From Janthinobacterium silvisoli (lineage in GTDB: Bacteria > Pseudomonadota > Gammaproteobacteria > Burkholderiales > Burkholderiaceae_D), in assembly GCF_014200725.1 (NCBI RefSeq), contig NZ_JACHCL010000002.1:1240001-1304000 (forward strand): DNA of 64,000 bases. The letters run 5' to 3'. Positions 1-64,000 of this stretch are shown piece by piece; the stretch's first letter is position 1, and the number at the start of each line of letters is the position of its first letter. The position numbers and the translations under genes are program-made. The notes under the pieces were generated by a model, which saw nothing but the letters and a program-made list of their open reading frames with translations, had not been told where the DNA came from and did no database searches.

Positions 1-754
1 TGCAGCCTGATTTTTCAGCTGACAACTCTGCCGACGCCTGCGCTTCTTCAATAAATGCAGACAAGGAAAAAGAGAGTAGTTCGCCCTCCCTGCGCCCTAT
101 TTCCTTGATGTCGTCCAGGGAGGTGTCGATCAACTTGCTTAGATTAAAAATACTTTTCTCAAGTATTGTTCCCGTCGCTCCCGACAAATTCAAGTTGCCG
201 ACTTTTGCCGCAGTAAATGCCAATGCCGTCGTACCAAGCAGATTGCGCAGTTCATGAACAAAGTACCCCAGGCGTTCATTATTGTCTTTTGCCAGCTTGG
301 CCGCCGCAACGGAATCGCGCTGATAGCTGAATTCTGTCACCGCGTCCGCAATCGCATTGTCCAGGCAGCGGTTCAAGGTACGGAACTCATCGATTTGAAA
401 AGGCGCATCGCGCTCGATGGCAAGGTCCGTGATTGCCTGGCAAAGATCGCCATAATCATGGACGACCTGGTCGACGGAAAATCCCAGCGCCAGCAGTTCC
501 CGGCCATGTTCAGCGGCCGATATGCCCATTTCCGACAGCGCCAGGCCACCGCCCGCAGGGCCTGAGATACTGCGGCTTTCCATCGGGGTCGAGGTACGCT
601 CGATTGCCAACGTCCTGATCAATTGATCCAGGAACATCGGCACGCCATTGCGTAGTTGCGCCTCGGAAGCGATACGCCCGGGGCGAAGGGCCACTTTTTC
701 CCGGCAACGCACTGCTAAATCCGTGCGGTTATTAATCAAGAACTCGTACATCAT
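1..754 (-). CDS. Sensor histidine kinase with RsbRD-like N-terminal region (3' truncated by window edge)
   Basis: The frame opens at tandem ATGs (754 and 751) behind an AGGA-type ribosome site and runs off the left edge, giving about 251 visible residues. The N-terminal half is helical and resembles the RsbRD N-terminal sensor family. Residues after about 170 carry an H-box-like FVHELRN segment, the phospho-acceptor region of HisKA kinases. The ATP-binding domain would lie outside the window. Family knowledge: such proteins are cytoplasmic kinases without membrane segments, and none is visible here. The signal sensed is unknown. The RsbRD assignment is from general pattern only; the kinase call is stronger. 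Confidence 0.7.
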   Translation of the reverse strand, partial: MMYEFLINNRTDLAVRCREKVALRPGRIASEAQLRNGVPMFLDQLIRTLAIERTSTPMESRSISGPAGGGLALSEMGISAAEHGRELLALGFSVDQVVHDYGDLCQAITDLAIERDAPFQIDEFRTLNRCLDNAIADAVTEFSYQRDSVAAAKLAKDNNERLGYFVHELRNLLGTTALAFTAAKVGNLNLSGATGTILEKSIFNLSKLIDTSLDDIKEIGRREGELLSFSLSAFIEEAQASAELSAEKSGC

Positions 755-1031
755 GGTGTGATCCTATGGGCATCGGCTGATACCATCAGCCTGATGCTGG
801 GGAAGCACCACAGCCCTGATTCATATTAGCACCCATTACAAAAAAGACATTTTCAGTTACAAATTGGGGTGTCTACGTCGTAAAGTGCCATGGCAAGCCA
901 ACACTTTCGTGGTCCCAAGATTTTCTGGATGAATCGAGAACAGAAGCGGATTCGATCACTGCCCCGCCAGAGTAGCGCCTTCGGTTTCCGCGACTTTATG
1001 GACGGCTGAACAAAGAATCCAGGCATAAGAA

Positions 1032-1376
1032 ATGTTAGAAATGGATATCCCCGTTGTAATTTTTAAAGATGAGACCATCACCAGCCACATCGAGACCTTG
1101 CTGGATCTGGGCGAGCCTGTATAGATCGCTCAAAGCAAGAACGCAGCCCTTCAGGAGCACCCTGAATATGCCGGAGGTATTTGGGCCTTGGTCGAAATCG
1201 ACCTTGATAAGATCGATAGCAAGCCTGAACGCATCAATATCAGCCTGCCGCGCTTTATCCTGAACAAGATTGACCGCTATGCTGATGCACGCCATGAAAC
1301 GCGCAGCGGTTTTATATCGCACGCCACTGTGAAGCTCATTACGAGTGAATCCAAGCCTGTCGAGACGGCTGGCTGA
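1032..1376 (+). pseudogene. hicB: Decayed HicB-family antitoxin
   Basis: One reading frame encodes a HicB-like start (MDIPVVIFKDE), then SHIETLLDLGEPV, an in-frame TAG at 1122-1124, then a normal HicB C-terminus: the GGIWALVEIDL strand and a ribbon-helix-helix segment (RINISLPRFILNKIDRYAD, then TRSGFISHA). The central part of the family's N-terminal partial RNase-H-like fold is missing between FKDE and the SHIETLL helix, so there is an internal in-frame deletion as well as the stop. HicB normally neutralises the HicA mRNA interferase and represses its operon. No hicA is visible upstream. Translation from the internal TTG at 1188 could still yield a small DNA-binding fragment, but this is inference. 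Confidence 0.75.
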
Positions 1377-1441
1377 CAAGTGCGGGGCTATGCTGAACAG
1401 CATACGCCCCGCAGGATACCTCTCACCGTCCTGGCAATCTC

Positions 1442-2497
1442 CTAGACAGCGGCTACCGGATAATCCGTATAACCATGTTCCCCGGCGGAATAAAAGGTTG
1501 CCGGATCGACTGGATGCAGTGGCGCGCCCAGCGCAAATCTGCGTGGCAAGTCAGGGTTGGCGATAAAAGGACGGCCAAACGCGATCGCATCGACCTGCAT
1601 ATCCGCTAGCGCCGATGCAGCGCCTTCCCGGTCGAATTCTCCAGCGGCGATGATCTTGCCGCTGAAATGGCGCCGCAATTGACTCAAGGCGATACCATCG
1701 CCCGCGCCTTGCTGCCGGTCTTCCGGGCTGACCCGGGTCAAGTGAACATAGGACAGCGCGCGGCGGTCCAGTTCTTCCAGCAAGCGCCCGAAGGTGGCCA
1801 AACCATCCGGATCGGCCGCGCCATTGACGGGAGCGCTCGGCGACAAGCGGATACCCACCCTGCCCGGCCCCCACACCGCGATCGCCGCATCGACAATCTC
1901 CAAGGTCAACCGCAAACGGTTCTCGATCAGGCCGCCATACTGATCGCTGCGGGCATTGCTGCCGGGCCGTAGAAAACGGTCCAGCAAAAAGCCATTGCCG
2001 TTATGAATTTCAACGCCATCAAAACCACAGGCCTTCGCCGCTGCCGCCGCCGTCGCAAAGGCAGTGATCATGGCCTCGATATCTTGTAGGTCGAGGTCTT
2101 GCGGCGTCAAAGGCTTGCCCATGGCCCAGCCAAAAGGCAGCTTACCGTCCGTGTCAAAACGCGCCTTGCCGATGGTCGACAGTTGCGCCACGATACGCCC
2201 CTGCTCGCCATGCACTGCGGCCACCACCCTGGACCAGCCCTGCTGCTGTTCGGGCGTCCAGATCGCCGGCAAGGCGGGATAACCGTCGCCATATGGCGCC
2301 ACCATGATCGATTCGCTGATGATCAGGCCGGCACTGGCGCGCTGCGCATAATAACGGGCCGTCAACTCACCTGGCGACAAATCCGCCCCCACGCGCAGGC
2401 GCGACATCGGCGCCATCACGATGCGGTTCGGCAGGCGCAGCGCGCCCAGTTCCAGCGGATCAAACAAGGCTTGCGACTTGCTGCTTGCTTCAGACAT
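1442..2497 (-). CDS. NADH:flavin oxidoreductase, Old Yellow Enzyme family (alkene reductase)
   Basis: 351 residues, the usual length for FMN-dependent ene-reductases, starting at ATG 2497 behind AAGGGGAAGCC. The TIM-barrel landmarks are clear: LPNRIVMAPMSR near residue 23, the substrate-binding H165 and N168 (VEIHNGNGF), then the SNARSDQYGG and ENRLRLTLEIVD segments. Two departures from the family: the proton-donor tyrosine that follows His-x-x-Asn-Gly in OYE1 and NemA is phenylalanine here (F170, codon 1988-1990), and the usual QLWHxGR strand reads QLSTIGKAR. It is divergent from an Rrf2 regulator, and a palindrome lies just upstream of its start codon, suggesting control by that regulator. 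The natural substrate is unknown. Confidence 0.88.
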   Translation of the reverse strand: MSEASSKSQALFDPLELGALRLPNRIVMAPMSRLRVGADLSPGELTARYYAQRASAGLIISESIMVAPYGDGYPALPAIWTPEQQQGWSRVVAAVHGEQGRIVAQLSTIGKARFDTDGKLPFGWAMGKPLTPQDLDLQDIEAMITAFATAAAAAKACGFDGVEIHNGNGFLLDRFLRPGSNARSDQYGGLIENRLRLTLEIVDAAIAVWGPGRVGIRLSPSAPVNGAADPDGLATFGRLLEELDRRALSYVHLTRVSPEDRQQGAGDGIALSQLRRHFSGKIIAAGEFDREGAASALADMQVDAIAFGRPFIANPDLPRRFALGAPLHPVDPATFYSAGEHGYTDYPVAAV

Positions 2498-2507
2498 GGC
2501 TTCCCCT

Positions 2508-2541
2508 TAAAAGTATCAATAGAAAGTACATTATACTTTTA
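2508..2541. promoter_or_regulatory. Palindromic operator candidate between OYE gene and rrf2
   Basis: A perfect 9-bp inverted repeat (TAAAAGTAT at 2508-2516 and ATACTTTTA at 2533-2541) flanks a third related half-site, AAAGTA at 2523. It starts 10 bp upstream of the OYE start codon (which ends at 2497) and lies about 90 bp upstream of rrf2. Placement in the shared divergent region and AT-rich palindromic form fit an Rrf2-type repressor site; binding is inference. Confidence 0.55.
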
Positions 2542-2628
2542 AATGAGACTTTCATTGATACAGTTATGACCGCAACCACTGGCCACCCCGAATACAGGTA
2601 TCATCGCTGTTTTCAATAGGATAATGGC

Positions 2629-3057
2629 ATGGTCGATCTCCGCTTTTCGAGCGCACTGCAAATCATGCTCAGCGTGGCGAATGCGGCACAGCTGGGGGTA
2701 GACATCGTCTCATCGGCCCAGCTGGCGGTCGGCCTGAACTCGAACCCCTCTTTCGTGCGCAAATTGCTGGTGCCATTGTCGCAGGCTGGATTGCTCAGCT
2801 CGATAAAAGGCAAGTTTGGCGGCGTGACACTGGGCAAGGCACCGGCACAGATTACCCTGGCCGACATCTACGTCGCCATCAACCCCACCAGAAAGTTATT
2901 CGCCAGCCGCGACGATATTCCCCACCGCTGCTTCGTCACCGCCAATATGGACCGCATTTTTGAAGATGTCAGCACACGCTCGCAGGCGGCGGTGCTGGGG
3001 GTGTTGGCAGAGCTGACCCTGGAGCGGTATTTACGGGAGTACGCGGTCAGGAGTTAG
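2629..3057 (+). CDS. Rrf2-family transcriptional regulator
   Basis: 142 residues, typical Rrf2 length. The N-terminal winged helix is recognisable (DLRFSSALQIMLSVA, then the recognition region SNPSFVRKLLVPLSQAGLL and the wing IKGKFGGVTLGKA), followed by the family's ITLADIYVAI helix. Only one cysteine (HRCF) lies in the sensor loop, so a three-cysteine iron-sulfur cluster like that of IscR or NsrR is not supported; the protein belongs to the cluster-free YwnA/CymR-like side of the family. It is divergent from the OYE reductase, so it probably represses that gene and itself through the palindrome at 2508-2541. Start ATG chosen because AGGATAA sits just upstream. Confidence 0.85.
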   Translation: MVDLRFSSALQIMLSVANAAQLGVDIVSSAQLAVGLNSNPSFVRKLLVPLSQAGLLSSIKGKFGGVTLGKAPAQITLADIYVAINPTRKLFASRDDIPHRCFVTANMDRIFEDVSTRSQAAVLGVLAELTLERYLREYAVRS

Positions 3058-3148
3058 TTCAATGGATGCAAGCAAGGGCTTGTGTCTGATCGATGGCAGA
3101 GCCGCCCCCGATGTGCGGCTCTGATGATCCATGTAGCGTGCGGCGTTG

Positions 3149-3847
3149 TCAGTCGATCGCGGCAGTATCGTTGATGGCGACTTCGGCGCCATGCTGGAAG
3201 TAAAAATCGCCAGGCCGCAGCGATTCGGCGTAGGCATCGATTTCCTCTATCGAGATAGCCTCTGCATCGGCTTCCAGCAGGGCTGCCAAGGTAGCCATTG
3301 CCGGTGCAATGTCGGGGGCGGAATAGTCGGCCTTCCTGTACAAAAATCCAGGCACGCCGGCGACCGTCGTGACGTTATTAACCTTGTTGACGCAGTTTTG
3401 ACCACATTCGATGCCAGGGATCAGCTGCGTCCATTTCGGGCCGCCCAGCATCACCGCCAGGTACATGGTTTTTGCCTTTGCCATGGAAACCCCTTGATCG
3501 ATCAGTCCCTCGTAAAATACGTAGTGCGTCTGGCGCCAGGGCCGCACATGCCGGTCGCAATAGTGGTCGTGAATAATCGCCGCCTTGATAAAAGAAGGAT
3601 CGAATGGCGCACCGATGATGGGCTGGAAGATGCCAGGTATCGACGCACCATCGGTCACCAGCCCAGCCTTGGCTTCCCATTCCACGTTACTGCCATCCTT
3701 GAAATGTAATTTATTCTTCAAGGTACATTGCCCGCTCGCTTCGCATCCGGCGGGCAAGAGTTCCAGATGGCCGGTAAACTGCGCAAACGAATACGCAGGA
3801 AGTGCGGAGATAATTACCAGGCACAGCATTCTTAAATAACGATGCAT
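3149..3847 (-). CDS. Exported DUF1353-domain protein
   Basis: 232 residues with a Sec signal peptide (LRMLCLVIISALPAYSFA, cleavage likely after AYSFA). The DUF1353 signature is present: LVTDGASIPGIF, followed by the helix AAIIHDHYCD. This family is found in phage-like and exported proteins and has no settled biochemical function; the conserved His-Asp suggests a metal or hydrolytic site, which is inference. Cysteines at CEASGQC and CGQNC could form disulfides in the periplasm. It stands alone, with neighbours on the opposite strand and gaps of about 90 and 370 bp. Confidence 0.7.
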   Translation of the reverse strand: MHRYLRMLCLVIISALPAYSFAQFTGHLELLPAGCEASGQCTLKNKLHFKDGSNVEWEAKAGLVTDGASIPGIFQPIIGAPFDPSFIKAAIIHDHYCDRHVRPWRQTHYVFYEGLIDQGVSMAKAKTMYLAVMLGGPKWTQLIPGIECGQNCVNKVNNVTTVAGVPGFLYRKADYSAPDIAPAMATLAALLEADAEAISIEEIDAYAESLRPGDFYFQHGAEVAINDTAAID

Positions 3848-4214
3848 GATCGAATCCTAATAAAAGAGTGGCTAATGGAGCGAAAGCGGGAGCGAAGTCA
3901 CCGCAGAATCTGTCGGTTCCCTCCTGTTCACAAGCGCACGGTAGAAATTTTCAGCGAGGATGCTGAATGGTTATCTTTGCATTCGCTACAATAGCTAAAA
4001 TTTCCTTCTCGATTTACGTATATTGTCACTATTGATTTTTCGAGAGATGCGCTGTGTGCGCTGAAGTTATTCCACATGCGGCCAGCATGCATTAAGCGCA
4101 AGCGCAGAGCTTATTCCATTCGCTACCGCACTGGCGCCATCTGCCAGGACACGCTATCCGGGTCTATCATGGCGTGGGGCTGTGAATCAGCCAGTTATTT
4201 TTAAGGAAGAGCTT
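3848..4214. other. Intergenic stretch without a recognisable gene
   Basis: No complete gene is supported. The frame of the downstream mini-ORF stays open back to 4065 but has no start codon with a ribosome site before 4215. This stretch holds the promoter regions of the DUF1353 gene (minus) and of the mini-ORF pair (plus); no clear -35/-10 pair stands out. Confidence 0.5.
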
Positions 4215-4307
4215 GTGACGGGATGTCAGAGCGGACCCTGGCTAGCAGAATTCAACGAGGAATTAAACGAAATAATGATCAAGTCAACAAGAAAAAGATC
4301 GAGATGA
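4215..4307 (+). CDS. 30-residue mini-ORF translationally coupled to the next gene
   Basis: GTG start preceded by a near-ideal Shine-Dalgarno (AAGGAAG, 4203-4209, 5-base spacing). It encodes 30 residues including the segment PWLAEFNEELNEIM and a basic tail (KSTRKRSR), and stops with TGA at 4305-4307. That TGA overlaps the ATG at 4304 as ATGA, a hallmark of translational coupling. No family is recognised. It could be a leader peptide, a small partner protein, or the last piece of a longer gene whose 5' part was lost, since the frame is open back to 4065. Confidence 0.4.
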   Translation: MTGCQSGPWLAEFNEELNEIMIKSTRKRSR

Positions 4308-4669
4308 TATCCGCAAGCGAGATTTTATCAAAAGTAAATGACGGTGTTTTTCTTGAGATTATTTTCAAGAAAAACACCGACTGGGATACGCAATTAGACT
4401 CAAGGTATTCTTTTGAGTTTGATAGCGCATGGAGCGTTAGCTATGAAAAAGTAACTTCATCTTGTCCGCCTGAAGACAGCACACTTAAGGAGATAAGAGA
4501 GACTACATTCAAAAATGTTTATTTAATGAGTAAAAACTCTGATCTTGCTGGCTATGTATCGGACGATATGGGGCTGATCGCGCAGGCATTCGAAAATAAA
4601 ATTGATATCGACTTCATTAACAAACTTTGGAAAATCTATACGCAGGGAGAGTTTCCAATCCAGATTTAG
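4304..4669 (+). CDS. Unrecognised AT-rich gene, possibly an immunity- or antitoxin-like small protein
   Basis: 121 residues if it starts at the coupled ATG 4304 (MISASEILSK); an in-frame ATG at 4223 would add 27 residues but lies 13 bases past the best ribosome site. The protein is acidic and soluble, with alternating strand-like segments (VFLEIIFKK, SFEFDSAWSVSYEKV) and no membrane helix. Base composition is visibly more AT-rich than the flanking GC-rich genes, which suggests transfer. Size, acidity and coupling to a tiny upstream ORF resemble immunity or antitoxin genes, but no motif proves this. Confidence 0.6.
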   Translation: MISASEILSKVNDGVFLEIIFKKNTDWDTQLDSRYSFEFDSAWSVSYEKVTSSCPPEDSTLKEIRETTFKNVYLMSKNSDLAGYVSDDMGLIAQAFENKIDIDFINKLWKIYTQGEFPIQI

Positions 4670-4812
4670 GCTGAAACATATCAATAGTATGCTGTTCCAA
4701 ATAAGTCATCTAAAAATACCACTGATCGCGTTTGATATCGTTCTGCTCCAAGACCATCTTGTGAACCATCATCGATAGCGTTCGCCGCCCACAAAAAGTT
4801 GGCCTCGGAGTG

Positions 4813-5427
4813 TTACTGAAACGCGTTGAAATCGGTCCAGACGGTCCGCCATGCGCCGTGCGGAAGTTTTGCTTGCATAGAAATTGAAAGTCTTCCCACG
4901 CCCAAACTGTCGCCTGGCTGCCACTGCTCGTTTTCCAAAGAAAGCGCACGCGCTCTGCCCACGTCTACATTTTTCATTTCATCTGTGTCATAGCCGATTT
5001 CCACGATAGGATGCAGCACTTTTCCAATAGCTGATAAATATAAAGTATTGACGTGGACATTGGGTTTATCAAAACGTTCGTAAAGCCTCACTGCAGCTGA
5101 TTTGAAGCCCTTGGCAATTGCAATACTGATGGTCGTTGGACCATTGCACCCCAGAAGCGAGGCAAGCGCCCAATAGTCATGATCAGAAATGATCAGCCTG
5201 CCCAAACAGCGTTCTATCCATACCGATTCATCAGTTCTGAACTCTTTCCAGTAGGGATACAAAGAGTTTTGAAGGTAGCCAACCTCATGCAGCGCCCCGA
5301 CCAGGTTAATTTGCCTATCCATGCAGTCGATATCTTCCAACAGATGGGTAGCGGCTGCAGCGACAGCATACTCACCTTTGCCCATGGATTTATCTTTAAG
5401 CTTTTTCAGTTTGGCATTAATAGTCAT
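4813..5427 (-). CDS. Hypothetical protein
   Basis: 204 residues from ATG 5427, chosen over the longer frame because a strong AGGAG lies 4 bases upstream of it (codons 5428-5547 would precede the ribosome site). The protein is mostly helical, with an early lysine-rich helix (KLKKLKDKSMGKGE), a helical core and a C-terminal strand-rich segment. No signal peptide, membrane helix or known motif is seen. It converges on the AT-rich gene at 4304-4669 with a 143-bp gap. Function unknown. Confidence 0.6.
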   Translation of the reverse strand: MTINAKLKKLKDKSMGKGEYAVAAAATHLLEDIDCMDRQINLVGALHEVGYLQNSLYPYWKEFRTDESVWIERCLGRLIISDHDYWALASLLGCNGPTTISIAIAKGFKSAAVRLYERFDKPNVHVNTLYLSAIGKVLHPIVEIGYDTDEMKNVDVGRARALSLENEQWQPGDSLGVGRLSISMQAKLPHGAWRTVWTDFNAFQ

Positions 5428-5719
5428 TATTCTCCTGACGCGGGCGATGCCCCGCTCCTTGTAGTTGCTGGTGTCTTTCGGAATTGCAAAGCGTACCAGC
5501 AAAATGCCAGTTGCGATGTCAGCAGCGCAATCTGACGTTCCACCCATGTTGGCGAAGCATCAGAGGCGATCTCATACAAGGGCTATGAAGCGCATCAATG
5601 TCATGCCTGATGGCTATGCTATCTGCCGAAGCGAGTCCTGTCCCACCTGCCGATGCTGCCCGAGCCGTATCGGCGAATGGCTGCCGCATCACGGCATATC
5701 GGCAGACCATTCTTGTCCA
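5428..5719. other. Upstream region of the hypothetical gene, no supported gene
   Basis: Short minus-strand frames occur here but lack ribosome sites and family-like sequence. It lies between the start of the 4813-5427 gene and the 3' end of the small membrane protein gene. Confidence 0.4.
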
Positions 5720-5956
5720 TCATGAAAAGGCCACTTCCAGACCGAGCATCCTGACAAGGTCGTAGGTGACGAATCCCAGGCCCACGAGCAATAGCACGAA
5801 GATGGCGACCGCCTTGCCGGTCGCGCGCAGGACCTCGCGCCGCTCCTGCTGCCGCCCCTTCTTCCCTTGATCGTAATGCCACTTGATGGCGAAGAACATG
5901 CCCGTGCAGAGCACGAGCGCCTTGAATGTCACGAAGACTATAGGGATCCAGTCCAT
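5720..5956 (-). CDS. Small membrane protein with two transmembrane segments
   Basis: 78 residues from ATG 5956 (MDWIPIVFVTFKAL). Two hydrophobic segments are visible, at about residues 3-22 and 51-68, separated by a strongly basic loop (KKGRQQERREV) that should be cytoplasmic. An upstream GTG at 5989 would add 11 residues but has no better ribosome site. It is divergent from the MocR-type regulator at 6170, and MocR proteins often control a divergent neighbour, so regulation by it is possible. No family recognised. Confidence 0.55.
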   Translation of the reverse strand: MDWIPIVFVTFKALVLCTGMFFAIKWHYDQGKKGRQQERREVLRATGKAVAIFVLLLVGLGFVTYDLVRMLGLEVAFS

Positions 5957-6169
5957 GATTTTGCGTATTTCCAGTTGATTACTTGACACTATCTATCGTG
6001 AGGAGCATTTCCTCAAAACGCTGCTTCAGCAGCGACATTTTTTGTTCCAGCCCCCTCCCCCTCCAGGCATCCTGTTTGCTTCTTTCATTATAGCCAGCCA
6101 TGCAAGGAGGATGTTGCTGCAGGTTCTGAGGCATACTACTTGAAAACAATTTCCATACATTGAGACAAA

Positions 6170-7570
6170 ATGTCCCAGTTAAAAACCATACAAGATGAAG
6201 ATTTGCCACCCTGGCTGCCGCGCTTGGCGGCGAACAAAGGGCCACGTTTTTTGCAGATTGCCGATGCCTTGCAGGCGGCGGTGGCAGACGGATCCTTGAC
6301 CCCGGGCGAGCGCCTGCCTCCGCAGCGCCAGCTGGCAGCCCAACTCGGCGTCGACCTGACGACGATCACGCGCGCCTACGACGAAGCCAGGCGCCGCAAC
6401 TTGCTGGAGGGGCGCGGCGCCCGGGGCACGTATGTGGCGGCGCCGAAAGTCGAACTGAACGCCATCCTCGACCTGAGCATGAATACCCCGCCGCCGCCAG
6501 CTGGCGTGGACTTCGACGACATGCTGAAACAAGGTTTGTCCCAAGTATTGATGCGGGCCGACAATGAGTTGCTGATGACTTACCACCTGGGCGGCGGAAG
6601 CGACTCCGACCGCAAGGCTGGCGCCACATGGCTGGCGCCGATGTTTGGACCTCTCGATTCACAGCAGCTGCTTGTCTGTCCCGGTGCGCAAGCGGCAATC
6701 GCCGCCTTGATCCTTGCGCTGACCAAGCCTGGCGATGTCATCCTGGCAGAGCCCATGAGTTACCCAGGCTTGCGTACCGCAGCGGCCCAATTCGGCCGGC
6801 GCCTGATTGCAGTGGCAGCGGACCAGCACGGGATGCTGCCCGAGATGCTGGAGCAAGCCTGCCGCCAGCACCAGCCCGGGCTGGTCTATCTGAATCCAAC
6901 ATTGCAGAACCCAACCGCCATCACCATGCCGGAACGCCGGCGCAAGCAGCTCGCCAGCATCGCGCAGCGCTGCCATGTACGCATCGTCGAAGACGATCCC
7001 TACTGGCTGCTTGCCGACGTCCCGCCGCCACCGATAGCCACCTTTGCCCCGCAACAGGTGCTCTACATCTCCACCCTGTCGAAATGCCTGACACCAGGCT
7101 TGCGTATCGCCTTCGTGCTGATACGCGACCCGATCGAGCGCGAACGTTTCCTCGTCGCGCTACGCTCATTTGCGCTGATGGCCGGGCCCCTGACAGCCGC
7201 ACTGGCCACGCAGTGGATACTCGACGGTTCGGCTGGCGGCTTGATGGAAGGCATACGCAAGGAAGCGCGCCTGCGCCACCGCATGGCCCGCGATATCCTG
7301 GCGGGGCGCTATAGCGGCTCCGGGGACGGCTTGCATGTATGGCTCGAATTGCCGGCGTACTGGAACTCATCCCAACTTGCCCACGCCGCCGCCAGCTACG
7401 GCATCGCCGTCACGCCAGCGGAGGCGTTTGCTACCGGCAGCGGCTACGTGAACGCGATTCGGATTTCTTTGGGGAGTATCAAGGACAGGGGGCGCTTGCG
7501 GGCGGGGTTGCAACGGGTGTCTGAGTTGCTGGCAAGGAGGCCGGAGGGGGTTGGGGGGGCGGTGGTTTGA
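6170..7570 (+). CDS. MocR/PdxR-type GntR-family regulator with aminotransferase domain
   Basis: 466 residues with the standard two-domain plan. Residues about 20-90 form a GntR winged helix (GERLPPQRQLAAQLGVDLTT, then GARGTYV). Residues about 110-450 form a fold-type I aminotransferase domain with the PLP landmarks: N247 in the NPT-NP region, D276 in EDDPYW, and the Schiff-base lysine K305 in STLSKCLTPGLR. Such proteins bind PLP or an aldimine and act as cytosolic transcription factors rather than enzymes. The start codon overlaps an imperfect palindrome (TGAGACAAAATGTCCCA), a possible autoregulatory site. The target could be the divergent small membrane protein; no pyridoxal or GABA genes are adjacent. 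Confidence 0.88.
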   Translation: MSQLKTIQDEDLPPWLPRLAANKGPRFLQIADALQAAVADGSLTPGERLPPQRQLAAQLGVDLTTITRAYDEARRRNLLEGRGARGTYVAAPKVELNAILDLSMNTPPPPAGVDFDDMLKQGLSQVLMRADNELLMTYHLGGGSDSDRKAGATWLAPMFGPLDSQQLLVCPGAQAAIAALILALTKPGDVILAEPMSYPGLRTAAAQFGRRLIAVAADQHGMLPEMLEQACRQHQPGLVYLNPTLQNPTAITMPERRRKQLASIAQRCHVRIVEDDPYWLLADVPPPPIATFAPQQVLYISTLSKCLTPGLRIAFVLIRDPIERERFLVALRSFALMAGPLTAALATQWILDGSAGGLMEGIRKEARLRHRMARDILAGRYSGSGDGLHVWLELPAYWNSSQLAHAAASYGIAVTPAEAFATGSGYVNAIRISLGSIKDRGRLRAGLQRVSELLARRPEGVGGAVV

Positions 7571-8098
7571 GTGGTTAGGAAAGCCTAACTACCTCACATT
7601 GTCCCTTATTAGGATGTCCATGAAAACCGGACTAGCTCAAACTGACCCTCGCATCCGCGATTAGTGCTGGTTTCTACTACGCATAACGCATGAGTTCGTG
7701 TCTGAAAGGCAGAACTGGCCCTCGTATCGGCCCTCGTATCCCGCAGGGTGCGCAGGTCCCCTGCTCGCTTCCGACAGGCAATAAAAACGCCCTAAGGTAA
7801 TTTCTTTATTTCCTGGCGGAAGCGGTGTAAGCCACATAACTAGGTTTTAGGCCATTTTAGCAATATAAATCCATAATCATACCTACTATGCTACCTACAA
7901 TAGGAATCGCTCAGTTACACTATAACTCACGACTTGATAAGGCGAAACGTCTCAATTTTAGAGAATTAAACTCCAAAATCTTTGCTTTTAGGGAAGCGAG
8001 TACAACATAGAATTTTCTTATCCACATGAAAAAAATCCTTCAGGTCATAAATATTATTTTTTGCATCTTAAATTAGCTTTTTCAACTCAACCAAAAAA
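7571..8098. other. Intergenic boundary of the tRNA-Ser hot spot
   Basis: No gene. GC-rich core sequence ends just after the MocR gene. Positions 7640-7827 hold repeat block A (annotated separately). After about 7835 the sequence becomes AT-rich, marking the edge of the Kiwa-bearing insert. Confidence 0.7.
7640..7827. repeat. Repeat block A: decayed tRNA-Ser flank plus inverted copy of the block B/C start
   Basis: Positions 7742-7827 match 14192-14279 (the 3' flank and last 14 bases of tRNA-Ser), with a perfect 27-bp core at 7761-7787; the terminator stem in this copy has mutated away. Positions 7697-7724 are a perfect 28-bp inverted copy of 10951-10978, and similarity continues with mismatches back to about 7640. 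The block therefore joins two pieces that lie apart or in opposite orientation in blocks B and C, consistent with an old integration or rearrangement scar. Confidence 0.8.
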
Positions 8099-9019
8099 TT
8101 ATGCCATTTTATTTTTAGCCAAACTATCATAATCATTTTGAGTTAATGTTGATTTAAGATAATCATCATTTAGTAGTTTAATTAATTTCTTAACACTATC
8201 TTTTGATGTTAATTGAATGCGCGAATTTACAATATTAAATCCTAATATTGATTGATTCAATACTGCAAATTGCAAGATAGTAGCAGGAGGCAATGCTAAA
8301 ACCTCACTTTTTGCAACTCGAAGAAAATCTTTCTGTGGCGCCAGTCCATTCAAGAGATACGACTTTACATCATCAACAATGTTGAGAGCGATGATAACAT
8401 TAGAAGTTTTTCGTTGAATTTGTTTAGCAACAACATAAAATTTAAAAGATTTTTCAAACTTCTTAAACTCATTTATATAGAAATAATCATCAAATAAAAT
8501 CAAATCAAATCCGCCAGAAATCTTCAACACATCGCTAGGCAAATATGTCAACCTATCTCCAGCCTTAAGAAGCATTATCTGATTCTGCTTAACATAAGAA
8601 ACTGGATACATCTGCTTAAAAAATATCACTTTTGAAACTGCCGACGAAATCCTTATTGCAATAGTTTTCACATCAGAAATTTCATGATTTTTAAATGAAA
8701 AATCACCTACATTCTGGGCAACCAATAAATCTTCAAGAGGTTTAAAGTCAACTGGTTTATCTGGCAAATCATAGCCAAGCAATACGTCTGATCTAGCATC
8801 AATTTCTGAAAGGGGCAACGTACACAAAGCGTCATTCTTAAAGAATTTTCGCACACTTTCAACGTAACTTTCACAAATTCCATCGGTAGATTTTTGATCC
8901 AAATCTCCACGTAAATAAATTAACTCACCATTCTCCTCAACACCTAAAAAAACCTCGAAATTCATACCATCCACGAAAATTGCTTCTAATCCCGCACTCA
9001 AATTTTCAATGTTTTTCAC
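8099..9019 (-). CDS. kwaB: Kiwa anti-phage system protein KwaB (DUF4868)
   Basis: 306 residues, the usual KwaB size. DUF4868 features are visible: the GGFDLILFDDYFYI segment at about 169-183 followed by a phenylalanine-rich FKKFEKSFKF, and the C-terminal KLLNDDYLKSTLTQ...YD block. GTG start at 9019 with AGGATATGAT upstream, 1 base after the kwaA stop, so the two are one operon. In the known system KwaB is the cytoplasmic, DNA-binding effector that acts with membrane KwaA to block late phage replication and transcription. Base composition is strongly AT-rich against the chromosome, indicating recent transfer. The family assignment rests on motif pattern and the partner gene. Confidence 0.85.
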   Translation of the reverse strand: MKNIENLSAGLEAIFVDGMNFEVFLGVEENGELIYLRGDLDQKSTDGICESYVESVRKFFKNDALCTLPLSEIDARSDVLLGYDLPDKPVDFKPLEDLLVAQNVGDFSFKNHEISDVKTIAIRISSAVSKVIFFKQMYPVSYVKQNQIMLLKAGDRLTYLPSDVLKISGGFDLILFDDYFYINEFKKFEKSFKFYVVAKQIQRKTSNVIIALNIVDDVKSYLLNGLAPQKDFLRVAKSEVLALPPATILQFAVLNQSILGFNIVNSRIQLTSKDSVKKLIKLLNDDYLKSTLTQNDYDSLAKNKMA

Positions 9020-9020
9020 A

Positions 9021-9611
9021 TCATATCCTTATGGCTTTTTTTGCAAAATAAATTGTGTGATCCAAAGGCAAATAATTTACAGAATCACCAGCTTCAAGCC
9101 TCTCATCAGATATCAAAATGATTTCCCTTCCATCGATTTTCGCTGAGAAAATCTTAAATCCTAAAAGTGACAAAGTAGGATTAGCATAAAAAAGATTTGT
9201 TCTTATATATATAGCCCCCAATATAATCAAGGTAATTCCTAGATTTATTATTTGCCGGACATTTTCCAATGCAAACCCAACAAGCGGAATCACATATGTG
9301 GCCAGAAAAACCAGATGTTCTGCTCCTTTGTCCTGTATTTCGGATATAATTTTTGGACCTTGCTTCGCACCATTTATTAGATACTTAAATCTAAAATAAA
9401 AAAAGCTAGAAACAACAAGAAAGAATATGCACATTAAAGGCAAAAAATTATTTGAAACAATTTTTAAAATTTCTGCCTTTGAAGCAAGAGAGCATTGAAA
9501 ACATATATCTATACTTATTTTATTGACAAATATCAGTACAAATAGTAACCACAATGACAGGAGATACATACCTATCTTTAGTAGGCGCCCGACTTTAGGT
9601 TCAGCAATCAT
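9021..9611 (-). CDS. kwaA: Kiwa anti-phage system membrane protein KwaA
   Basis: 196 residues with four hydrophobic segments (about 12-30, 52-70, 99-117 and 120-140), followed by a soluble C-terminal tail of about 55 residues (PTLSLLGFKIF, then a strand-rich region ending in KKAIRI). This is the topology of KwaA, which in the characterised system sits in the inner membrane, senses phage infection and recruits KwaB. It is the first gene of a two-gene operon with kwaB. ATG 9611 has only a weak ribosome site. AT-rich composition matches kwaB, so both arrived together. Confidence 0.83.
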   Translation of the reverse strand: MIAEPKVGRLLKIGMYLLSLWLLFVLIFVNKISIDICFQCSLASKAEILKIVSNNFLPLMCIFFLVVSSFFYFRFKYLINGAKQGPKIISEIQDKGAEHLVFLATYVIPLVGFALENVRQIINLGITLIILGAIYIRTNLFYANPTLSLLGFKIFSAKIDGREIILISDERLEAGDSVNYLPLDHTIYFAKKAIRI

Positions 9612-9682
9612 TTATTATGTACGCCATGAATTTTTCTACCGCCCACTGCGTGAGCAAAAAAAAGATGTTCTAATTTCAACAA

Positions 9683-10141
9683 TTAAAATATCTTCACCAT
9701 ACTAGCTATTTGCCGACCCACAAAATACACACTTTGTAACAAATTAAAAAAAGCAACATAAGTTAAATAGAATAAAGTACCTTCCCCCATGGTTTTTCGG
9801 AAACCTACTTCTTCATCGGACACATTATCAGCATAGTTTTCTATGCTACAAAGCCAAGACTGGTCATAGCTCACCAGCTCCCCGGCATCATTGCGGACGC
9901 GCTCGAAACCAGAAAGCGTGAAACGGCCGTCGTTCGCCCACAAAATATGTGGGTCAATCAGCTCATACCCATCGCGCGCGCCTTGGGTCAGCCTGGCGAC
10001 CTTGACCGGGCGCCGCAACCCTTGGTCTGTCACGTCCATGATCGTGAGCATTCCGCGATAGGTCACCGTGTACCGATCCGACAGCATGCGGCGCGGTATC
10101 TCCAGCCCCAGCTTTCGCATCATCACCATCCTGACTTTCAT
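9683..10141 (-). CDS. Unrecognised gene behind a LexA box, possibly chimeric at its 3' end
   Basis: 152 residues if started at ATG 10141; an alternative ATG at 10120 (MRKLGLEIPRRML) has AGGATGGTG upstream. The first two thirds are GC-rich, with a compact pattern (VTYRGMLTIMDVTDQGLRRP, then GYELIDPHILWANDGRFTLSGFER). The last 45 residues are AT-rich and hydrophobic (LFYLTYVAFFNLLQSVYF) like the Kiwa DNA, suggesting that the original C-terminus was replaced at an insertion junction near 9840. It is divergent from the SRAP remnant, and both lie next to the LexA box at 10160, so SOS induction is likely. No domain is recognised; the setting suggests a phage-derived gene. Confidence 0.65.
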   Translation of the reverse strand: MKVRMVMMRKLGLEIPRRMLSDRYTVTYRGMLTIMDVTDQGLRRPVKVARLTQGARDGYELIDPHILWANDGRFTLSGFERVRNDAGELVSYDQSWLCSIENYADNVSDEEVGFRKTMGEGTLFYLTYVAFFNLLQSVYFVGRQIASMVKIF

Positions 10142-10159
10142 CGCATCACCTACAATAAA

Positions 10160-10179
10160 TACTGTATATGCATACAGTA
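10160..10179. promoter_or_regulatory. Consensus LexA (SOS) box
   Basis: TACTGTATATGCATACAGTA has two perfect 8-bp arms (TACTGTAT/ATACAGTA) and matches the proteobacterial CTGT-N8-ACAG consensus at every conserved base. It lies about 20 bp upstream of the 10141 gene and about 33 bp upstream of the SRAP remnant, in the shared divergent promoter region, so it could repress both directions until DNA damage. Confidence 0.88.
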
Positions 10180-10211
10180 TATCAAAGTTAAAAACCAGCT
10201 ATCATTTTTCC

Positions 10212-10909
10212 ATGTGCGGACGTGTTGACATGAGCGAGAATTCGCGACTCTACCTGAATGCCATCGGGTGGACGGACGCCACTATTGACAGCCAGGAGCA
10301 GATGCACTTCAACGTCATTCCCGGCACCTACGTGCCGGTGCTGCGCCTCAACGACAATCAGCCGCACCTCAATGACACCTTTTGGAGCTGCCGCCCTGCC
10401 TGGGCCGCCGCTGCCAAACCTACCCCTGGCAAGAAAAAGATCCCCATCGCGTTCAACGCATGCGTGGAAAAGCTGGCAGACGCCTACTGGAAGCCGCTGC
10501 TACGCGCCGGACGCGGCATCGTCTGCGCGTCGGGCTGGTATGAATGGACGGGGGAAAGGGCCACAAGTAACCCTGGCACACTCACCGCAAAGACCGTGAG
10601 CCGCTGTTCCTGCTCGCGCTCGCCAACTTCGGGCCATTCAAGGAAAACCGCGAGGAAGCGGGCTTCGTCCTGGTCACTGCGGATTCAGTCGGGGGCATGG
10701 TCGACATTCACGACCGCAGGCCCGTCGCCGTCAGCGCCGACGACGCGCGCCGTTGGCTCGATCCCAAGCTGACAACCAACGAGGCCATGCACATCGCGCG
10801 CACGGCTATGCTCGACGCCGACCTGTTCGAATGGCATGCAGTGAGCACGGAATTGAACCGTGGCGTGGATGGGCCGCAGGTAGCGGCGCCACTGACCTGC
10901 GCCGAATAA
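10212..10909 (+). pseudogene. Broken SOS response-associated peptidase (SRAP, YedK/HMCES-like)
   Basis: Begins MCGRVDMS, with the catalytic Cys2 that forms a thiazolidine link to abasic sites in this family, and continues through PAWAAAAK and the catalytic-region motif ASGWYEWTGE. Just after this the frame shifts by one base near 10555, and the restored frame carries a TAA at about 10567 (probably a mutated CAA). It then continues normally: LFLLALANFGPF, DIHDRRPVAVS (active-site His) and a C-terminus ending at 10909. Both lesions remove the second half, so DNA-protein crosslinking of abasic sites is almost certainly lost. A LexA box in the promoter fits the family's SOS link. A sequencing error could explain the shift but not easily the stop as well. 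Confidence 0.85.
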
Positions 10910-11361
10910 CGAAAGACCCTGGGCTGCGATACAGACCCGCCAGCGGGAAGCGAGGGCCAGTTCTGCCTTTCAGACACGGACTGATGCGTTGTACGCCGTA
11001 GAAGCCAGCTCAGTCGAAACCCTGATTAGAACCACCAAGCGCGCCGCAGGCGCGCAAGGCTGCCGCGCAGCGGCAGCAGGTGGGCGATTCGAACTCACGA
11101 ACAGTTTAACCCGTCGCTAGTTTTCAAGTCTTCAAAATACCCTTTATATTTCAATAATTTACGTACTATTTCATTCCGCACACATGACCTCATTTCCGTC
11201 TTACCCTGCCACTGTAGTAACTAGCCTGAGTCAGTGATGCGGAAACGATTTCTCCCGTGTGCAGCTACTTTAGACAAGGTGTTTAGACTGTATGAAAGCT
11301 AAAAATAAAAACAATCAATAAACTTGGAGATTCTCGCTCATCATCGCCACACATCCTCGCC
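10910..11361. other. Gene-free stretch containing repeat block B
   Basis: No gene supported. Repeat block B occupies 10951-11128. The remainder (11129-11361) is AT-rich 3' flank of the nuclease gene with no clear terminator hairpin. Confidence 0.6.
10951..11128. repeat. Repeat block B with 43-bp copy of the tRNA-Ser 3' half
   Basis: Positions 10951 to about 11075 are a direct repeat of 14011 to about 14140 (block C) with scattered mismatches. Positions 11086-11128 are then identical over 43 bp to 14281-14323, the tRNA-Ser segment from the anticodon loop through the T arm. This is the classical length and location of an attachment-site core for a tRNA-targeting tyrosine integrase, so block B is probably an att scar. 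No integrase gene remains in the window. Confidence 0.82.
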
Positions 11362-13047
11362 CTATTGCGCCCCGTCCAGGGTAGAAGAGATAATATCGTA
11401 CCCATTTTCAATTGCTATGTCATCAACCAGTCTATCAAGCTTTTTGGGTAGAAAAATGTTTTCACGTCGTAGTTGCTTTCGCTGCTTCACTAGATATTCA
11501 ACGTTGTTGCAACGTGAACTTACGTGTGCTCCAAGGGCAAAACAGTAACTGGCCAATTTCCCCTCTTCAGCGACAATATCTGAGGCGAACTCGACCGCCA
11601 AATCGAAATCGTCAACATGGCAACGAAGCGCCATTTTTACAACGCTAGTACGTAGCTTCGGCGCATCGCGATGTTCTATGAAATCACACCAGGTACGAGC
11701 GAAATGTGCATCAGCAGCCGCTCTTCCAAAATGGCGATCATTCACCCCTCTCCGGTGCGACCGTCGCCTGAACTCATTAAGGTCTTTACCACGCTGGAAT
11801 GCATGCCATGCAAGCGGATCTCCATCCTCTTGATCACTCGAATCGATGAGTGACTCCAGCGCAGGAAGCCACGTGAGCGGATGCCATGCTGAAAATGAAG
11901 TAGTGTCCGAAATAACTGGGCGCAAAGTATAGCGCTTTTCCGTACGCCACCTGTTTACATGATCCCCTATCTCACCGAAGCTATCGAAACGCAAAATATG
12001 AGCACTATCGCTTTCGAGCCTTGCTTGAAAATTCGCCCAAGTTCCTTCAGATTCGGATGAATAGGAATCGAAGTTCTCACCGATTTCAAGAGTTCTTAGG
12101 AGCCGCACAGCTGTGTCATCAGTGAGCTCCGTGAATGTGTTTGACCTCGCGAATTGTTCCCTTTCCTTGGCCGTCTTAAAAACTGGAAACTCCTGAGGAC
12201 GACAAGGGTTGCGAATTGCCATCGAGACAAACAACCTGGTCTCCAAGCCATGTGCGAGATAACGTTGCACCTCGTCAAGCAAATACCAAACTATCACAAA
12301 TCCTGAGGCGCGCCCTCTTTCTGCCTCACGAACCAGCCCTACAATTGCGTGCTCAACATGATTATGCAAACAACAAATATGTTCTCTCAAATCCCAGTTA
12401 GGTGGAAGAAAAAAAACCTTTGTATCTACGCTCAAAGCCGTCTCAGGAAATGTCTGAACACTTGCACTAGGAAGTAAATCGGAACGCACCAGTAGAGTAG
12501 GCGTGCATTCCTCTACATCAGGATCCCGATACTCCAAAACGAGAACAGGAATGTGCCGGTGCGCTAACTCAGCAATGGCATGTTTCTCCAGGGGAGCCAA
12601 GCTGGTGGAAATCAGTACGAGGAAAACCTGCGAACCCGGATGTTGCTGAGACAAACAGTTTGTATAGGCAAGCAATTCCGTCCCGAACTCACGAGCAGCC
12701 TTCTTGCTACGTTTAAGTTCCACGATGATAAAAGCTCCACTAATCTCATCCTCGAGAACCAGATCTGGCTTGAGAACCATACCGGTGACATTGGAGATGT
12801 TTATATTCGCGCTTTTGAACCTAGGTTCGAAGAGGCTTTTAAGTACACGGCAGGCCTCGCGAGCTGAGCGGTGTCGAAATCGGGAAAGACCGGCGACACG
12901 TCCGTACTGCTCGACCTCGCACTTCATTTCTTGCCCCAGTGAGCTTTTCTCATACCTCAAAACACTATATAAATCGCTCACAACAAAATTTTGCCTATTA
13001 TCCGTCAGTTGAACTATCCAAGATTGAATTTCGCTTTCTTTGGTCAT
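11362..13047 (-). CDS. Solitary PD-(D/E)XK nuclease-domain protein, candidate defence effector
   Basis: 561 residues from ATG 13047, with AAAAGGAG 8 bases upstream. A PD-(D/E)XK core is visible: P94-D95 in LKPDLVLEDE, then E110 and K112 in FIIVELKRSKKA, with a helix EFGTELLAYTNCL after it, as in restriction-type nucleases. Residues about 120-260 continue an alpha/beta fold (VFLVLIST, IPVLVLEY). Residues 260-561 are mostly helical, with no motif I recognise. No methyltransferase, helicase or specificity subunit is adjacent, so this is not a standard restriction system. It lies alone between tRNA-Ser repeat blocks B and C, in the same hot spot as Kiwa. A single-gene anti-phage role is inferred from motif and location. 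Confidence 0.75.
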   Translation of the reverse strand: MTKESEIQSWIVQLTDNRQNFVVSDLYSVLRYEKSSLGQEMKCEVEQYGRVAGLSRFRHRSAREACRVLKSLFEPRFKSANINISNVTGMVLKPDLVLEDEISGAFIIVELKRSKKAAREFGTELLAYTNCLSQQHPGSQVFLVLISTSLAPLEKHAIAELAHRHIPVLVLEYRDPDVEECTPTLLVRSDLLPSASVQTFPETALSVDTKVFFLPPNWDLREHICCLHNHVEHAIVGLVREAERGRASGFVIVWYLLDEVQRYLAHGLETRLFVSMAIRNPCRPQEFPVFKTAKEREQFARSNTFTELTDDTAVRLLRTLEIGENFDSYSSESEGTWANFQARLESDSAHILRFDSFGEIGDHVNRWRTEKRYTLRPVISDTTSFSAWHPLTWLPALESLIDSSDQEDGDPLAWHAFQRGKDLNEFRRRSHRRGVNDRHFGRAAADAHFARTWCDFIEHRDAPKLRTSVVKMALRCHVDDFDLAVEFASDIVAEEGKLASYCFALGAHVSSRCNNVEYLVKQRKQLRRENIFLPKKLDRLVDDIAIENGYDIISSTLDGAQ

Positions 13048-13405
13048 TGCATTGACTCCTTTTCATCAATTCATTGATACAGTGTACTTGATGGCCTCTA
13101 TCACTTAAACAGGCAGAATAGGCACGGGCAACAGAAGGCCAATAAACCTTATTTGGAACATAAAAGCTAACACTTCCATGTCCCCGCCAAAGCAGCACAA
13201 AAATGTTCAAAGTGCGTCAAAATGCGCCAAATCGCACGCCCCCTCTTCGCCCCGCCGCGCCAATCCTCATGCGCCTTCGGCCATGGCGCAAATTTGAGTC
13301 AAAAAATCTCTATATAGCGGGCAAGTGTGGAGGGGGGACAACTGCGCGCGCCGGGCCGAAATCGTCGATTTTCTTGCCTCAACGGCAATATTATTCATCA
13401 GGGCG
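13048..13405. other. Non-coding phage-end-like stretch
   Basis: No gene supported. It contains the promoter of the nuclease gene at its left end. The right part (13190-13400) is GC-rich, with purine-run and alternating segments (for example GGGGGGACAACTGCGCGCGC at 13334-13353) next to the portal-side end of the P2-like remnant, where P2-like phages carry their cos region. Calling it cos is speculative. Confidence 0.4.
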
Positions 13406-13431
13406 TGAAAAAGCCGCCTTATGGGCGGCTT
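13406..13431 (-). terminator. Rho-independent terminator of the prophage remnant genes
   Basis: Stem AAGCCGCC/GGCGGCTT with a 5-base loop, followed on the minus strand by a T run. It lies about 70 bp downstream of the zinc-finger pseudogene end. Confidence 0.75.
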
Positions 13432-13503
13432 ATGCGGTGGCTGGGGCAGTCTGGCACGGCTGGGCTGTCGCGCCCTGCCCTACCAGCTAGTGCAGCGTGG
13501 CGA

Positions 13504-13721
13504 TCATCCTGGCCGCCCGGCGCGGGTCTTGGCCGCTTGCTCCTTGTCGTAATCGTCGCGGCAGTCCACGCCGCAGAACAGCATGGCCGGCGCCAATGCT
13601 TCATCGCAGAAATAGCAGCAGCCATGCGCGCCACCAGGGCGGGACGGCTGCGCACGGCGGCCAGACCGCGCGTGACCTCTGCAAAGATGATCTTATCGGT
13701 GTTGTCTACGTGATCGCTCAT
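13504..13721 (-). pseudogene. Frameshifted small phage zinc-finger protein
   Basis: ATG 13721 opens MSDHVDNTDKIIFAEVTRGL, overlapping the portal stop as ATGA. After about 30 codons this frame loses sense, while a neighbouring frame continues GAHGCCYFCDEALAPAMLFC then GVDCRDDYDKEQAAKTRAG and stops at 13504. The CxxC...CxxxC arrangement followed by RDDYD is that of small TraR/DksA-like zinc-finger proteins found beside portal genes of P2-like prophages. One indel near 13630 explains the split. Intact versions are of unknown function. Confidence 0.65.
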
Positions 13722-14010
13722 TGCCCGCCCTCCTTGGCCAGGCCCAGCTCATACGGCGCGAACTTCACCACTTCCACGCCGGCCCATTCATTGATGGCCA
13801 GGAACTGCGTTTGCAGGGGCACCAGCTCATTGCGGGCGAAGACGTGCGCGGCTGGTTCCACGGCGCCGAAGCCGCCTGCGTTGTTCGGCAAGATGCCCAT
13901 CAGCTGCGGCGGCACGCGGTGCGCGGCCAGCTGGTCGTCGCGCGTTACGCTCTTGATGTTGAAAAATTCGTTCTTGGCGGCCACGTCGGAAACCGGCAGG
14001 ATTTGCGGAG
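13718..14010 (-). pseudogene. C-terminal fragment of a P2-like phage portal protein (gpQ family)
   Basis: About 96 codons remain, reading LPVSDVAAKNEFFNIK, then VTRDDQLAAHRVPPQLMGI, PNNAGGFGAVEPAAHVF and a tail ending near LAKEGGQ. This matches the conserved C-terminal third of PBSX/P2-type portal proteins, which form the dodecameric DNA entry vertex of the capsid. The 5' two thirds are missing: sequence similarity stops at 14010, exactly where repeat block C begins, so the cut coincides with an integration or deletion joint. It is followed by the overlapping zinc-finger pseudogene. Confidence 0.82.
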
Positions 14011-14279
14011 CGAGGGCCAGTTCTGCCTTTCAGGCACAGGCTGATGCAATGGGGACGTAAAAGCCAGCTCAGTCGAAAACCTGATTAGAACCACGAAGCG
14101 CGCCGCAGGCGCGCAAGGCTGCCGCGCAGCGGCAGCGGTTGGAGGATTCGGGGCGGGCTGGGCCGGTAGGCCCAGCCCTTCGAATCTCACACGCAGGGCG
14201 CGCAGGCGCCCTGCTCGCTTCCGACAGGCAATAAAAAACCGCCCGAAGGCGGTTTCTTTATTTCTTGGCGGAAGCGGTG
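14011..14279. repeat. Repeat block C adjoining tRNA-Ser
   Basis: Its left part (14011 to about 14140) is shared with block B, and its right part (14192-14279) with block A. It joins directly to the intact tRNA-Ser gene. A hairpin-rich centre (CGCGCCGCAGGCGCGC and GGGCTGGGCC...GGCCCAGCCC) separates the two parts. It appears to be the most complete copy from which A and B derive. Confidence 0.78.
14233..14255 (-). terminator. Terminator of tRNA-Ser
   Basis: AAACCGCC-TTCG-GGCGGTTT hairpin followed by T residues on the minus strand, about 11 bases after the tRNA 3' end. The copy in block A has lost its pairing. Confidence 0.85.
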
Positions 14280-14355
14280 AGATTCGAACTCACGAACAGT
14301 TTAACCCGTCGCTAGTTTTCAAGACTAGTGCCTTCAACCACTCGGCCACGCTTCC
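14266..14355 (-). tRNA. tRNA-Ser (anticodon UGA)
   Basis: A 90-nt class II tRNA with encoded CCA. Acceptor GGAAGCG pairs with CGCTTCC; the anticodon stem-loop is CTAGT-CTTGAAA-ACTAG with anticodon TGA; there is a long variable arm, and the T arm contains GTTCGAATC. It reads UCA codons. Its 3' half is the attachment target for the islands on its 3' side. Confidence 0.97.
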
Positions 14356-14425
14356 AGATGGCAGCATTATACATAAAGCGGGCGGGCTTACCAATGGGGG
14401 TGGGGTGGGTTGAAGAAAAACTAAG

Positions 14426-16480
14426 CTATATACCCCAATTTTGCCGTAGCTCGCGTTCAAACTCGGCTGCTGGCAGGGGGCGGGAGAAGAGGTAGCCTTG
14501 GACTTCGTCGCAGCCTGAGCTTTTCAGGAAGGCTAGCTGCTCGGCTGTTTCCACGCCTTCGGCGATGACTTTGTGGTGCAGTTGCTGGGCGATGCTGATG
14601 ATGGTGCTGGCGATGGCGCAGTCGCTGGTGTCGGTGGGGATGCCGGTGGTAAAGGAACGGTCAATCTTCAGGGTGTCGATGGGGAAGCGTTTCAGGTAGG
14701 ACAGACTGGAATAGCCGGTGCCGAAGTCGTCCAGCGACAAGGCCACGCCCAATGCCGTGATGCGGTCCATGATGCCGATCACGCGCTCGATGTTGTGCAT
14801 CAGGGTGCTTTCGGTGATTTCCAGTTCCAGCCAGGCTGCTTCCAGGCCGTAGCGGGCCAGCGTCGCGGCCACTCTGGCGGGCAGGGCCGAGGTGAATTCG
14901 CGGGCGGAGACGTTAACGGCCAGGCGGATCGGTGGCAAGCCCGCTTGTTTCCAGGCTTGCGCCTGGGCGCAGGCTGCTTCCAGCACCCATTCGCCTACTT
15001 GCACCACCAGCCCCGTCGATTCAGCCAGGGGGATGAAGTCGGCCGGCGGGATCATGCCGTGTTCGGGGTGGCGCCAGCGGACCAGGGCTTCGGCGCCGAT
15101 GATGCGCCCGCTCGCCAGGGCATACTTTGGCTGGTAGTGCAGCAGCAATTGCTGTTCTGCCAGCGCGTGGCGCAAGCCGGTTTCCAGGCGCATGCGCGCT
15201 TGCATGCCCAGGTTCATGTCCTGGCTGTAGAAAGCCACGCTTTCCGTTTCGCTGCTGCTGTCCTGCTTGGCCCGGTACATGGCGATGTCGGCCAGGCGCA
15301 GCAGGGTTTCGGCGTCGTGGCCGTCTTGCGGATAGACGCTGATGCCGATGCTGGCGCCCACGCGCAAGTCGTGGCCTTCGATCAGGAACGGTTGCACCAG
15401 GGAAGCGAGCAGCTTTTGCGACACGGTGCTGGCTTCATAATGCTGGCCGATGTCGAACAGGCCGACGGCGAATTCGTCACCGCCCAGGCGGGCCACCAGG
15501 TCCTGGTCGCGCAAGACGCGGCGGAAGCGCTGGGCAACCTGGCGCAGCAATTCGTCGCCGATGCGCCGGCCCAGGGTGTCGTTGATCAGCTTGAAACGGT
15601 TGAGGTCGATGAACAGCACGCAGCCGAGCATCTTGCTGCGCTGCGCTACGGAGAGCGCCTGGTCCACCAGCTTGGTCAGCAGGGTGCGGTTTGGCAGGCT
15701 GGTCAGCGGGTCGTAATACGCCAGGTGGTGCAAGCGCTCTTCGGCCAGCTTGCGTTCCGTGATATCGGTCAGGTAGGCGATCAGGCCGACGGGTTTTTCA
15801 TCCATGTCGCGCAGCGGCGACAGCGACAGGCTGGCCCAGAAGACTTCGCCGGATTTTTTACGGCGGCGCACTTCCATCAAGCGCCCGCCCTGCTCCAGAA
15901 AGGCGTCGCGGAAACCGGTTTCTTCCTCGTCATATAAAAACAGGATGTTGCGGCCCACCGCTTCCACCGAAGAATAGCCAAACAGGCGTTCGGCGCCCTT
16001 GTTCCAGCTGGTGATGTAGCCTGTCAGATCGGTCGTCAGCACCGATTCATGCAACTGGTCGAGGATTTGCGTCTGCTGCGCCAGCAAAGCTTCGACTTGC
16101 GCGTAGGCATGCGTGGAGCGCTGCGCCAGCGAGTGCACCTGCAACACGCCGGCCGTCAGCGAGGCCAGGCTGGCCAGCTGGCGGCGGTCCTGCTCGCCGT
16201 ATTGATCGCGGCCCGACACGGCAAAGTAGCCGAAGCACTGGCCATCGAAATTGATTTCCTGCAGCATTCCCGGGGTATCACCGGGCAAGATCGGCAGTGC
16301 TTGGCTAAGCTCGCCGCTGGATGGCGGCGGTGCAGGCAGGAACTGGCCATGCGGGCTGGCCATCACGGCGCTGGCGATGCGGCCCAGTTCGGCTACCAGT
16401 GCTGCGCCACGCAAACGCACGACGGCGTCGCACAGGGCGGCGCTTTCATTGAGGGTATCGGACACCGGTAGCAAGATCAT
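14426..16480 (-). CDS. GAF-PAS-GGDEF-EAL cyclic-di-GMP enzyme
   Basis: 684 residues, cytosolic. An N-terminal GAF-like sensor (about 1-130) is followed by a PAS domain (about 145-250, with [18 protein letters not shown]), then GGDEF (about 270-420; RLGGDEF intact, preceded by the product-inhibition site RDQD at the canonical spacing) and EAL (about 430-680; [35 protein letters not shown]). All catalytic motifs look intact in both domains, so it may make and break c-di-GMP according to its sensor state. It ends 71 bp from tRNA-Ser and is the second gene of a pair: its ATG lies 1 base after the HDOD gene stop, so the two are co-transcribed. Confidence 0.93.
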
Positions 16481-16481
16481 G

Positions 16482-17657
16482 CTACAGGTTCCGGCTCAGC
16501 TGGATGGCCCACTGGTAAGCCTGTAGCAGGCTGCGCCAATAGGTTTCGCCATCGATGCCGGTGCTGGCCAGCAGGGCGGCGGGCGGATGGGTGCCGCTTT
16601 CCACCAGCGCCAGCAAGGCGCCCAGTTCGCCGCTGCGGGCCAGCAGGGCGTCATTCACGCCATGGTCGAGATTCAAGGTTGCAACGATTTCCGCCATGGA
16701 CATGCCCAGCAGCACGTCCAGCAGGGAAAATACACCGGCCATGAAGGCCAGGTCTTGCTGGTCGCGGTCGCCGCCGCGCAAGGCGCACAGCGCTTCCATG
16801 TGCGCCGCGCGCACGGCTGCCAGCGGCAGCAGCGCATGGATCTTGCCATCGTCTTGCTGGCGCGCATACAGCAGCAATTGCAGCCAGCGCTGCAGCTGGC
16901 GCCGGCCCAGCAAGGTGATCGCCTGGTGAAAACTGCTGATCGGCGCCGTGTAGCCGAAGGCCGCCGAATTGACCAGTTTCAGCAAATGGTAGCTGAGCGC
17001 CGGGTCCTGTTTCAGCGGCACTTCCAGTTCATGCACGTCGGCATCGCGGGCCAGCAAGCCCAGCAGCGCCAGCAGCCGGCGGCGCGAGGTGCCTTCGTCG
17101 GCATCGTTTTGCTGGCGGGCGCTGCGCAGCGCGTACCCTCCGGCAAACCAGCTCACGCCCAGCGCCGAAACGGCAGCCAGTTGCTCCTCGTCATCGATGT
17201 TATACGCCAGGTGCGGGCCCGGCAGCGGCAGCAGCTGGTGCAGGCCCGGCAGTTCGCTGGATGCATCCACGCTCAGCGCGCGCGCATCGACGTGGGCGGC
17301 CATGACGGGGCCGGCATCCGGGCCATCGAGCAGGATGCGGTAGCCGGCATCGCGCCATTGCAGGCATTTTTTCTGGATCGGCTTGTCGGCAGCCAGGGCG
17401 GCCGGCAGGCGGAAGATGGTGCGTTGCGGCGTCAGCTGCGCCAGCAGTGCCTCGTCGACGCTGTGGGGGTCGGCCAGCGGAATGATGCAATCGAGGGGCG
17501 CCAGCAAGGCAAACACATCGGCAGCGCCGAAAGCGGCCGTCAGCGGGCCGGTGGCATGTTGCGGCACATGCAGGGTGACTGCCACCCATTCATTATGCGC
17601 ATTAGCAACTGCTTGTAATCCCACCAAAGGAAACAGGTTTGATTCAGACGCTGACAT
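16482..17657 (-). CDS. HDOD-domain signalling protein (YuxH-like)
   Basis: 391 residues from ATG 17657; a TTG at 17684 would extend it by nine residues. The N-terminal about 180 residues resemble the degenerate EAL-like half of YuxH proteins, without EAL catalytic motifs. Residues about 190-390 carry the HDOD core ([20 protein letters not shown], then [16 protein letters not shown]), a metal-less relative of HD phosphohydrolases that works as a protein-protein signalling module. It lies 1 base upstream of the GGDEF-EAL gene, suggesting a shared c-di-GMP or motility circuit. Confidence 0.85.
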
Positions 17658-17862
17658 CGATATCTCAGTGTGGGTAAGGCGCAATGGTCAATAAACTGGC
17701 CATCGTTCACACGCCTGCGCCAGGCAAGCATGCAATTTCGACAGCGAGAATCATTCTATCCGAATCTCACCCCATAGACAGTTTAATATTGGCAACAAAT
17801 GTTCAAAAAAAACATTTCCCAAATCCATGCATTTGCACAATAAAACACTGTTACCCTGGCAC

Positions 17863-18498
17863 TTAAGCTACGCCACCATCAAATTGCGCGTGTTCCACCG
17901 CATATTTGATCAGCTCCGCCTGGCCTTCGATGCCCAGCTTGCGCTTGATGTTGAGGCGGTGCGTTTCCACCGTGCGCACGCTCAGGTCCAGCACGCGGGC
18001 GATCTGCTTGTTAGACTGGCCGGCCGCGATATGCTGCAACACTTGCTGCTCGCGCGTGGTCAGGAAGGAATCGTGCACTTGCGGCCGCGACAATTGCCGC
18101 GCCAGCCCCGCACTGTAATAGATGCCGCCCGACATCACGGTTTCGATGGCGAACACAATATCTTTCCCCGGCGCATCCTTGAGCACATAACCGCGCGCGC
18201 CTGCCTGCAATGCTTGCGAGACATATTCCAGCTTGTCGTGCATGGACAAAATCAGCACCGCAATCTGCGGGAAAGCCTGCTTGAACAGCGCTGTCGCTTC
18301 GATGCCATTCGTGCCGCGCATATTAATATCCATCAGCACCAGGTCGATGGCGTGCGTGCGCGCCTGCGCCAGTGCTTCGTCGGCCCCGCCCGCCTCGGCC
18401 ACCACGTCGAAATGGGGCACCGCTTCTAACCGCGCGCGCAAGCCGTCGCGCACCAGCGGATGATCGTCCACCAGCAATATGCGTATGCTTTCAGTCAT
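17863..18498 (-). CDS. NarL/FixJ-family response regulator
   Basis: 211 residues. The receiver domain (1-120) has the acidic pair DD in LLVDDHPLVRDGL, the phospho-acceptor D in VLMDINMRG and the lysine in YVLKDAP. The C-terminal LuxR-type helix-turn-helix (about 145-205) reads LTTREQQVLQHIAAGQSNKQ then SVRTVETHRLNIKRKLG. It follows the Cache-domain kinase gene with a 22-bp gap, forming a two-component pair. The neighbouring divergent cstA-ybdD operon is its probable target. Confidence 0.93.
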   Translation of the reverse strand: MTESIRILLVDDHPLVRDGLRARLEAVPHFDVVAEAGGADEALAQARTHAIDLVLMDINMRGTNGIEATALFKQAFPQIAVLILSMHDKLEYVSQALQAGARGYVLKDAPGKDIVFAIETVMSGGIYYSAGLARQLSRPQVHDSFLTTREQQVLQHIAAGQSNKQIARVLDLSVRTVETHRLNIKRKLGIEGQAELIKYAVEHAQFDGGVA

Positions 18499-18520
18499 GA
18501 TTTTTCTTTAGTATTTGTTT

Positions 18521-19954
18521 TTATTGTTGAAGATCCAGCCGCGCCAGCACCACAGTGCCAGCCGGCGTGGAAGCGATATGCAGGCTGCCGCCGATGGCTT
18601 CCATGCGTTCCGTCATGTTGCGCAAGCCGATGCCGCGCTGCGGATGCAGAGCGATGCCGTCGAAATCGAAGCCGCCACCATTATCGGCGATGCGCAGCTC
18701 CACCGCACCCGAGACGCCCTCGCTGCCATGCAGGCTGACTTCGATGCGGCTGGCGCTGGCGTGGCGCTCGCTATTGGTCAGCGCTTCCTGGGCGATACGG
18801 AACAGCACGGTATTGACCATGTCGGGCAAGCCTTCGCCGGCGTTGGGCGGGCTGGCTGCAAAGCTGGCTTGGGCGCTACTGCTGTCATTGAATTCCTGCA
18901 CCAGATGGTCGAGCGCGGCGGCCAGGCCCAGGTCGTCGAGGATGGCCGGGCGCAGATTGTGGGAGATACGCCGCACTTCGCCCAGTACCTTGTTCAATTG
19001 CTCGGCAGCCCGCTCGAAGGTGGCGGGCGCCTTGGCTTGCTGTTCGGCATTGCCGCATAAACGCGCGATGCCCGCCTCGATCTGCAGCTTGATCGATACC
19101 AGCCACTGGCTGATGCCGTCATGCAAGTCGCGCGACAACCGCGCCCGCTCCTCTTCCTGCGACTCGACCACGCGCTGGGCCAGCACTTTCAGCTTGGCAT
19201 CGGCCACCCGCAATTCGCTGATATTGAGCACCAGTCCGGAACCGGCCACCAGCAGGGAGCCGAGGATGGCGATGGCGGCGATCCACAGCATGGTCGAGCG
19301 GATATTGCCTGACTGCTGGGCGTCGACCTTGTCCAGCGCCTGGTCCACATCGTCCATATAAATGCCGGTGCCCATCATCCAGCCCCATTCCGGCATCAGG
19401 ATCACATACCCGAGCTTGGGCGCCGATTTATTGGTCGATGGCTTGATCCAGTTATAGCGCTCGAAGCCGCCGCCATTTTTGGCCCGCTGCATCAAGCGCT
19501 GGATGGTCAGGTTGCCATTCGCATCGCGCAAGTCCCACAGGTTTTGCCCCACCAGTTCGGGCTGGCGCGGATGCATCAGGGAATTACCCTGCAAATCATA
19601 GATAAAGAAATAACCGTCGTCGCCATAACTGAGTGCACCCAGTATGCGCTTGGCCTCTTCTTTCGCGGCGGCATCCTTGCGGCCCGACTGGTAGAGATAG
19701 GCGATGGAATGGCTGGCCAGGGTCACATAGTGCTTGAGCTCAGCTTCCTTGCTGGCCAAATACGCCTGCCCGATAGTGGCGCGCTGTTGTTCCGCCAGGG
19801 TGATGGCCTGGTGCCGCACGGCATAGGCGATCGCGCACATGGCCAGTATCAGCGGCGTAATAGCCAGGAAGATGACTTTCTGTCTGAGTTTCATGGCTGC
19901 GCTGCGATCGCGAAAGAATGCAAGAAGGGGCGGAAGGTCTGCTGTAGCCGCCAT
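18521..19954 (-). CDS. Cache-domain sensor histidine kinase (HisKA_3)
   Basis: 477 residues from ATG 19954, or 457 from ATG 19894 (MKLRQKVIF); neither has a strong ribosome site, and the second start places the first membrane helix at the N-terminus. There are two transmembrane segments (IFLAITPLILAMCAIAYAV and LWIAAIAILGSLLVAGSGL) flanking a periplasmic single Cache domain (GDDGYFFIYDLQGNSLMHP, MPEWGWMMGTGIYMDDV). The kinase has the HisKA_3 H-box SRDLHDGISQWL and a HATPase with DNGGGFD and RGIGLRNM. Cache domains of this type bind small organic acids. Divergent linkage to a CstA-type pyruvate/peptide transporter suggests it senses that substrate. Confidence 0.92.
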   Translation of the reverse strand: MAATADLPPLLAFFRDRSAAMKLRQKVIFLAITPLILAMCAIAYAVRHQAITLAEQQRATIGQAYLASKEAELKHYVTLASHSIAYLYQSGRKDAAAKEEAKRILGALSYGDDGYFFIYDLQGNSLMHPRQPELVGQNLWDLRDANGNLTIQRLMQRAKNGGGFERYNWIKPSTNKSAPKLGYVILMPEWGWMMGTGIYMDDVDQALDKVDAQQSGNIRSTMLWIAAIAILGSLLVAGSGLVLNISELRVADAKLKVLAQRVVESQEEERARLSRDLHDGISQWLVSIKLQIEAGIARLCGNAEQQAKAPATFERAAEQLNKVLGEVRRISHNLRPAILDDLGLAAALDHLVQEFNDSSSAQASFAASPPNAGEGLPDMVNTVLFRIAQEALTNSERHASASRIEVSLHGSEGVSGAVELRIADNGGGFDFDGIALHPQRGIGLRNMTERMEAIGGSLHIASTPAGTVVLARLDLQQ

Positions 19955-20155
19955 TTTACGTGGCGGTGTAATAAATGATCTGCGTAGTAATACTTAGCGT
20001 TACTGCGTAGTGATGCGCTTGTGATCATTATACGGTTCGTGAATACTCACCATAAGCTGCGCGCACGCCATGGCACACGTTGGCAACATCCTGGGCAAGA
20101 TCAATAACAGTACCCGGAATCGCGACGCAGTACCCGTCAAATCTTTGGAGGAAGC

Positions 20156-22216
20156 ATGAACCGCATATTGAAACAGCTCGGTTGGGCAGCGCTTGCGCTG
20201 GCCGGCGCCGGCTCACTGGGCGTGGTCGCCCTGCAGCGCGGCGAACCGATCAGCGCCATCTGGATCGTCATCGCCGCCGTCTGCGTCTACCTGATCGCCT
20301 ACCGCTTCTACAGCCTGTTCATCGCCGACAAGGTGCTGAGCCTCAATCCCAACCGCATGACACCGGCCTACAAGCACAACGACGGCCTCGATCACGTGCC
20401 GACCAATAAATATGTGCTGTTCGGCCACCATTTCGCCGCGATTGCCGGCGCCGGCCCGCTGGTCGGCCCGGTGCTGGCTGCACAGATGGGCTATCTGCCC
20501 GGCATGCTGTGGATTTTGGCCGGCGTGGTATTTGCCGGCGCCGTGCAGGATTTTATCGTGCTATTCATTTCCATGCGCCGCGACGGCCGCTCGCTGGGCG
20601 ACCTGATCAAGGCTGAACTGGGCGAGATTCCCGGCATGATCGCCCTCTTGGGCTGCTTCATGATCATGGTCATCATCCTGGCCGTACTGGCCCTGATCGT
20701 CGTCAAGGCGCTGACCGGCTCGCCATGGGGCAGCTTCACCGTGATGGCGACGATTCCTATCGCGCTGTTCATGGGCGTGTACTCGCGCTATATCCGCGTG
20801 GGCCGCATCGGTGAAATTTCCATCATCGGCTTCGTGCTGCTGATGCTGGCCATTATCGGCGGCCAATACGTGCAGGAATCCGCTGTGCTGGGCCCGATGT
20901 TCACCTTTACCGGCACCGAACTGACCTGGATGCTGATCGGCTACGGCTTCATCGCTTCCGTACTGCCCGTGTGGCTGCTGCTGGCGCCGCGCGACTACCT
21001 GTCCACTTTCCTGAAGATCGGCACCATCCTGGGCCTGGCCATCGGCATCATCGTCGTCGCGCCTTACCTGAAAATGCCGGCCATGACCAAGTTCATCGAT
21101 GGCTCCGGCCCCGTCTGGTCGGGCAATCTGTTCCCCTTCCTGTTCATTACGATTGCCTGCGGCGCCGTGTCCGGTTTCCACGCGCTGATTGCCTCGGGCA
21201 CCACGCCGAAGATGATCGAAAACGAAAGCCACGCCCGCTTCATCGGCTATGGCGCGATGCTGATGGAATCGTTCGTCGCCATCATGGCCCTGGTGGCCGC
21301 CTCGACCATCGAGCCTGGCATCTATTTCGCCATGAACAGCCCGGCCGCCCTGATCGGCAGCACGGCCGACTCGGCCGCCCATGTGATTTCGCAATGGGGC
21401 TTTTATGTCACGCCAGAAATGCTGACGCAAACGGCCAAGGACGTGGGCGAACACAGTATCATTTCGCGCGCCGGCGGTGCACCGACCCTGGCCGTGGGCA
21501 TGGCCCACATCCTGTCGGGCGTGATGGGCGGCAAGGCCATGATGGCCTTCTGGTACCACTTCGCCATCCTGTTCGAAGCGCTGTTCATCCTGACGGCGGT
21601 CGATGCCGGCACGCGTGCCGGCCGCTTCATGCTGCAAGACTTGCTGGGCAGCTTCGTCCCGAAATTGAAACAGACGGAAAACGTGTATGCCAACTTGCTG
21701 GCGACGGGCTTGTGCGTGGCGGCCTGGGGCTATTTCCTGTACCAGGGCGTGGTCGATCCATTGGGCGGCATCAATACCCTGTGGCCGCTGTTCGGTATCG
21801 CCAACCAGATGCTGGCCGCCATCGCGCTGATCCTCGGCACCTGCGTGCTGTTCAAGATGAAACGTGGCCAGTACGCCTGGGTCACCATCGTGCCGACCAT
21901 CTGGCTGCTGCTGTGCACCCTGACGGCGGGCTGGCAAAAGATTTTCGACGCCAACCCGCGCGTGGGCTTCCTGGCGCATGCCCAGAAATATTCGGCGGCG
22001 CTCAATGAAGGCACTTTGCTGGCGCCCGCCAAGTCGGTGGCGCAGATGCAGCAAATCATCTTCAACGATTACCTGGACGCCGGCCTGGCCGCCTTCTTCG
22101 TGATCGTGGTCGTCAGCGTGCTGGTGTTTGGCATCCGCACCATCCTCAAGGCGCGCGCCGACAACCAGCCGAGCACGCAAGAATCGCCGTTCCAGGCCAT
22201 GCCAGTGGTGCAATAA
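20156..22216 (+). CDS. cstA: CstA-family carbon starvation protein / pyruvate transporter
   Basis: 686 residues, polytopic inner-membrane protein with about 16-18 hydrophobic helices. Family landmarks are clear: HFAAIAGAGPLVGPVLAAQ, GAVQDFIVLF, FHALIASGTTPKMI, and MMAFWYHFAILFEALFILT then AVDAGTRAGRF near the C-terminal third. CstA and BtsT/YjiY relatives import pyruvate (CstA was first described as a peptide transporter) under nutrient limitation. ATG 20156 follows GGAGGAAGC. The stop codon overlaps the start of the DUF466 gene. The Cache kinase/regulator pair is divergent with a 200-bp shared promoter region. Confidence 0.96.
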   Translation: MNRILKQLGWAALALAGAGSLGVVALQRGEPISAIWIVIAAVCVYLIAYRFYSLFIADKVLSLNPNRMTPAYKHNDGLDHVPTNKYVLFGHHFAAIAGAGPLVGPVLAAQMGYLPGMLWILAGVVFAGAVQDFIVLFISMRRDGRSLGDLIKAELGEIPGMIALLGCFMIMVIILAVLALIVVKALTGSPWGSFTVMATIPIALFMGVYSRYIRVGRIGEISIIGFVLLMLAIIGGQYVQESAVLGPMFTFTGTELTWMLIGYGFIASVLPVWLLLAPRDYLSTFLKIGTILGLAIGIIVVAPYLKMPAMTKFIDGSGPVWSGNLFPFLFITIACGAVSGFHALIASGTTPKMIENESHARFIGYGAMLMESFVAIMALVAASTIEPGIYFAMNSPAALIGSTADSAAHVISQWGFYVTPEMLTQTAKDVGEHSIISRAGGAPTLAVGMAHILSGVMGGKAMMAFWYHFAILFEALFILTAVDAGTRAGRFMLQDLLGSFVPKLKQTENVYANLLATGLCVAAWGYFLYQGVVDPLGGINTLWPLFGIANQMLAAIALILGTCVLFKMKRGQYAWVTIVPTIWLLLCTLTAGWQKIFDANPRVGFLAHAQKYSAALNEGTLLAPAKSVAQMQQIIFNDYLDAGLAAFFVIVVVSVLVFGIRTILKARADNQPSTQESPFQAMPVVQ

Positions 22217-22416
22217 TGTTTGACGAAATCGTCAAGGCAGGACGTTATCTCGGGCAAAGCATGCGGCTGATGTGCGGCCTGCCCGAGTACGACACCTACG
22301 TGGCCCACCGGGAAGTGACGCACCCCGGCGAGCCGATGATGACGTATGAAGAGTTTTTCCGCGAACGCCAGGAAGCCCGCTACGGCGGCGCCGGCAAGCG
22401 CGGCGGCTGTTGCTAA
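22216..22416 (+). CDS. ybdD: YbdD/YjiX (DUF466) small protein
   Basis: 66 residues with the family pattern GRYLGQSMRLMCGLPEYDTY, HPGEPMMTYEEFFRERQEAR and a cysteine-ending GGCC tail. It overlaps the cstA stop by one base (TAATG). Members accompany CstA/BtsT transporters almost everywhere and are needed for transport in enteric bacteria, probably as a cytoplasmic accessory. Confidence 0.95.
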   Translation: MFDEIVKAGRYLGQSMRLMCGLPEYDTYVAHREVTHPGEPMMTYEEFFRERQEARYGGAGKRGGCC

Positions 22417-22433
22417 GACACGCCGCTAAAAAC

Positions 22434-22462
22434 TGGGGTCTGACCCGCCGGGTCAGCCCCCA
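22434..22462. repeat. REP-like palindrome after cstA-ybdD
   Basis: Imperfect palindrome TGGGGTCTGACCC-GCC-GGGTCAGCCCCCA, forming a strong stem without a T run. It resembles the GGGTCTGACCC class of repetitive extragenic palindromes; it may protect the upstream mRNA. Only one copy is seen in this window. Confidence 0.6.
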
Positions 22463-22589
22463 TTTAGTTCCCCTCCCCTTTCCTGCCTTAGACCCATATC
22501 AACATCATGGTGTTTCTTCACGCTTATATTTTTCCAATAGGAATTAATTAAAAAACAGCAATCCGTCTAACCGGAGCATCGCCAGATCC

Positions 22590-25424
22590 ATGTTCAATTT
22601 CCACCGCTCCAGCATCAGCCAGAAACTGACCATGATTTCGGTGCTGTCTTCAGGCTGCGCCTTGTTGCTGGTGTTCGTGGCCTTTGTCGCCACTTCGGTG
22701 ATCACCCATAAGAATGACGAAAGCCGCCAATTGCTGGCGCTCGCTGGCGTGATCTCGGCGGCCAGCGTGGCGCCCATGCAGGCTGGCAAGCCTGCCCAGG
22801 CCGAACAGGTGCTCGCTGCCCTGCAGGTGCGCGAAGAAGTCGCCCAGGCGGCGCTGTTCGACCGCGGCGGACGCCTGTTCGCCCTGTACCGCTCCGCCAC
22901 CCAGCCGCCGGAACGTCCGACGCCGGAAGACATGGATCCGGCCTTGCTGGCCGACATGGCGCAAGAACCGGTCACGCAGGGGGCGGGCGGCGCCCTGACG
23001 CCATCGATGCGCCTGTATCTCCCTGTGTTCGACGGCCCCACCATCATCGGCGCCGTGATGATCGAGGCGGACCTGAACCACATGTGGCGCGATATCGCGC
23101 GCCACCTGGGCTCCATCAGCGGCGCCACCCTGCTGTCCTTTCTGGTGGCCGTGTTCCTGGCCGGGCGTTTCAAGGGCGTGATTGCGGAACCGATTACCAA
23201 GCTGATCAATACCGCCAAAAAAGTCTCCAGCAGCCAGACCTACAGCCACCGCATCACCCACCATCGCAGCGACGAGCTCGGCGTGCTGATCGACAGTTTC
23301 AATGACATGCTGGCGCAGATCGATGGCCGTGACGCGACCCTGGCCAATTACCGCGACCAGCTGGAACGGCAAGTGAGTGTACGGACGGAACAGCTGGAAA
23401 AGGCCAAGGATGCGGCCGAGGCGGCCAGCCAGGCGAAAAGCGCCTTTCTCGCCACCATGAGCCATGAAATCCGCACGCCCATGAATGGCGTGCTGGGCAT
23501 GACTGAATTGCTGCTGGCCAGCAATCTGACGCCGCAGCAGCGCCATTACACCAGCATGGTGCAGCGTTCGGGACAGAATTTGCTGGTGATCATCAACGAT
23601 ATCCTCGATTTTTCCAAGATCGAGGCGGGTAAGCTCAGCGTCGAATACATCCGCTTCAATTTCCGCGAATTGCTCGACGACATAGAACACGTGTTTGCGC
23701 CACAGGCCGAGGCGAAAGATATCTGCCTGGAATTCGATATCGCCAACGATATTCCGATCGCCATCTGCGGCGACCCGAACCGCTTGCGCCAGATCATCGT
23801 CAATCTGCTGGGCAACGCCATCAAGTTCACGGAAACGGGCAAGGTAACGGTGAAGGTGACCGTGTGCCGCGAAGACGGCCCCAGCGTGGGCTTGCGCTTC
23901 GAAGTGCAGGATACGGGCATCGGCGTGTCCAGCGACGCGCAGACGCGCATCTTCGAGTCGTTTTCGCAGGCAGACGGTTCGACCACGCGCAAGCACGGCG
24001 GCACCGGCCTGGGCTTGACGATTTCCAAGCAGCTGGTCGAACTGATGGGTGGGAAAATCGGCGTTGACAATGCTTTAACGCAAGGCTCCATCTTCTGGTT
24101 CACAGTAAATTTCGATAAGCGGAGAGTCGACAGCGACGACCCGTCTTTCAATCTGAAAACCACGCGAGGGCTACGCGCCTTGATTGTCGACCATACACCC
24201 GCCACCCGCGCCGAACTGGAGCGGCAGCTGGCCAGCTGGCACATCGTCAGCGACAGTGCCGTCTCGGCCAGCGACTGCCTGGGCAAGCTGCGCGCCGCCG
24301 CGCTGGCTGGCGCGCCGTATTCGGTGGCCCTGCTCGACATGGACTTGCCGCGCACCAGCGGCCTGGCTTTGTCCGCCACCATCAAGAGCGATCCGCTGCT
24401 GGCCGACCTCAAGCTGCTATTGCTGAGCACCGAGCAGGCTGCGGCCGATCCGGTGCAGCGGCGTGAAGCGGGCGTAGCCTACCAGCTGATCAAGCCTGCC
24501 CGCGATTGCGATCTGTTCGATTGCATCGTCACGCCGCAGCGCGCCAGCGAAACCTTGCGCCCCCATCCATCGCACTTGCCACATGCGCCGCGCCAGGTGG
24601 CCAGGCGCCAGCGACGCCGCGTGCTGCTGGCTGAAGACAATCCCGTCAACGTGGAAGTGGCGCGCGCCATGCTCGACAGCCTGGGCCTGGACGTGGTCTG
24701 CGCCCACAATGGCGAGGAAGCGCTGCACGCGGCCCAGGCCGAGGATTTCGACCTGGTGCTGATGGATTGCCAGATGCCCGTGATGGATGGCTTCGCCGCT
24801 ACCACGGAAATCCGCCGCCACGAGCAGCAATGCGGCCATGCACGCGTGCTGCCCATCGTCGCCATTACAGCCAACGCCTTGCAGGGCGACCGCGAATCGT
24901 GCCTGGCGGCCGGCATGGATGACTACCTGAGCAAACCGTTCACGCAGCAGGAACTGGGCCATACGATTTCCCGCTGGATCACCCTGCCGCGCGCAGCCAC
25001 CGTGCACCACTCGGAAACGGCGGAACACCTGCCGGCGCCCAGCGTACCAACCGTAACCACCGTGGCAGCGGCCCAACTGAACCGGCTCGCGCTGGACAAT
25101 ATCCGCGCACTGTCGAGCACCGATGGCGACGCGCTGCTCGAGCGCGTGATCCTGGCCTTCGAGGGCGATACGCCACGCCAGTTGCAAACCATGCGCGCCG
25201 CCATCGCCGCGCCCAATCCAGAAGCCATCCGCAAGGCCGCGCACAGCCTGAAATCGAGCAGCGCCAATGTGGGGGCCGATGCGTTGGCGCAACTATGCAA
25301 GGAGATGGAAAAACTGGGCCGCGCCGGCAGCACGCAAGGCGCGGCCGGCATGCTGCAAGACATGGAACAGGAATTCCTTGCGGTGTGCGAATCGCTGAGC
25401 GCCATACTGGTAAAGGAACACTGA
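22590..25424 (+). CDS. BarA-like hybrid sensor kinase (HAMP-HisKA-HATPase-REC-REC-Hpt)
   Basis: 944 residues. Membrane helices at about 14-36 and 170-190 enclose a periplasmic CHASE8-like sensor. A HAMP linker ([11 protein letters not shown]...) follows, then HisKA with [15 protein letters not shown] (about 290), HATPase with the N box [14 protein letters not shown] and [14 protein letters not shown], a first receiver (about 530-640), a second receiver (about 680-800; [29 protein letters not shown]) and a C-terminal Hpt (about 860-944; [15 protein letters not shown]). The first receiver has VDH instead of the acidic pair, so it is probably not phosphorylated. The next gene begins one base later. 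Confidence 0.94.
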
Positions 25425-25425
25425 C

Positions 25426-27585
25426 ATGACAGCGCCCTCCTCTTCCAAGCGCGGCCTGGTGCTGGTGGCCGACGACGATCCCGTGATGCGGCTGCTGATG
25501 CGGCAAATGCTGACGCAGGTGGGCCTGGACGTGATCGAAGCGGAAGATGGCGTGCAGGCGCTGGCTTGCTACAAGCACAGCGGGCCGGACCTGGTCATGC
25601 TCGACGTCGACATGCCGGCCCTGGACGGCTTTGCCGTGTGCCGTGAAATCCGCCGCCAGGAATCGCATGCCAGTGGCAGCGTGCCCATTATCATGGTTAC
25701 CGGGGGCGATGAACTGGCATCCGTCACGCGCGCCTACGAAGTGGGCGCCACCGATTTCATTTCCAAGCCGATCAACTGGCCGATACTGGGCCACCGCGTA
25801 CTGTACGTGCTGCGCGCCAGCGACGCCATCGCCCGCCTGCGCATTGCCGACGCGCACAACCGCGCCGTGCTGGCGGCCATTCCCGACACCTTTTTCCGCC
25901 TGAACCGCGACGGCTTTTATCTCGACTACGAACAGGGGCCTGACGCCAGCGCCGACTTTTCGATCGACAATTGCGTAGGCTCGCATATCAGCGAAGTGCT
26001 GCCGCCCGACATCGCTGCACGCCTGCTCGAGCAGATGCGCGCCGTGCTATCCACGCAGCACATCGCCTCGATCGACTACACGCTCACCCACGAAGACACC
26101 ACGCGCCACTTCGAGGCGCGCCTGGTCAGCACGGGTCCCGATGAAGTGCTGGGCCTGGTGCGCGATATCAGCGAACGCAAACGCACCGAGGAACAGATAC
26201 GCCGCCTGGCCTATTGCGACAGCCTGACGGGCATCCCGAACCGCCAGGCATTCCTGGAAACGCTGGAACGCGAACTGGCCCACTCGCGCGAACACGGCAA
26301 GAAATTTGCCGTGCTGTTCATGGACCTTGACGCCTTCAAGCGCGTCAACGATACCCTGGGCCATGACGTGGGCGACCATTTGCTGAAAATGGTGTCGGAG
26401 CGGCTGCGCGATACCGTGCGCCCGAGCGACGTGGTGCTGCGCGCCGAGCATGCGCTCGGCACCACCCAGACGGCCAGCAACCTGGCGCGCCTGGGCGGCG
26501 ATGAATTCACCATCTTGATCCCTGACCTGGAACGGGTGGAAGACGCGCTCAATGTGGCGCACCGGGTCAAGGAAGCCATGCGCCGCCCGTTCATGATCGA
26601 GTCGCACGAGATTTTCGTCACCGCCAGCATCGGCATTTCGCTGTACCCGGAAGATGGCGAGGACTGCAACTCGCTGCTGAAATACGCGGACACGGCCATG
26701 TACCACGCCAAGAACTGCGGCAAGAATAACGCCAAGCTGTACAGCTCATCGTTGACGATGGAAATCATGAGCCACGTCAAGATGGAAGTGGGTTTGCGCA
26801 AGGCCTTGCAAAACAATGAACTGTATTTGCTGTACCAGCCGCAAATCGACGTGCCCAGCACGCAGATCGTGGGCGTGGAAGCGCTGGTGCGCTGGCGCCA
26901 TCCGGAGCGGGGCATTATTTCCCCCACTGAATTCATTCCGCTGGCCGAGGAAACGGGCCTGATCGTGCCCATCGGCGAATGGGTGCTGCGCACGGCCTGC
27001 AACCAGGCCAAGGCCTGGCAAAGCGAAGGCGGACGCGCCATCCGCATGGCCGTCAATCTGTCGGCCAAGCAATTCAAGGATGAAAACCTGACGCAGATCG
27101 TGCTGTCGGTGCTGGCCGATACGGGCCTGGACGCGCGCCTGCTGGAACTGGAATTGACAGAAGGCACCTTGATGGACGATGCGCGCGCCACCATGGTGAC
27201 CCTGGAGCAATTGCGCAGCATCGGCGTCTACCTGTCCATCGACGATTTCGGCACGGGATACTCATCGATGAACTATTTAAAACGTTTTGATGTGCGTGCC
27301 TTAAAAATCGACCGCAGTTTTATCGCCGGCTTGCCGCAAGATGCAGAAAACGCCGCCATCACGCGCGCCATCATCGCCATGGCGCATGGCTTGAAGATGG
27401 TGGTGGTAGCAGAAGGCGTGGAAACGGCAGAGCAGCTGCTGATGCTGGAAGAATATGGCTGCGACATGGCACAGGGATATTTCCTGGGCCGCCCCTCATC
27501 GCATGATGCGATTACGGCGATGCTGGCGCGGCAGGCACAGGCCATTCCGGCGCCGGTACTGCGGCGGCGGCCGGGGCTTGGCTGA
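25426..27585 (+). CDS. Response regulator with PAS-like, GGDEF and EAL domains
   Basis: 719 residues starting one base after the hybrid-kinase stop, so the pair is co-translated and probably forms one phosphorelay. Receiver (about 10-130; [32 protein letters not shown]), PAS-like linker (about 140-260), GGDEF (about 270-440; RLGGDEF) and EAL (about 460-705; [35 protein letters not shown]). The RxxD inhibitory site (RPSD) is present but separated from GGDEF by an extra segment of about 16 residues ([16 protein letters not shown]). Output is c-di-GMP turnover controlled by phosphorylation. Confidence 0.94.
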
Positions 27586-27589
27586 CAGG

Positions 27590-28828
27590 CTAGACTACCC
27601 CGTCTATCTTGAGCTGCGCGATTGCCGCCGCATCAAAGCCCAGCGAGACCAGTACTTCCTCATTATGCTGGCCCAGTTCCGGCCCCAGCCACTGGGTCTT
27701 GCCCGGCGTGGCCGACAGTTTCGGGCTGATGGCCGGCAATTTCACGGGCGTGCCATCGGCAAAATGGTGCTGTTCAAACATGTCCCTGGCGAGAAACTGC
27801 GGGTCGCTCATCATGTCGCGCACCGAGTAAATTTTACCGGCTGGAACGTCAGCCGCCTTCAGCACGGCCAGCGCACTATCGATAGTGTGCGTGGCGCACC
27901 AGGCGCCGATGGCGTCATCGATTTCTTGCGTGCGAACCACCCGGCCATCGTTGCGGGCCAGTTGCGGGTCCCCTGCCATGTCGATGCGGCCCATGGCCAG
28001 CATCAGCCGCTTGAAGATGGCGTCGCCATTGCCGGCAATCACGATATTTTCGCCATCGCCGGTGGTATAGGTATTCGAGGGCACGATGCCGGGCAGGGAG
28101 CCGCCCGTGCGCTCGCGCACCACGCCCGCCTGGTCGAATTCCGGCACCAGCGACTCCATCAAATTAAACACGGATTCATACAGGGCCACGTCGACCATCT
28201 GCCCTTCCCCGCTGTCGCGCCCGCCTGTCACGTCGCGGTGGCGCAAGGCCATCATGGCGCCGATCACGCCATGCAGGGCCGCCACCGAATCGCCTATCGA
28301 GACGCCCACGCGCACCGGTGGCCGGTCGGCAAAGCCGGACACATAACGCAAGCCGCCCATCGACTCGCCGATGGCGCCGAAGCCCGGCAAATCTTTCATC
28401 GGGCCCGTCTGGCCAAAGCCGGACAGGCGCACCATGATCAGCGAAGGTTTGATCTGCTTCAGCTGTTCGTAGCCGAGATCCCACTTTTCCAGTACGCCGG
28501 GGCGGTAATTCTCGATGATAATGTCCGCTTCCAGCGCCAGCTGGCGCGCAATCGCCCTGCCCTGCTCGGACTTCAGGTTCAGGGTGACACTTTTTTTGTT
28601 GCGCGCCTGCACCGACCACCACAGCGAGGTGCCATCTTTCAGCACGCGCCAGGTACGGATAGGGTCGCCGCCATCAGGCGACTCGATCTTGATCACGTCG
28701 GCGCCGAATTCAGCCAGCATGCGAGCGCAGAACGGTCCCGCGATCAGGGTGCCCAGCTCCAGCACTTTGATACCCGCGAGCGGGCCAGCCGGGGCGGACT
28801 CCTTCCCGGACGTACTCTTCGTAGTCAT
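27590..28828 (-). CDS. CaiB/BaiF family (class III) CoA-transferase
   Basis: 412 residues, full family length. Class III landmarks are present: [51 protein letters not shown], and the catalytic-aspartate region [20 protein letters not shown]. The enzyme moves CoA between carboxylic acids through an aspartyl-CoA thioester; the substrate cannot be told from sequence. It overlaps the recR stop codon by four bases (ATGA at 28825-28828) and so is the last gene of dnaX-ybaB-recR-CoA-transferase. Confidence 0.92.
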
Positions 28829-29415
28829 GTTGCCCTGCGGTCGAGCATGGCGCGGGCAATCGTGCCCGCGTCCACGTATTCCAGTTCGCCACCTACCGGC
28901 ACACCGCGCGCCAGCCGGCTGACGCGCAAGCCGCGCGCCTTGAGCATTTCGCTGATGTAATGGGCGGTCGCTTCACCTTCGTTGGTGAAGTTGGTGGCCA
29001 GCACCACTTCACTGACCAGACCATCGTTGGCGCGGTTCAGTAATTTTTCGAGGTGGATATCTTTCGGACCGATGCCGTCCAGCGGCGACAAGCGCCCCAT
29101 CAGCACGAAATACAGGCCCTTGTAGGTCAGGGTCTGTTCGATCATCAGCTGGTCGGCCGGAGTTTCCACCACGCATAGCAAGCGCTTGTCGCGCTCTTCG
29201 TCGAGACAGGTCTCGCACACTTCGTGTTCAGTAAAGGTATTGCACAGGCCGCAGTGATGCACGGCATCGACGGCCTGAAACAGGGCGCGCGACAGCATCG
29301 CCGCGCCTTCCCGATCATGCTGCAACAAATGAAAAGCCATGCGCTGCGCCGACTTGGGGCCGACGCCGGGCAGGCGCCGCAGCGCCTCGGTCAGGAATTC
29401 AAGCGACTTGGACAT
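28825..29415 (-). CDS. recR: Recombination mediator RecR
   Basis: 196 residues, standard RecR size. Helix-hairpin-helix ([20 protein letters not shown]), four-cysteine zinc finger ([16 protein letters not shown]), Toprim segment ([15 protein letters not shown]) and a Walker-B-like C-terminal ([16 protein letters not shown]). RecR forms a ring clamp with RecO and RecF, loading RecA on SSB-coated gaps. The order dnaX-ybaB-recR is conserved in proteobacteria. Confidence 0.97.
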
Positions 29416-29462
29416 GGATCAAGCGGCTCCAGTCGCGCTGAACGGGCGCATGCGGTTCAACA

Positions 29463-29789
29463 TCAGAATGGCATTTTGAAGCCGGCTGGCAAATTCATGC
29501 CACCGGTCAAGCCTGCCATTTTTTCGGCAGAGGTGGCTTCCGCCTTGCGCACGGCGTCGTTGAAAGCGGCGGCGACCAGATCTTCCAGCATATCCTTGTC
29601 ATCGGCCAGCAAGGATGGATCGATGGAAACGCGTTTCACATCGTTCTTGCAAGTCATGACGATTTTCACCAGGCCGGCGCCGGACTGGCCTTCCACTTCC
29701 ACCAGCGCCAGTTGGTCCTGGGCTTTTTTCATATTGTCTTGCATTGCTTGCGCCTGCTTCATCAAGCCAGCCAGTTGATTTTTCATCAT
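29463..29789 (-). CDS. ybaB: YbaB/EbfC nucleoid-associated protein
   Basis: 108 residues with the family helix [19 protein letters not shown], a strand core ([19 protein letters not shown]) and [15 protein letters not shown] at the C-terminus. It dimerises as a tweezer-shaped DNA-binding protein. Tandem start codons at 29789 and 29786. It lies between dnaX and recR with 47-48 bp gaps. Confidence 0.96.
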
Positions 29790-29837
29790 AAGAATTACTC
29801 CATGTCAGTTCAAAAAAATAATTAATCAATAATTTAA

Positions 29838-32090
29838 TTAATGCAGCGTCGGCCCGGCAGAGCCCGCCGGCGCTGGCGTAATCGTCCCCGGCACCACGAA
29901 GGCGTCGAATGCCCGCTTCATATCGAGCACAAAGGGATCGGTTGCGATGGTTTCCTCGGCTTGCAACTGGCAAGCTTCGCGGTGGGCCTGCGCTTCGGCG
30001 CTGGCCGTGTACCAGACGGCGCCCAGTTCCGTATCGACACTGACCTTGCGCCCGAAGCGCTCGGACAGCGCCGCCGCCAGTTTTTCCACGTTGGCCGGAC
30101 TGCGCCAGGTATCGATCGGCACGCGCAAACGGAAAGTAGTGCTGTGTCCATCGTGCAGGCATTCGATCAGCTCGGCTTGCACCGCCAGTTGCTGGGCCAC
30201 CCCGCGCAAGGGCAGCACGGCGGCCACTGCGGGCCAGTTGCCATCCCACTCCAGGCCAGGCACGGGGGTGATCACATACGGTGCACTTGGCGCAGCCTGC
30301 TTGGCGGCGCGCTGCGGCATCACCACGGCAGGCTGCTCGGCCGGTGCATGTTGTTGCGGTGCATGGCTTTGCACGGCGCTTGATGCGCTATCGTCGGAAA
30401 ATTCGGTGACCCAGGGCGGCAAATCATCGTCCGCTTCAGCTTGCTTTGGCGGCGGCGCCTGGCGCTGCGGCGCAGGTGGTGCAGGTGTCGCAGCCGCTGC
30501 TGGCGCTTCCAGCGGTGCATCATCCCACGGTGCCGGCGCTTTGGCGGCAACCGGTGGCGGCGCTACCGGCGGTGGCGCGGCTGGAGTGGCAGCAAGCGTC
30601 GCTGCTGGTGCCACCGGCTCGGGCGCAGCCGGTTTCGGCGCGGCCGATGGTGCCGATGGCGTACTGCCAGGGCGCCCTTTCGAGGCGGCGCGGGCCGCTT
30701 CCAGCGCCGCATTGATGGCGGCGCGGGCGGAACTGACCGGTGCGGCGGCGGCGGCCGGGGCGGCTGGTGCTGGCGCGGCCGCTGGCGGCGGCGCCTCGGC
30801 GCGGACCACGCTGGCAGCGGCGGCAGCCACCACCGGCTGCGGAATCACGGCCGCATGGCTGGCGACTTGATTCACGGCGGCGCGCGCTGGCGGCGGCGCA
30901 CTGGCGGCGGCACGCGCGGCGGCCACGGCGGCAGGACGGTTGACCGGTGCTGCAGCGGGCGCAGCAGCCGGCACACCTTCGGCGCCACCTATGCCGGGCC
31001 GAAAGGCCAGCATGCGCAGCAAGGTCATGGAAAAACCTGCATATTCATCGGGCGCCAGGCCCAGTTCATTGCGGCCATGCACGGCGATCTGGTAAAACAG
31101 TTGCACTTCTTCTGCATCGAAGGCAGCGGCCAGGCGCACGATGTCGGCGTATTCCGGTAAATCCTGCGGCACGGCGGCGGGTACGGTTTGCGCCAGCGCA
31201 ATGCGGTGCAGCAAGGTGCCCAGGTCTTGCAGGGCGCCGTTATACGACAGGCTGCGCGAGGCCATTTCATCGGCCACGGCCAGCAAGTCGGCGCCATCCT
31301 GTTTCGCCAGCGCATCGAGCAAGCGCACCAGATACGATTGATCGAGTGCACCGAGCATGCCTTGCACCGCGTCCAGGGTCACTTCGCCGGCTGCATAGGC
31401 TATCGCCTGGTCAGTCAAGGACAGCGCATCGCGCATGGAACCGTGGGCGCCCTGAGCCAGCAGGCGCAAGGCCGGCTGTTCAAAGCTGATACCTTCTTGC
31501 CCCAGGATATTATCCAGATGGCTGATGATATGGCCGGGCGGCATCTGCTTGAGGTTGAACTGCAGGCAGCGCGACAGCACGGTGACGGGAATCTTTTGCG
31601 GGTCGGTGGTCGCCAGGATGAACTTCACGTGCTCGGGCGGCTCTTCCAGCGTCTTCAGCATGGAATTGAAGGCGTGGTTGGTCAGCATGTGCACCTCGTC
31701 GATCATATAGACCTTGAAGCGCGCATTGCTCGGTGCATACACGGCCTGTTCCAGCAACTGCGCCATTTCATCGACGCCGCGGTTGGACGCCGCATCCATC
31801 TCGATATAGTCGACAAAACGTCCCGCATCAATGGCCGTGCACGCTTCGCACACGCCGCAAGGCTGGGCCGTGATGCCACCCGTGCCGTCAGGGCCGATGC
31901 AATTGAGCGATTTGGCCAGGATCCGCGACAAGGTCGTCTTGCCGACGCCGCGCGTCCCCGTGAACAGATAGGCGTGATGCAGGCGGCCGCTATGCAGCGC
32001 ATGCGTGAGCGCGCGCACGACGTGCTCCTGGCCGACGAGCGTCTCGAAATTCTTGGGGCGGTATTTACGGGCGAGGACTTGATAGGACAT
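29838..32090 (-). CDS. dnaX: DNA polymerase III subunit gamma/tau
   Basis: 750 residues. AAA+ clamp-loader module at 1-240: Walker A GTRGVGKTT, zinc-binding cysteines (CIG..., CGVCEAC), Walker B VYMIDEVHML and sensor 1 LATTDP. The collar domain runs to about 370. A long Pro/Ala-rich linker (about 370-600) leads to the tau-specific C-terminus that contacts DnaB helicase and the polymerase alpha subunit. No A6G slippery heptamer is visible in the linker, so the E. coli-type frameshift producing gamma is not evident; only tau may be made. First gene of the dnaX-ybaB-recR operon. Confidence 0.97.
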   Translation of the reverse strand: MSYQVLARKYRPKNFETLVGQEHVVRALTHALHSGRLHHAYLFTGTRGVGKTTLSRILAKSLNCIGPDGTGGITAQPCGVCEACTAIDAGRFVDYIEMDAASNRGVDEMAQLLEQAVYAPSNARFKVYMIDEVHMLTNHAFNSMLKTLEEPPEHVKFILATTDPQKIPVTVLSRCLQFNLKQMPPGHIISHLDNILGQEGISFEQPALRLLAQGAHGSMRDALSLTDQAIAYAAGEVTLDAVQGMLGALDQSYLVRLLDALAKQDGADLLAVADEMASRSLSYNGALQDLGTLLHRIALAQTVPAAVPQDLPEYADIVRLAAAFDAEEVQLFYQIAVHGRNELGLAPDEYAGFSMTLLRMLAFRPGIGGAEGVPAAAPAAAPVNRPAAVAAARAAASAPPPARAAVNQVASHAAVIPQPVVAAAAASVVRAEAPPPAAAPAPAAPAAAAAPVSSARAAINAALEAARAASKGRPGSTPSAPSAAPKPAAPEPVAPAATLAATPAAPPPVAPPPVAAKAPAPWDDAPLEAPAAAATPAPPAPQRQAPPPKQAEADDDLPPWVTEFSDDSASSAVQSHAPQQHAPAEQPAVVMPQRAAKQAAPSAPYVITPVPGLEWDGNWPAVAAVLPLRGVAQQLAVQAELIECLHDGHSTTFRLRVPIDTWRSPANVEKLAAALSERFGRKVSVDTELGAVWYTASAEAQAHREACQLQAEETIATDPFVLDMKRAFDAFVVPGTITPAPAGSAGPTLH

Positions 32091-32286
32091 GCTGAGATTT
32101 TACCGTAGATAACAGGTGCAAAGGGCCTCGGTTGCACCAGCCCGTGAGAACAAGGCCAGGTACAAAAAAAGAGACAACCAGGAGGCGACCAGGAGATTGC
32201 AAAAGGAGAATTGTAACAAGCTGCGCAGGGATTAGCTAAAACGATAGCCACCACTTAGAATTTTGCTTTTCCTTTAATTGATAAAA

Positions 32287-32952
32287 ATGAAAAAATTTGC
32301 CCGCCCTACCTTGCTGCTTCCTATGTTATTACTGTCCCTTTCCGCGCATGCCAGCGAGCGTGTATGGGTGCCCTATAAAAAGCTGGTCGAACAGCTACGG
32401 CTCGATAAATTCTATGCCTTGCCAGCCGCCGAACGCGACAGGCTGCAGCTCTATATCACCGTCAAGCCAGAAAACAAGAACTATAAACCGTCGGATGTGG
32501 TGCTGACGGCCGTGAAAGGCACGGAACGCCAGGCCTTGCCGGCGCTATCGCCCGATTTCCGCATGACGCTGCCATTCAATCCGGCCTGGATGAACGACGA
32601 CACCAGGATCATGACCAGCTTGCCCAAAGGCGAGAAATCGGCTGTCGGCCTGGAAGCGACGACCACCGTCCCGGAAGGCACGCAGTGGACGTACACACCA
32701 GTGATGGGCAGCGTACAGCAGATGAACCAGGCAATCAAGAAGATGGCTGGCGCACTGAGCATGTTCGCGCCAACGATCAAATCCATCGTCTTCAAGTTTG
32801 CCAAGCCGGCGCAATTGACGGTGGGCAGTCAAGTATTCAATACGGATACGAAAAACCAGATCAAGCTGAAACCGGATTCGGCATTACTGAAAGACAATCC
32901 GGCGATGGTGCTCAGCGAGCGTCCGTTTGAAGCGGAACTCAGCGATGAGTGA
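32287..32952 (+). CDS. Exported protein of unknown function
   Basis: 221 residues from ATG 32287; the in-frame TTG at 32278 is less likely. A signal peptide is clear (KKFARPTLLLPMLLLSLSAHA, cleavage after AHA). The mature part is strand-rich without cysteines, beginning ERVWVPYKKLVEQLRLDKFY. Its size and start are reminiscent of periplasmic DUF2987 proteins, but this is weak. It lies between dnaX and SRP RNA and ends just before a bidirectional terminator. Function unknown. Confidence 0.7.
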   Translation: MKKFARPTLLLPMLLLSLSAHASERVWVPYKKLVEQLRLDKFYALPAAERDRLQLYITVKPENKNYKPSDVVLTAVKGTERQALPALSPDFRMTLPFNPAWMNDDTRIMTSLPKGEKSAVGLEATTTVPEGTQWTYTPVMGSVQQMNQAIKKMAGALSMFAPTIKSIVFKFAKPAQLTVGSQVFNTDTKNQIKLKPDSALLKDNPAMVLSERPFEAELSDE

Positions 32953-32991
32953 GGCAGGAAACAGGAAGTAGAAAAACGGCGTAGAAAAAAG

Positions 32992-33016
32992 AAAAGCTGC
33001 CAATGGCAGCTTTTTT
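32992..33016. terminator. Bidirectional terminator between exported protein gene and SRP RNA
   Basis: AAAAGCTGCC-AAT-GGCAGCTTTT, with A and T runs on both sides, so it can end transcripts from the plus-strand gene and from the minus-strand SRP RNA. Confidence 0.85.
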
Positions 33017-33032
33017 ATTATTTCCCGAAGGA

Positions 33033-33128
33033 GGCGAGCCTGATCTGCGGCACTCATGGTTAATAGCCGTGGCTGCTTCGTTCCCGACCTGACCAGGTTA
33101 GCCATGCCACGATGCGCAGGGGCCCGCC
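33033..33128 (-). ncRNA. ffs: Signal recognition particle RNA (4.5S type)
   Basis: The minus strand contains the invariant SRP core CCAGGTTAGCC-complement region, read as CCTGGTCAGGTCGGGAACGA followed by AGCAGCC. The ends pair as GGCGGGCC (33121-33128) with GGCTCGCC (33033-33040), giving a 96-nt hairpin. It binds Ffh and targets inner-membrane proteins. Exact processed ends are inferred from the closing stem. Confidence 0.93.
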
Positions 33129-33165
33129 GGAGGTAATTATAACCGATCCAGGCCAGCCTGTGGGT

Positions 33166-34803
33166 TTAGAATGTTTCCCATTCACTCAGGCCAGTCACGG
33201 CAGCCAGCGCTGGCTGCTTGCGGACCACCGCCTGCGGCTGAGTTATCCGCTGCCGCGCCTGCACACCGCCCAGCCTGAACACGCTGACCACCTGCGCCAG
33301 CTGTCCCGCCTGCGTTTGCATGGCCTCGGCCGCCGCCGACGCTTCTTCCACCAGCGCCGCATTTTGCTGGGTTACTTGATCCATCTCATGGATCGCTTGG
33401 TTCACCTGTTCGATGCCAGCGCTTTGCTCTTCGCTGGCTTCGTTAATTTCACCCATGATGTCGGTGACAAAAGCAATACTCTGCACGATGTCTTGCATGG
33501 TGGAACCGGCCTTATTGACCAGGATGGAACCGGCATCGACCCGCTCCACCGAGTCATCGATCAAGTCCTTGATTTCCTTGGCCGCTGCCGACGAGCGTTG
33601 CGCCAGGCTGCGCACTTCGGTAGCGACCACGGCAAAACCGCGTCCCTGTTCGCCCGCGCGCGCCGCTTCCACCGCCGCATTCAAGGCCAGGATATTGGTC
33701 TGGAACGCCAGGCCCTCAATCACGCCGATGATGTCGACGATCTTGCGCGAGGAATCATTGATCGAATTCATGGTCATGATCACTTGCTCCGAGATCGCAC
33801 CGCCCTGGCTGGCAATCTGGGCCGCGTCGCCCGCCAGCTTCCTGGCCTTGCGCGCATTATCGACGTTTTGCCGGACGGTCGAGGTCAGCTCTTCCATTGA
33901 AGAAGCCGTCTCTTCCAGCGAACTGGCTTGCTGTTCCGTGCGCGCAGACAAATCCTGGTTGCCAGCTGCAATTTCACCGGAGGCCGTGGCGATATTGTCC
34001 GTACCCACCCGCACTTCGCCCACGATATTGGCCAGGCTATCGTTCATGACTTTCAGCGCGTGCATCAATTGCCCGGTTTCATCGCGGCTATCGACAGCGA
34101 TCTGGCTGCTCAAGTCGCCCGACGACACCGTTTCCGCCACCTTGACAGCCTGCGCCAGCGGTCCGGTAATCGAACGCGTGATCCAGACGGCAAAAGCGAT
34201 GCCCGTGGCCAGCGCAAGCAAGCCCAGCGCCAGCAAGGTGAGGCGCGTGCTTTGATACGAAGCGAGCACGCCATCGGCAACCTCATCGGCCGCATGAATT
34301 TGCACTTCAGATAACTTTTTGATGGCGTCCCGATACACGAGCGCACTCGGCATGAAGCTGCCATCGAAGATCTGCCGTCCCAGTTCGCGGTCACCCGCAT
34401 GCACGGTCTTGGTCAGGGCGACACGTGCCTCCGTAAAAGCGCTGCGGCGGCTGACCACTTCGGCATACGCGGCCCGCGCATCTGGATTGATCAGGTCAGC
34501 ACCAATCTGCTCTTGCAACTGGGCCAGGCGCGGCAAGTCTTGTTCGATCTGTTGCGCAAATTTTTGCTGATCGGCAGGGTCGGCAGCTTTCCACATGGCT
34601 TCGGTGCGCGTCATATTGACCTGTATCAGTTGCGCCCACTCCGCTACCAGGCGCTGGTTCCTGACCGTGCCATGCACCATGTTTGAGGTCATATCGCTGG
34701 CTGCCTGCAAACGCATGAGGCCGATCACGACCAGCGCCGCCAGCAATAACAAGACCACAGCGTAGCCGACGGCAAGCCGGGTACCGATTTTCAAATTTTT
34801 CAT
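33166..34803 (-). CDS. Methyl-accepting chemotaxis protein with CheR-tether tail
   Basis: 545 residues from ATG 34803 (GGAAGTGAACGC upstream); the longer frame to 35037 lacks a start signal. Transmembrane helix at about 10-30, a periplasmic four-helix-bundle sensor (about 35-190), a second helix ([18 protein letters not shown]), HAMP, and the cytoplasmic signalling hairpin with the invariant tip [20 protein letters not shown]. It ends in EWETF, matching the xWExF pentapeptide that tethers CheR and CheB in high-abundance receptors. Stand-alone gene; ligand unknown. Confidence 0.96.
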
Positions 34804-35095
34804 GCGTTCACTTCCATTCAACGACAGATCATGAGGACGTGCACATGCCGCAGGGCCGCTCCAGCGACGCTGCCATGTCAACACTAGCGCATGCCCGGTG
34901 GCATGCAGTAGTCGCCGGCTCAATAGGGAAAAGGCAGCACCCGCAGACCCATCGCATGGGCCAGTCATGGGCAATCTGCTTGCTGATGGAAGGTTTTCAT
35001 CCACCTGACGGCAAAAAATATTGCCGTCAGGAATCATTTTGGCAGGAATTTAACTAGTAGCCAATACGGGAAGTCCGCATGTGCTCACGACTACA
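34804..35095. other. Intergenic, no gene seen
   Basis: Upstream region of the chemoreceptor and 3' flank of ubiD. A weak inverted repeat GCCGTCAGG...CCTGACGGC (around 35008-35032) lies downstream of ubiD and could act as its terminator hairpin, though no strong T run follows. Confidence 0.4.
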
Positions 35096-36580
35096 CTACA
35101 AGCCCAGCTCTTGCCAGATACCATCTACCCGCGCCTTCACTTCCGGCGTCATGGTGATCGTCGTGCCCCACTCGCGCGTGGTTTCGCCTGGCCATTTATT
35201 GGTGGCGTCGATACCCATCTTGCTGCCCAGGCCGCTGATCGGCGAAGCAAAGTCCAGGTAATCGATCGGCGTGTTGTCAACCAGGGTGGTGTCGCGGATC
35301 GGGTCGACGCGTGTGGTAATGGCCCAGATGACTTCCTTCCAATCGCGGATATTGACGTCTTCGTCGACCACCACGATGAACTTCGTATACATGAACTGGC
35401 GCAGGAAGCTCCATACGCCGAACATCACGCGCTTGGCGTGGCCCGCGTACTGCTTCTTGATCTGCACCACGGCCATGCGGTAGCTGCAGCCTTCGGGCGG
35501 CAGATAGAAATCCGTGATCTCGCTGAACTGCTTTTGCAGCAGCGGCACGAACACCTCGTTCAGCGCCAGGCCCAGTACGGCCGGCTCATCGGGCGGTTTG
35601 CCTGTATACGTAGAGTGGTAGATCGGATCGCGGCGCATGGTGATGCGGTCGATGGTAAACACGGGGAAGCTATCCTGCTCATTGTAATAGCCGGTATGGT
35701 CGCCGTACGGGCCTTCGAGCGCATGTTCATAGCCGCTAGGATGGTTTTCATCGGGATAGATATGGCCTTCGAGCACGATTTCAGCGGATGCAGGCACGCG
35801 CAGCTCGCTGCCGATGGCTTTCACCAGCTCCGTGCGGCTGCCGCGCAGCAAGCCGGCGAACTGGTATTCGGACAGGCTGTCCGGCACCGGCGTCACCGCC
35901 CCTAATATAGTAGCGGGATCGGCGCCCAGCGCGACGGCGATCGGATAAGGCTTGCCCTTGTTCTGGATCGCGTGTTCGCGGAAGTCCAGCGCCCCGCCCC
36001 GGTGCGCCAGCCAGCGCATGATGACCTTGTTGCGGCCCAATACCTGCTGGCGGTAAATGCCCAGGTTCTGGCGTTTCTTGTTAGGCCCCTTGGTAATCAC
36101 CAGGCCCCAGGTAATCAGGGGCGCGATATCGCCCGGCCAGCAATGCTGGATAGGCAGGCGCGCCAGGTCCACGTCATTGCCTTCCCATACGATTTCCTGG
36201 CATTTGGCGCCGCGCAGCTCTTTCGGCGACATATCCCACACGGCTTTGACCAGCGAGCCCAGGCCCAGCAGGTCCTTGAAATCCTTCGGCGGTTCCGGCT
36301 CTTTCAGGCGCGCCAGCACGTGGCCAATCTTGCGCAACTCGCTGACATCTTCGGCGCCCATGCCCAGCGCGACCCGGCGCGGCGTGCCAAACAGATTACC
36401 GAGCACGGGGATGTTGTGGCCGGTCGGATTCTGGAACAGCAAGGCTGGTCCGCCCGCACGCAAAGTGCGGTCGCATACCTCCGTCATCTCCAAATATGGT
36501 GAAATAGGGGTGGAAATGGTCTTAAGTTCACCCATTTCTTGCAGCTGAGAAATAAAATCTCGCAAATCTGAATATTTCAT
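35096..36580 (-). CDS. ubiD: UbiD 4-hydroxy-3-polyprenylbenzoate decarboxylase
   Basis: 494 residues, standard UbiD length: N-terminal [20 protein letters not shown], the prFMN-binding regions ([20 protein letters not shown], then [11 protein letters not shown]), and [20 protein letters not shown] near residue 290, containing the catalytic acidic cluster. It removes the carboxyl group from the ubiquinone precursor using prenylated FMN supplied by UbiX. Stand-alone gene; its upstream region holds the divergent promoter at 36714. Confidence 0.97.
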
Positions 36581-37055
36581 ATGTTTTTAATTTTTTTTGA
36601 CGTCGGACGCCGTTGCTGAAGGATCTATGCCAAGTAATTGATTTTATTGGCTTTTGGCACAATGCAAGACAAATAGTAAGACATAAAAGTAATAAAGAAT
36701 CGATTAGTTAGTATTGACTTGATATAAAACGGCTTCTACAATTCGCCCAACTTGAAGAGGACGTCGGCCCAAGGCTTGATTTTAGCGTCTCTCATTCATT
36801 CACGGAGTCGGGGCTCCACATGACATTTTAAGGAGTGTTTTCAAAAGGCGTCTGCCTTACCCCCGGTAAGAAGTTGTATTGCAACTGACCCAATACCACA
36901 GGGACCGGTCAGCTCAGGCAAGCAATGACGGCGTCTCTCGCGCGCACCCTACACGCGGCGACAGACGGTGATATTTCTGATGCACGGCATTGGCAGTACC
37001 GTACCGCGAGACCGCGGAGGGACTGCCTGTTGACGCGACATTTCAGGGGAACTCT
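36581..37055. other. Long leader region upstream of the lytic transglycosylase
   Basis: No gene supported. A good sigma-70 promoter sits at 36714-36742, predicting a transcript start near 36750 and an untranslated leader of about 300 nt before ATG 37056. The leader includes short start-stop pairs (ATGACATTTTAA at 36819) and a ribosome-site-like AAGGAG with no worthwhile ORF, and several possible stems (GTCGGGGCTCC, CCCCCGGTAAG). It may hold a regulatory RNA element that I cannot name. Confidence 0.5.
36714..36742 (+). promoter_or_regulatory. Sigma-70 promoter for the transglycosylase leader
   Basis: TTGACT (36714-36719), 17-bp spacer, TACAAT (36737-36742): one mismatch from consensus in each hexamer with ideal spacing. 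Confidence 0.75.
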
Positions 37056-37973
37056 ATGACTCATCGCAGCACCGAAGCATCATCTGATGCTTCAACCGTG
37101 GCGGGCCAGCCAGCGTTAGCGCAATTGCGCGCGCGCGCAAAGGCCATTTCAGCGCGTGGCGTATTGGCCACGGCACAACATACGTTGACAGTTTTCGGTA
37201 TTTCCGCACTTGCACTGATCGCCCTGCTGATGTTCCGCCCAGACCTGGGCAAGCAACTGACGCACAGCCTGTTCCCGTTGCCGATGGCAGAAGCACAGGC
37301 AGTTGAAGCGCCGCACTTGTCGGCACTGATGGAAGCACCTGCTTCCGTACAGACCGCTGCTAACGAAGCGCCTTTGAGCAAGGAAGAAAAAGCCTTGCTG
37401 GGCACGCAACGCCAACAGCAATGGGTCACGACCTGGTTGTCGAAACGTTACCGTGTCGCCAACGACGCCACCAATATGCTGGTTTCGACCGCTTACTTGA
37501 CGGCGCGTGAAATCAAGCTGGACCCGCTGCTGATCCTGGCCGTGATGGCCATCGAATCGGGTTTGAATCCGTTCGCGGAAAGCCCGGTCGGCGCACAAGG
37601 CCTGATGCAAGTGATGTCGAAGATTCACCACGAAAAATTTCAGGACATGGGCGGCGTGCAAGCTGCCTTGAATCCAGTGGCCAACATCCGTGTCGGCTCG
37701 CTGATCCTGAAAGACTATGTAACACGTGGCGGTTCGGTGGAAGCCGGCTTGAAAACCTATGTGGGCGCCGCAGGATTCGCCACCGATTCGGGCTACGGCT
37801 CGCGCGTACTGGCTGAATACCGCCGCCTGAAACAAGTCTCGGCCGGCCAGCGCGTGCCGACCAATGGCCCGGTACTGGCTTCCAGCACGCCAGCGCCTGT
37901 CATCATGCCAGCCAAGGACACCGGCTCGCTGACCATCAAAGTTGTGCCTAGCAACAATATCGCCGGCCTGTGA
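37056..37973 (+). CDS. Membrane-anchored lytic transglycosylase
   Basis: 305 residues from ATG 37056 (CAGGGGAACTCT upstream). There is a cytoplasmic N-terminus of about 45 residues, one membrane helix (TVFGISALALIALLMF, about 48-64), then a periplasmic SLT domain (about 155-290) with the catalytic glutamate in AVMAIESGLNPFAESPVGAQ and the GLMQVM motif. It cleaves murein glycan strands to 1,6-anhydro products. The signal-anchor form and the long leader are features to note. Converges on nusB through a shared terminator. Confidence 0.9.
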   Translation: MTHRSTEASSDASTVAGQPALAQLRARAKAISARGVLATAQHTLTVFGISALALIALLMFRPDLGKQLTHSLFPLPMAEAQAVEAPHLSALMEAPASVQTAANEAPLSKEEKALLGTQRQQQWVTTWLSKRYRVANDATNMLVSTAYLTAREIKLDPLLILAVMAIESGLNPFAESPVGAQGLMQVMSKIHHEKFQDMGGVQAALNPVANIRVGSLILKDYVTRGGSVEAGLKTYVGAAGFATDSGYGSRVLAEYRRLKQVSAGQRVPTNGPVLASSTPAPVIMPAKDTGSLTIKVVPSNNIAGL

Positions 37974-38004
37974 CCCTTTAAAAGCCCTCACAGGGGCATG
38001 TAAT

Positions 38005-38043
38005 AAAAAAGCCACCGAGCACTTGCGTGCCGGTGGCTTTTTT
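38005..38043. terminator. Bidirectional terminator between transglycosylase gene and nusB
   Basis: AAAAAAGCCACCG (38005-38017) pairs with CGGTGGCTTTTTT (38031-38043) around a 13-base loop. Confidence 0.9.
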
Positions 38044-38080
38044 ACTGCCTGTGCGATCAGCGGCACAGGCGTATTACTAC

Positions 38081-38551
38081 TTATTTACGCTTGTTGGCGT
38101 TGACTTCTTCTTCGCGGAACGTCACGGCCAGCTTGTCCAGTACGCCGTTCACATATTTGTGACCGTCGATACCGCCAAACGATTTGGCCAGTTCGACCGC
38201 TTCGTTGATGACGACGCGGTAAGGGATTTCCACGTTGTTTTTCAGCTCGTAAGCGCCGATCAGCAGAATGCCATGTTCGATCGGCGACAGTTCAGCAATA
38301 TCGCGGTCGATCAATGGTGCGACGCTGGCACGCAGCGCCAGCGAATCCTTGATGGCGCCGTACAGCAGCACCGTGAAATGATCGCCGTCCGCCTTGTCGA
38401 AACCGTGCGCGGCGCGGATATGATTGACGACCGTGGTCGCGTCTTCATTGTTCAGCAGCCACTGGTACAGTCCCTGCAGCGCAAACTCGCGTGCGCGGTG
38501 ACGCGGCGTGCGGTTTTTGCTGGGGTTGGCGAGCAAATTTTTCTCAGTCAT
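38081..38551 (-). CDS. nusB: Transcription antitermination factor NusB
   Basis: 156 residues, all-helical NusB fold: RAREFALQGLYQWLLN, then ALRASVAPLIDRDIAELSPI, EHGILLIGAYEL and VINEAVELAKSFGG. It binds boxA RNA with NusE (S10) during rRNA antitermination. Last gene of ribBX-ribH-nusB, a conserved betaproteobacterial order; 88-bp gap to ribH. Confidence 0.96.
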   Translation of the reverse strand: MTEKNLLANPSKNRTPRHRAREFALQGLYQWLLNNEDATTVVNHIRAAHGFDKADGDHFTVLLYGAIKDSLALRASVAPLIDRDIAELSPIEHGILLIGAYELKNNVEIPYRVVINEAVELAKSFGGIDGHKYVNGVLDKLAVTFREEEVNANKRK

Positions 38552-38639
38552 GTTGTTACCTGTTCTTCAATACGTATCTACTACAAAAGTGACGAATACC
38601 GCGGTGCGTCATGACAACATCGCCGCGGCGCAAGCACGA

Positions 38640-39122
38640 TTAATCTTCGTCTGTGTCTTGCAACTCTTCCAGCGCTTGCGCCAGATTGGCCATTTCCACT
38701 GCCACGCGGGCTGCTTCGGCACCCTTGACCAGCATGCGCACTTCCGCTTGCTCGTCGTTTTCGGTCGTCAACACGGCGTTGGCGATCGGGATGCCGTAAT
38801 CGAGGCCGACACGGGTGATGCCCGCGCCGGATTCATTCGATACCAGCTCAAAGTGATAGGTTTCACCGCGAATCACGGCGCCCAGTGCGATCAGGGCATC
38901 GAATTGCTCGGTTTCTGCCATCTTTTGCAGAATCAGTGGGATTTCCAGGGCGCCCGGCACGGTCACGTGCAGGATATCTTCATCGGCCACGCCCAGCTTG
39001 CTCAACTCACCCAGGCATGCCGACAGCAAGCCACCACCGACGATCTCATTGAATCGTGCCTGGACGATACCGACGCGCAAACCTTCGCCGGCAAAATTGG
39101 TTTCGTATGTTCCTACGGTCAT
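38640..39122 (-). CDS. ribH: 6,7-dimethyl-8-ribityllumazine synthase
   Basis: 160 residues. Family motifs: [51 protein letters not shown] and the C-terminal [12 protein letters not shown]. It condenses 3,4-dihydroxy-2-butanone 4-phosphate with the ribityl pyrimidine to make lumazine, forming an icosahedral or pentameric particle. Lies 64 bp downstream of ribBX, which makes one of its substrates. Confidence 0.96.
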
Positions 39123-39186
39123 GATGATCCTCTTTATCTGATTGATCAGCGCCGGCTTGGCCTGGACGCTGGTACTGCAATATTAT

Positions 39187-40302
39187 TTACTGCTGGCCAG
39201 GATGGCACTGAAAACCCGTCACTTCCAGGTCAAAACCAACCATCGACGGCATTTTGCGCGGGCTGGCCAGCAATTGCATCTTGCTCACACCCAGGTCACG
39301 CAGGATTTGCGCGCCGATACCGTAGCTGCGCAAGTCCATGCTGGCCGCGCGGCCTTTCGGCTTGGCTTGCGGCGTATCGAGTGCGGCGAACTGGGCAAAC
39401 AGCTCGCCAGAGCTTTCACCGCAGTTCAACAGCACCATCACGCCGCGTTCGGCCTTTTTGATGGCAGCCATCGAGGCGGCCACCGTCCACGAGTGGGTAG
39501 TCGCTTCGCTTTCCAGCACGTCCAGCAGGGAAACTGGCTGATGCACGCGCACCAGCGCTTCCAGGCCAGGCGCCAAGTCGCCATGCACCAGCGCCAGATG
39601 GGCCGAAGCACTAGGCTTGTCGCGGAAGGCGATCAGACGGAAATCGCCATGCGCCGTGCGCAAAGTGCGCTCGGCAACGCGTTCGACCAGCGATTCGGTC
39701 TGGCTACGGTAATGGATCAGGTCGGCAATCGTGCCGATCTTCAAGCCATGTTGTTCAGCAAACACCAGCAAGTCTGGCAGGCGCGCCATGGTGCCGTCTT
39801 CCTTCATGATTTCGCAAATCACGGAAGCGGGCGTCAGGCCGGCCATGGCCGTCAGGTCGCAACCGGCTTCGGTATGGCCTGCGCGCATCAGCACGCCGCC
39901 CTTTTGCGCTTTCAGCGGGAAAATATGGCCAGGCTGGACGATATCGCTAGGCTGCGTGCCCTTGGCAACTGCCACTTCGATGGTCTTGGCGCGGTCGGCG
40001 GCGGAAATGCCGGTCGTCACGCCTTCGGCCGCCTCGATGGAGACGGTGAAGTTGGTGCCATAGGCGGTGCCATTGCGCGAGGTCATCATCGACAGGTTCA
40101 GCTCGTCGCAACGCTCTTCCGTCAGGGTCAGGCAGACCAGGCCACGGGCGTGGGTGATCATGAAATTGATTGCTTCAGGCGTCACGAAATCGGCGGCAAG
40201 CACCAGATCGCCTTCATTTTCCCGGTCTTCTTCATCGACCAGTATCACCATGCGGCCGGCGCGCAACTCGGCGACGATCTCTTCGGTGCTGGAAATAGAC
40301 AT
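39187..40302 (-). CDS. ribB: DHBP synthase with degenerate GTP cyclohydrolase II domain (RibBX type)
   Basis: 371 residues. The N-terminal half (1-205) is an intact 3,4-dihydroxy-2-butanone 4-phosphate synthase: [36 protein letters not shown]. The C-terminal half has the cyclohydrolase II fold outline, but the three zinc-binding cysteines and the GSLRCDCG block are absent ([14 protein letters not shown] sits at that position), and later it reads [19 protein letters not shown] cyclohydrolase II activity is therefore not expected and must come from a separate ribA outside the window. This split form, called RibBX, is known in proteobacteria. Confidence 0.93.
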
Positions 40303-40622
40303 CTTTGATCCTCTTGGTAAAAACTGAAACTGAGCTAAAACTAAGCTGGAACTGAAACAGTGCGGGTGAAACTTCCGCGAATTTCCGGGAAATTTCTTAT
40401 AACCTGCTATTTTAAAGGATTTAGCGATTGCAGACCTGAAATAAGGTCAGACTGCCAGCAACATCGTGCCTGCCCGGCAACATGGCCCCGATACGGTCTT
40501 GCGCAAGCCAGGCGCGCGGCGTAGTCGCGGCAAATACCCTAAGATTGGCCAGCCAGGCAGCATCGGCGCTTCCCCGCACTCTCTCCCATTAATCTCTTCC
40601 ACCCACACACAGGAGCGGCAGC
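40303..40622. other. Divergent promoter region of ribBX and osmC
   Basis: No gene. 40321-40362 holds several imperfect repeats of AACTGAA (AAACTGAAACTGAGCTAAA and relatives) in the ribBX leader. No FMN riboswitch consensus is present on either strand. Confidence 0.5.
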
Positions 40623-41048
40623 ATGAAAACCAACGGTTCAGCCATCTGGTCAGGCGGCATCAAGGATGGCAAGGGCGCCATCAGCACCCGCAGCGGCGCA
40701 TTACAAGACTATCCCTACGGCTTTGCCAGCCGCTTCGAAGGCAAGCCCGGCACCAACCCTGAAGAATTGATCGGCGCGGCCCACGCGGGCTGCTTCACCA
40801 TGGCCCTGTCGCTGATCCTCGGCGAAGCAGGCCTGACGGCGGAAAAACTGGAGACCACGGCGGAAGTCACGCTCGACAAGGTCGATGACGGTTTTGCCAT
40901 CACGGCCGTCCACCTGGTATTGAAAGCGAAGATTCCAGGCGCCGACCAGGCTAAATTCACGGAATTGACGGGCAAGGCCAAGGCTGGCTGCCCCGTGTCG
41001 AAATTGCTGAAAGCCAATATCACCCTGGACGCCAGCCTGCTGCCCTAG
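40623..41048 (+). CDS. osmC: OsmC-family peroxiredoxin
   Basis: 141 residues. Both peroxidatic and resolving cysteines are in place: AAHAGCFTMALS (about residue 58) and GCPVSKLL (about 125), with the SNPEEL-like NPEELIGA motif. Members reduce organic hydroperoxides in the cytoplasm, with lipoyl donors in the OsmC subgroup. The stop codon overlaps the convergent end of the Gln-rich gene by 4 bp. It interrupts the usual contiguous rib cluster. Confidence 0.93.
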   Translation: MKTNGSAIWSGGIKDGKGAISTRSGALQDYPYGFASRFEGKPGTNPEELIGAAHAGCFTMALSLILGEAGLTAEKLETTAEVTLDKVDDGFAITAVHLVLKAKIPGADQAKFTELTGKAKAGCPVSKLLKANITLDASLLP

Positions 41049-42580
41049 ATTTTCTGCACCGGCTTGACGGGTTCCACCGGAGCAACAGGCGCCACCAGCG
41101 GCTTTTGCGACTCGCTGGCAGGCAAGGAGCGGTTCATCAAGCCGGGATTCAAGGCGATATTGTTCAGGTTATAGGCAGCAATCGCCGCCGCCACGGACGG
41201 ATCCTGCGATGAGGGTAACGGAACAGTCTGGCCCGCGTTCTGGGCGGCGAGCTGTTGCGCCTGTGCATTTTGCTGCGCCTGCTGCGCCTGCGCTGTCGTT
41301 TGCGCCCCCTGATCGGCCTGCAGCTGGACCTGGCCTGCCAGCGCCTGCGCACGGTCAGCCGCCGCCTGGGCCGCGATTTGCGCATCGCTGGCCGCCAGTT
41401 CCGTCCGGGCAGCCTCATCGGCCGCCACCTGCGCCTGCTCTTGCAACTGCGACTGCTGTACCTGCTGCGCTTGCAGCTGGGTTTGCCGCACATCGTCCAG
41501 ACGCGCCTCGTCCATTCGTGCTGATACCTGCTGCTGGTCCTGGCGTTCGGTATCGATACGCTGGCTGTCGATACGGTCGCTATCGATGCGCTGAACTTGC
41601 AACTGATTCTGCAGTTGATTCTGCAACGGATCTTGCTGCTGAACTTGCTGCTGAACTTGCTGCTGAACTTGCTGCTGAACTTGCTGCTGAGTCTGCTGCT
41701 GAAGCTGTATGCCGGCCTGCTGCAACTGTTGCCGCTGGGCTTCCTGCAAGCCCAGGGTCAGTTCTTCCGTTTCCAGCTGTTGCTGTACTTCCAGTTGCCG
41801 CTGTGCAATAGCATCGACTGGCTGCAAGTCTTGTTCATCGTTCAAAATCCGGGTATCGGTCCGGGCTTGCACCTGTGCCTGCAATTGCGCCGCCGACAAA
41901 GGGACTGCCGGCACGGCCTGGCCGCTCAAGTCCGCTTCGACGGCAGCGGTGGTGGCCGCCAGCGCGCCCTGCTGCTGCGCTAGCACAGCGCCCACCTGGG
42001 CCAGCACATCCGTTCCCTGCTGCAAGGCATCCAGCGTGCCAGTACTGTCGGCCGCATACGCCGCCTGCAAGATTTGTGCGTCGACTTGCTCATTGCGCAA
42101 ATCGACGCCGATGCCGGCCAAGTCCGCCTGGGTCAGCAAGGAACTGTCCTGGGCCAGCGCAGCGGCCGTATCGGTGCTGCGATCGCCAGCCAGCAAATCG
42201 TATCGCTGGGCAAGATTGTCCTGGGGATCGCCAGTCGATAACTGGCTGGCGTCGATACCGCTCGTTTGTAGCTGGGCAAACGATTGCGTCAGTTGCTGCG
42301 CCAGCGCCACCAGATCGGCGTCGCGGTTGACGGGCGTTCCGCCCTGGCTGGCCTCTTCCGTGGCGCCCTGCAAGGCCAGCAACTGCCGGCGCGACAAGGC
42401 CACGCCAGACAAAAACTGTCCCAGCGGCGAAATATCGACCAGGGTAGAAGCAATCAGGGGAATCGCCGCCACATTCGGGGCAACAGCAGTGCTAGATGAT
42501 GACGCCAGCGCACCCGCCTGAGCCACCTTGGGCGTGGCAGGAATAATATTAGGCAGAGTCGTGCGCGAAATCGGTTCCAT
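41045..42580 (-). CDS. Glutamine/alanine-rich low-complexity protein
   Basis: 511 residues, no signal peptide or membrane helix. The N-terminal 80 residues contain VDISPLGQFLSGVALSRRQL, a short conserved-looking module; the rest is Gln/Ala/Asp-rich, with a central VQQQ tandem array (41633-41704) and long predicted coiled-coil stretches. Codon use and GC content match the chromosome. No family recognised; the SPLGQFLS motif recurs, as I recall, at the N-terminus of other Oxalobacteraceae hypothetical proteins. Possibly a structural or scaffold protein. It is inserted between ribE and ribBX and shares its 3' end with osmC. Confidence 0.7.
   Translation of the reverse strand: MEPISRTTLPNIIPATPKVAQAGALASSSSTAVAPNVAAIPLIASTLVDISPLGQFLSGVALSRRQLLALQGATEEASQGGTPVNRDADLVALAQQLTQSFAQLQTSGIDASQLSTGDPQDNLAQRYDLLAGDRSTDTAAALAQDSSLLTQADLAGIGVDLRNEQVDAQILQAAYAADSTGTLDALQQGTDVLAQVGAVLAQQQGALAATTAAVEADLSGQAVPAVPLSAAQLQAQVQARTDTRILNDEQDLQPVDAIAQRQLEVQQQLETEELTLGLQEAQRQQLQQAGIQLQQQTQQQVQQQVQQQVQQQVQQQDPLQNQLQNQLQVQRIDSDRIDSQRIDTERQDQQQVSARMDEARLDDVRQTQLQAQQVQQSQLQEQAQVAADEAARTELAASDAQIAAQAAADRAQALAGQVQLQADQGAQTTAQAQQAQQNAQAQQLAAQNAGQTVPLPSSQDPSVAAAIAAYNLNNIALNPGLMNRSLPASESQKPLVAPVAPVEPVKPVQKI
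41633..41704. repeat. 12-bp tandem repeat (VQQQ array)
   Basis: Four perfect copies of TTGCTGCTGAAC (41633-41680) and two degenerate copies (to 41704), in frame, encoding repeated Val-Gln-Gln-Gln on the minus strand. Unit length is a multiple of three, so copy-number change would lengthen or shorten the coiled coil without a frameshift. Confidence 0.92.
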
Positions 42581-42717
42581 GACAGCCCTCCACTGCGGAA
42601 AGCTTCATATTATGCGTCTCTGAAGAAAATGCAACGCACGCCTGGTTCTTGCTTAAGCCCGATCGTGGCTTACCCCAGCAATTGGGGTAAGCCAGCCGTA
42701 CTTGCAGTACGACTTGA

Positions 42718-43353
42718 TCAAGCCGCGGACTTATCTAAAGAAAGCATGCGCTCGACGTAACGGGCGATCAAGTCGATTTCCAGGTTCACTTTCGATTCGA
42801 CCTTCAAATGTTTCAAGGTGGTCATGGCGATGGTGTGGGGGATCAAATTGATCGAGAAACGGCAGCCGTTCACGGCGCCCGGCCCTAGGTCTTCCACGCG
42901 GTTGACGGTCAAGGACACACCGTTGACGACCACGGAACCCTTGAGGGCCAGGTATTTCGCCAACTCCTGCTGCGCTTCGATCACCAGTTCCCACGATTCG
43001 CCCACGGCTTCGAACTTGCGCACGATGCCCAGTCCATCGACGTGGCCAGACACCAGATGGCCGCCCAGGCGCTCGGCCAGGGTCAGCGCTTTTTCCAGGT
43101 TCACTTCGGTGGTGGTGTCCAGGCCCACGGTGCAATTGAGGCTTTCACGCGAAACGTCGACGATAAAGTTGCTGTCCGTCTTTTCCACCACCGTCATGCA
43201 GGCGCCATTGATGGCGATCGAATCGCCCAGCGCCACGTCGGCCAGCGGCAAGCCGCCCGCATGGATAGAGAGGCGCACGCCTGCATCGAGGCCGCCTTCG
43301 AGCGGCAATACGGTTTCAATCTTGCCGATGGCGGCAACAATTCCTGTAAACAT
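42718..43353 (-). CDS. ribE: Riboflavin synthase alpha subunit
   Basis: 211 residues with two homologous barrels: MFTGIVAAIGKIE, SIAINGACMTVVE in the first, and VSGHVDGLGIV, VVNGVSLTVNRV in the second. It dismutates two lumazine molecules to riboflavin and the pyrimidine substrate of RibH. It follows ribD by 24 bp. The sulfur-residue pattern and full length look normal. Confidence 0.96.
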   Translation of the reverse strand: MFTGIVAAIGKIETVLPLEGGLDAGVRLSIHAGGLPLADVALGDSIAINGACMTVVEKTDSNFIVDVSRESLNCTVGLDTTTEVNLEKALTLAERLGGHLVSGHVDGLGIVRKFEAVGESWELVIEAQQELAKYLALKGSVVVNGVSLTVNRVEDLGPGAVNGCRFSINLIPHTIAMTTLKHLKVESKVNLEIDLIARYVERMLSLDKSAA

Positions 43354-43377
43354 GGTCGACCTGTAAAAAGTAAAAAG

Positions 43378-44481
43378 TTATGAATTGCGTTCGGTGAATC
43401 TTGCAAGGATACGCACATCTGCGCCGACCTGCTGAACCTGGTGAAACTGCAAGGCGTATTTTTCGTTCAAATCCGTCAGCGCGGGCAGGCTGAACATGCC
43501 TTGTCCATCGCCGATCACGGTGGGCGCCAGGTAGACCAGCAGCTCGTCCACGCAGCCTTCGCGTATCAGCGAACCGTTCAGTTTGGCGCCCGCCTCGACA
43601 TGCACTTCATTGATCTGGCGCCGGCCCAGTTCCAGCATCAGCTCGGGCAAATCCACCTTGCCGGCGACATTGGGCAACACGATGATTTCCGCGCCCAGGG
43701 CGCGCAATTGCGCTTCCTTTTCAGGGTTGGCGATGGCCGCCACGATCCAGGTGCCGCCGCCTTGCAAGATGCGCGCATCGAGGCTGATCTCGAGCCGGCT
43801 GTCGATCACGATACGGCGCGGCTGGCGCGGCGTTTCCACGGCGCGCACATTCAATTGCGGATCGTCGGCCTTTACCGTGCCGATGCCCGTCAGGATGGCG
43901 CAGGCGCGCGCGCGCCAGGCGTGGCCATCGGCGCGCGCTTCCGGCCCCGTGATCCATTGACTCTGGCCATTATGCAAGGCTGTCATGCCATCGAGGCTGG
44001 CCGCCGTTTTCATGCGCACCCACGGCTTGCCGCGCTGCATGCGCGAGAAAAAGCCGATATTCATTTCATACGCCTCGTCTGCCAGCACGCCCGTGGTAAC
44101 GGCGATGCCGGCCGCTTCCAGCTTGGCCAGGCCCTGCCCCGCCACCAGCGGGTTCGGGTCCGTCATGGCTGCCACGACACGGCCCAAGCCGGCGCGCACC
44201 AACGCATCCGAACACGGCGGCGTGCGGCCATGGTGGTTGCACGGCTCCAGCGTGACATAGGCGGTGGCGCCGCGCACATCATTGCCGCGCGCCTTCGCAT
44301 AGGCCAACGCCTGAACTTCGGCATGATCGTGCCCCGCCGCCTGCGTCACGCCGGCGCCGATCACCAGGCCATCCTTGACGATCACGCAGCCGATACGGGG
44401 ATTGGGCGAGGTGACGTACAAACCGCGCGCCGCCCATGACAATGCCAGGCGCATGCCATCTACATCATTGAGTATTTCCAC
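43378..44481 (-). CDS. ribD: Bifunctional riboflavin deaminase/reductase RibD
   Basis: 367 residues from GTG 44481; the next in-frame ATG is codon 10 (MRLALSWAARG). N-terminal deaminase has the zinc ligands HAEVQAL and PCNHHGRTPPC; C-terminal reductase reads WVRMKTAASLDGM, ITGPEARADGHAWRA, VEAGAKLNGSLI. It deaminates and then reduces the pyrimidine intermediate of riboflavin synthesis. Co-transcribed with ribE and probably with the upstream pilin genes, 73 bp away. Confidence 0.95.
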   Translation of the reverse strand: MEILNDVDGMRLALSWAARGLYVTSPNPRIGCVIVKDGLVIGAGVTQAAGHDHAEVQALAYAKARGNDVRGATAYVTLEPCNHHGRTPPCSDALVRAGLGRVVAAMTDPNPLVAGQGLAKLEAAGIAVTTGVLADEAYEMNIGFFSRMQRGKPWVRMKTAASLDGMTALHNGQSQWITGPEARADGHAWRARACAILTGIGTVKADDPQLNVRAVETPRQPRRIVIDSRLEISLDARILQGGGTWIVAAIANPEKEAQLRALGAEIIVLPNVAGKVDLPELMLELGRRQINEVHVEAGAKLNGSLIREGCVDELLVYLAPTVIGDGQGMFSLPALTDLNEKYALQFHQVQQVGADVRILARFTERNS

Positions 44482-44554
44482 AGGCTACTTTGCTTGAAGG
44501 TTGCTGAATAAGATTATTGAATAAAAAACTTTGCCTGGCCTTGCAGCAGCCAGG

Positions 44555-45121
44555 CTAACTTTCTGCCACGCCACTGCAATTGGCCGCCTGCTGCGGGTCG
44601 CACATGCGCACCCTGCCCAGCATATTGATTTTAATATGTCGTACCTGTTTTCCTGAAATCAAGGACATCGTGCCCCAGCGCGCCGCCAGGCTATTGCTGG
44701 CGCTGCAACTGCGGCCCGCTCCATTATAGGCAATATAAAACGGCGCCGTGCCGGACGTAAAAGCAAACTGGGCGCTGATGCCTGCCGCCAGCGGTCCCTG
44801 GCGGAACAGCAACTCGTCGCCCTCATCGAAGACCAGGTTGGCATTGCGGTCAATAAACACCAGCCAGCCCGTGCGCCAATCCGTACCGCCAGGCCCAGCC
44901 GGCATCAGCAGCACCCGCCGGCCACGCGCCATCGCCTGCGCCCGCGTCAATTCGATGGCGGAAAACAAGTCCGTGGACGCCGCCCGCAGCCGCTGGCGCT
45001 CCAGCATCTGCTGCAGGCTAGGCAAGACGGCGGTGAGCAGCAAGCCGGTGATCGACAATACGGCTAACAATTCCAGCATGGTGTGACCAAAAACCATGCG
45101 ATAACGCAAATATCGTGGCAC
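44555..45121 (-). CDS. fimT: GspH/FimT-family minor pseudopilin
   Basis: 188 residues. Prepilin processing site GHTMLELLAVL: cleavage is after the glycine, and Glu5 is present. It is followed by a hydrophobic helix (LSITGLLLTAVLPSL) and a GspH-type globular head (RTGWLVFIDRNANLVFDEGD). Minor pilins prime type IV pilus assembly at the inner membrane. Start uncertain: the frame begins MPRYLRYRMVFG, and the second Met would also keep the leader. Last of the pilV-W-X-Y1-E-fimT series. Confidence 0.9.
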   Translation of the reverse strand: MPRYLRYRMVFGHTMLELLAVLSITGLLLTAVLPSLQQMLERQRLRAASTDLFSAIELTRAQAMARGRRVLLMPAGPGGTDWRTGWLVFIDRNANLVFDEGDELLFRQGPLAAGISAQFAFTSGTAPFYIAYNGAGRSCSASNSLAARWGTMSLISGKQVRHIKINMLGRVRMCDPQQAANCSGVAES

Positions 45122-45143
45122 GGCGAACCTCCATCAACCATGG

Positions 45144-45626
45144 CTAGGGCCAGCAATGAAAGGCCGGCCCGCTGCTGCCGCGTACACCGGCGCTGCTCAA
45201 GCTCAGCACGCCGCAATCGGGATCATGGAATTGCTGGTCCACCCTGGGCGTGCCCGGGATGGCGCGCAGCAGCACGCATAGACCGAGCTGCATGCCAGGG
45301 CAGGCGATGGCATCGATTTCATACGCGCTACGTCCAGCGCTACCCTCGGGACCATCGCCAGACCACCACTGGAATTGTTTGGCAGACGGGTCCGTTGAGG
45401 CCGCCGAAAAGGCCAGATAGGTATTATTTTGCGAGTAGTAACGCTCTTGCTGCTGCATCAATTGCAGCAAGGCCGCTTGCCCTTGCACCCGTTTGGCGCG
45501 CACCACATGGCCGTAATAGGCGGGCAAGGCCAGCGCCAGCAACAGCGACAGAATCACCAGCACGGCCATCATTTCGATCAGACTGAATCCCTGCCTGATC
45601 GCAGAAAAATACAGCGTGCGTGACAT
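45144..45626 (-). CDS. pilE: PilE-like type IV minor pilin
   Basis: 160 residues from ATG 45626 (AAGGATGGGCC upstream). Leader and N-methylation motif RQGFSLIEMMAVLVILSLLL, with Glu5. The head is short, with a C-terminal cysteine pair (DCGVLSL...FHCWP) like the pilin D-loop, and another at CPGMQLGLC. It sits between pilY1 and the fimT-like gene and belongs to the minor pilin complex with PilV, W and X, not the major pilin operon. Confidence 0.9.
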   Translation of the reverse strand: MSRTLYFSAIRQGFSLIEMMAVLVILSLLLALALPAYYGHVVRAKRVQGQAALLQLMQQQERYYSQNNTYLAFSAASTDPSAKQFQWWSGDGPEGSAGRSAYEIDAIACPGMQLGLCVLLRAIPGTPRVDQQFHDPDCGVLSLSSAGVRGSSGPAFHCWP

Positions 45627-45650
45627 GGCCCATCCTTTCACTGTTGACAG

Positions 45651-48600
45651 CTACTTCTTGGCAGCCTCATGCAATTCGCGCCAGTTAGCCACTTCACGCC
45701 AGCTCAGGCGCTTGGCCGGCAGCGGCGCACTGACTACCTTGACGGCGGCGCCCGGCACACCAGGCTGCACCACGGCAAATTGCTTGCGGCCCTCTGCCCG
45801 CCCGGTCGCCCCCACCGCCCCGACGCTGCTCTTCATTTCCAGCACCAGCGGCGGCGCACGCGCCAGGCCATCAAGCAAGCGGCCCGTGATCGCGCCCGCC
45901 TGTATCAAGCCCACGCTATCGGCGGCAAAACCACTGAGCACATCGAGCACATACAGCCTTGTGGCGGGCCTGGCGCAGGCATCGCTCCCAGGCAAGACCG
46001 TATTGAAAAACACCTGGCCGGCGGCCAGCACGGGACTATGGACGCTGCGTTCGCCCGTCTGCGCCGTGCCCATCAAATCGAGATACCAGCCATGTCTGGC
46101 GCCAGCATCGTCCGTTGCCATACCAGCGTAGCGCAGCTCGGCGCCAGTGACGGCATACCCATCCGTCGCCACGCCCAGGCTGCGCTGCTCCAGGCTAGCC
46201 CGGCTGCGCGTGGGCGCCAGCTCGCTCAAGTCATCGTGGACGGCGTATAACGATTGCGGCAACAGGGCCGAGGGCCAGGTATCGGCCGCTTCGACCAGCT
46301 TGCCCGTGCCGAACAGCAGCAGATAACCGCCGCCCGGTCCATACGCCACTTTCAATTGCTGCGTAATGGGCTGGCGCACTCCTTTCGCATCGCGCGCGAC
46401 AAAGATAAGTCTACGCGCCCCGCCATCGCTCCACGGCGGCCCGCCAGCAAAATCGATGCGCCAGAGATTACCCTGCAAATCGCCCGCATACGCATAGGCC
46501 AGTGCGCCATCATTGCCGGCCACCAGGGCGGGCGGCGCCAGGGCTTGCGCCGCCACGCCAGGGTCGTCGCTGTCTGGCTGCACCAGCGGCATTTTCAATC
46601 GATAGTAATTGCTGCCCAGCTGCCATGGCGCACCGGGCGGCTTGTCCAGTGCCAGCAGGAAGATGGCGGCAGCGGGCTTGCCGAGGGCATGAGCATCGTC
46701 CGCCGTATTGTTATAGCCGCTGGAGACGACCACAAAATCACGGTAGGCGGGCAGACTGTCCTTGCCGCTCATTTTCAACCGCGCAAAACCGGGCGCCGCA
46801 CGCAGATTACCCATGGTGCTGTCATCGCGGTCGGTAAATTCCCACAAGGCACCCATTTGCGCGAAACGTTCCGGGTCCGTCACATCGAGAGCAAACACAC
46901 CTTGCGCACCGCCGCCCATGCCGGAGACCAGCACCGTTTTCCAGCGCCCCAGCAGCAGTACTTCCGCGCTGGCGGCAGCGCCATCAAGCAGCGGGTCTGC
47001 GCTGTAGTGGGTGCTCGCACTGGCGGCAGCGCCGCGCAGCAGAGCTTGTGGCAAATAAGCGAACAGCTCGCTGCCGGTACGCGCATCGAAGCCATGCAGC
47101 AAGCCATCATTGGCGCCCAGATACAGCATCTTGCGCCGCGCCTGCAGCAATTTTCGGTGTAGCGCATAATCCGCGCCCGGCAGCCCCAGCGATGGCGTGC
47201 CCACATACACCAGATTGCCATATGGCGCTGTACCCAGGGTGCCGGTTCGGCGACGCAGCACGCCGCCTGGCTGGCCCACCTCGCGCGTCCGCTCCCCTTG
47301 CAGATACTGGATGCGCGCTACACCCAGGCCATCCTGTCCGTCGAAGATAGTGCGCTGGCTGGCATCAAGGCGCGGCCATTGCAGCGGAATCAATGTGCCT
47401 GCCGCGCCGGGTGTATAGACTGGCCGGGTGGCCTGGCCCGCCACCCACAACGGTTTACCGGCAATGATGCCGCCATCGGCACCCAGGCTAAAAGGCAGGC
47501 GCGACACGGTCATGCTGTTCTCGCCCAAGTCCATCTGCGACTGGAACAGATACGCGTTTTCCGCACCGCTGGCCAGCGCCATCAATGAGGGACCTGCTAT
47601 GGATGACATACCATGGTCAGCTGCCATGAAAGCAGCGCGCACGCCAGCGATCAGGGCAACAGGGTCGCTGCCTGGCAAATAATGGCCAGGAATATCGATA
47701 TCGCTATCAATATCACCGCCGTATCTGGCGGCCAATAGCAGCGGCGTCTTAGTGACGGCAGCGTTACTGGCCGGCAGCAAATCGCCCGCATAGTGCGTCA
47801 GCAAGCCTGCATTGCCGCCAGGACGCAGCGCTTGCACGTGCGACCAGTGGGCCAGGCCGGCAGCAAAAAAACTGGCGCCACCGATGCCGTCCGTCATCCA
47901 TTCCAGCCCTGGCAGATTGACCTCCAGCACCCCCACGGCCCGCGTCCAGGCCATCACGTCCAGCGGTGGCGCGACAAACCCATCGACACCACGCGCGCGG
48001 TCGGCCGGGTCGCTGCCTTTATCTGGAATATTACCCGGCACATAACGGTCGCCCGCCATACCGGCGTCGCCCAGGGTGATAACAATATGGCGCTGGCAGC
48101 TTGCCACTTGCGGGTCATTCCATGGCGTCACAACAGGCAAGCCATCATCGGCCACTTGCGCCACTGCGGTGCTGGCTTGCCGCCCCTGCAGGTAGCGCAA
48201 GGATTCATACAGCAATTCAGCCAGCGGCGCCTGCTTGGCATACGCGCCTGGCCGCTGTTCATCGCTGCGGCCTACGGCATTGATGTAAGTGGTCACCCCG
48301 CCACCACGGCCCGTATATACGCCGGTCAGCGCAGACCATTCGGCGTCCGGATAATCTTGCGGCAGGAAATCGGGAGATATAAAACGCTGCGCGCCCAGAT
48401 GCGCCAACGGCGCGCGCAATACACCGCCATACCGGTGACCAGCCGTTTCCAGCGTATTGTTCATGTGGCCAAAAACGCCGACGCGCAGCCTGCCGCCATG
48501 GCGCTGCACGGCGCCCACCGGCTTGTAATTCTTGCCGTAAGCCACACACAGGTCCGGCCGCAGCGGGCCTTCCACCGTATCGCAGACGCGCACGCGAGCC

Positions 48601-49283
48601 AGGAATACCCCAAGCCCGGCAGACGTGCCGGGTGACTCGCAACTGCCAGCCTGCGCCAGCGCACCGTCGCCAAACAGCAGGCGGTTGCGGCAGGAGACGA
48701 TGGACAATCGGAGCACCGAAAATGGCGTGGCCGTTTGCACGCCCTGGCGCAAGAGCTTGCGCGGGAAATACGCCACATGGGCATAAAAGTCGATGCCCCC
48801 CTGGCCGTCGGGGAGATAGGCCCGCTGCAATACCGTCTTGCGTACTTCATCGATGACCCTGTCGCCGCCCGTGAAGGCATAGCGCACGATGTCGAGCATG
48901 CTGGTGCCGGACCAGTTCAAAAAGTTACCGCTGAAACTGTCACCACCACAGCCATGCTGGGCATCGGACGGCTTGAGCGCGGAAAAGTAAGCGGTCGCTA
49001 TGCGCAGGTCCGGCACGCTGGCGCCACCCTGGCTGCGATAGGGGTAGGTATAACAGGAGCGCGCATCAAAATAACCGGCATATTCGCGTGTGGGCGCGTA
49101 CTCATCAACATACGCCGCGGCCGCGGCCGCATGCGTGAACGATAAATTGAGCAGCACATTGGGCGGTACCCGCGCGCCTTGCAAGCCGACATCAGCCCGG
49201 TCCAGGGCCACCGTGGGCGTGGCGGCCAACGCGCCTGTCAAACTCACGGCAGCGATCAACGCCAGCCAGCGCAGCGCTTTCAT
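45651..49283 (-). CDS. pilY1: PilY1-family type IV pilus tip adhesin
   Basis: 1210 residues with an N-terminal signal peptide (LRWLALIAAVSLTGALAATP). The central region has the PilC/PilY1 pattern (CQRHIVITLGDAGMAGD, LLLAARYGGDIDSDIDIPG), and the C-terminal beta-propeller starts near GTLIPLQWPRL and includes LYLGANDGLLHGFDA, ELFAYLPQALL and YAYAGDLQGNLWRIDF. PilY1 caps the pilus with the minor pilins, controls retraction and can adhere. The acidic Ca-binding loop expected just before YAGDLQGNLW is degenerate here (AGNDGALAYA). Start overlaps the pilX stop (ATGA). Confidence 0.94.
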   Translation of the reverse strand: MKALRWLALIAAVSLTGALAATPTVALDRADVGLQGARVPPNVLLNLSFTHAAAAAAYVDEYAPTREYAGYFDARSCYTYPYRSQGGASVPDLRIATAYFSALKPSDAQHGCGGDSFSGNFLNWSGTSMLDIVRYAFTGGDRVIDEVRKTVLQRAYLPDGQGGIDFYAHVAYFPRKLLRQGVQTATPFSVLRLSIVSCRNRLLFGDGALAQAGSCESPGTSAGLGVFLARVRVCDTVEGPLRPDLCVAYGKNYKPVGAVQRHGGRLRVGVFGHMNNTLETAGHRYGGVLRAPLAHLGAQRFISPDFLPQDYPDAEWSALTGVYTGRGGGVTTYINAVGRSDEQRPGAYAKQAPLAELLYESLRYLQGRQASTAVAQVADDGLPVVTPWNDPQVASCQRHIVITLGDAGMAGDRYVPGNIPDKGSDPADRARGVDGFVAPPLDVMAWTRAVGVLEVNLPGLEWMTDGIGGASFFAAGLAHWSHVQALRPGGNAGLLTHYAGDLLPASNAAVTKTPLLLAARYGGDIDSDIDIPGHYLPGSDPVALIAGVRAAFMAADHGMSSIAGPSLMALASGAENAYLFQSQMDLGENSMTVSRLPFSLGADGGIIAGKPLWVAGQATRPVYTPGAAGTLIPLQWPRLDASQRTIFDGQDGLGVARIQYLQGERTREVGQPGGVLRRRTGTLGTAPYGNLVYVGTPSLGLPGADYALHRKLLQARRKMLYLGANDGLLHGFDARTGSELFAYLPQALLRGAAASASTHYSADPLLDGAAASAEVLLLGRWKTVLVSGMGGGAQGVFALDVTDPERFAQMGALWEFTDRDDSTMGNLRAAPGFARLKMSGKDSLPAYRDFVVVSSGYNNTADDAHALGKPAAAIFLLALDKPPGAPWQLGSNYYRLKMPLVQPDSDDPGVAAQALAPPALVAGNDGALAYAYAGDLQGNLWRIDFAGGPPWSDGGARRLIFVARDAKGVRQPITQQLKVAYGPGGGYLLLFGTGKLVEAADTWPSALLPQSLYAVHDDLSELAPTRSRASLEQRSLGVATDGYAVTGAELRYAGMATDDAGARHGWYLDLMGTAQTGERSVHSPVLAAGQVFFNTVLPGSDACARPATRLYVLDVLSGFAADSVGLIQAGAITGRLLDGLARAPPLVLEMKSSVGAVGATGRAEGRKQFAVVQPGVPGAAVKVVSAPLPAKRLSWREVANWRELHEAAKK

Positions 49284-49918
49284 GGCGCCGCCTCCGCCGT
49301 CTGCTTGCGGTAGTACGTTTGCAGCACCACTTGCGTATCGACACTGGCGCCAAAACCGATAGCTGTCACGCGGTACAGATAACTGGCAGGTGCGGCGGTC
49401 CCTAGCGGCGCGCCCGCCTCTTCGCCCGGAGCATGAAAAGGCAGCAGCTCAATCAAATAACGGGGACGGCGGAATGGCAAAAAGCCCTGCCCTGTTTGCA
49501 TGGCGGCTCCCGTAAAGCGGCCATACGCGACTGCCCCACCCACGCTCTCATCGTCAGCATCGAGCTCCTTCACTAGCCATATGGGTGGCGCCGATCCGGC
49601 CGCAGGCAGGCACAATCCTGGCTGCCCAACACAATCCGCTGCGAAACCGGCTGCGCTGTCTGACGCAAACATGGCGCTGCGGCCCGGCGCCCCCGGCTGG
49701 CCTTCGATATCACGTTCCGCATCCATCAGCGCCTCCTCTGCGGCCTGAAAAGCAATATGCCGGTCGCGCTCGCCACGCGCCGCTTTTTCACCTTGCAAGG
49801 CCATTTGCGCTGCCGACACGCCCAGCAGCAGGATGACCAGCAGCAGGCACAGGGTAAAGACCAGAGCGATACCCTGTTGACCCGTTCGCCCTCCAATCGC
49901 GTTCTGATGATCAGGCAT
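49280..49918 (-). CDS. pilX: Minor pilin assembly protein PilX
   Basis: 212 residues from ATG 49918, chosen for GGAGCCAT upstream over the longer frame. PilX-type N-terminus (QQGIALVFTLCLLLVILLLG) with a glycine before the hydrophobic helix but, as in other PilX proteins, no strict Glu5. It forms part of the priming complex with PilV, PilW and PilY1. Overlaps pilY1 by four bases; 17-bp gap to pilW. Confidence 0.9.
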   Translation of the reverse strand: MPDHQNAIGGRTGQQGIALVFTLCLLLVILLLGVSAAQMALQGEKAARGERDRHIAFQAAEEALMDAERDIEGQPGAPGRSAMFASDSAAGFAADCVGQPGLCLPAAGSAPPIWLVKELDADDESVGGAVAYGRFTGAAMQTGQGFLPFRRPRYLIELLPFHAPGEEAGAPLGTAAPASYLYRVTAIGFGASVDTQVVLQTYYRKQTAEAAP

Positions 49919-49935
49919 ATGGCTCCATGCGCCGC

Positions 49936-50898
49936 TCAACCAGGCATATTGCGCAGCATGATCGTCAACTGCACCAGGTGATAGCTGCGGCCCTGCTGGA
50001 TCAGCGGCAAGGTGGCACGCACGATGCGCACGCCAGTATCGCTAGCGCCATACGCATCGGCATAGGCTGCGCCGAACAAATCGAATTGCGCCGGCCCCGG
50101 CTGCGCCTTGGTTCGCTGCGCCGCTTCGCCATGCAGCAGCAAGGCCACCCGTACGCTGGCCACCCGTTTCCAGTGCGTGCGTTGATTCAAGTCGCGCTGC
50201 AGTGCCGCTTCGTCCATGCCCACCAGCACCAGGGCCGCATCGCGCGCGGCCAGTTCGCTGGCGCTCACATATTGGTTGGGCACGCCGTCGGGTGGGTTAT
50301 CGGTATCGAGTCCATACAGGACCTGAAAACTGTCAACGCCACGGATGATGGCGTCGGCACCCCAGCCGCCACTTGCCGAGCGGTATTTGCAGCGCAGCTC
50401 GGCTTCACCTGCGTCGTCGCGGGCCACATAAAAAATGCTCCAGCCCCGTTGCGCCTGCGTGTGCGCGGCACCCAGACCAAAGCCGGCGCAATTGAGCACA
50501 GAACCGTCGCCGCCCACGTCCTTGCCGGCGCCGTCATAGCGCAGGGCCAGCACATCGCTGCCATTCACGGCATTCGTCAAGGGCAGCGAGATACCCGCAC
50601 TGTTCTTGCCGAGGCTGCGCGCATCGAGTCCGGCGATATTCGCGCTGTCGTAGGGAGCATGCATCAGGGGTGTGGCGCTGGCGTCCCAGTTCACGTACGC
50701 CGTCTGGCGCACGGCGCGGGCGATGGTGTCCAAGGCATAGCGGCCGTTATCGCTCAAGCGCGCATAGTCCGCCTGGTCTGCGTAACTGCTACTAGCGGCA
50801 AGCAGCATCGCACTGGCAGCGAGCATCAGCATGGCGCCCAGGCTCAGCGCCACCAGCAGCTCGACCAGACTCATACCTTTTTGGTGACCTCTACTCAT
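49936..50898 (-). CDS. pilW: Minor pilin assembly protein PilW
   Basis: 320 residues from ATG 50898, whose first bases form an ATGA with the pilV stop. Prepilin motif QKGMSLVELLVALSLGAMLM with Glu5, and a large head domain typical of PilW (NGRYALDTIARAVRQTAY, then GVDSFQVLYGLDTD). Takes part in the PilVWX-Y1 complex that primes pilus fibres. The overlapping longer frame upstream is the antisense-free 3' end of pilV and is not part of this gene. Confidence 0.92.
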   Translation of the reverse strand: MSRGHQKGMSLVELLVALSLGAMLMLAASAMLLAASSSYADQADYARLSDNGRYALDTIARAVRQTAYVNWDASATPLMHAPYDSANIAGLDARSLGKNSAGISLPLTNAVNGSDVLALRYDGAGKDVGGDGSVLNCAGFGLGAAHTQAQRGWSIFYVARDDAGEAELRCKYRSASGGWGADAIIRGVDSFQVLYGLDTDNPPDGVPNQYVSASELAARDAALVLVGMDEAALQRDLNQRTHWKRVASVRVALLLHGEAAQRTKAQPGPAQFDLFGAAYADAYGASDTGVRIVRATLPLIQQGRSYHLVQLTIMLRNMPG

Positions 50899-51464
50899 GG
50901 GCTGCATCCACCCAGTTGCATGGCCAGCCTGGGCAAGGCGACAGCAGCTGGTCCATCGGCTTGCCTTGCAGTTTGCCGCCCTCGCCAGCCCAGCTTGATG
51001 ACGATGGGCGCGCCGCTGCCGCCGCTGCACGTCCAGTGCAAGCCGTGCGCCGCCGTATCCCAGGCTTGCAGGTCGCGGCAGATCAACAGCCGTGCGCCGG
51101 GCAGCGCAGAGCTTAATTGCTGCTTCCATTCGGCGATATCGAATTGCGCCAGCTGCGCGCCAGTACAAGCTGCCGCACCGAAACAGGCGGACTGGCCGCC
51201 ATCAGTGGAACCGGCACCTGCATCGAGCGACGCATCGTAATCGAGGCCAAGATAGGGATTGTCAGCGTCCGGCAGCCCGCTATTGCTGCGCATGCGCTCG
51301 GCTATCCCCGCCGCCAGTTGCGCCGCCGTCGACAGCAAAGCCGATTCGTGGCGCGCGCGCAAGGACGCCAGGTGCAACACGCTGCTGCCCAATACGCCGA
51401 GCGCCAGCAGCAACAGCGCCACCAGCACTTCGACCAGGCTACTGCCATGACTGCCGCTATGCAT
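50895..51464 (-). CDS. pilV: Minor pilin assembly protein PilV
   Basis: 189 residues from ATG 51464 with GGGGAG just upstream. Prepilin motif HGSSLVEVLVALLLLALGVL with Glu5, then the family's LRARHESALLSTAAQLAAGI and AERMRSN helix, common to PilV. First gene of the six-gene pilin-PilY1 operon; about 200 bp separate it from nrdR. Confidence 0.92.
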   Translation of the reverse strand: MHSGSHGSSLVEVLVALLLLALGVLGSSVLHLASLRARHESALLSTAAQLAAGIAERMRSNSGLPDADNPYLGLDYDASLDAGAGSTDGGQSACFGAAACTGAQLAQFDIAEWKQQLSSALPGARLLICRDLQAWDTAAHGLHWTCSGGSGAPIVIKLGWRGRQTARQADGPAAVALPRLAMQLGGCSP

Positions 51465-51667
51465 GGCCCACTCCCCTTGAAAGCGTAAGAAGAAGAGAAA
51501 GAACGGCCGCAAATACGCCCGGCCCAGCTAAACGATAGGCGCGCGATGAAACTCAGGCATGAGGTAGCGCAAACAGCGTGACGATCAGGTGTAAAAGAAG
51601 GGAGAAAAGATAGTTTGAATTGACCAGTCCGCTTGCCATGCGGACTGAAAACATGCGTTGAAAATAC

Positions 51668-52129
51668 TTACGGTTTGCGCGGATGGCCCACTTCGGCGAT
51701 AGCATCCTGAAACTCCGCCAGGTCTTCAAAATTCTTGTACACGGAAGCGAAGCGGATATAGGCAATCTTGTCGAGCAGCTTGAGTTCCTGCATGACCAGT
51801 TCTCCGATGTAACCGGAATCGACTTCACGCAAGCCGCTGGTCAGCAGCTTTTCCTGGATGGAAGCGATGGCCGTATCCACGGAGGCGGCCGCGACGGGGC
51901 GCTTGCGCAAGGCCAGCATCAGACTGCCGCGCAGCTTATCCGCAGCGAACTCCGTCCGGCTGCCATTCTTTTTGACGACGGCCGGCATGATAAGTTCAAT
52001 CCGTTCGTAGGTAGTGAAACGCTTGTCGCATTTGCCGCAGCGGCGCCGCCGCCGTATGGTATCGCCCTCCTCCGATACACGCGTATCGAGGACCTGGGTG
52101 TCACCGTGCTGGCAAAATGGACATTTCAT
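51668..52129 (-). CDS. nrdR: Transcriptional repressor NrdR
   Basis: 153 residues. Zinc ribbon [15 protein letters not shown]...[17 protein letters not shown] at 3-38 binds NrdR boxes; the ATP-cone (about 49-139) contains [20 protein letters not shown]. It represses ribonucleotide reductase genes when dATP is high. Stand-alone between pilV and glyA, a common betaproteobacterial neighbour of glyA. Confidence 0.96.
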
Positions 52130-52172
52130 GGGGCAGATACGACTTTATAGTAGTTTTATGTCAGGACGTCTT

Positions 52173-52208
52173 AAAAACAAGGGCGCCAGGATACACTCCG
52201 GGCGCCCT
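52173..52208 (-). terminator. glyA transcription terminator
   Basis: On the minus strand, AGGGCGCC (52201-52208) pairs with GGCGCCCT (52180-52187), and TTGTTTTT follows. It lies about 60 bp after the glyA stop. Confidence 0.85.
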
Positions 52209-52221
52209 GGGGCACGGCTGG

Positions 52222-52258
52222 AATGTGTCATGCAGAATCTTACTCTGTATGACACATT
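52222..52258. repeat. Inverted repeat just after glyA
   Basis: AATGTGTCATGCAG pairs with CTGTATGACACATT (one mismatch) around an 8-9-base loop, 13 bp beyond the glyA stop and before the terminator. It lacks a T run; it may be an mRNA-stabilising stem or a binding site. Confidence 0.65.
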
Positions 52259-52270
52259 CTGGACAAACAA

Positions 52271-53518
52271 TTATGCTGCGTACACAGGGTGCGCGTCAGC
52301 CAGTACTTTCACGGCCGCTTTCACGCGCTCGATGGTGGCGGCGTCATGCGGATTGTCCAGCACGTCGGCGATCAGGTTGCCTACTTGCTCCGCTTCCGCT
52401 TCCTTGAAACCGCGCGTGGTCATCGCCGGGCTGCCCAGGCGGATGCCCGAGGTGACGAATGGTTTTTGCGGGTCGTTCGGGATGCCGTTCTTGTTGCAGG
52501 TGATGTGCGCGGAACCGAGGATGGCTTCGGCTTCCTTGCCCGTCAGGTTCTTGGCGCGCAGGTCGACCAGCATCACGTGCGATTCGGTGCCGCCTGACAC
52601 GATGCGCAGGCCGCGCTTGATCAGCGTTTTCGCCAGCACGTCGGCGTTCTTGACGACTTGCTTCTGGTATTCAACGAATTCAGGGCTCAGCGCTTCCTTG
52701 AAAGCAACCGCTTTACCAGCGATCACGTGCATCAGCGGGCCACCCTGGATACCTGGGAAGATCGCCGAATTGATGGCTTTTTCGTGCTCGGCCTTCATCA
52801 GGATGATGCCGCCGCGTGGGCCGCGCAGCGATTTGTGCGTGGTCGAGGTGACGAAGTCGGCGAACGGCACCGGGTTAGGATACAGGCCGGCGGCGATCAG
52901 GCCGGCATAGTGGGCCATGTCTACCATGAAGTAGGCGCCGACTTCCTTGGCGATCTTGCTGAAACGCTCGAAGTCGATCTTTTTCGAGAAAGCCGACGCG
53001 CCGGCGATGATCAGCTTGGGCTTGCGTTCACGGGCCAGGCGCTCCATGGCTTCGTAGTCGATGTCTTCATCGGCCGTCAAGCCATAGGACACCACGTCGA
53101 ACCATTTGCCCGACATGTTCAGCGGCATACCGTGGGTCAGGTGACCGCCTTCGGCCAGCGACATACCCATGATCAGGTCGCCCGGTTTCAGCATCGCGAA
53201 AAACACGCCCTGGTTCGCTTGCGAACCCGAGTTTGGCTGCACGTTGGCCGCTTCGGCGCCGAACAGTTGTTTGACACGGTCGATCGCCAGTTGCTCGGCC
53301 ACGTCGACAAATTCGCAACCACCGTAGTAGCGCTTGCCTGGGTAGCCTTCGGCATACTTGTTGGTCAGTTGCGAGCCTTGCGCTTCCATTACGGCTGGCG
53401 ACGTATAGTTTTCCGACGCGATCAATTCGATGTGATCGTGCTGGCGCACGTTTTCTTTCTGGATAACGGCGAACAATTCAGGATCGACGTTGGCGAGGTT
53501 GTGATCTTTTGCAAACAT
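52271..53518 (-). CDS. glyA: Serine hydroxymethyltransferase
   Basis: 415 residues from ATG 53518 ([20 protein letters not shown]); longer frames upstream run through the riboswitch. Family motifs: [32 protein letters not shown], and the PLP-lysine motif [14 protein letters not shown]. It interconverts serine and glycine with tetrahydrofolate, feeding one-carbon units to purine and methionine synthesis. The ZTP riboswitch in its leader links expression to folate shortage. Confidence 0.97.
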
Positions 53519-53619
53519 GTAAAAACTCCAAGTATGAGGGTGCTTGTACTGGCAGGTTGGATCGAATGAGGGGAGCCGGAGTTGAGTGAAAAACAACATC
53601 GAGCAGGCAGCCTCTTCGT

Positions 53620-53750
53620 GCATTTCCATAGTGGCTGCCCAGGCGAACGGCTGATGAAATCTCACGTTTCCCGGTGGATGCCCACCTTTCGCCGGAAACC
53701 GACCGCCATAGTATGGAGATCATCCCGGCTTTTCGCCAGTCACGTGAGAC
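53620..53750 (-). promoter_or_regulatory. ZTP riboswitch (pfl motif) in the glyA leader
   Basis: The minus strand shows the pfl consensus in order: CACGTGACTGGCG near 53734-53746, then the second-domain pair GGTGGGCATCCACCGGG (53661-53677) and the conserved CGCCTGGGCAGCC (53633-53645). It senses ZMP/ZTP, which accumulates when 10-formyl-tetrahydrofolate is short. The 3' conserved GGCAGCC can also pair with GGCTGCC at 53607-53613, giving an alternative hairpin that overlaps the aptamer, a plausible expression platform. Confidence 0.83.
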
Positions 53751-53765
53751 GTAATGGAAGGCAAA

Positions 53766-54075
53766 TTGTAAGTTAAGTGCTCAAATTGAGCAAGGAATGC
53801 AACGGTGCGGCTATAATCGCCGCGCGCCCGGGCAAGCAGGGGAAAATAGCCCTGCATTTCGGGGCGTCAAGGGGCTGCGTCTTAAGCTGGACTTAAACCT
53901 GAAAATGGCTTGTAAGCGTATGTTACGAGGCTTGTCACCGCAGTCAGTGTACTCTCACAATGCTGCGGTGCAACTTGTGGCCGCTTTAACCATGGCATTT
54001 AGGCAAGCGCCTTTCCTTATGACAAGAAAAATCGCGTAAAATGTTGCTCAATCTCATTAATATGGCGCAATAAAC
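53766..54075. other. Leader region upstream of ybgC-tol, no gene supported
   Basis: TATAAT at 53812-53817 follows GTGCGGC but lacks a good -35 at standard spacing (nearest TTGAGC is 20 bp away). The roughly 250 nt before ybgC show paired segments (ACCGCAGTCAGTG...CACAATGCTGCGGTG, 53937-53971) and no ribosome-site-backed ORF. It could carry an uncharacterised structured RNA or a long leader of the Tol-Pal operon. Confidence 0.4.
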
Positions 54076-54489
54076 ATGCCTTCAGTCTTTACCTGGAATG
54101 TACGTGTCTACTACGAAGACACCGACGCCGGCGGCATTGTTTACCACGCCAACTACTTGAAATTCTTTGAGCGCGCGCGCACGGAATGGTTGCGCGCGAC
54201 TGGTATCGACCATCAGGCATTGAAGCAGCTGCATGATGCAGCGCTGGTCGTCAAAAGCATCAGCACGGACTATCATGCGCCAGCAAAGCTCGATGACACG
54301 TTAAAATTAACATTAAGTATAGAAAAATTGGGGCGCGCTTCCATCGTTTTCCTGCAACAAGCCTGGTGCGGCGACACCTTGCTCAACACAGCCCGTGTCA
54401 AAATCGGCTGTGTCGATGCTGCATTGCGCCCACGCGCCCTGCCCGACGCTTTGAGCAACTCCTTGGCCGCCAGCACGCGCGCCAACTGA
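54076..54489 (+). CDS. ybgC: Acyl-CoA thioesterase YbgC
   Basis: 137 residues, hot-dog fold. N-terminal catalytic segment YYEDTDAGGIVYHANYLKFF with the active-site Asp. YbgC hydrolyses acyl-CoA or acyl-ACP and is tied to phospholipid synthesis at the inner membrane. First gene of ybgC-tolQRAB-pal-cpoB, 44 bp before tolQ. Confidence 0.96.
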   Translation: MPSVFTWNVRVYYEDTDAGGIVYHANYLKFFERARTEWLRATGIDHQALKQLHDAALVVKSISTDYHAPAKLDDTLKLTLSIEKLGRASIVFLQQAWCGDTLLNTARVKIGCVDAALRPRALPDALSNSLAASTRAN

Positions 54490-54533
54490 ACCGCCCGCCA
54501 CCTCCGGATAATTCACCAACAGACTGACAGCCA

Positions 54534-55223
54534 ATGAACGTTTCACAAGATCTTTCTTTCCTCGCGCTCATCACCAATGCCCACCTGATCGTGCAACTGA
54601 TCATGGCCCTGCTGTTGCTGATTTCCCTGACCAGCTGGACGTATATTTTCCGCAAGGTGTTTGCGGTGCGCCAGGCGCGCCGCCAGACGATCGAATTTGA
54701 ACGCAGCTTCTGGGCCGGCGGCAACCTGCATGCACTGCACCAGAGCGCCAGCGGCAACCGCGACAAGAGCGGCGCATTGGCTCGCATCTTCGACGCCGGC
54801 ATGGGCGAATTCATCAAGGGCAAGGCTTCCTACAGCCCGCGCGAAGCGCTGGACGTCGGCGCCGTGCTCGACGGCGCCCGCCGCGCCATGCGCGCCGCCT
54901 TCCAGCGTGAAATGGATGCACTGGAATCGCACCTGGCCTTCCTCGCTTCGGTCGGCTCCGTCTCGCCCTACATCGGCTTGCTCGGCACCGTATGGGGCAT
55001 CATGAATGCCTTCCGCGGCCTGGCCAACGTACAGCAAGCCACTCTGGCCGCGGTTGCGCCCGGTATTGCCGAAGCACTCATCGCGACCGCCATCGGCCTG
55101 TTCGCTGCTATTCCAGCCGTGGTCGCGTACAACCGTTTTTCGCACGATATCGACCGCCTGGCGATCCGCTTCGAAAGCTTCGTCGAGGAATTCTCCAACA
55201 TCTTGCAGCGCCAGTCGCGCTAA
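54534..55223 (+). CDS. tolQ: Tol-Pal system proton-channel subunit TolQ
   Basis: 229 residues with three membrane helices (about 18-38, 132-155 and 165-190). The MotA/ExbB segment includes VGSVSPYIGLLGTVWGIMNA and ATAIGLFAAIPAVVAYNRF. TolQ with TolR converts proton flow into energy for TolA, which ties the outer membrane to the divisome through Pal. Confidence 0.97.
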   Translation: MNVSQDLSFLALITNAHLIVQLIMALLLLISLTSWTYIFRKVFAVRQARRQTIEFERSFWAGGNLHALHQSASGNRDKSGALARIFDAGMGEFIKGKASYSPREALDVGAVLDGARRAMRAAFQREMDALESHLAFLASVGSVSPYIGLLGTVWGIMNAFRGLANVQQATLAAVAPGIAEALIATAIGLFAAIPAVVAYNRFSHDIDRLAIRFESFVEEFSNILQRQSR

Positions 55224-55238
55224 GAGGGAGCACTGCTG

Positions 55239-55676
55239 ATGGCTTCTTTCAATAGCGGCGGCATGCGCGGTGGCCGTGGCCGCAAATTCAAGTCGGAAAT
55301 CAACGTCGTGCCGTATATCGACGTGATGCTGGTGCTGCTGATCATTTTCATGGTGATGCCGTCGTCCAACAATCCCAGCGTGGTCAATTTGCCCAACGCG
55401 GAAAAAACGGCGAAACCGCCCGATGACTATATCCAGATCGTGCTGAAACCAAATGGCTCGCTGTCGATCGGCGTGATCGGCAAAGAGCAACTGGCGCCGG
55501 AGACGGAACCGAACCGCGACGCCCTGCTGCGCAATCTGCGCGGTTTGCATGAAGCCAATCCGGACTATCCGGTGCTGATCGCAGGCGACAAGGAAAGCAA
55601 GTATGACGACGTGATCCAGCTCATTTCGGAAGCCAAGAAGATCGGCATCAACCGGGTTGGCCTGGCGACGAAATAA
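55239..55676 (+). CDS. tolR: Tol-Pal system protein TolR
   Basis: 145 residues, one N-terminal membrane helix with the proton-pathway Asp (NVVPYIDVMLVLLIIFMV), then a periplasmic ExbD domain (SVVNLPNAEKTAKPP, and GDKESKYDDVIQLISEAKK). ATG 55239 follows AGAGGGAG. It works with TolQ. Confidence 0.97.
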   Translation: MASFNSGGMRGGRGRKFKSEINVVPYIDVMLVLLIIFMVMPSSNNPSVVNLPNAEKTAKPPDDYIQIVLKPNGSLSIGVIGKEQLAPETEPNRDALLRNLRGLHEANPDYPVLIAGDKESKYDDVIQLISEAKKIGINRVGLATK

Positions 55677-55744
55677 GCGGCCAGGCAAGCAAATAAGTAA
55701 GCGCACGCGTGTACATAACCAGACTTCACCGTTTTTAGATAGAC

Positions 55745-56794
55745 TTGACCTTGCAGACCAAACAAACCGACCATGTACATGGCGTGCCCTACAGCGTGCC
55801 GAGCGAACGCAGCCGCTGGCCCTCGCTGGGCCTGGCGCTGGCGATGCATCTTGGCCTGCTGTTTTTCCTGTGGGTAGGCGTACAGTGGCAAAGTACGGAG
55901 CCGGTCGCCGTGGAAGCGGAAGTGTGGGATTTGAAGGTGCAGACGGCTGCGCCGGCGCCGCCGCCGGCGACCGAGCCTGAACCGCAGCCGGCGCCGCCGC
56001 CAACGCCGGCGGTCGAAGAACCTGCTCCGCCGCCACCACCGCCACCGGTAGCGGCTCCTGAGCCGAAAGTCGATCTGCGCGAGGCGGAGATTGCGCTCGA
56101 ACGCAAAAAGGCCAAGCTGAAGGAAGAGAAAGAAAAAGCTGCAGAAGAAGCGCGCAAAAAACAGGAACAGCAGGACCGCGAAGACGCCAAGCGCGAGCAG
56201 GACAAGCAGAAGCAGAAAGAAAAAGAGAAGGCTGACAAGCTCGAGAAGGAAAAAGCCGACAAGCTTGAGAAAGCCAAGCAGGCCAAGGAAAAAGAACTGG
56301 CGCAAGAAAAGGCGGAAGCCCAGGCCCAGAAAGATAAAGAGCAAAAAGAACAGGCCGAGAAAAAAGCCGCGGCTGAAAAAGCCGCCAAAGCGAAAAAGGC
56401 AGCAGAACAAAAGGCTGCAGACAAGGCACGTGCCGACGAAATGAGCCGCATTACGGGCGCAGTCGGCGCAGGCACCACGGGCACCGCCGCGAAATCGACG
56501 GCACCACGCATGGATAGCGGCTATGTCGCAGCCATTACGGCCAAGATCAAGAGCAACATCGCGTACAGCGGCAGCACCGACGTCCCTGGCGCACCGCGCG
56601 CCGTGTACAAGATCGAGCAATTGCCAACTGGGGAGATTATTTCAGTCCGGAAGATCAAAAGTAGCGGCCTGCCCGCCTATGACAGCGCGGTAGAAAACGC
56701 CATTGCCAAATCGTCGCCACTGCCGAAGAAAAAAGACGGCACCGTGGTGCGCGAAGTTGAAGCAGTATTCGATATGAAGGATTTGCCTAAATGA
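55745..56794 (+). CDS. tolA: Tol-Pal system protein TolA
   Basis: 349 residues if started at TTG 55745, the only start before the membrane helix (WPSLGLALAMHLGLLFFLWV) that leaves a usual N-terminus; the ribosome site is weak and no in-frame ATG precedes the helix. Then Pro-rich linker, long Lys/Glu/Ala-rich coiled coil (about 120-230) and the C-terminal TonB-like domain (about 260-349; YKIEQLPTGEIISVRKIKSS, AVENAIAKSSPLP). It spans the periplasm to Pal and TolB. Its stop overlaps the tolB start (ATGA). Confidence 0.94.
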   Translation: MTLQTKQTDHVHGVPYSVPSERSRWPSLGLALAMHLGLLFFLWVGVQWQSTEPVAVEAEVWDLKVQTAAPAPPPATEPEPQPAPPPTPAVEEPAPPPPPPPVAAPEPKVDLREAEIALERKKAKLKEEKEKAAEEARKKQEQQDREDAKREQDKQKQKEKEKADKLEKEKADKLEKAKQAKEKELAQEKAEAQAQKDKEQKEQAEKKAAAEKAAKAKKAAEQKAADKARADEMSRITGAVGAGTTGTAAKSTAPRMDSGYVAAITAKIKSNIAYSGSTDVPGAPRAVYKIEQLPTGEIISVRKIKSSGLPAYDSAVENAIAKSSPLPKKKDGTVVREVEAVFDMKDLPK

Positions 56795-58068
56795 TGATCA
56801 TGAAAAAAATGAGTTACGTCGTCCTCTGCGCGGGACTGATGCTGGGAGCCACGGGCGCCCAGGCCCAGTTGCGGGTGGAGATCACCGGCGTCGGCAGCAA
56901 CCAGATTCCGGTGGCGATCGCCAACTTTGATCAGGAATCGGTGGCGCCGCAACCGCTGTCGTCCATCATCAAGGCCGACCTGGCCCGCAGCGGCGCGTTC
57001 AAGCTGATCGATGCCGATACAGCCGTCGCTGAAACAGCCAACATCAATTTCGACCAGTGGAAAGGCCGTGGCGCCGATGCGCTGGCCGCCGGCAGCGTGC
57101 AGCAACTGGCCGATGGCCGCCTGGACGTGCGCTACAAATTGTTCGACACCATCAAGGGCGTGCAACTGTCGAGCATGAACAATGCGGCCGCGCCGCAGTT
57201 CAACCGCCTGCTGGCGCACAAGATTGCCGATGATATCTATGAAAAGCTGACCGGCGTCAAAGGTGCGTTCTCGACCCGTATCGCCTACGTCACGCAAACG
57301 GGCCGCGAATACCGCCTGGAAGTGGCCGACGCCGATGGCGAAGGCATCCAGGTTGCGCTGCGCTCGAATGAACCGATCATTTCGCCCGCCTGGTCGCCGG
57401 ACGGCACCAAGGTCGCGTATGTCTCGTTTGAAAAGAAAAAGCCTATCGTCTACGTGCAAAACCTGGTGACCCGCCAGCGCACCATCGTATCGAATGAAAA
57501 AGGCAGCAATTCGGCGCCGAGCTGGAGCCCTGACGGCACCCGCCTGGCGGTCGCCCTGTCGCGCGACGGCCACACGCAAGTCTACGTCGTCAATGCCGAC
57601 GGCAGCGGCCTGCGTCGTCTCAGCAACAGCAGCGGCATCGACACCGAACCCCAATTCTCGGCCGATGGCCAAAGTGTTTACTTCACCAGCGACCGTAGCG
57701 GCGGACCACAAATCTACCGCATGCCGGCCAGCGGCGGCGAAGCCAAGCGCGTGACGTTTGGCGGCTCCTACAACATCAGCCCTCGGATCTCGTCCGATGG
57801 CAAGACACTCGCTTATATTTCCCGTCGCGACGGTAACTTCCAGCTCTACGTGCTCGACCTGGCCAGCGGCCAGGAACTGCGCCTGTCGGACACCGCCAAC
57901 GACGAATCACCGAGCTTCTCGCCCAACGGGAAATATATCATGTACGCGACCGAATCCGGACGACGCAAGTCGCTGGCAGTGGTATCGGTGGATGGCCGCG
58001 TCAAACAGCGTTTGACTACGCAAGCTGGCAATATCAAGGAGCCCACCTGGGGTCCTTTTATGAAGTAA
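56791..58068 (+). CDS. tolB: Tol-Pal system beta-propeller TolB
   Basis: 425 residues with a signal peptide (MSYVVLCAGLMLGATGAQAQ). N-terminal domain (about 25-170; IPVAIANFDQESVAP), then six WD40-like propeller blades with SWSPDGT-, FSADGQSV- and PSFSPNGKYIMYA-type repeats. Periplasmic partner of Pal and TolA. Alternative ATG at 56800 would fit the signal peptide equally well. Confidence 0.97.
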   Translation: MMIMKKMSYVVLCAGLMLGATGAQAQLRVEITGVGSNQIPVAIANFDQESVAPQPLSSIIKADLARSGAFKLIDADTAVAETANINFDQWKGRGADALAAGSVQQLADGRLDVRYKLFDTIKGVQLSSMNNAAAPQFNRLLAHKIADDIYEKLTGVKGAFSTRIAYVTQTGREYRLEVADADGEGIQVALRSNEPIISPAWSPDGTKVAYVSFEKKKPIVYVQNLVTRQRTIVSNEKGSNSAPSWSPDGTRLAVALSRDGHTQVYVVNADGSGLRRLSNSSGIDTEPQFSADGQSVYFTSDRSGGPQIYRMPASGGEAKRVTFGGSYNISPRISSDGKTLAYISRRDGNFQLYVLDLASGQELRLSDTANDESPSFSPNGKYIMYATESGRRKSLAVVSVDGRVKQRLTTQAGNIKEPTWGPFMK

Positions 58069-58110
58069 AGCAGTATAGTTTCACCCTTAACCATGACCCG
58101 GAGAATAAAA

Positions 58111-58635
58111 ATGAGTAATATTAAAAGCTTGGCCTTCATCGCCGCTACCGCCGCCCTGTTGTCGGCTTGCAGCACCCCAGTGAAACTGGCAGAAACCCCA
58201 GTCGTTGAGCGCGCACCAGAAGTGGTTGCTCCTCCTCCAGTTGACAACCGTCAAGTTCAGCCAGTGACGACCGCATCGGTCGATCCACTGGACGATCCAA
58301 AAGGCGTGCTGGCTAACCGCAGCGTCTACTTCGACTTCGACAAATACGTCGTGCGCGAAGCCGACACCCCAGTGGTGCAAAACCACGCTGCCTACCTGGT
58401 GAAAACCCCAAGCCGCAAGATCCTGATCCAAGGTAACACCGATGAACGCGGCGGCGCTGAGTACAACCTGGCCCTGGGCCAAAAACGTGCTGAAGCAGTG
58501 CGTAAATCCCTGTCGGCTCTGGGCGTACCAGAAGGCCAAATGGAAGCCGTGTCGCTGGGCAAAGAAAAGCCTAAAGCACAAGGCAGCAACGAAGAAGCAT
58601 GGGCACAAAACCGCCGCGCTGACATCGTTTATTGA
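58111..58635 (+). CDS. pal: Peptidoglycan-associated lipoprotein Pal
   Basis: 174 residues from ATG 58111 (CCCGGAG upstream). Signal peptide with lipobox LLSACST: Cys becomes the lipidated first residue. C-terminal OmpA-like domain binds murein: VYFDFDKYVV, ILIQGNTDERGGAEYNLALG and QKRAEAVRKSLSALG, and ends NRRADIVY. Abundant outer-membrane anchor of the Tol-Pal machine. Confidence 0.97.
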   Translation: MSNIKSLAFIAATAALLSACSTPVKLAETPVVERAPEVVAPPPVDNRQVQPVTTASVDPLDDPKGVLANRSVYFDFDKYVVREADTPVVQNHAAYLVKTPSRKILIQGNTDERGGAEYNLALGQKRAEAVRKSLSALGVPEGQMEAVSLGKEKPKAQGSNEEAWAQNRRADIVY

Positions 58636-58703
58636 TATCTTGCCGATATCTCTAGGCTAAGCGCATTTTTATCGCGCACTTAGTCAGTCATAGGCATAAT
58701 AAT

Positions 58704-58739
58704 GGGGCGGTGAGCGGTTATATAGCCGCCCACCGCCCC
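58704..58739 (+). terminator. Strong hairpin between pal and cpoB
   Basis: GGGGCGGTG (58704-58712) pairs with CACCGCCCC (58731-58739), with an inner GCGG/CCGC stem. Only GTTTG follows, so it may be a partial terminator or an mRNA-processing stem that lowers cpoB output relative to pal. Confidence 0.6.
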
Positions 58740-58775
58740 GTTTGCATGTTTGCGTAACTTTTGAAAGCCCGACCC

Positions 58776-59534
58776 ATGATGACATTCTCGAAAGCCAGCC
58801 TCGCCGCCGCCCTGATGGCCGCATTCGCCTACCTGCCCCTGCACGCCAACGCAGCCCTGTTCGACGACGACGAAGCCCGCAAGGCCATCCTGGAGTTGCG
58901 CGCCAAGGTAGACGCGCTGGCGCAGGACGTGAACAGCCGCATCGACACCAAGGCTGACAAGACCAGTACCTTGAGCCTGATCAACCAGCACGACCAGACC
59001 ATGCAAGAGATCGCCCGCCTGCGCGGCCAGATCGAAGTACTGGGCAATGATTTGGCCAATACGCAAAAACGCCAGAAAGATTTCTATACCGACCTCGATG
59101 CGCGCCTGCGCAAGCTCGAACCGCGCCAGGTCACCATCGATGGCCAGGAAGCAGCCGTGGGTGTATCCGAACAAGGCGCATATGACGCCGCCCTGGGCCT
59201 GTTCAAATCGGGCGACTACAAGGGCGCGGCCACCTCGCTGGACGCCTTCGTGAAACGCTACCCGGAATCAGCCTACGCGGCCAACGCCCAATACTGGCTG
59301 GGCAACGCCTACTACGCCCAGCGCGACTGCAAGAGCGCCATCACGGCCCAGCAAGCCGTCGTGAAGAACTACCCGGACAGCCCGAAGGCAGCCGACGCCA
59401 TGCTGAACATCGCCAGCTGCTACACGGAACTGAAAGACAAGCCAAACGCCACCAAGACGCTGAACGCGCTGATCTCCCGTTATCCTGACTCGAACGCGGC
59501 GCAGACGGCGAAAGAACGCGGCGGTAAAAAGTAA
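58776..59534 (+). CDS. cpoB: Cell division coordinator CpoB (YbgF)
   Basis: 252 residues from ATG 58776; signal peptide (SLAAALMAAFAYLPLHANA). Coiled-coil trimerisation region (about 35-110; LELRAKVDALAQDVNSRI), then a three-repeat TPR domain (about 130-250; AYDAALGLFKSGDYKGAATS, YWLGNAYYAQRDCKSAI). It couples septal murein synthesis with Tol-mediated outer-membrane constriction. Last gene of the operon. Confidence 0.95.
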   Translation: MMTFSKASLAAALMAAFAYLPLHANAALFDDDEARKAILELRAKVDALAQDVNSRIDTKADKTSTLSLINQHDQTMQEIARLRGQIEVLGNDLANTQKRQKDFYTDLDARLRKLEPRQVTIDGQEAAVGVSEQGAYDAALGLFKSGDYKGAATSLDAFVKRYPESAYAANAQYWLGNAYYAQRDCKSAITAQQAVVKNYPDSPKAADAMLNIASCYTELKDKPNATKTLNALISRYPDSNAAQTAKERGGKK

Positions 59535-59710
59535 ACGCCGGACCAAACCTGCTGCGCGTCGGCATAGGCGGCCTCGATGCTCACCACCTCGGCGGCCCCG
59601 TGCTAACGCACAGTTCCGCGTCTCGGCCACCTCTTCCTTCCGCTCGCGACGGTTTTGTCCAGCGTTGTGCAGCAGACAGCCTACTGTAGGGAAAAAGTTG
59701 CCCGTCCCGT

Positions 59711-59739
59711 TTGACAGAATCACGGGCACCCCCTATAAT
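59711..59739 (+). promoter_or_regulatory. Fully consensus sigma-70 promoter of tRNA-Lys
   Basis: TTGACA (59711-59716), 17-bp spacer, TATAAT (59734-59739). The first base of tRNA-Lys is 12 bases beyond the -10. Confidence 0.93.
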
Positions 59740-59750
59740 CTTTCTTCTTC

Positions 59751-59826
59751 GGGTCGTTAGCTCAGCTGGTAGAGCAGCGGACTTTTAATCCGTTGGTCGC
59801 AGGTTCGAATCCCGCACGGCCTACCA
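59751..59826 (+). tRNA. tRNA-Lys (UUU), copy 1
   Basis: 76 nt with encoded CCA. Acceptor GGGTCGT pairs with ACGGCCT (G-U allowed), D loop AGCTCAGCTGGTAGAGCA, anticodon loop CTTTTAA (anticodon TTT), T arm GGTTCGAATCC. Identical to copy 2. Confidence 0.97.
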
Positions 59827-59913
59827 CGAATACGCAGTAATGATTTGCTTGCGAGTTGTTATAGCAAGCATTTTTTTAGTGCACAGTGTTACCGAAGTTG
59901 TTGTAAAGTTTTT

Positions 59914-59989
59914 GGGTCGTTAGCTCAGCTGGTAGAGCAGCGGACTTTTAATCCGTTGGTCGCAGGTTCGAATCCCGCACGGCCTACCA
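59914..59989 (+). tRNA. tRNA-Lys (UUU), copy 2
   Basis: 76 nt identical to copy 1, 87 bp downstream. No separate consensus promoter lies between them, so both probably come from the promoter at 59711. Its 3' side faces the SIR2-HerA operon. Confidence 0.97.
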
Positions 59990-60002
59990 AGAATTATCAA
60001 GG

Positions 60003-60034
60003 AAGCCCACGAATTTACGTTCGTGGGCTTTTTT
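60003..60034 (+). terminator. Terminator of the tRNA-Lys transcript
   Basis: AAGCCCACGAA-TTTACG-TTCGTGGGCTT followed by TTTT. Confidence 0.93.
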
Positions 60035-60129
60035 GTTTCTGGTCGCTCTCTGGTCAGTTGTGCGGCCAGGACGAACTTCCGCTCACAGGGCCGCGAGCAC
60101 CTTGTTGGCTGCCAGTGACCGTGAGCCTA

Positions 60130-61854
60130 CTAGATCGACTGCTTTCTCCAATTCAAGATGGCTGTATCTATTCGCCTCTCCCCGACGGGTCCCTGCCAAT
60201 CCGTCCAGAAGTCTACCGTACCGCCATTTGGCTTCACCAACGGCTCATCGACGCGAATTCGACTCGGAAGCAAGCTGGCATCCCCGACAATCAACGCTTC
60301 CCCAGTATCGAGTGTTGGCAAAATATCGCTAAAACTGCCTAAACTATCCGGCAGAAGCTTCTTAATCACGGCCTGATCATCGGCATTCGTAAGACGCATC
60401 GATATGAAATTACTGCACTGACTCAACATCGTCTTATTGACCTCTGATGGACGCTGGCTAATTACCAATAAGCTGACCCCATACTTTCGCCCTTCCTTAG
60501 CGATACGCTCAAAAATGCTAATAGAGATATCATCGCTTGCATCCGCATCCGAACGATTCGGAATATAAAGATGCGCCTCATCACAAAGAAGTGCGACAGG
60601 GTGGCGCAGGTCCGATGGAGTCCATTGCTGTATCGCAAAAGCCAACCTAGCTACGAGCGACACGATGAGCGGCAACACATCCGAAGGAACTTCGGAAAAA
60701 TCAATTATCTTTACACCTCCAGCGCCCTTCTCTGCCGTACTCCCAAAGATGGCGGCGGCGAGATGCGACAGCCAATCAAAATGCAGCGTATCAGCACCTC
60801 CCTGAAAGAGGAAACCTAATCGGCGGTCAGATATCTTATTCTCCAACCGGGCAATCATTCGGCTTAGCTTACTGTTAAACTCTCCCATTTTTTCTGAGCC
60901 AGCCTTAGCACCGGGAACCATCTCATTATTTATCGCCTCCAAAGAAGCCAATAAGGCTTCCACGGCAAAGGGAACAGGACTATCGATAGTAAAGTCGGCT
61001 AATAATTCCTTGTGATCGCCAGCAGTGAGGTATGCGGTCTTCGCGTTGTTGACTTCACGCGACATTAGCATCGCCTGATTTGGTGCATTTTGATCACTTC
61101 TATCCACGAAAAGAGCAACTAGCGCTTCATAAGACAAAAGCCAATAAGGAAGATATATAACTCCATCTGCAAGCGTCTTCTTGGCAACAACATCAGCTGG
61201 GCCTGCAACTTTGAAGTGACTAATTCCCTTACCTACGAGTGGAGAGTATTCGCCATGCAGATCAAAAACTATCGCATTTGCACTAGCCAGATCAGCAACC
61301 TTTTCAATAATTTTTGCTGTCGTCCAAGATTTTCCCGAGCCAGTACTACCACCTATAAAAGCGTGTCGCTGGAAAAGCTTATTGCCATTTAGGAAGGCTA
61401 TAGCATTTTCATCCAAGGTGTACTTACCGATGGCAAATGAGCTTGCATCCCCCACTGCTTGAGAGACTACACGCATGAAGGCTGTTAAAAACTCCCCTTC
61501 CAAGGCAAAACAATTAGCATCAATTTCAGGAAGACTCTCAAGCGTTCGCCGAAATACGTTGGTTCTAAGGCCATCCCTGTCCAGCAGAGAACCAATCAAC
61601 GAGATTTTACAAAGATTGAGCTCTTCAGCTTCCTCTTCGGTATCCGCAGTAGCAGGCTGCTGACGCTTACGAGTAACCTGCGTGATTAGTCCGATCAAGT
61701 GCTGCCCAGGCTTGCTACTTTGCAACACAGCTAAACGATTTACCTGAAGCCGCTTTAGTTGCTCAATGTCGTTCACTTCTACGATTACAGTAGCTGTATC
61801 CACAGATGCTACTTGCCCTAGTGCGTCCTCATCTTTATACGTAAATATTCCCAT
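60130..61854 (-). CDS. herA: HerA-family ATPase of a SIR2-HerA defence operon
   Basis: 574 residues. N-terminal HAS-barrel (about 1-90), Walker A GGSTGSGKS at 168-176, Walker B in PVALLCDEAHLYIP (near 430), and the HerA/FtsK core with the ISQRPSEVNKTMLSQCSNFI segment. HerA proteins form DNA-translocating hexamers. Here it follows the SIR2 gene by 7 bp, with GAGGGA as its ribosome site. In known SIR2-HerA systems, HerA and SIR2 assemble into one large NAD-consuming, DNA-processing complex. The gene ends 96 bp from the tRNA-Lys terminator. Confidence 0.88.
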   Translation of the reverse strand: MGIFTYKDEDALGQVASVDTATVIVEVNDIEQLKRLQVNRLAVLQSSKPGQHLIGLITQVTRKRQQPATADTEEEAEELNLCKISLIGSLLDRDGLRTNVFRRTLESLPEIDANCFALEGEFLTAFMRVVSQAVGDASSFAIGKYTLDENAIAFLNGNKLFQRHAFIGGSTGSGKSWTTAKIIEKVADLASANAIVFDLHGEYSPLVGKGISHFKVAGPADVVAKKTLADGVIYLPYWLLSYEALVALFVDRSDQNAPNQAMLMSREVNNAKTAYLTAGDHKELLADFTIDSPVPFAVEALLASLEAINNEMVPGAKAGSEKMGEFNSKLSRMIARLENKISDRRLGFLFQGGADTLHFDWLSHLAAAIFGSTAEKGAGGVKIIDFSEVPSDVLPLIVSLVARLAFAIQQWTPSDLRHPVALLCDEAHLYIPNRSDADASDDISISIFERIAKEGRKYGVSLLVISQRPSEVNKTMLSQCSNFISMRLTNADDQAVIKKLLPDSLGSFSDILPTLDTGEALIVGDASLLPSRIRVDEPLVKPNGGTVDFWTDWQGPVGERRIDTAILNWRKQSI

Positions 61855-61861
61855 GAATCCC

Positions 61862-62881
61862 TCACATCAAAAGTGACATAAATCCGCCTAGGCTCCAAAC
61901 ATCAGAGTCGATTAAAATCGGCTTATCGAAACCAGAACTATATACGATGGAACTTTCATCAGTCGCGCCACGTTCAATAGCAAGATAATTTCTTACGTTG
62001 CCCTTGAACAAAAAAGACTTAGCCGATTCCGACAAAGCGTAGGTGATTACAACAACGCGAGCCGAATTATTAGCGCATCTATTTATTAATTTTTCTTGAA
62101 TATGCTCATCATTGAACCCAAATCCTATACACAAATAGGCATTTGCGGCCTCCAGAACATTGTCGGACTCGTGAATAATCGATTTATAGGGTTCTCGATG
62201 AGTATTTCGATATTTCTCAATTCCGGGCGTCACTATCAGAGGGCGTAGGCCGGGCATGATGGATGAAGAGTTACCCAGGCACACTATCTTATCGTTCCCG
62301 ACCGTAAACCAATCTAATGAACCGTGTACCTTCCAAATATTCACCTGTCGTTTTGAATAGATATGATCGCGGGGAATAGCGTGCCTTTTGTAGCCGAATG
62401 AGAATCCTGTGTAGTGATGAATATTTTCTTGCTCGCACGCGTACTCAGCTAATCGGTCATAGTTGGAGGTTATGATATTGATCTGAGTTTGCGTACTAGC
62501 CAAGAAATGCTTCAGTAACTTACCCAACGGAAAAAGATCCTGTTTCCCAAGCGAATCATGGAATATTGATAAATCCTGCGGATTCAACAATTCCCAAGTG
62601 GCAAGCACAACCTTCGTAGTTATTCCTGACGGAAGTGTGATCTTATGAAGAGCAGATTCCAAATCTACGCCGTCGTTTAACAGCTCGCAGAAGCTAGACC
62701 AAGATTTCTGCGCCTCTGGGTCTTCCGACGATACGTCCACAGTATCGATAAGGTGAGTAGCTAGCGCCCCCATCCCAGACAATCCGTACGCTGCCGAAGC
62801 ACCGCTTCCTAAAATAATTACAGGAGAATGATTGTAATAATCCTGCGCTTGCTTCGCGATGAGCTCTTTTTCGGCGTCCAT
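61862..62881 (-). CDS. SIR2-family NADase of a SIR2-HerA defence operon
   Basis: 339 residues from ATG 62881 (CCGGAATTTGCTT upstream); GTG 62917 would add 12. SIR2-type Rossmann motifs: GSGASAAYGLSGM (25-37), TSNYDRLAEYA with N140 and D142, and the catalytic KVHGSLDW with H186; a C-terminal segment (YLCIGFGFNDEHIQEKL) completes the fold. Such bacterial SIR2 proteins cleave NAD+ on phage infection and cause abortive infection. First gene of the operon with herA, next to tRNA-Lys. Confidence 0.88.
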   Translation of the reverse strand: MDAEKELIAKQAQDYYNHSPVIILGSGASAAYGLSGMGALATHLIDTVDVSSEDPEAQKSWSSFCELLNDGVDLESALHKITLPSGITTKVVLATWELLNPQDLSIFHDSLGKQDLFPLGKLLKHFLASTQTQINIITSNYDRLAEYACEQENIHHYTGFSFGYKRHAIPRDHIYSKRQVNIWKVHGSLDWFTVGNDKIVCLGNSSSIMPGLRPLIVTPGIEKYRNTHREPYKSIIHESDNVLEAANAYLCIGFGFNDEHIQEKLINRCANNSARVVVITYALSESAKSFLFKGNVRNYLAIERGATDESSIVYSSGFDKPILIDSDVWSLGGFMSLLM

Positions 62882-63234
62882 AAGCAAATTCCGGTGACGG
62901 TGAGTTACAAATTCCACAATAGCCTACCATACCATCGTTACAAATAGCCATTAGGCAATTTTCGTTCCTTAACTCGTGAACTCGCCTATGGAGTGCCTTC
63001 GGAGTTGCTCTAAAACGGGCAGCAGTGCCGCCTAACCGCACTCAATGCTTGCCCTCCCGTCCACCGTGCAATGCGTGCAGGGAGCCCTACGCAATATCGT
63101 CCGATGCAAATCCGAGCCGCGCTGAGCAAAGCGTTATCCGAGCGGACCGGAGATAGACCGGAAGCATCCCTAACGGCCTTCACCAAAAGCACCTCTTCTC
63201 GATGCACCTGTCTAGGCCTAGCGCATACCACGAC
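62882..63234. other. Upstream region of the SIR2-HerA operon, no convincing gene
   Basis: Minus-strand frames here lack ribosome sites and family-like sequence. It presumably carries the SIR2-herA promoter; no clear hexamer pair is evident. Confidence 0.4.
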
Positions 63235-63429
63235 CTAAACATCCGCCGAGCCCAGAGCCACGGATTCGAACTTCTCGGCACTAAGCTGCCGCCATATCGA
63301 CACGTTAAGCATGCCTTGAAGAAATCCTTTCTGAATGGCCTTGAAAGCCCCTACAGGAATCCTCAAGTCAGCAAAGGCGACAATACCCGCCTTCCATTGC
63401 CGCGCCTGCGCCACGGAAATCGCCTCCAT
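63235..63429 (-). CDS. Possible small helical protein
   Basis: 64 residues (MEAISVAQARQWKAGIVAFA, then DLRIPVGAFKAIQKGFLQGM). Coherent helical sequence and balanced codons make it more plausible than the opposite-strand frame, but it has no ribosome site and no recognised family. Divergent from the gene at 63444 with only 14 bp between starts, which argues for caution. Confidence 0.3.
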   Translation of the reverse strand: MEAISVAQARQWKAGIVAFADLRIPVGAFKAIQKGFLQGMLNVSIWRQLSAEKFESVALGSADV

Positions 63430-63443
63430 TCTGAAAGGACCTC

Positions 63444-64000
63444 ATGTCACTCGACTTCTCCCGCTACTCTCTGATTAACATCGACACCGCCCTCCAAGAA
63501 CTGGCCCAGCACGAAATAACCGCCGAAGTGGTTGACGCATACGTCTGCGCGATGTCGTTCAGTAACTTCGACTTTCTAGAGAAAAGGCTACCTTTCACTC
63601 TGGATCTCAAGACAAACCAGCCGACGACTTGGGACAAGCTCGTACGGCATGCGAAGCGGAAATACTGGCTGAAGAACCCCGGATTCGGTGTGCTCGTCTT
63701 CGACGCGACAGAGTCGTGCGGCTATGTCAGAACCTACAGATTCGCAAACCCTTCTTGGCCCGGCCACCTCGTCTACCTCGACCAATCCTGGATGCAAGTG
63801 GCAGACGAGACAATCCTGTACGAGATGCTCGATACCCAGATGTCGAAATCCGTCTTCGACACGTGGGTGTCATATCAGTCAAAGGTAACTGAACTCCCTA
63901 CGGAATTCGTCAACGGTAGGCACGCCAACACGACCGTAGCGAAATCTATTATGTGCTCGCGCGGAGAAGGATGCGTGGGGTGCGGAACAAAAGCAACCGC
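63444..64000 (+). CDS. Unrecognised gene, 5' part (runs off the window)
   Basis: ATG 63444 with GAAAGGAC upstream; the frame is open to the last base (185 codons). Soluble, with aromatic-rich segments (HAKRKYWLKNPGFGVLVFDA, and RTYRFANPSWPGHLVYLDQS) and a cysteine cluster near the edge (MCSRGEGCVGCG) that could bind metal. No family recognised. It is on the opposite strand to SIR2-HerA, about 560 bp from its start, and may be part of the same island. Confidence 0.6.
   Translation, partial: MSLDFSRYSLINIDTALQELAQHEITAEVVDAYVCAMSFSNFDFLEKRLPFTLDLKTNQPTTWDKLVRHAKRKYWLKNPGFGVLVFDATESCGYVRTYRFANPSWPGHLVYLDQSWMQVADETILYEMLDTQMSKSVFDTWVSYQSKVTELPTEFVNGRHANTTVAKSIMCSRGEGCVGCGTKAT

Follow-up and report, generated by a model that had tools for sequence, protein, structure and literature searches.

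The window that we analysed, a stretch of 64,000 nucleotides from the Janthinobacterium silvisoli genome, contains an intact open reading frame of 561 codons, read on the minus strand from 13047 to 11362, whose product we call P0001. The gene has a good ribosome-binding site and a GC content of 47.7%, compared with 57.7% for the window as a whole, and by DNA search it is present as a single copy in the 5.9-Mb genome. It lies between a tRNA-Ser gene and a Kiwa operon, in a neighborhood with the following features.

11362 to 13047, minus strand: PD-(D/E)XK orphan nuclease gene (protein P0001, 561 aa; ORF and translation)
13056 to 13063, minus strand: Shine-Dalgarno sequence AAAAGGAG of the P0001 gene, 8 nt before the ATG (read from the sequence)
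12508 to 12864, minus strand: nuclease core, residues 62-180 (invariant columns, AlphaFold core, EndoMS/NucS fold match)
12763-12765, minus strand: D95, predicted catalytic residue of the core
12718-12720, minus strand: E110, predicted catalytic residue of the core
12712-12714, minus strand: K112, predicted catalytic residue of the core
11938 to 12465, minus strand: second, alpha/beta domain, about residues 195-370, with G249-F250 and G358 (invariants in 28 members; predicted strands and helices)
11407 to 11886, minus strand: C-terminal part, mostly helical, about residues 388-547 (AlphaFold; low confidence)
14266 to 14355, minus strand: tRNA-Ser(TGA), the integration site (ARAGORN; direct repeats; adjoining integrases in other genomes)
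11072 to 11131, unstranded: copy of the tRNA-Ser 3' part, an integration scar bounding the nuclease unit (direct repeat D2, 88% identity to 14267-14326)
7783 to 7827, unstranded: further, partial copy of the tRNA-Ser 3' end, at the border of the Kiwa unit (direct repeat D4, 87%)
10949 to 11091, unstranded: copy of the tRNA 3' flank 14009-14150 (direct repeats D1 and D5, 92-93%)
8099 to 9611, minus strand: Kiwa operon, KwaB at 8099-9019 and KwaA at 9021-9611, the neighboring unit of the same tRNA-Ser hot spot (NCBIfam and PADLOC)

The first-pass annotation of this DNA had described a solitary 561-residue PD-(D/E)XK protein with a strong ribosome site and no restriction partner, and had proposed it as an undescribed single-gene defence system. 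Its observations were borne out, and its interpretation is supported in part, as detailed below. The reading frame and ribosome site are as described, and no methyltransferase or specificity gene was seen among the island ORFs examined. When the ORFs of the window were checked, none between the scars of the P0001 gene was a plausible partner.

The position of the gene had been described as alone between integration scars in the same hot spot as Kiwa, and the repeats agree: copies of the tRNA-Ser 3' end bound each unit separately, the nuclease gene lying between the 11072 scar and the tRNA and Kiwa between the 11072 and 7783 copies. Kiwa itself (NCBIfam E-values of 7.2e-70 for KwaB and 2.8e-59 for KwaA) thus shares the hot spot in this genome but differs in being a two-gene, separate unit with its own repeat; KwaB binds DNA without cleaving it, according to a published account (PMC12904381). 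A query from the tRNA-side flank matches 40 of 40 genomes of the genus, the window's own counted, and regions were fetched from 19 of the other 39. In two of these 19 (L096 and L097), only ~25-41 nt separate the left flank (to about 7575) from the right flank (from about 14030-14045), and the site is thus empty. The genome with the most similar flank (L095, 96%) has both flanks with different cargo between them, and no match to 7830-10944 or 11185-13207 was found in it (blastn, E ≤ 1e-10, pieces >60 nt). The left flank is also present in L098, L099, and L106, at least 1.6 kb away, and was not found within the fetched stretch in the other 13 regions. Integrases, searched with one query, adjoin the tRNA-Ser gene in three of the 19 (L103, L107, and L109). 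The tRNA-Ser hot spot is real, and the nuclease gene is variable cargo there.

Beside Kiwa, an SRAP-family gene at 10068-10909 is seemingly frame-disrupted, with a Pfam match that ends at 118 of 214 profile positions and is followed by a short overlapping ORF in another frame (10697-10909). The segment 13203-14060 is a probable prophage remnant; an 88-aa ORF within it (13718-13984) has a weak phage-portal match (Pfam E 0.15) and shares 98% identity across 86 residues with part of L095, the nearest relative's copy of the site.

The AlphaFold model of P0001 is of moderate confidence (pLDDT 66.5) and places the predicted nuclease core on the PD-(D/E)XK fold. Its best fold match is the mismatch endonuclease EndoMS/NucS (chain residues about 125-240), and the other matches to the core include FokI, BspD6I, PaqCI, BsmI, and McrBC-type nucleases. 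An alignment of 28 sequences, P0001 included, has 13 invariant positions (E4, D95, E110, K112, R119, T123, E124, L125, Y128, P137, G249, F250, and G358), all kept in P0001, itself a member. With 34 sequences, fragments included, the first ten, E4 through P137, are still invariant, and G249, F250, and G358 are nearly so. Because the pattern used to search for relatives demanded R119, T123, E124, and Y128, the invariance of these four is partly built in; D95, E110, K112, E4, and P137 were not required by it. Judged from the alignment and the model, D95/E110/K112, the core named by the first-pass annotation, is a genuine PD-(D/E)XK site: the three residues are unchanged in every aligned relative, and P0001 combines the D...ExK motif with the core alpha/beta fold that characterizes the superfamily.

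The approximately 300 residues after the core had been taken for a helical domain, a description that fits only the more distal part. Residues ~195-370 cannot be called helical because they form a conserved alpha/beta domain common to the relatives, whose counterpart in one of them (L020) is predicted better than that in P0001 itself; residues of about 388-547 are mostly helical in the model, at low confidence. The C-terminal part is variable. P0001 can be aligned to its relatives only until about residue 424, the last ~137 residues having no detectable counterpart, and no remnant of a longer C terminus was found in other frames or downstream. The C-terminal 90 residues of long members match UreE (E 0.0038 and 0.018), in a region with no alignable counterpart in P0001.

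Searches of Pfam, NCBIfam, and PADLOC gave nothing convincing, in keeping with the suggestion that the protein is undescribed. P0001 has no Pfam match at E ≤ 1. Its only PADLOC matches are two to Cas4 over the nuclease core (E 0.019 and 0.036), far from significant and to models only about 160 positions long, and its sole NCBIfam match is a weak one to NucS (E 0.2; NF003270, 10.7 bits against a cutoff of 216). Ten relatives fared little better, with weak PADLOC matches in four of them and one weak NCBIfam match, outside the nuclease. The best of the PADLOC matches is between the nuclease part of L012 and the candidate system PDC-S02 (2.5e-4; L014 matches more weakly, at 0.0047), and such matches span only about 60-100 residues, located towards the end in most of the models; P0001 itself has no PDC-S02 match at E ≤ 1. 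In Pfam, the best matches of the 28 members are to YhcG_C (5.6e-5) and HSDR_N_2 (3.8e-4), in 4 of the 28 each. Both are PD-(D/E)XK domains, the superfamily to which HSDR_N belongs, and neither matches P0001. A type I HsdR protein has a helicase motor after its nuclease and acts with HsdM and HsdS, whereas P0001 has no helicase match in Pfam. The literature yielded no description tied to this family, although an unnamed family is hard to find by words and an earlier description is possible.

Used alone as a query, P0001 found no match at E ≤ 10 in a PDB sequence search, none among phages, none among viral contigs, and three distant matches among plasmids; the one other same-genus match lies in G019 contig 2 (33831-34082), and the match in the J. 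lividum plasmid NZ_CP139977 spans 33831-34079. Samples of the order (399 genomes, P0001 as query) and the class (369 genomes, four-row profile) returned only the window's own gene. The three plasmid matches seeded a profile that led to 33 loci in genome records, and because this wider route was needed, the order and class samples are no guide to rarity; relatives within the Oxalobacteraceae exist in Rugamonas and Collimonas, species of which may be absent from those samples. By first-start length, 22 of the 33 loci encode proteins of 697-892 aa and eight encode proteins of 377-482 aa, and the remaining three (L022, L036, and L039) are short pieces. Most relatives have the nuclease and the alpha/beta domain in common. 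P0001 scores 93 bits (residues 3-424) against a profile of 24 long relatives and 60 bits (residues 68-363) against one of 9 short relatives, neither of which includes it, so the homology reaches well beyond the nuclease. P0001 has the N-terminal nuclease and the alpha/beta domain with GF and G motifs that define this unnamed family.

Family records come from Pseudomonadota, Bacillota, and Actinomycetota, with members in Campylobacterota, Bacteroidota, Planctomycetota, and Acidobacteriota known from metagenome bins only. P0001 forms the longest branch in the tree (4.22), and its placement is unsure. One copy recorded under the archaeon Candidatus Diapherotrites (L031) is nested among Pseudomonas sequences and is probably a binning error from a contaminated metagenome bin. 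Not all copies are whole: the Pseudomonas cerasi copy is interrupted by an insertion sequence, and that of G850 is split between contigs; G833 has one stop within an otherwise full-length match, although in other rows such a count may take in the terminal stop.

Several members travel on mobile elements. Eighteen E. coli plasmid records, 110-127 kb in length, have a short member; we take plasmids in this size range that also carry CobT/AAA genes to be phage-plasmids. In the one plasmid examined (L071, 9147-11206), the member lies 26 nt downstream of an AbiGi-annotated gene on the same strand, and the two may form an operon in this branch. Elsewhere, a DUF4238 gene precedes the Azoarcus member. 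The sole relative among viral contigs is a 408-aa member on L073 that starts 1 nt after a P2/HP1-type integrase (6797-9056 for this arrangement), which matches HP1 integrase at 1.4e-61; the P2 part of this label is our assumption. None of four queries matched the INPHARED phage records. Of 5,426 genomes of E. coli, 28 match the L073 stretch, none above 80% of the query, and the 15 matches listed cover only the regulator end, at most 11%. The L073 arrangement resembles known prophage defence hot spots: a published survey describes such hot spots in P2-like phages, and one, in a P2-related phage, flanked by the repressor and the integrase (PMC9122126).

To compare the surroundings of the relatives, we collected up to five ORFs per side of the 33 loci, 278 mechanically called ORFs in total. 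At E ≤ 1e-15, 169 PADLOC models matched for 134 ORFs (L008-L023) and 290 for 144 ORFs (L024-L040), as against 88 models for 137 ORFs in control regions on the same contigs; these counts are of models, not genes, and are inflated by redundant models, and the control comprises 14 of 20 fetched regions and includes a type I restriction system. Since the control regions also had PADLOC matches, enrichment by model count is modest. The most widely matched models, among the matches listed, are AriA, GajA, Old, PtuA, mads, and type IIG restriction. Twenty neighbor ORFs from 19 loci, picked by size and clustering and not at random, were considered further: 12, in 11 loci, match at 1e-10 to GajA, AriA/PDC-M62A, PD-T4-6, MkoA, REase_I, mads, or PDC-M54A, and the other eight match none.

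Given these weaknesses of model counts, we relied more on a distance test in which the whole genomes of all 33 carriers were searched and fragments of one gene were merged. GajA lies within 8 kb of relatives at 3 of 15 loci (expected 0.044) and within 20 kb at 4 of 15 (expected 0.110), PDC-M62A is near at 2 of 4 loci (expected 0.019), and REase_I (type I restriction), at 1 of 23 (expected 0.089, P 0.085), shows no significant excess, all for families chosen post hoc, once they had been noticed in the gene's vicinity, with rounded genome sizes and with contig breaks ignored. The test missed at least one case, in L029, where GajA matches strongly at a distance of 4 kb. The proximity of GajA and PDC-M62A is unlikely to arise by chance, even allowing something for the post hoc choice. 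For comparison, prokaryotes carry on average 5.2 antiviral systems per genome (PMC9090908). The island association claimed by the first-pass annotation is supported for the window and less cleanly for the relatives, which do have defence and mobile-element neighbors.

No conserved operon partner was found in most of the 33 loci. Clustering the four nearest ORFs per side gave a largest cluster of only 5 loci, in varying position and strand, three of which have a related ATPase as first neighbor. An AAA-type pair forms the first and second downstream neighbors in L014 and L034, where the ATPases match PDC-M62A, and the Rhizobium member has relatives of both genes next to it on the opposite strand.

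The best functional analogue of P0001 is Shedu (SduA, DUF4263), also a single-gene PD-(D/E)XK defence nuclease. In Shedu, DNA-end binding by another domain relieves autoinhibition, and the DNA-end clamp of EcSduA is N-terminal (PMC12904381); in our reading, the SduA nuclease follows its clamp. In P0001, by contrast, the nuclease is N-terminal (62-180), and the other domains come after it. Pfam, PADLOC, and NCBIfam presumably hold models named SduA/DUF4263, and none matched P0001 at E ≤ 1, ten relatives in PADLOC at E ≤ 0.1, or the 28 members in Pfam at E ≤ 0.05. With these two defining features of Shedu, sequence match and domain order, both absent, we did not file P0001 as Shedu and rejected that assignment.

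We consider it probable that P0001 is a mobile, single-gene, DNA-targeting defence nuclease of an unnamed family, similar to Shedu in its working without being Shedu, and its gene is a good candidate for one-gene anti-virus defence. The substrate would be DNA. The nuclease would be kept inactive until the rest of the protein, with the alpha/beta domain as the putative sensor, encounters a sign of infection or a property of the invading DNA, for instance DNA ends, intermediates of replication or recombination, or an unusual base. Once triggered, it would cut DNA and thereby halt the invading phage or plasmid, either directly or through the death of the cell. By analogy, P0001 may work like Shedu with the domain order reversed, and we propose that a comparable relief of autoinhibition underlies its presumed anti-phage activity.

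Other roles can be envisaged for the same architecture. P0001 could be a modification-dependent (type IV-like) or methylase-less restriction endonuclease, in which the nuclease would cut at a base modification or sequence recognized by the alpha/beta domain; it would still be a defence protein, but one that recognizes bases instead of sensing DNA structure or infection. The restriction enzymes among the fold matches (FokI, BspD6I, PaqCI, BsmI, and McrBC-type nucleases) point this way, as do the lack of a methyltransferase in the island and of any gene family that accompanies most relatives; these fold matches, however, cover the nuclease core only, and Pfam recognized no domain that reads modified bases, and we regard this role as unlikely. 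The fold search also raises a nuclease for DNA repair or element maintenance, like EndoMS/NucS, which mobile elements would carry to support their replication or stability. EndoMS/NucS is the best core fold match and the only NCBIfam match, so that a structure search does lead to a housekeeping family, but it does so through the catalytic core alone, and the sequence score falls far short of the NucS cutoff. In EndoMS/NucS the nuclease is the C-terminal half of a short protein, whereas in P0001 it is N-terminal with about 380 residues after it. The gene's presence at the hot spot varies inside a single genus, and the defence neighbors change, which is unlike a repair gene. A repair or maintenance role is quite improbable.

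The antitoxin annotation of the AbiGi gene upstream of the E. coli plasmid member, together with the DUF4238 gene before the Azoarcus member, would fit P0001 being the toxin of an abortive-infection or toxin-antitoxin pair, with its partner lost or encoded elsewhere in the genome. We give this little credence, as the largest neighbor cluster covers 5 of 33 loci and the scars around the window gene enclose no plausible partner. There is a similarly small chance that the window copy is a decayed relic that kept its reading frame and lost its function: its long branch and unalignable C terminus and the broken copies among its relatives are what decay might leave, but the 13 invariant positions, the frame, and the ribosome site are all intact, and no trace of a longer C terminus survives. 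A defence nuclease acting alone remains our preferred reading of P0001. For the family at large, we put at about even the chance that its members are single-protein, DNA-targeting defence nucleases that pair an N-terminal NucS-type core with a new sensor domain, occur in seven phyla (four by metagenome bins only) and several length classes, and are moved by P2/HP1-type prophages, plasmids, and tRNA islands.

If this is true, the family would add a one-gene nuclease defence missed by the annotation libraries searched, with a compact ~380-aa form that is easy to test, and would help to ask how a free nuclease with no methylase, guide, or partner tells invading DNA from its own. On a Janthinobacterium plasmid, the gene at L006 684-7259, immediately upstream of a family member, encodes 2191 aa with a NACHT match below threshold, possibly a further defence protein.
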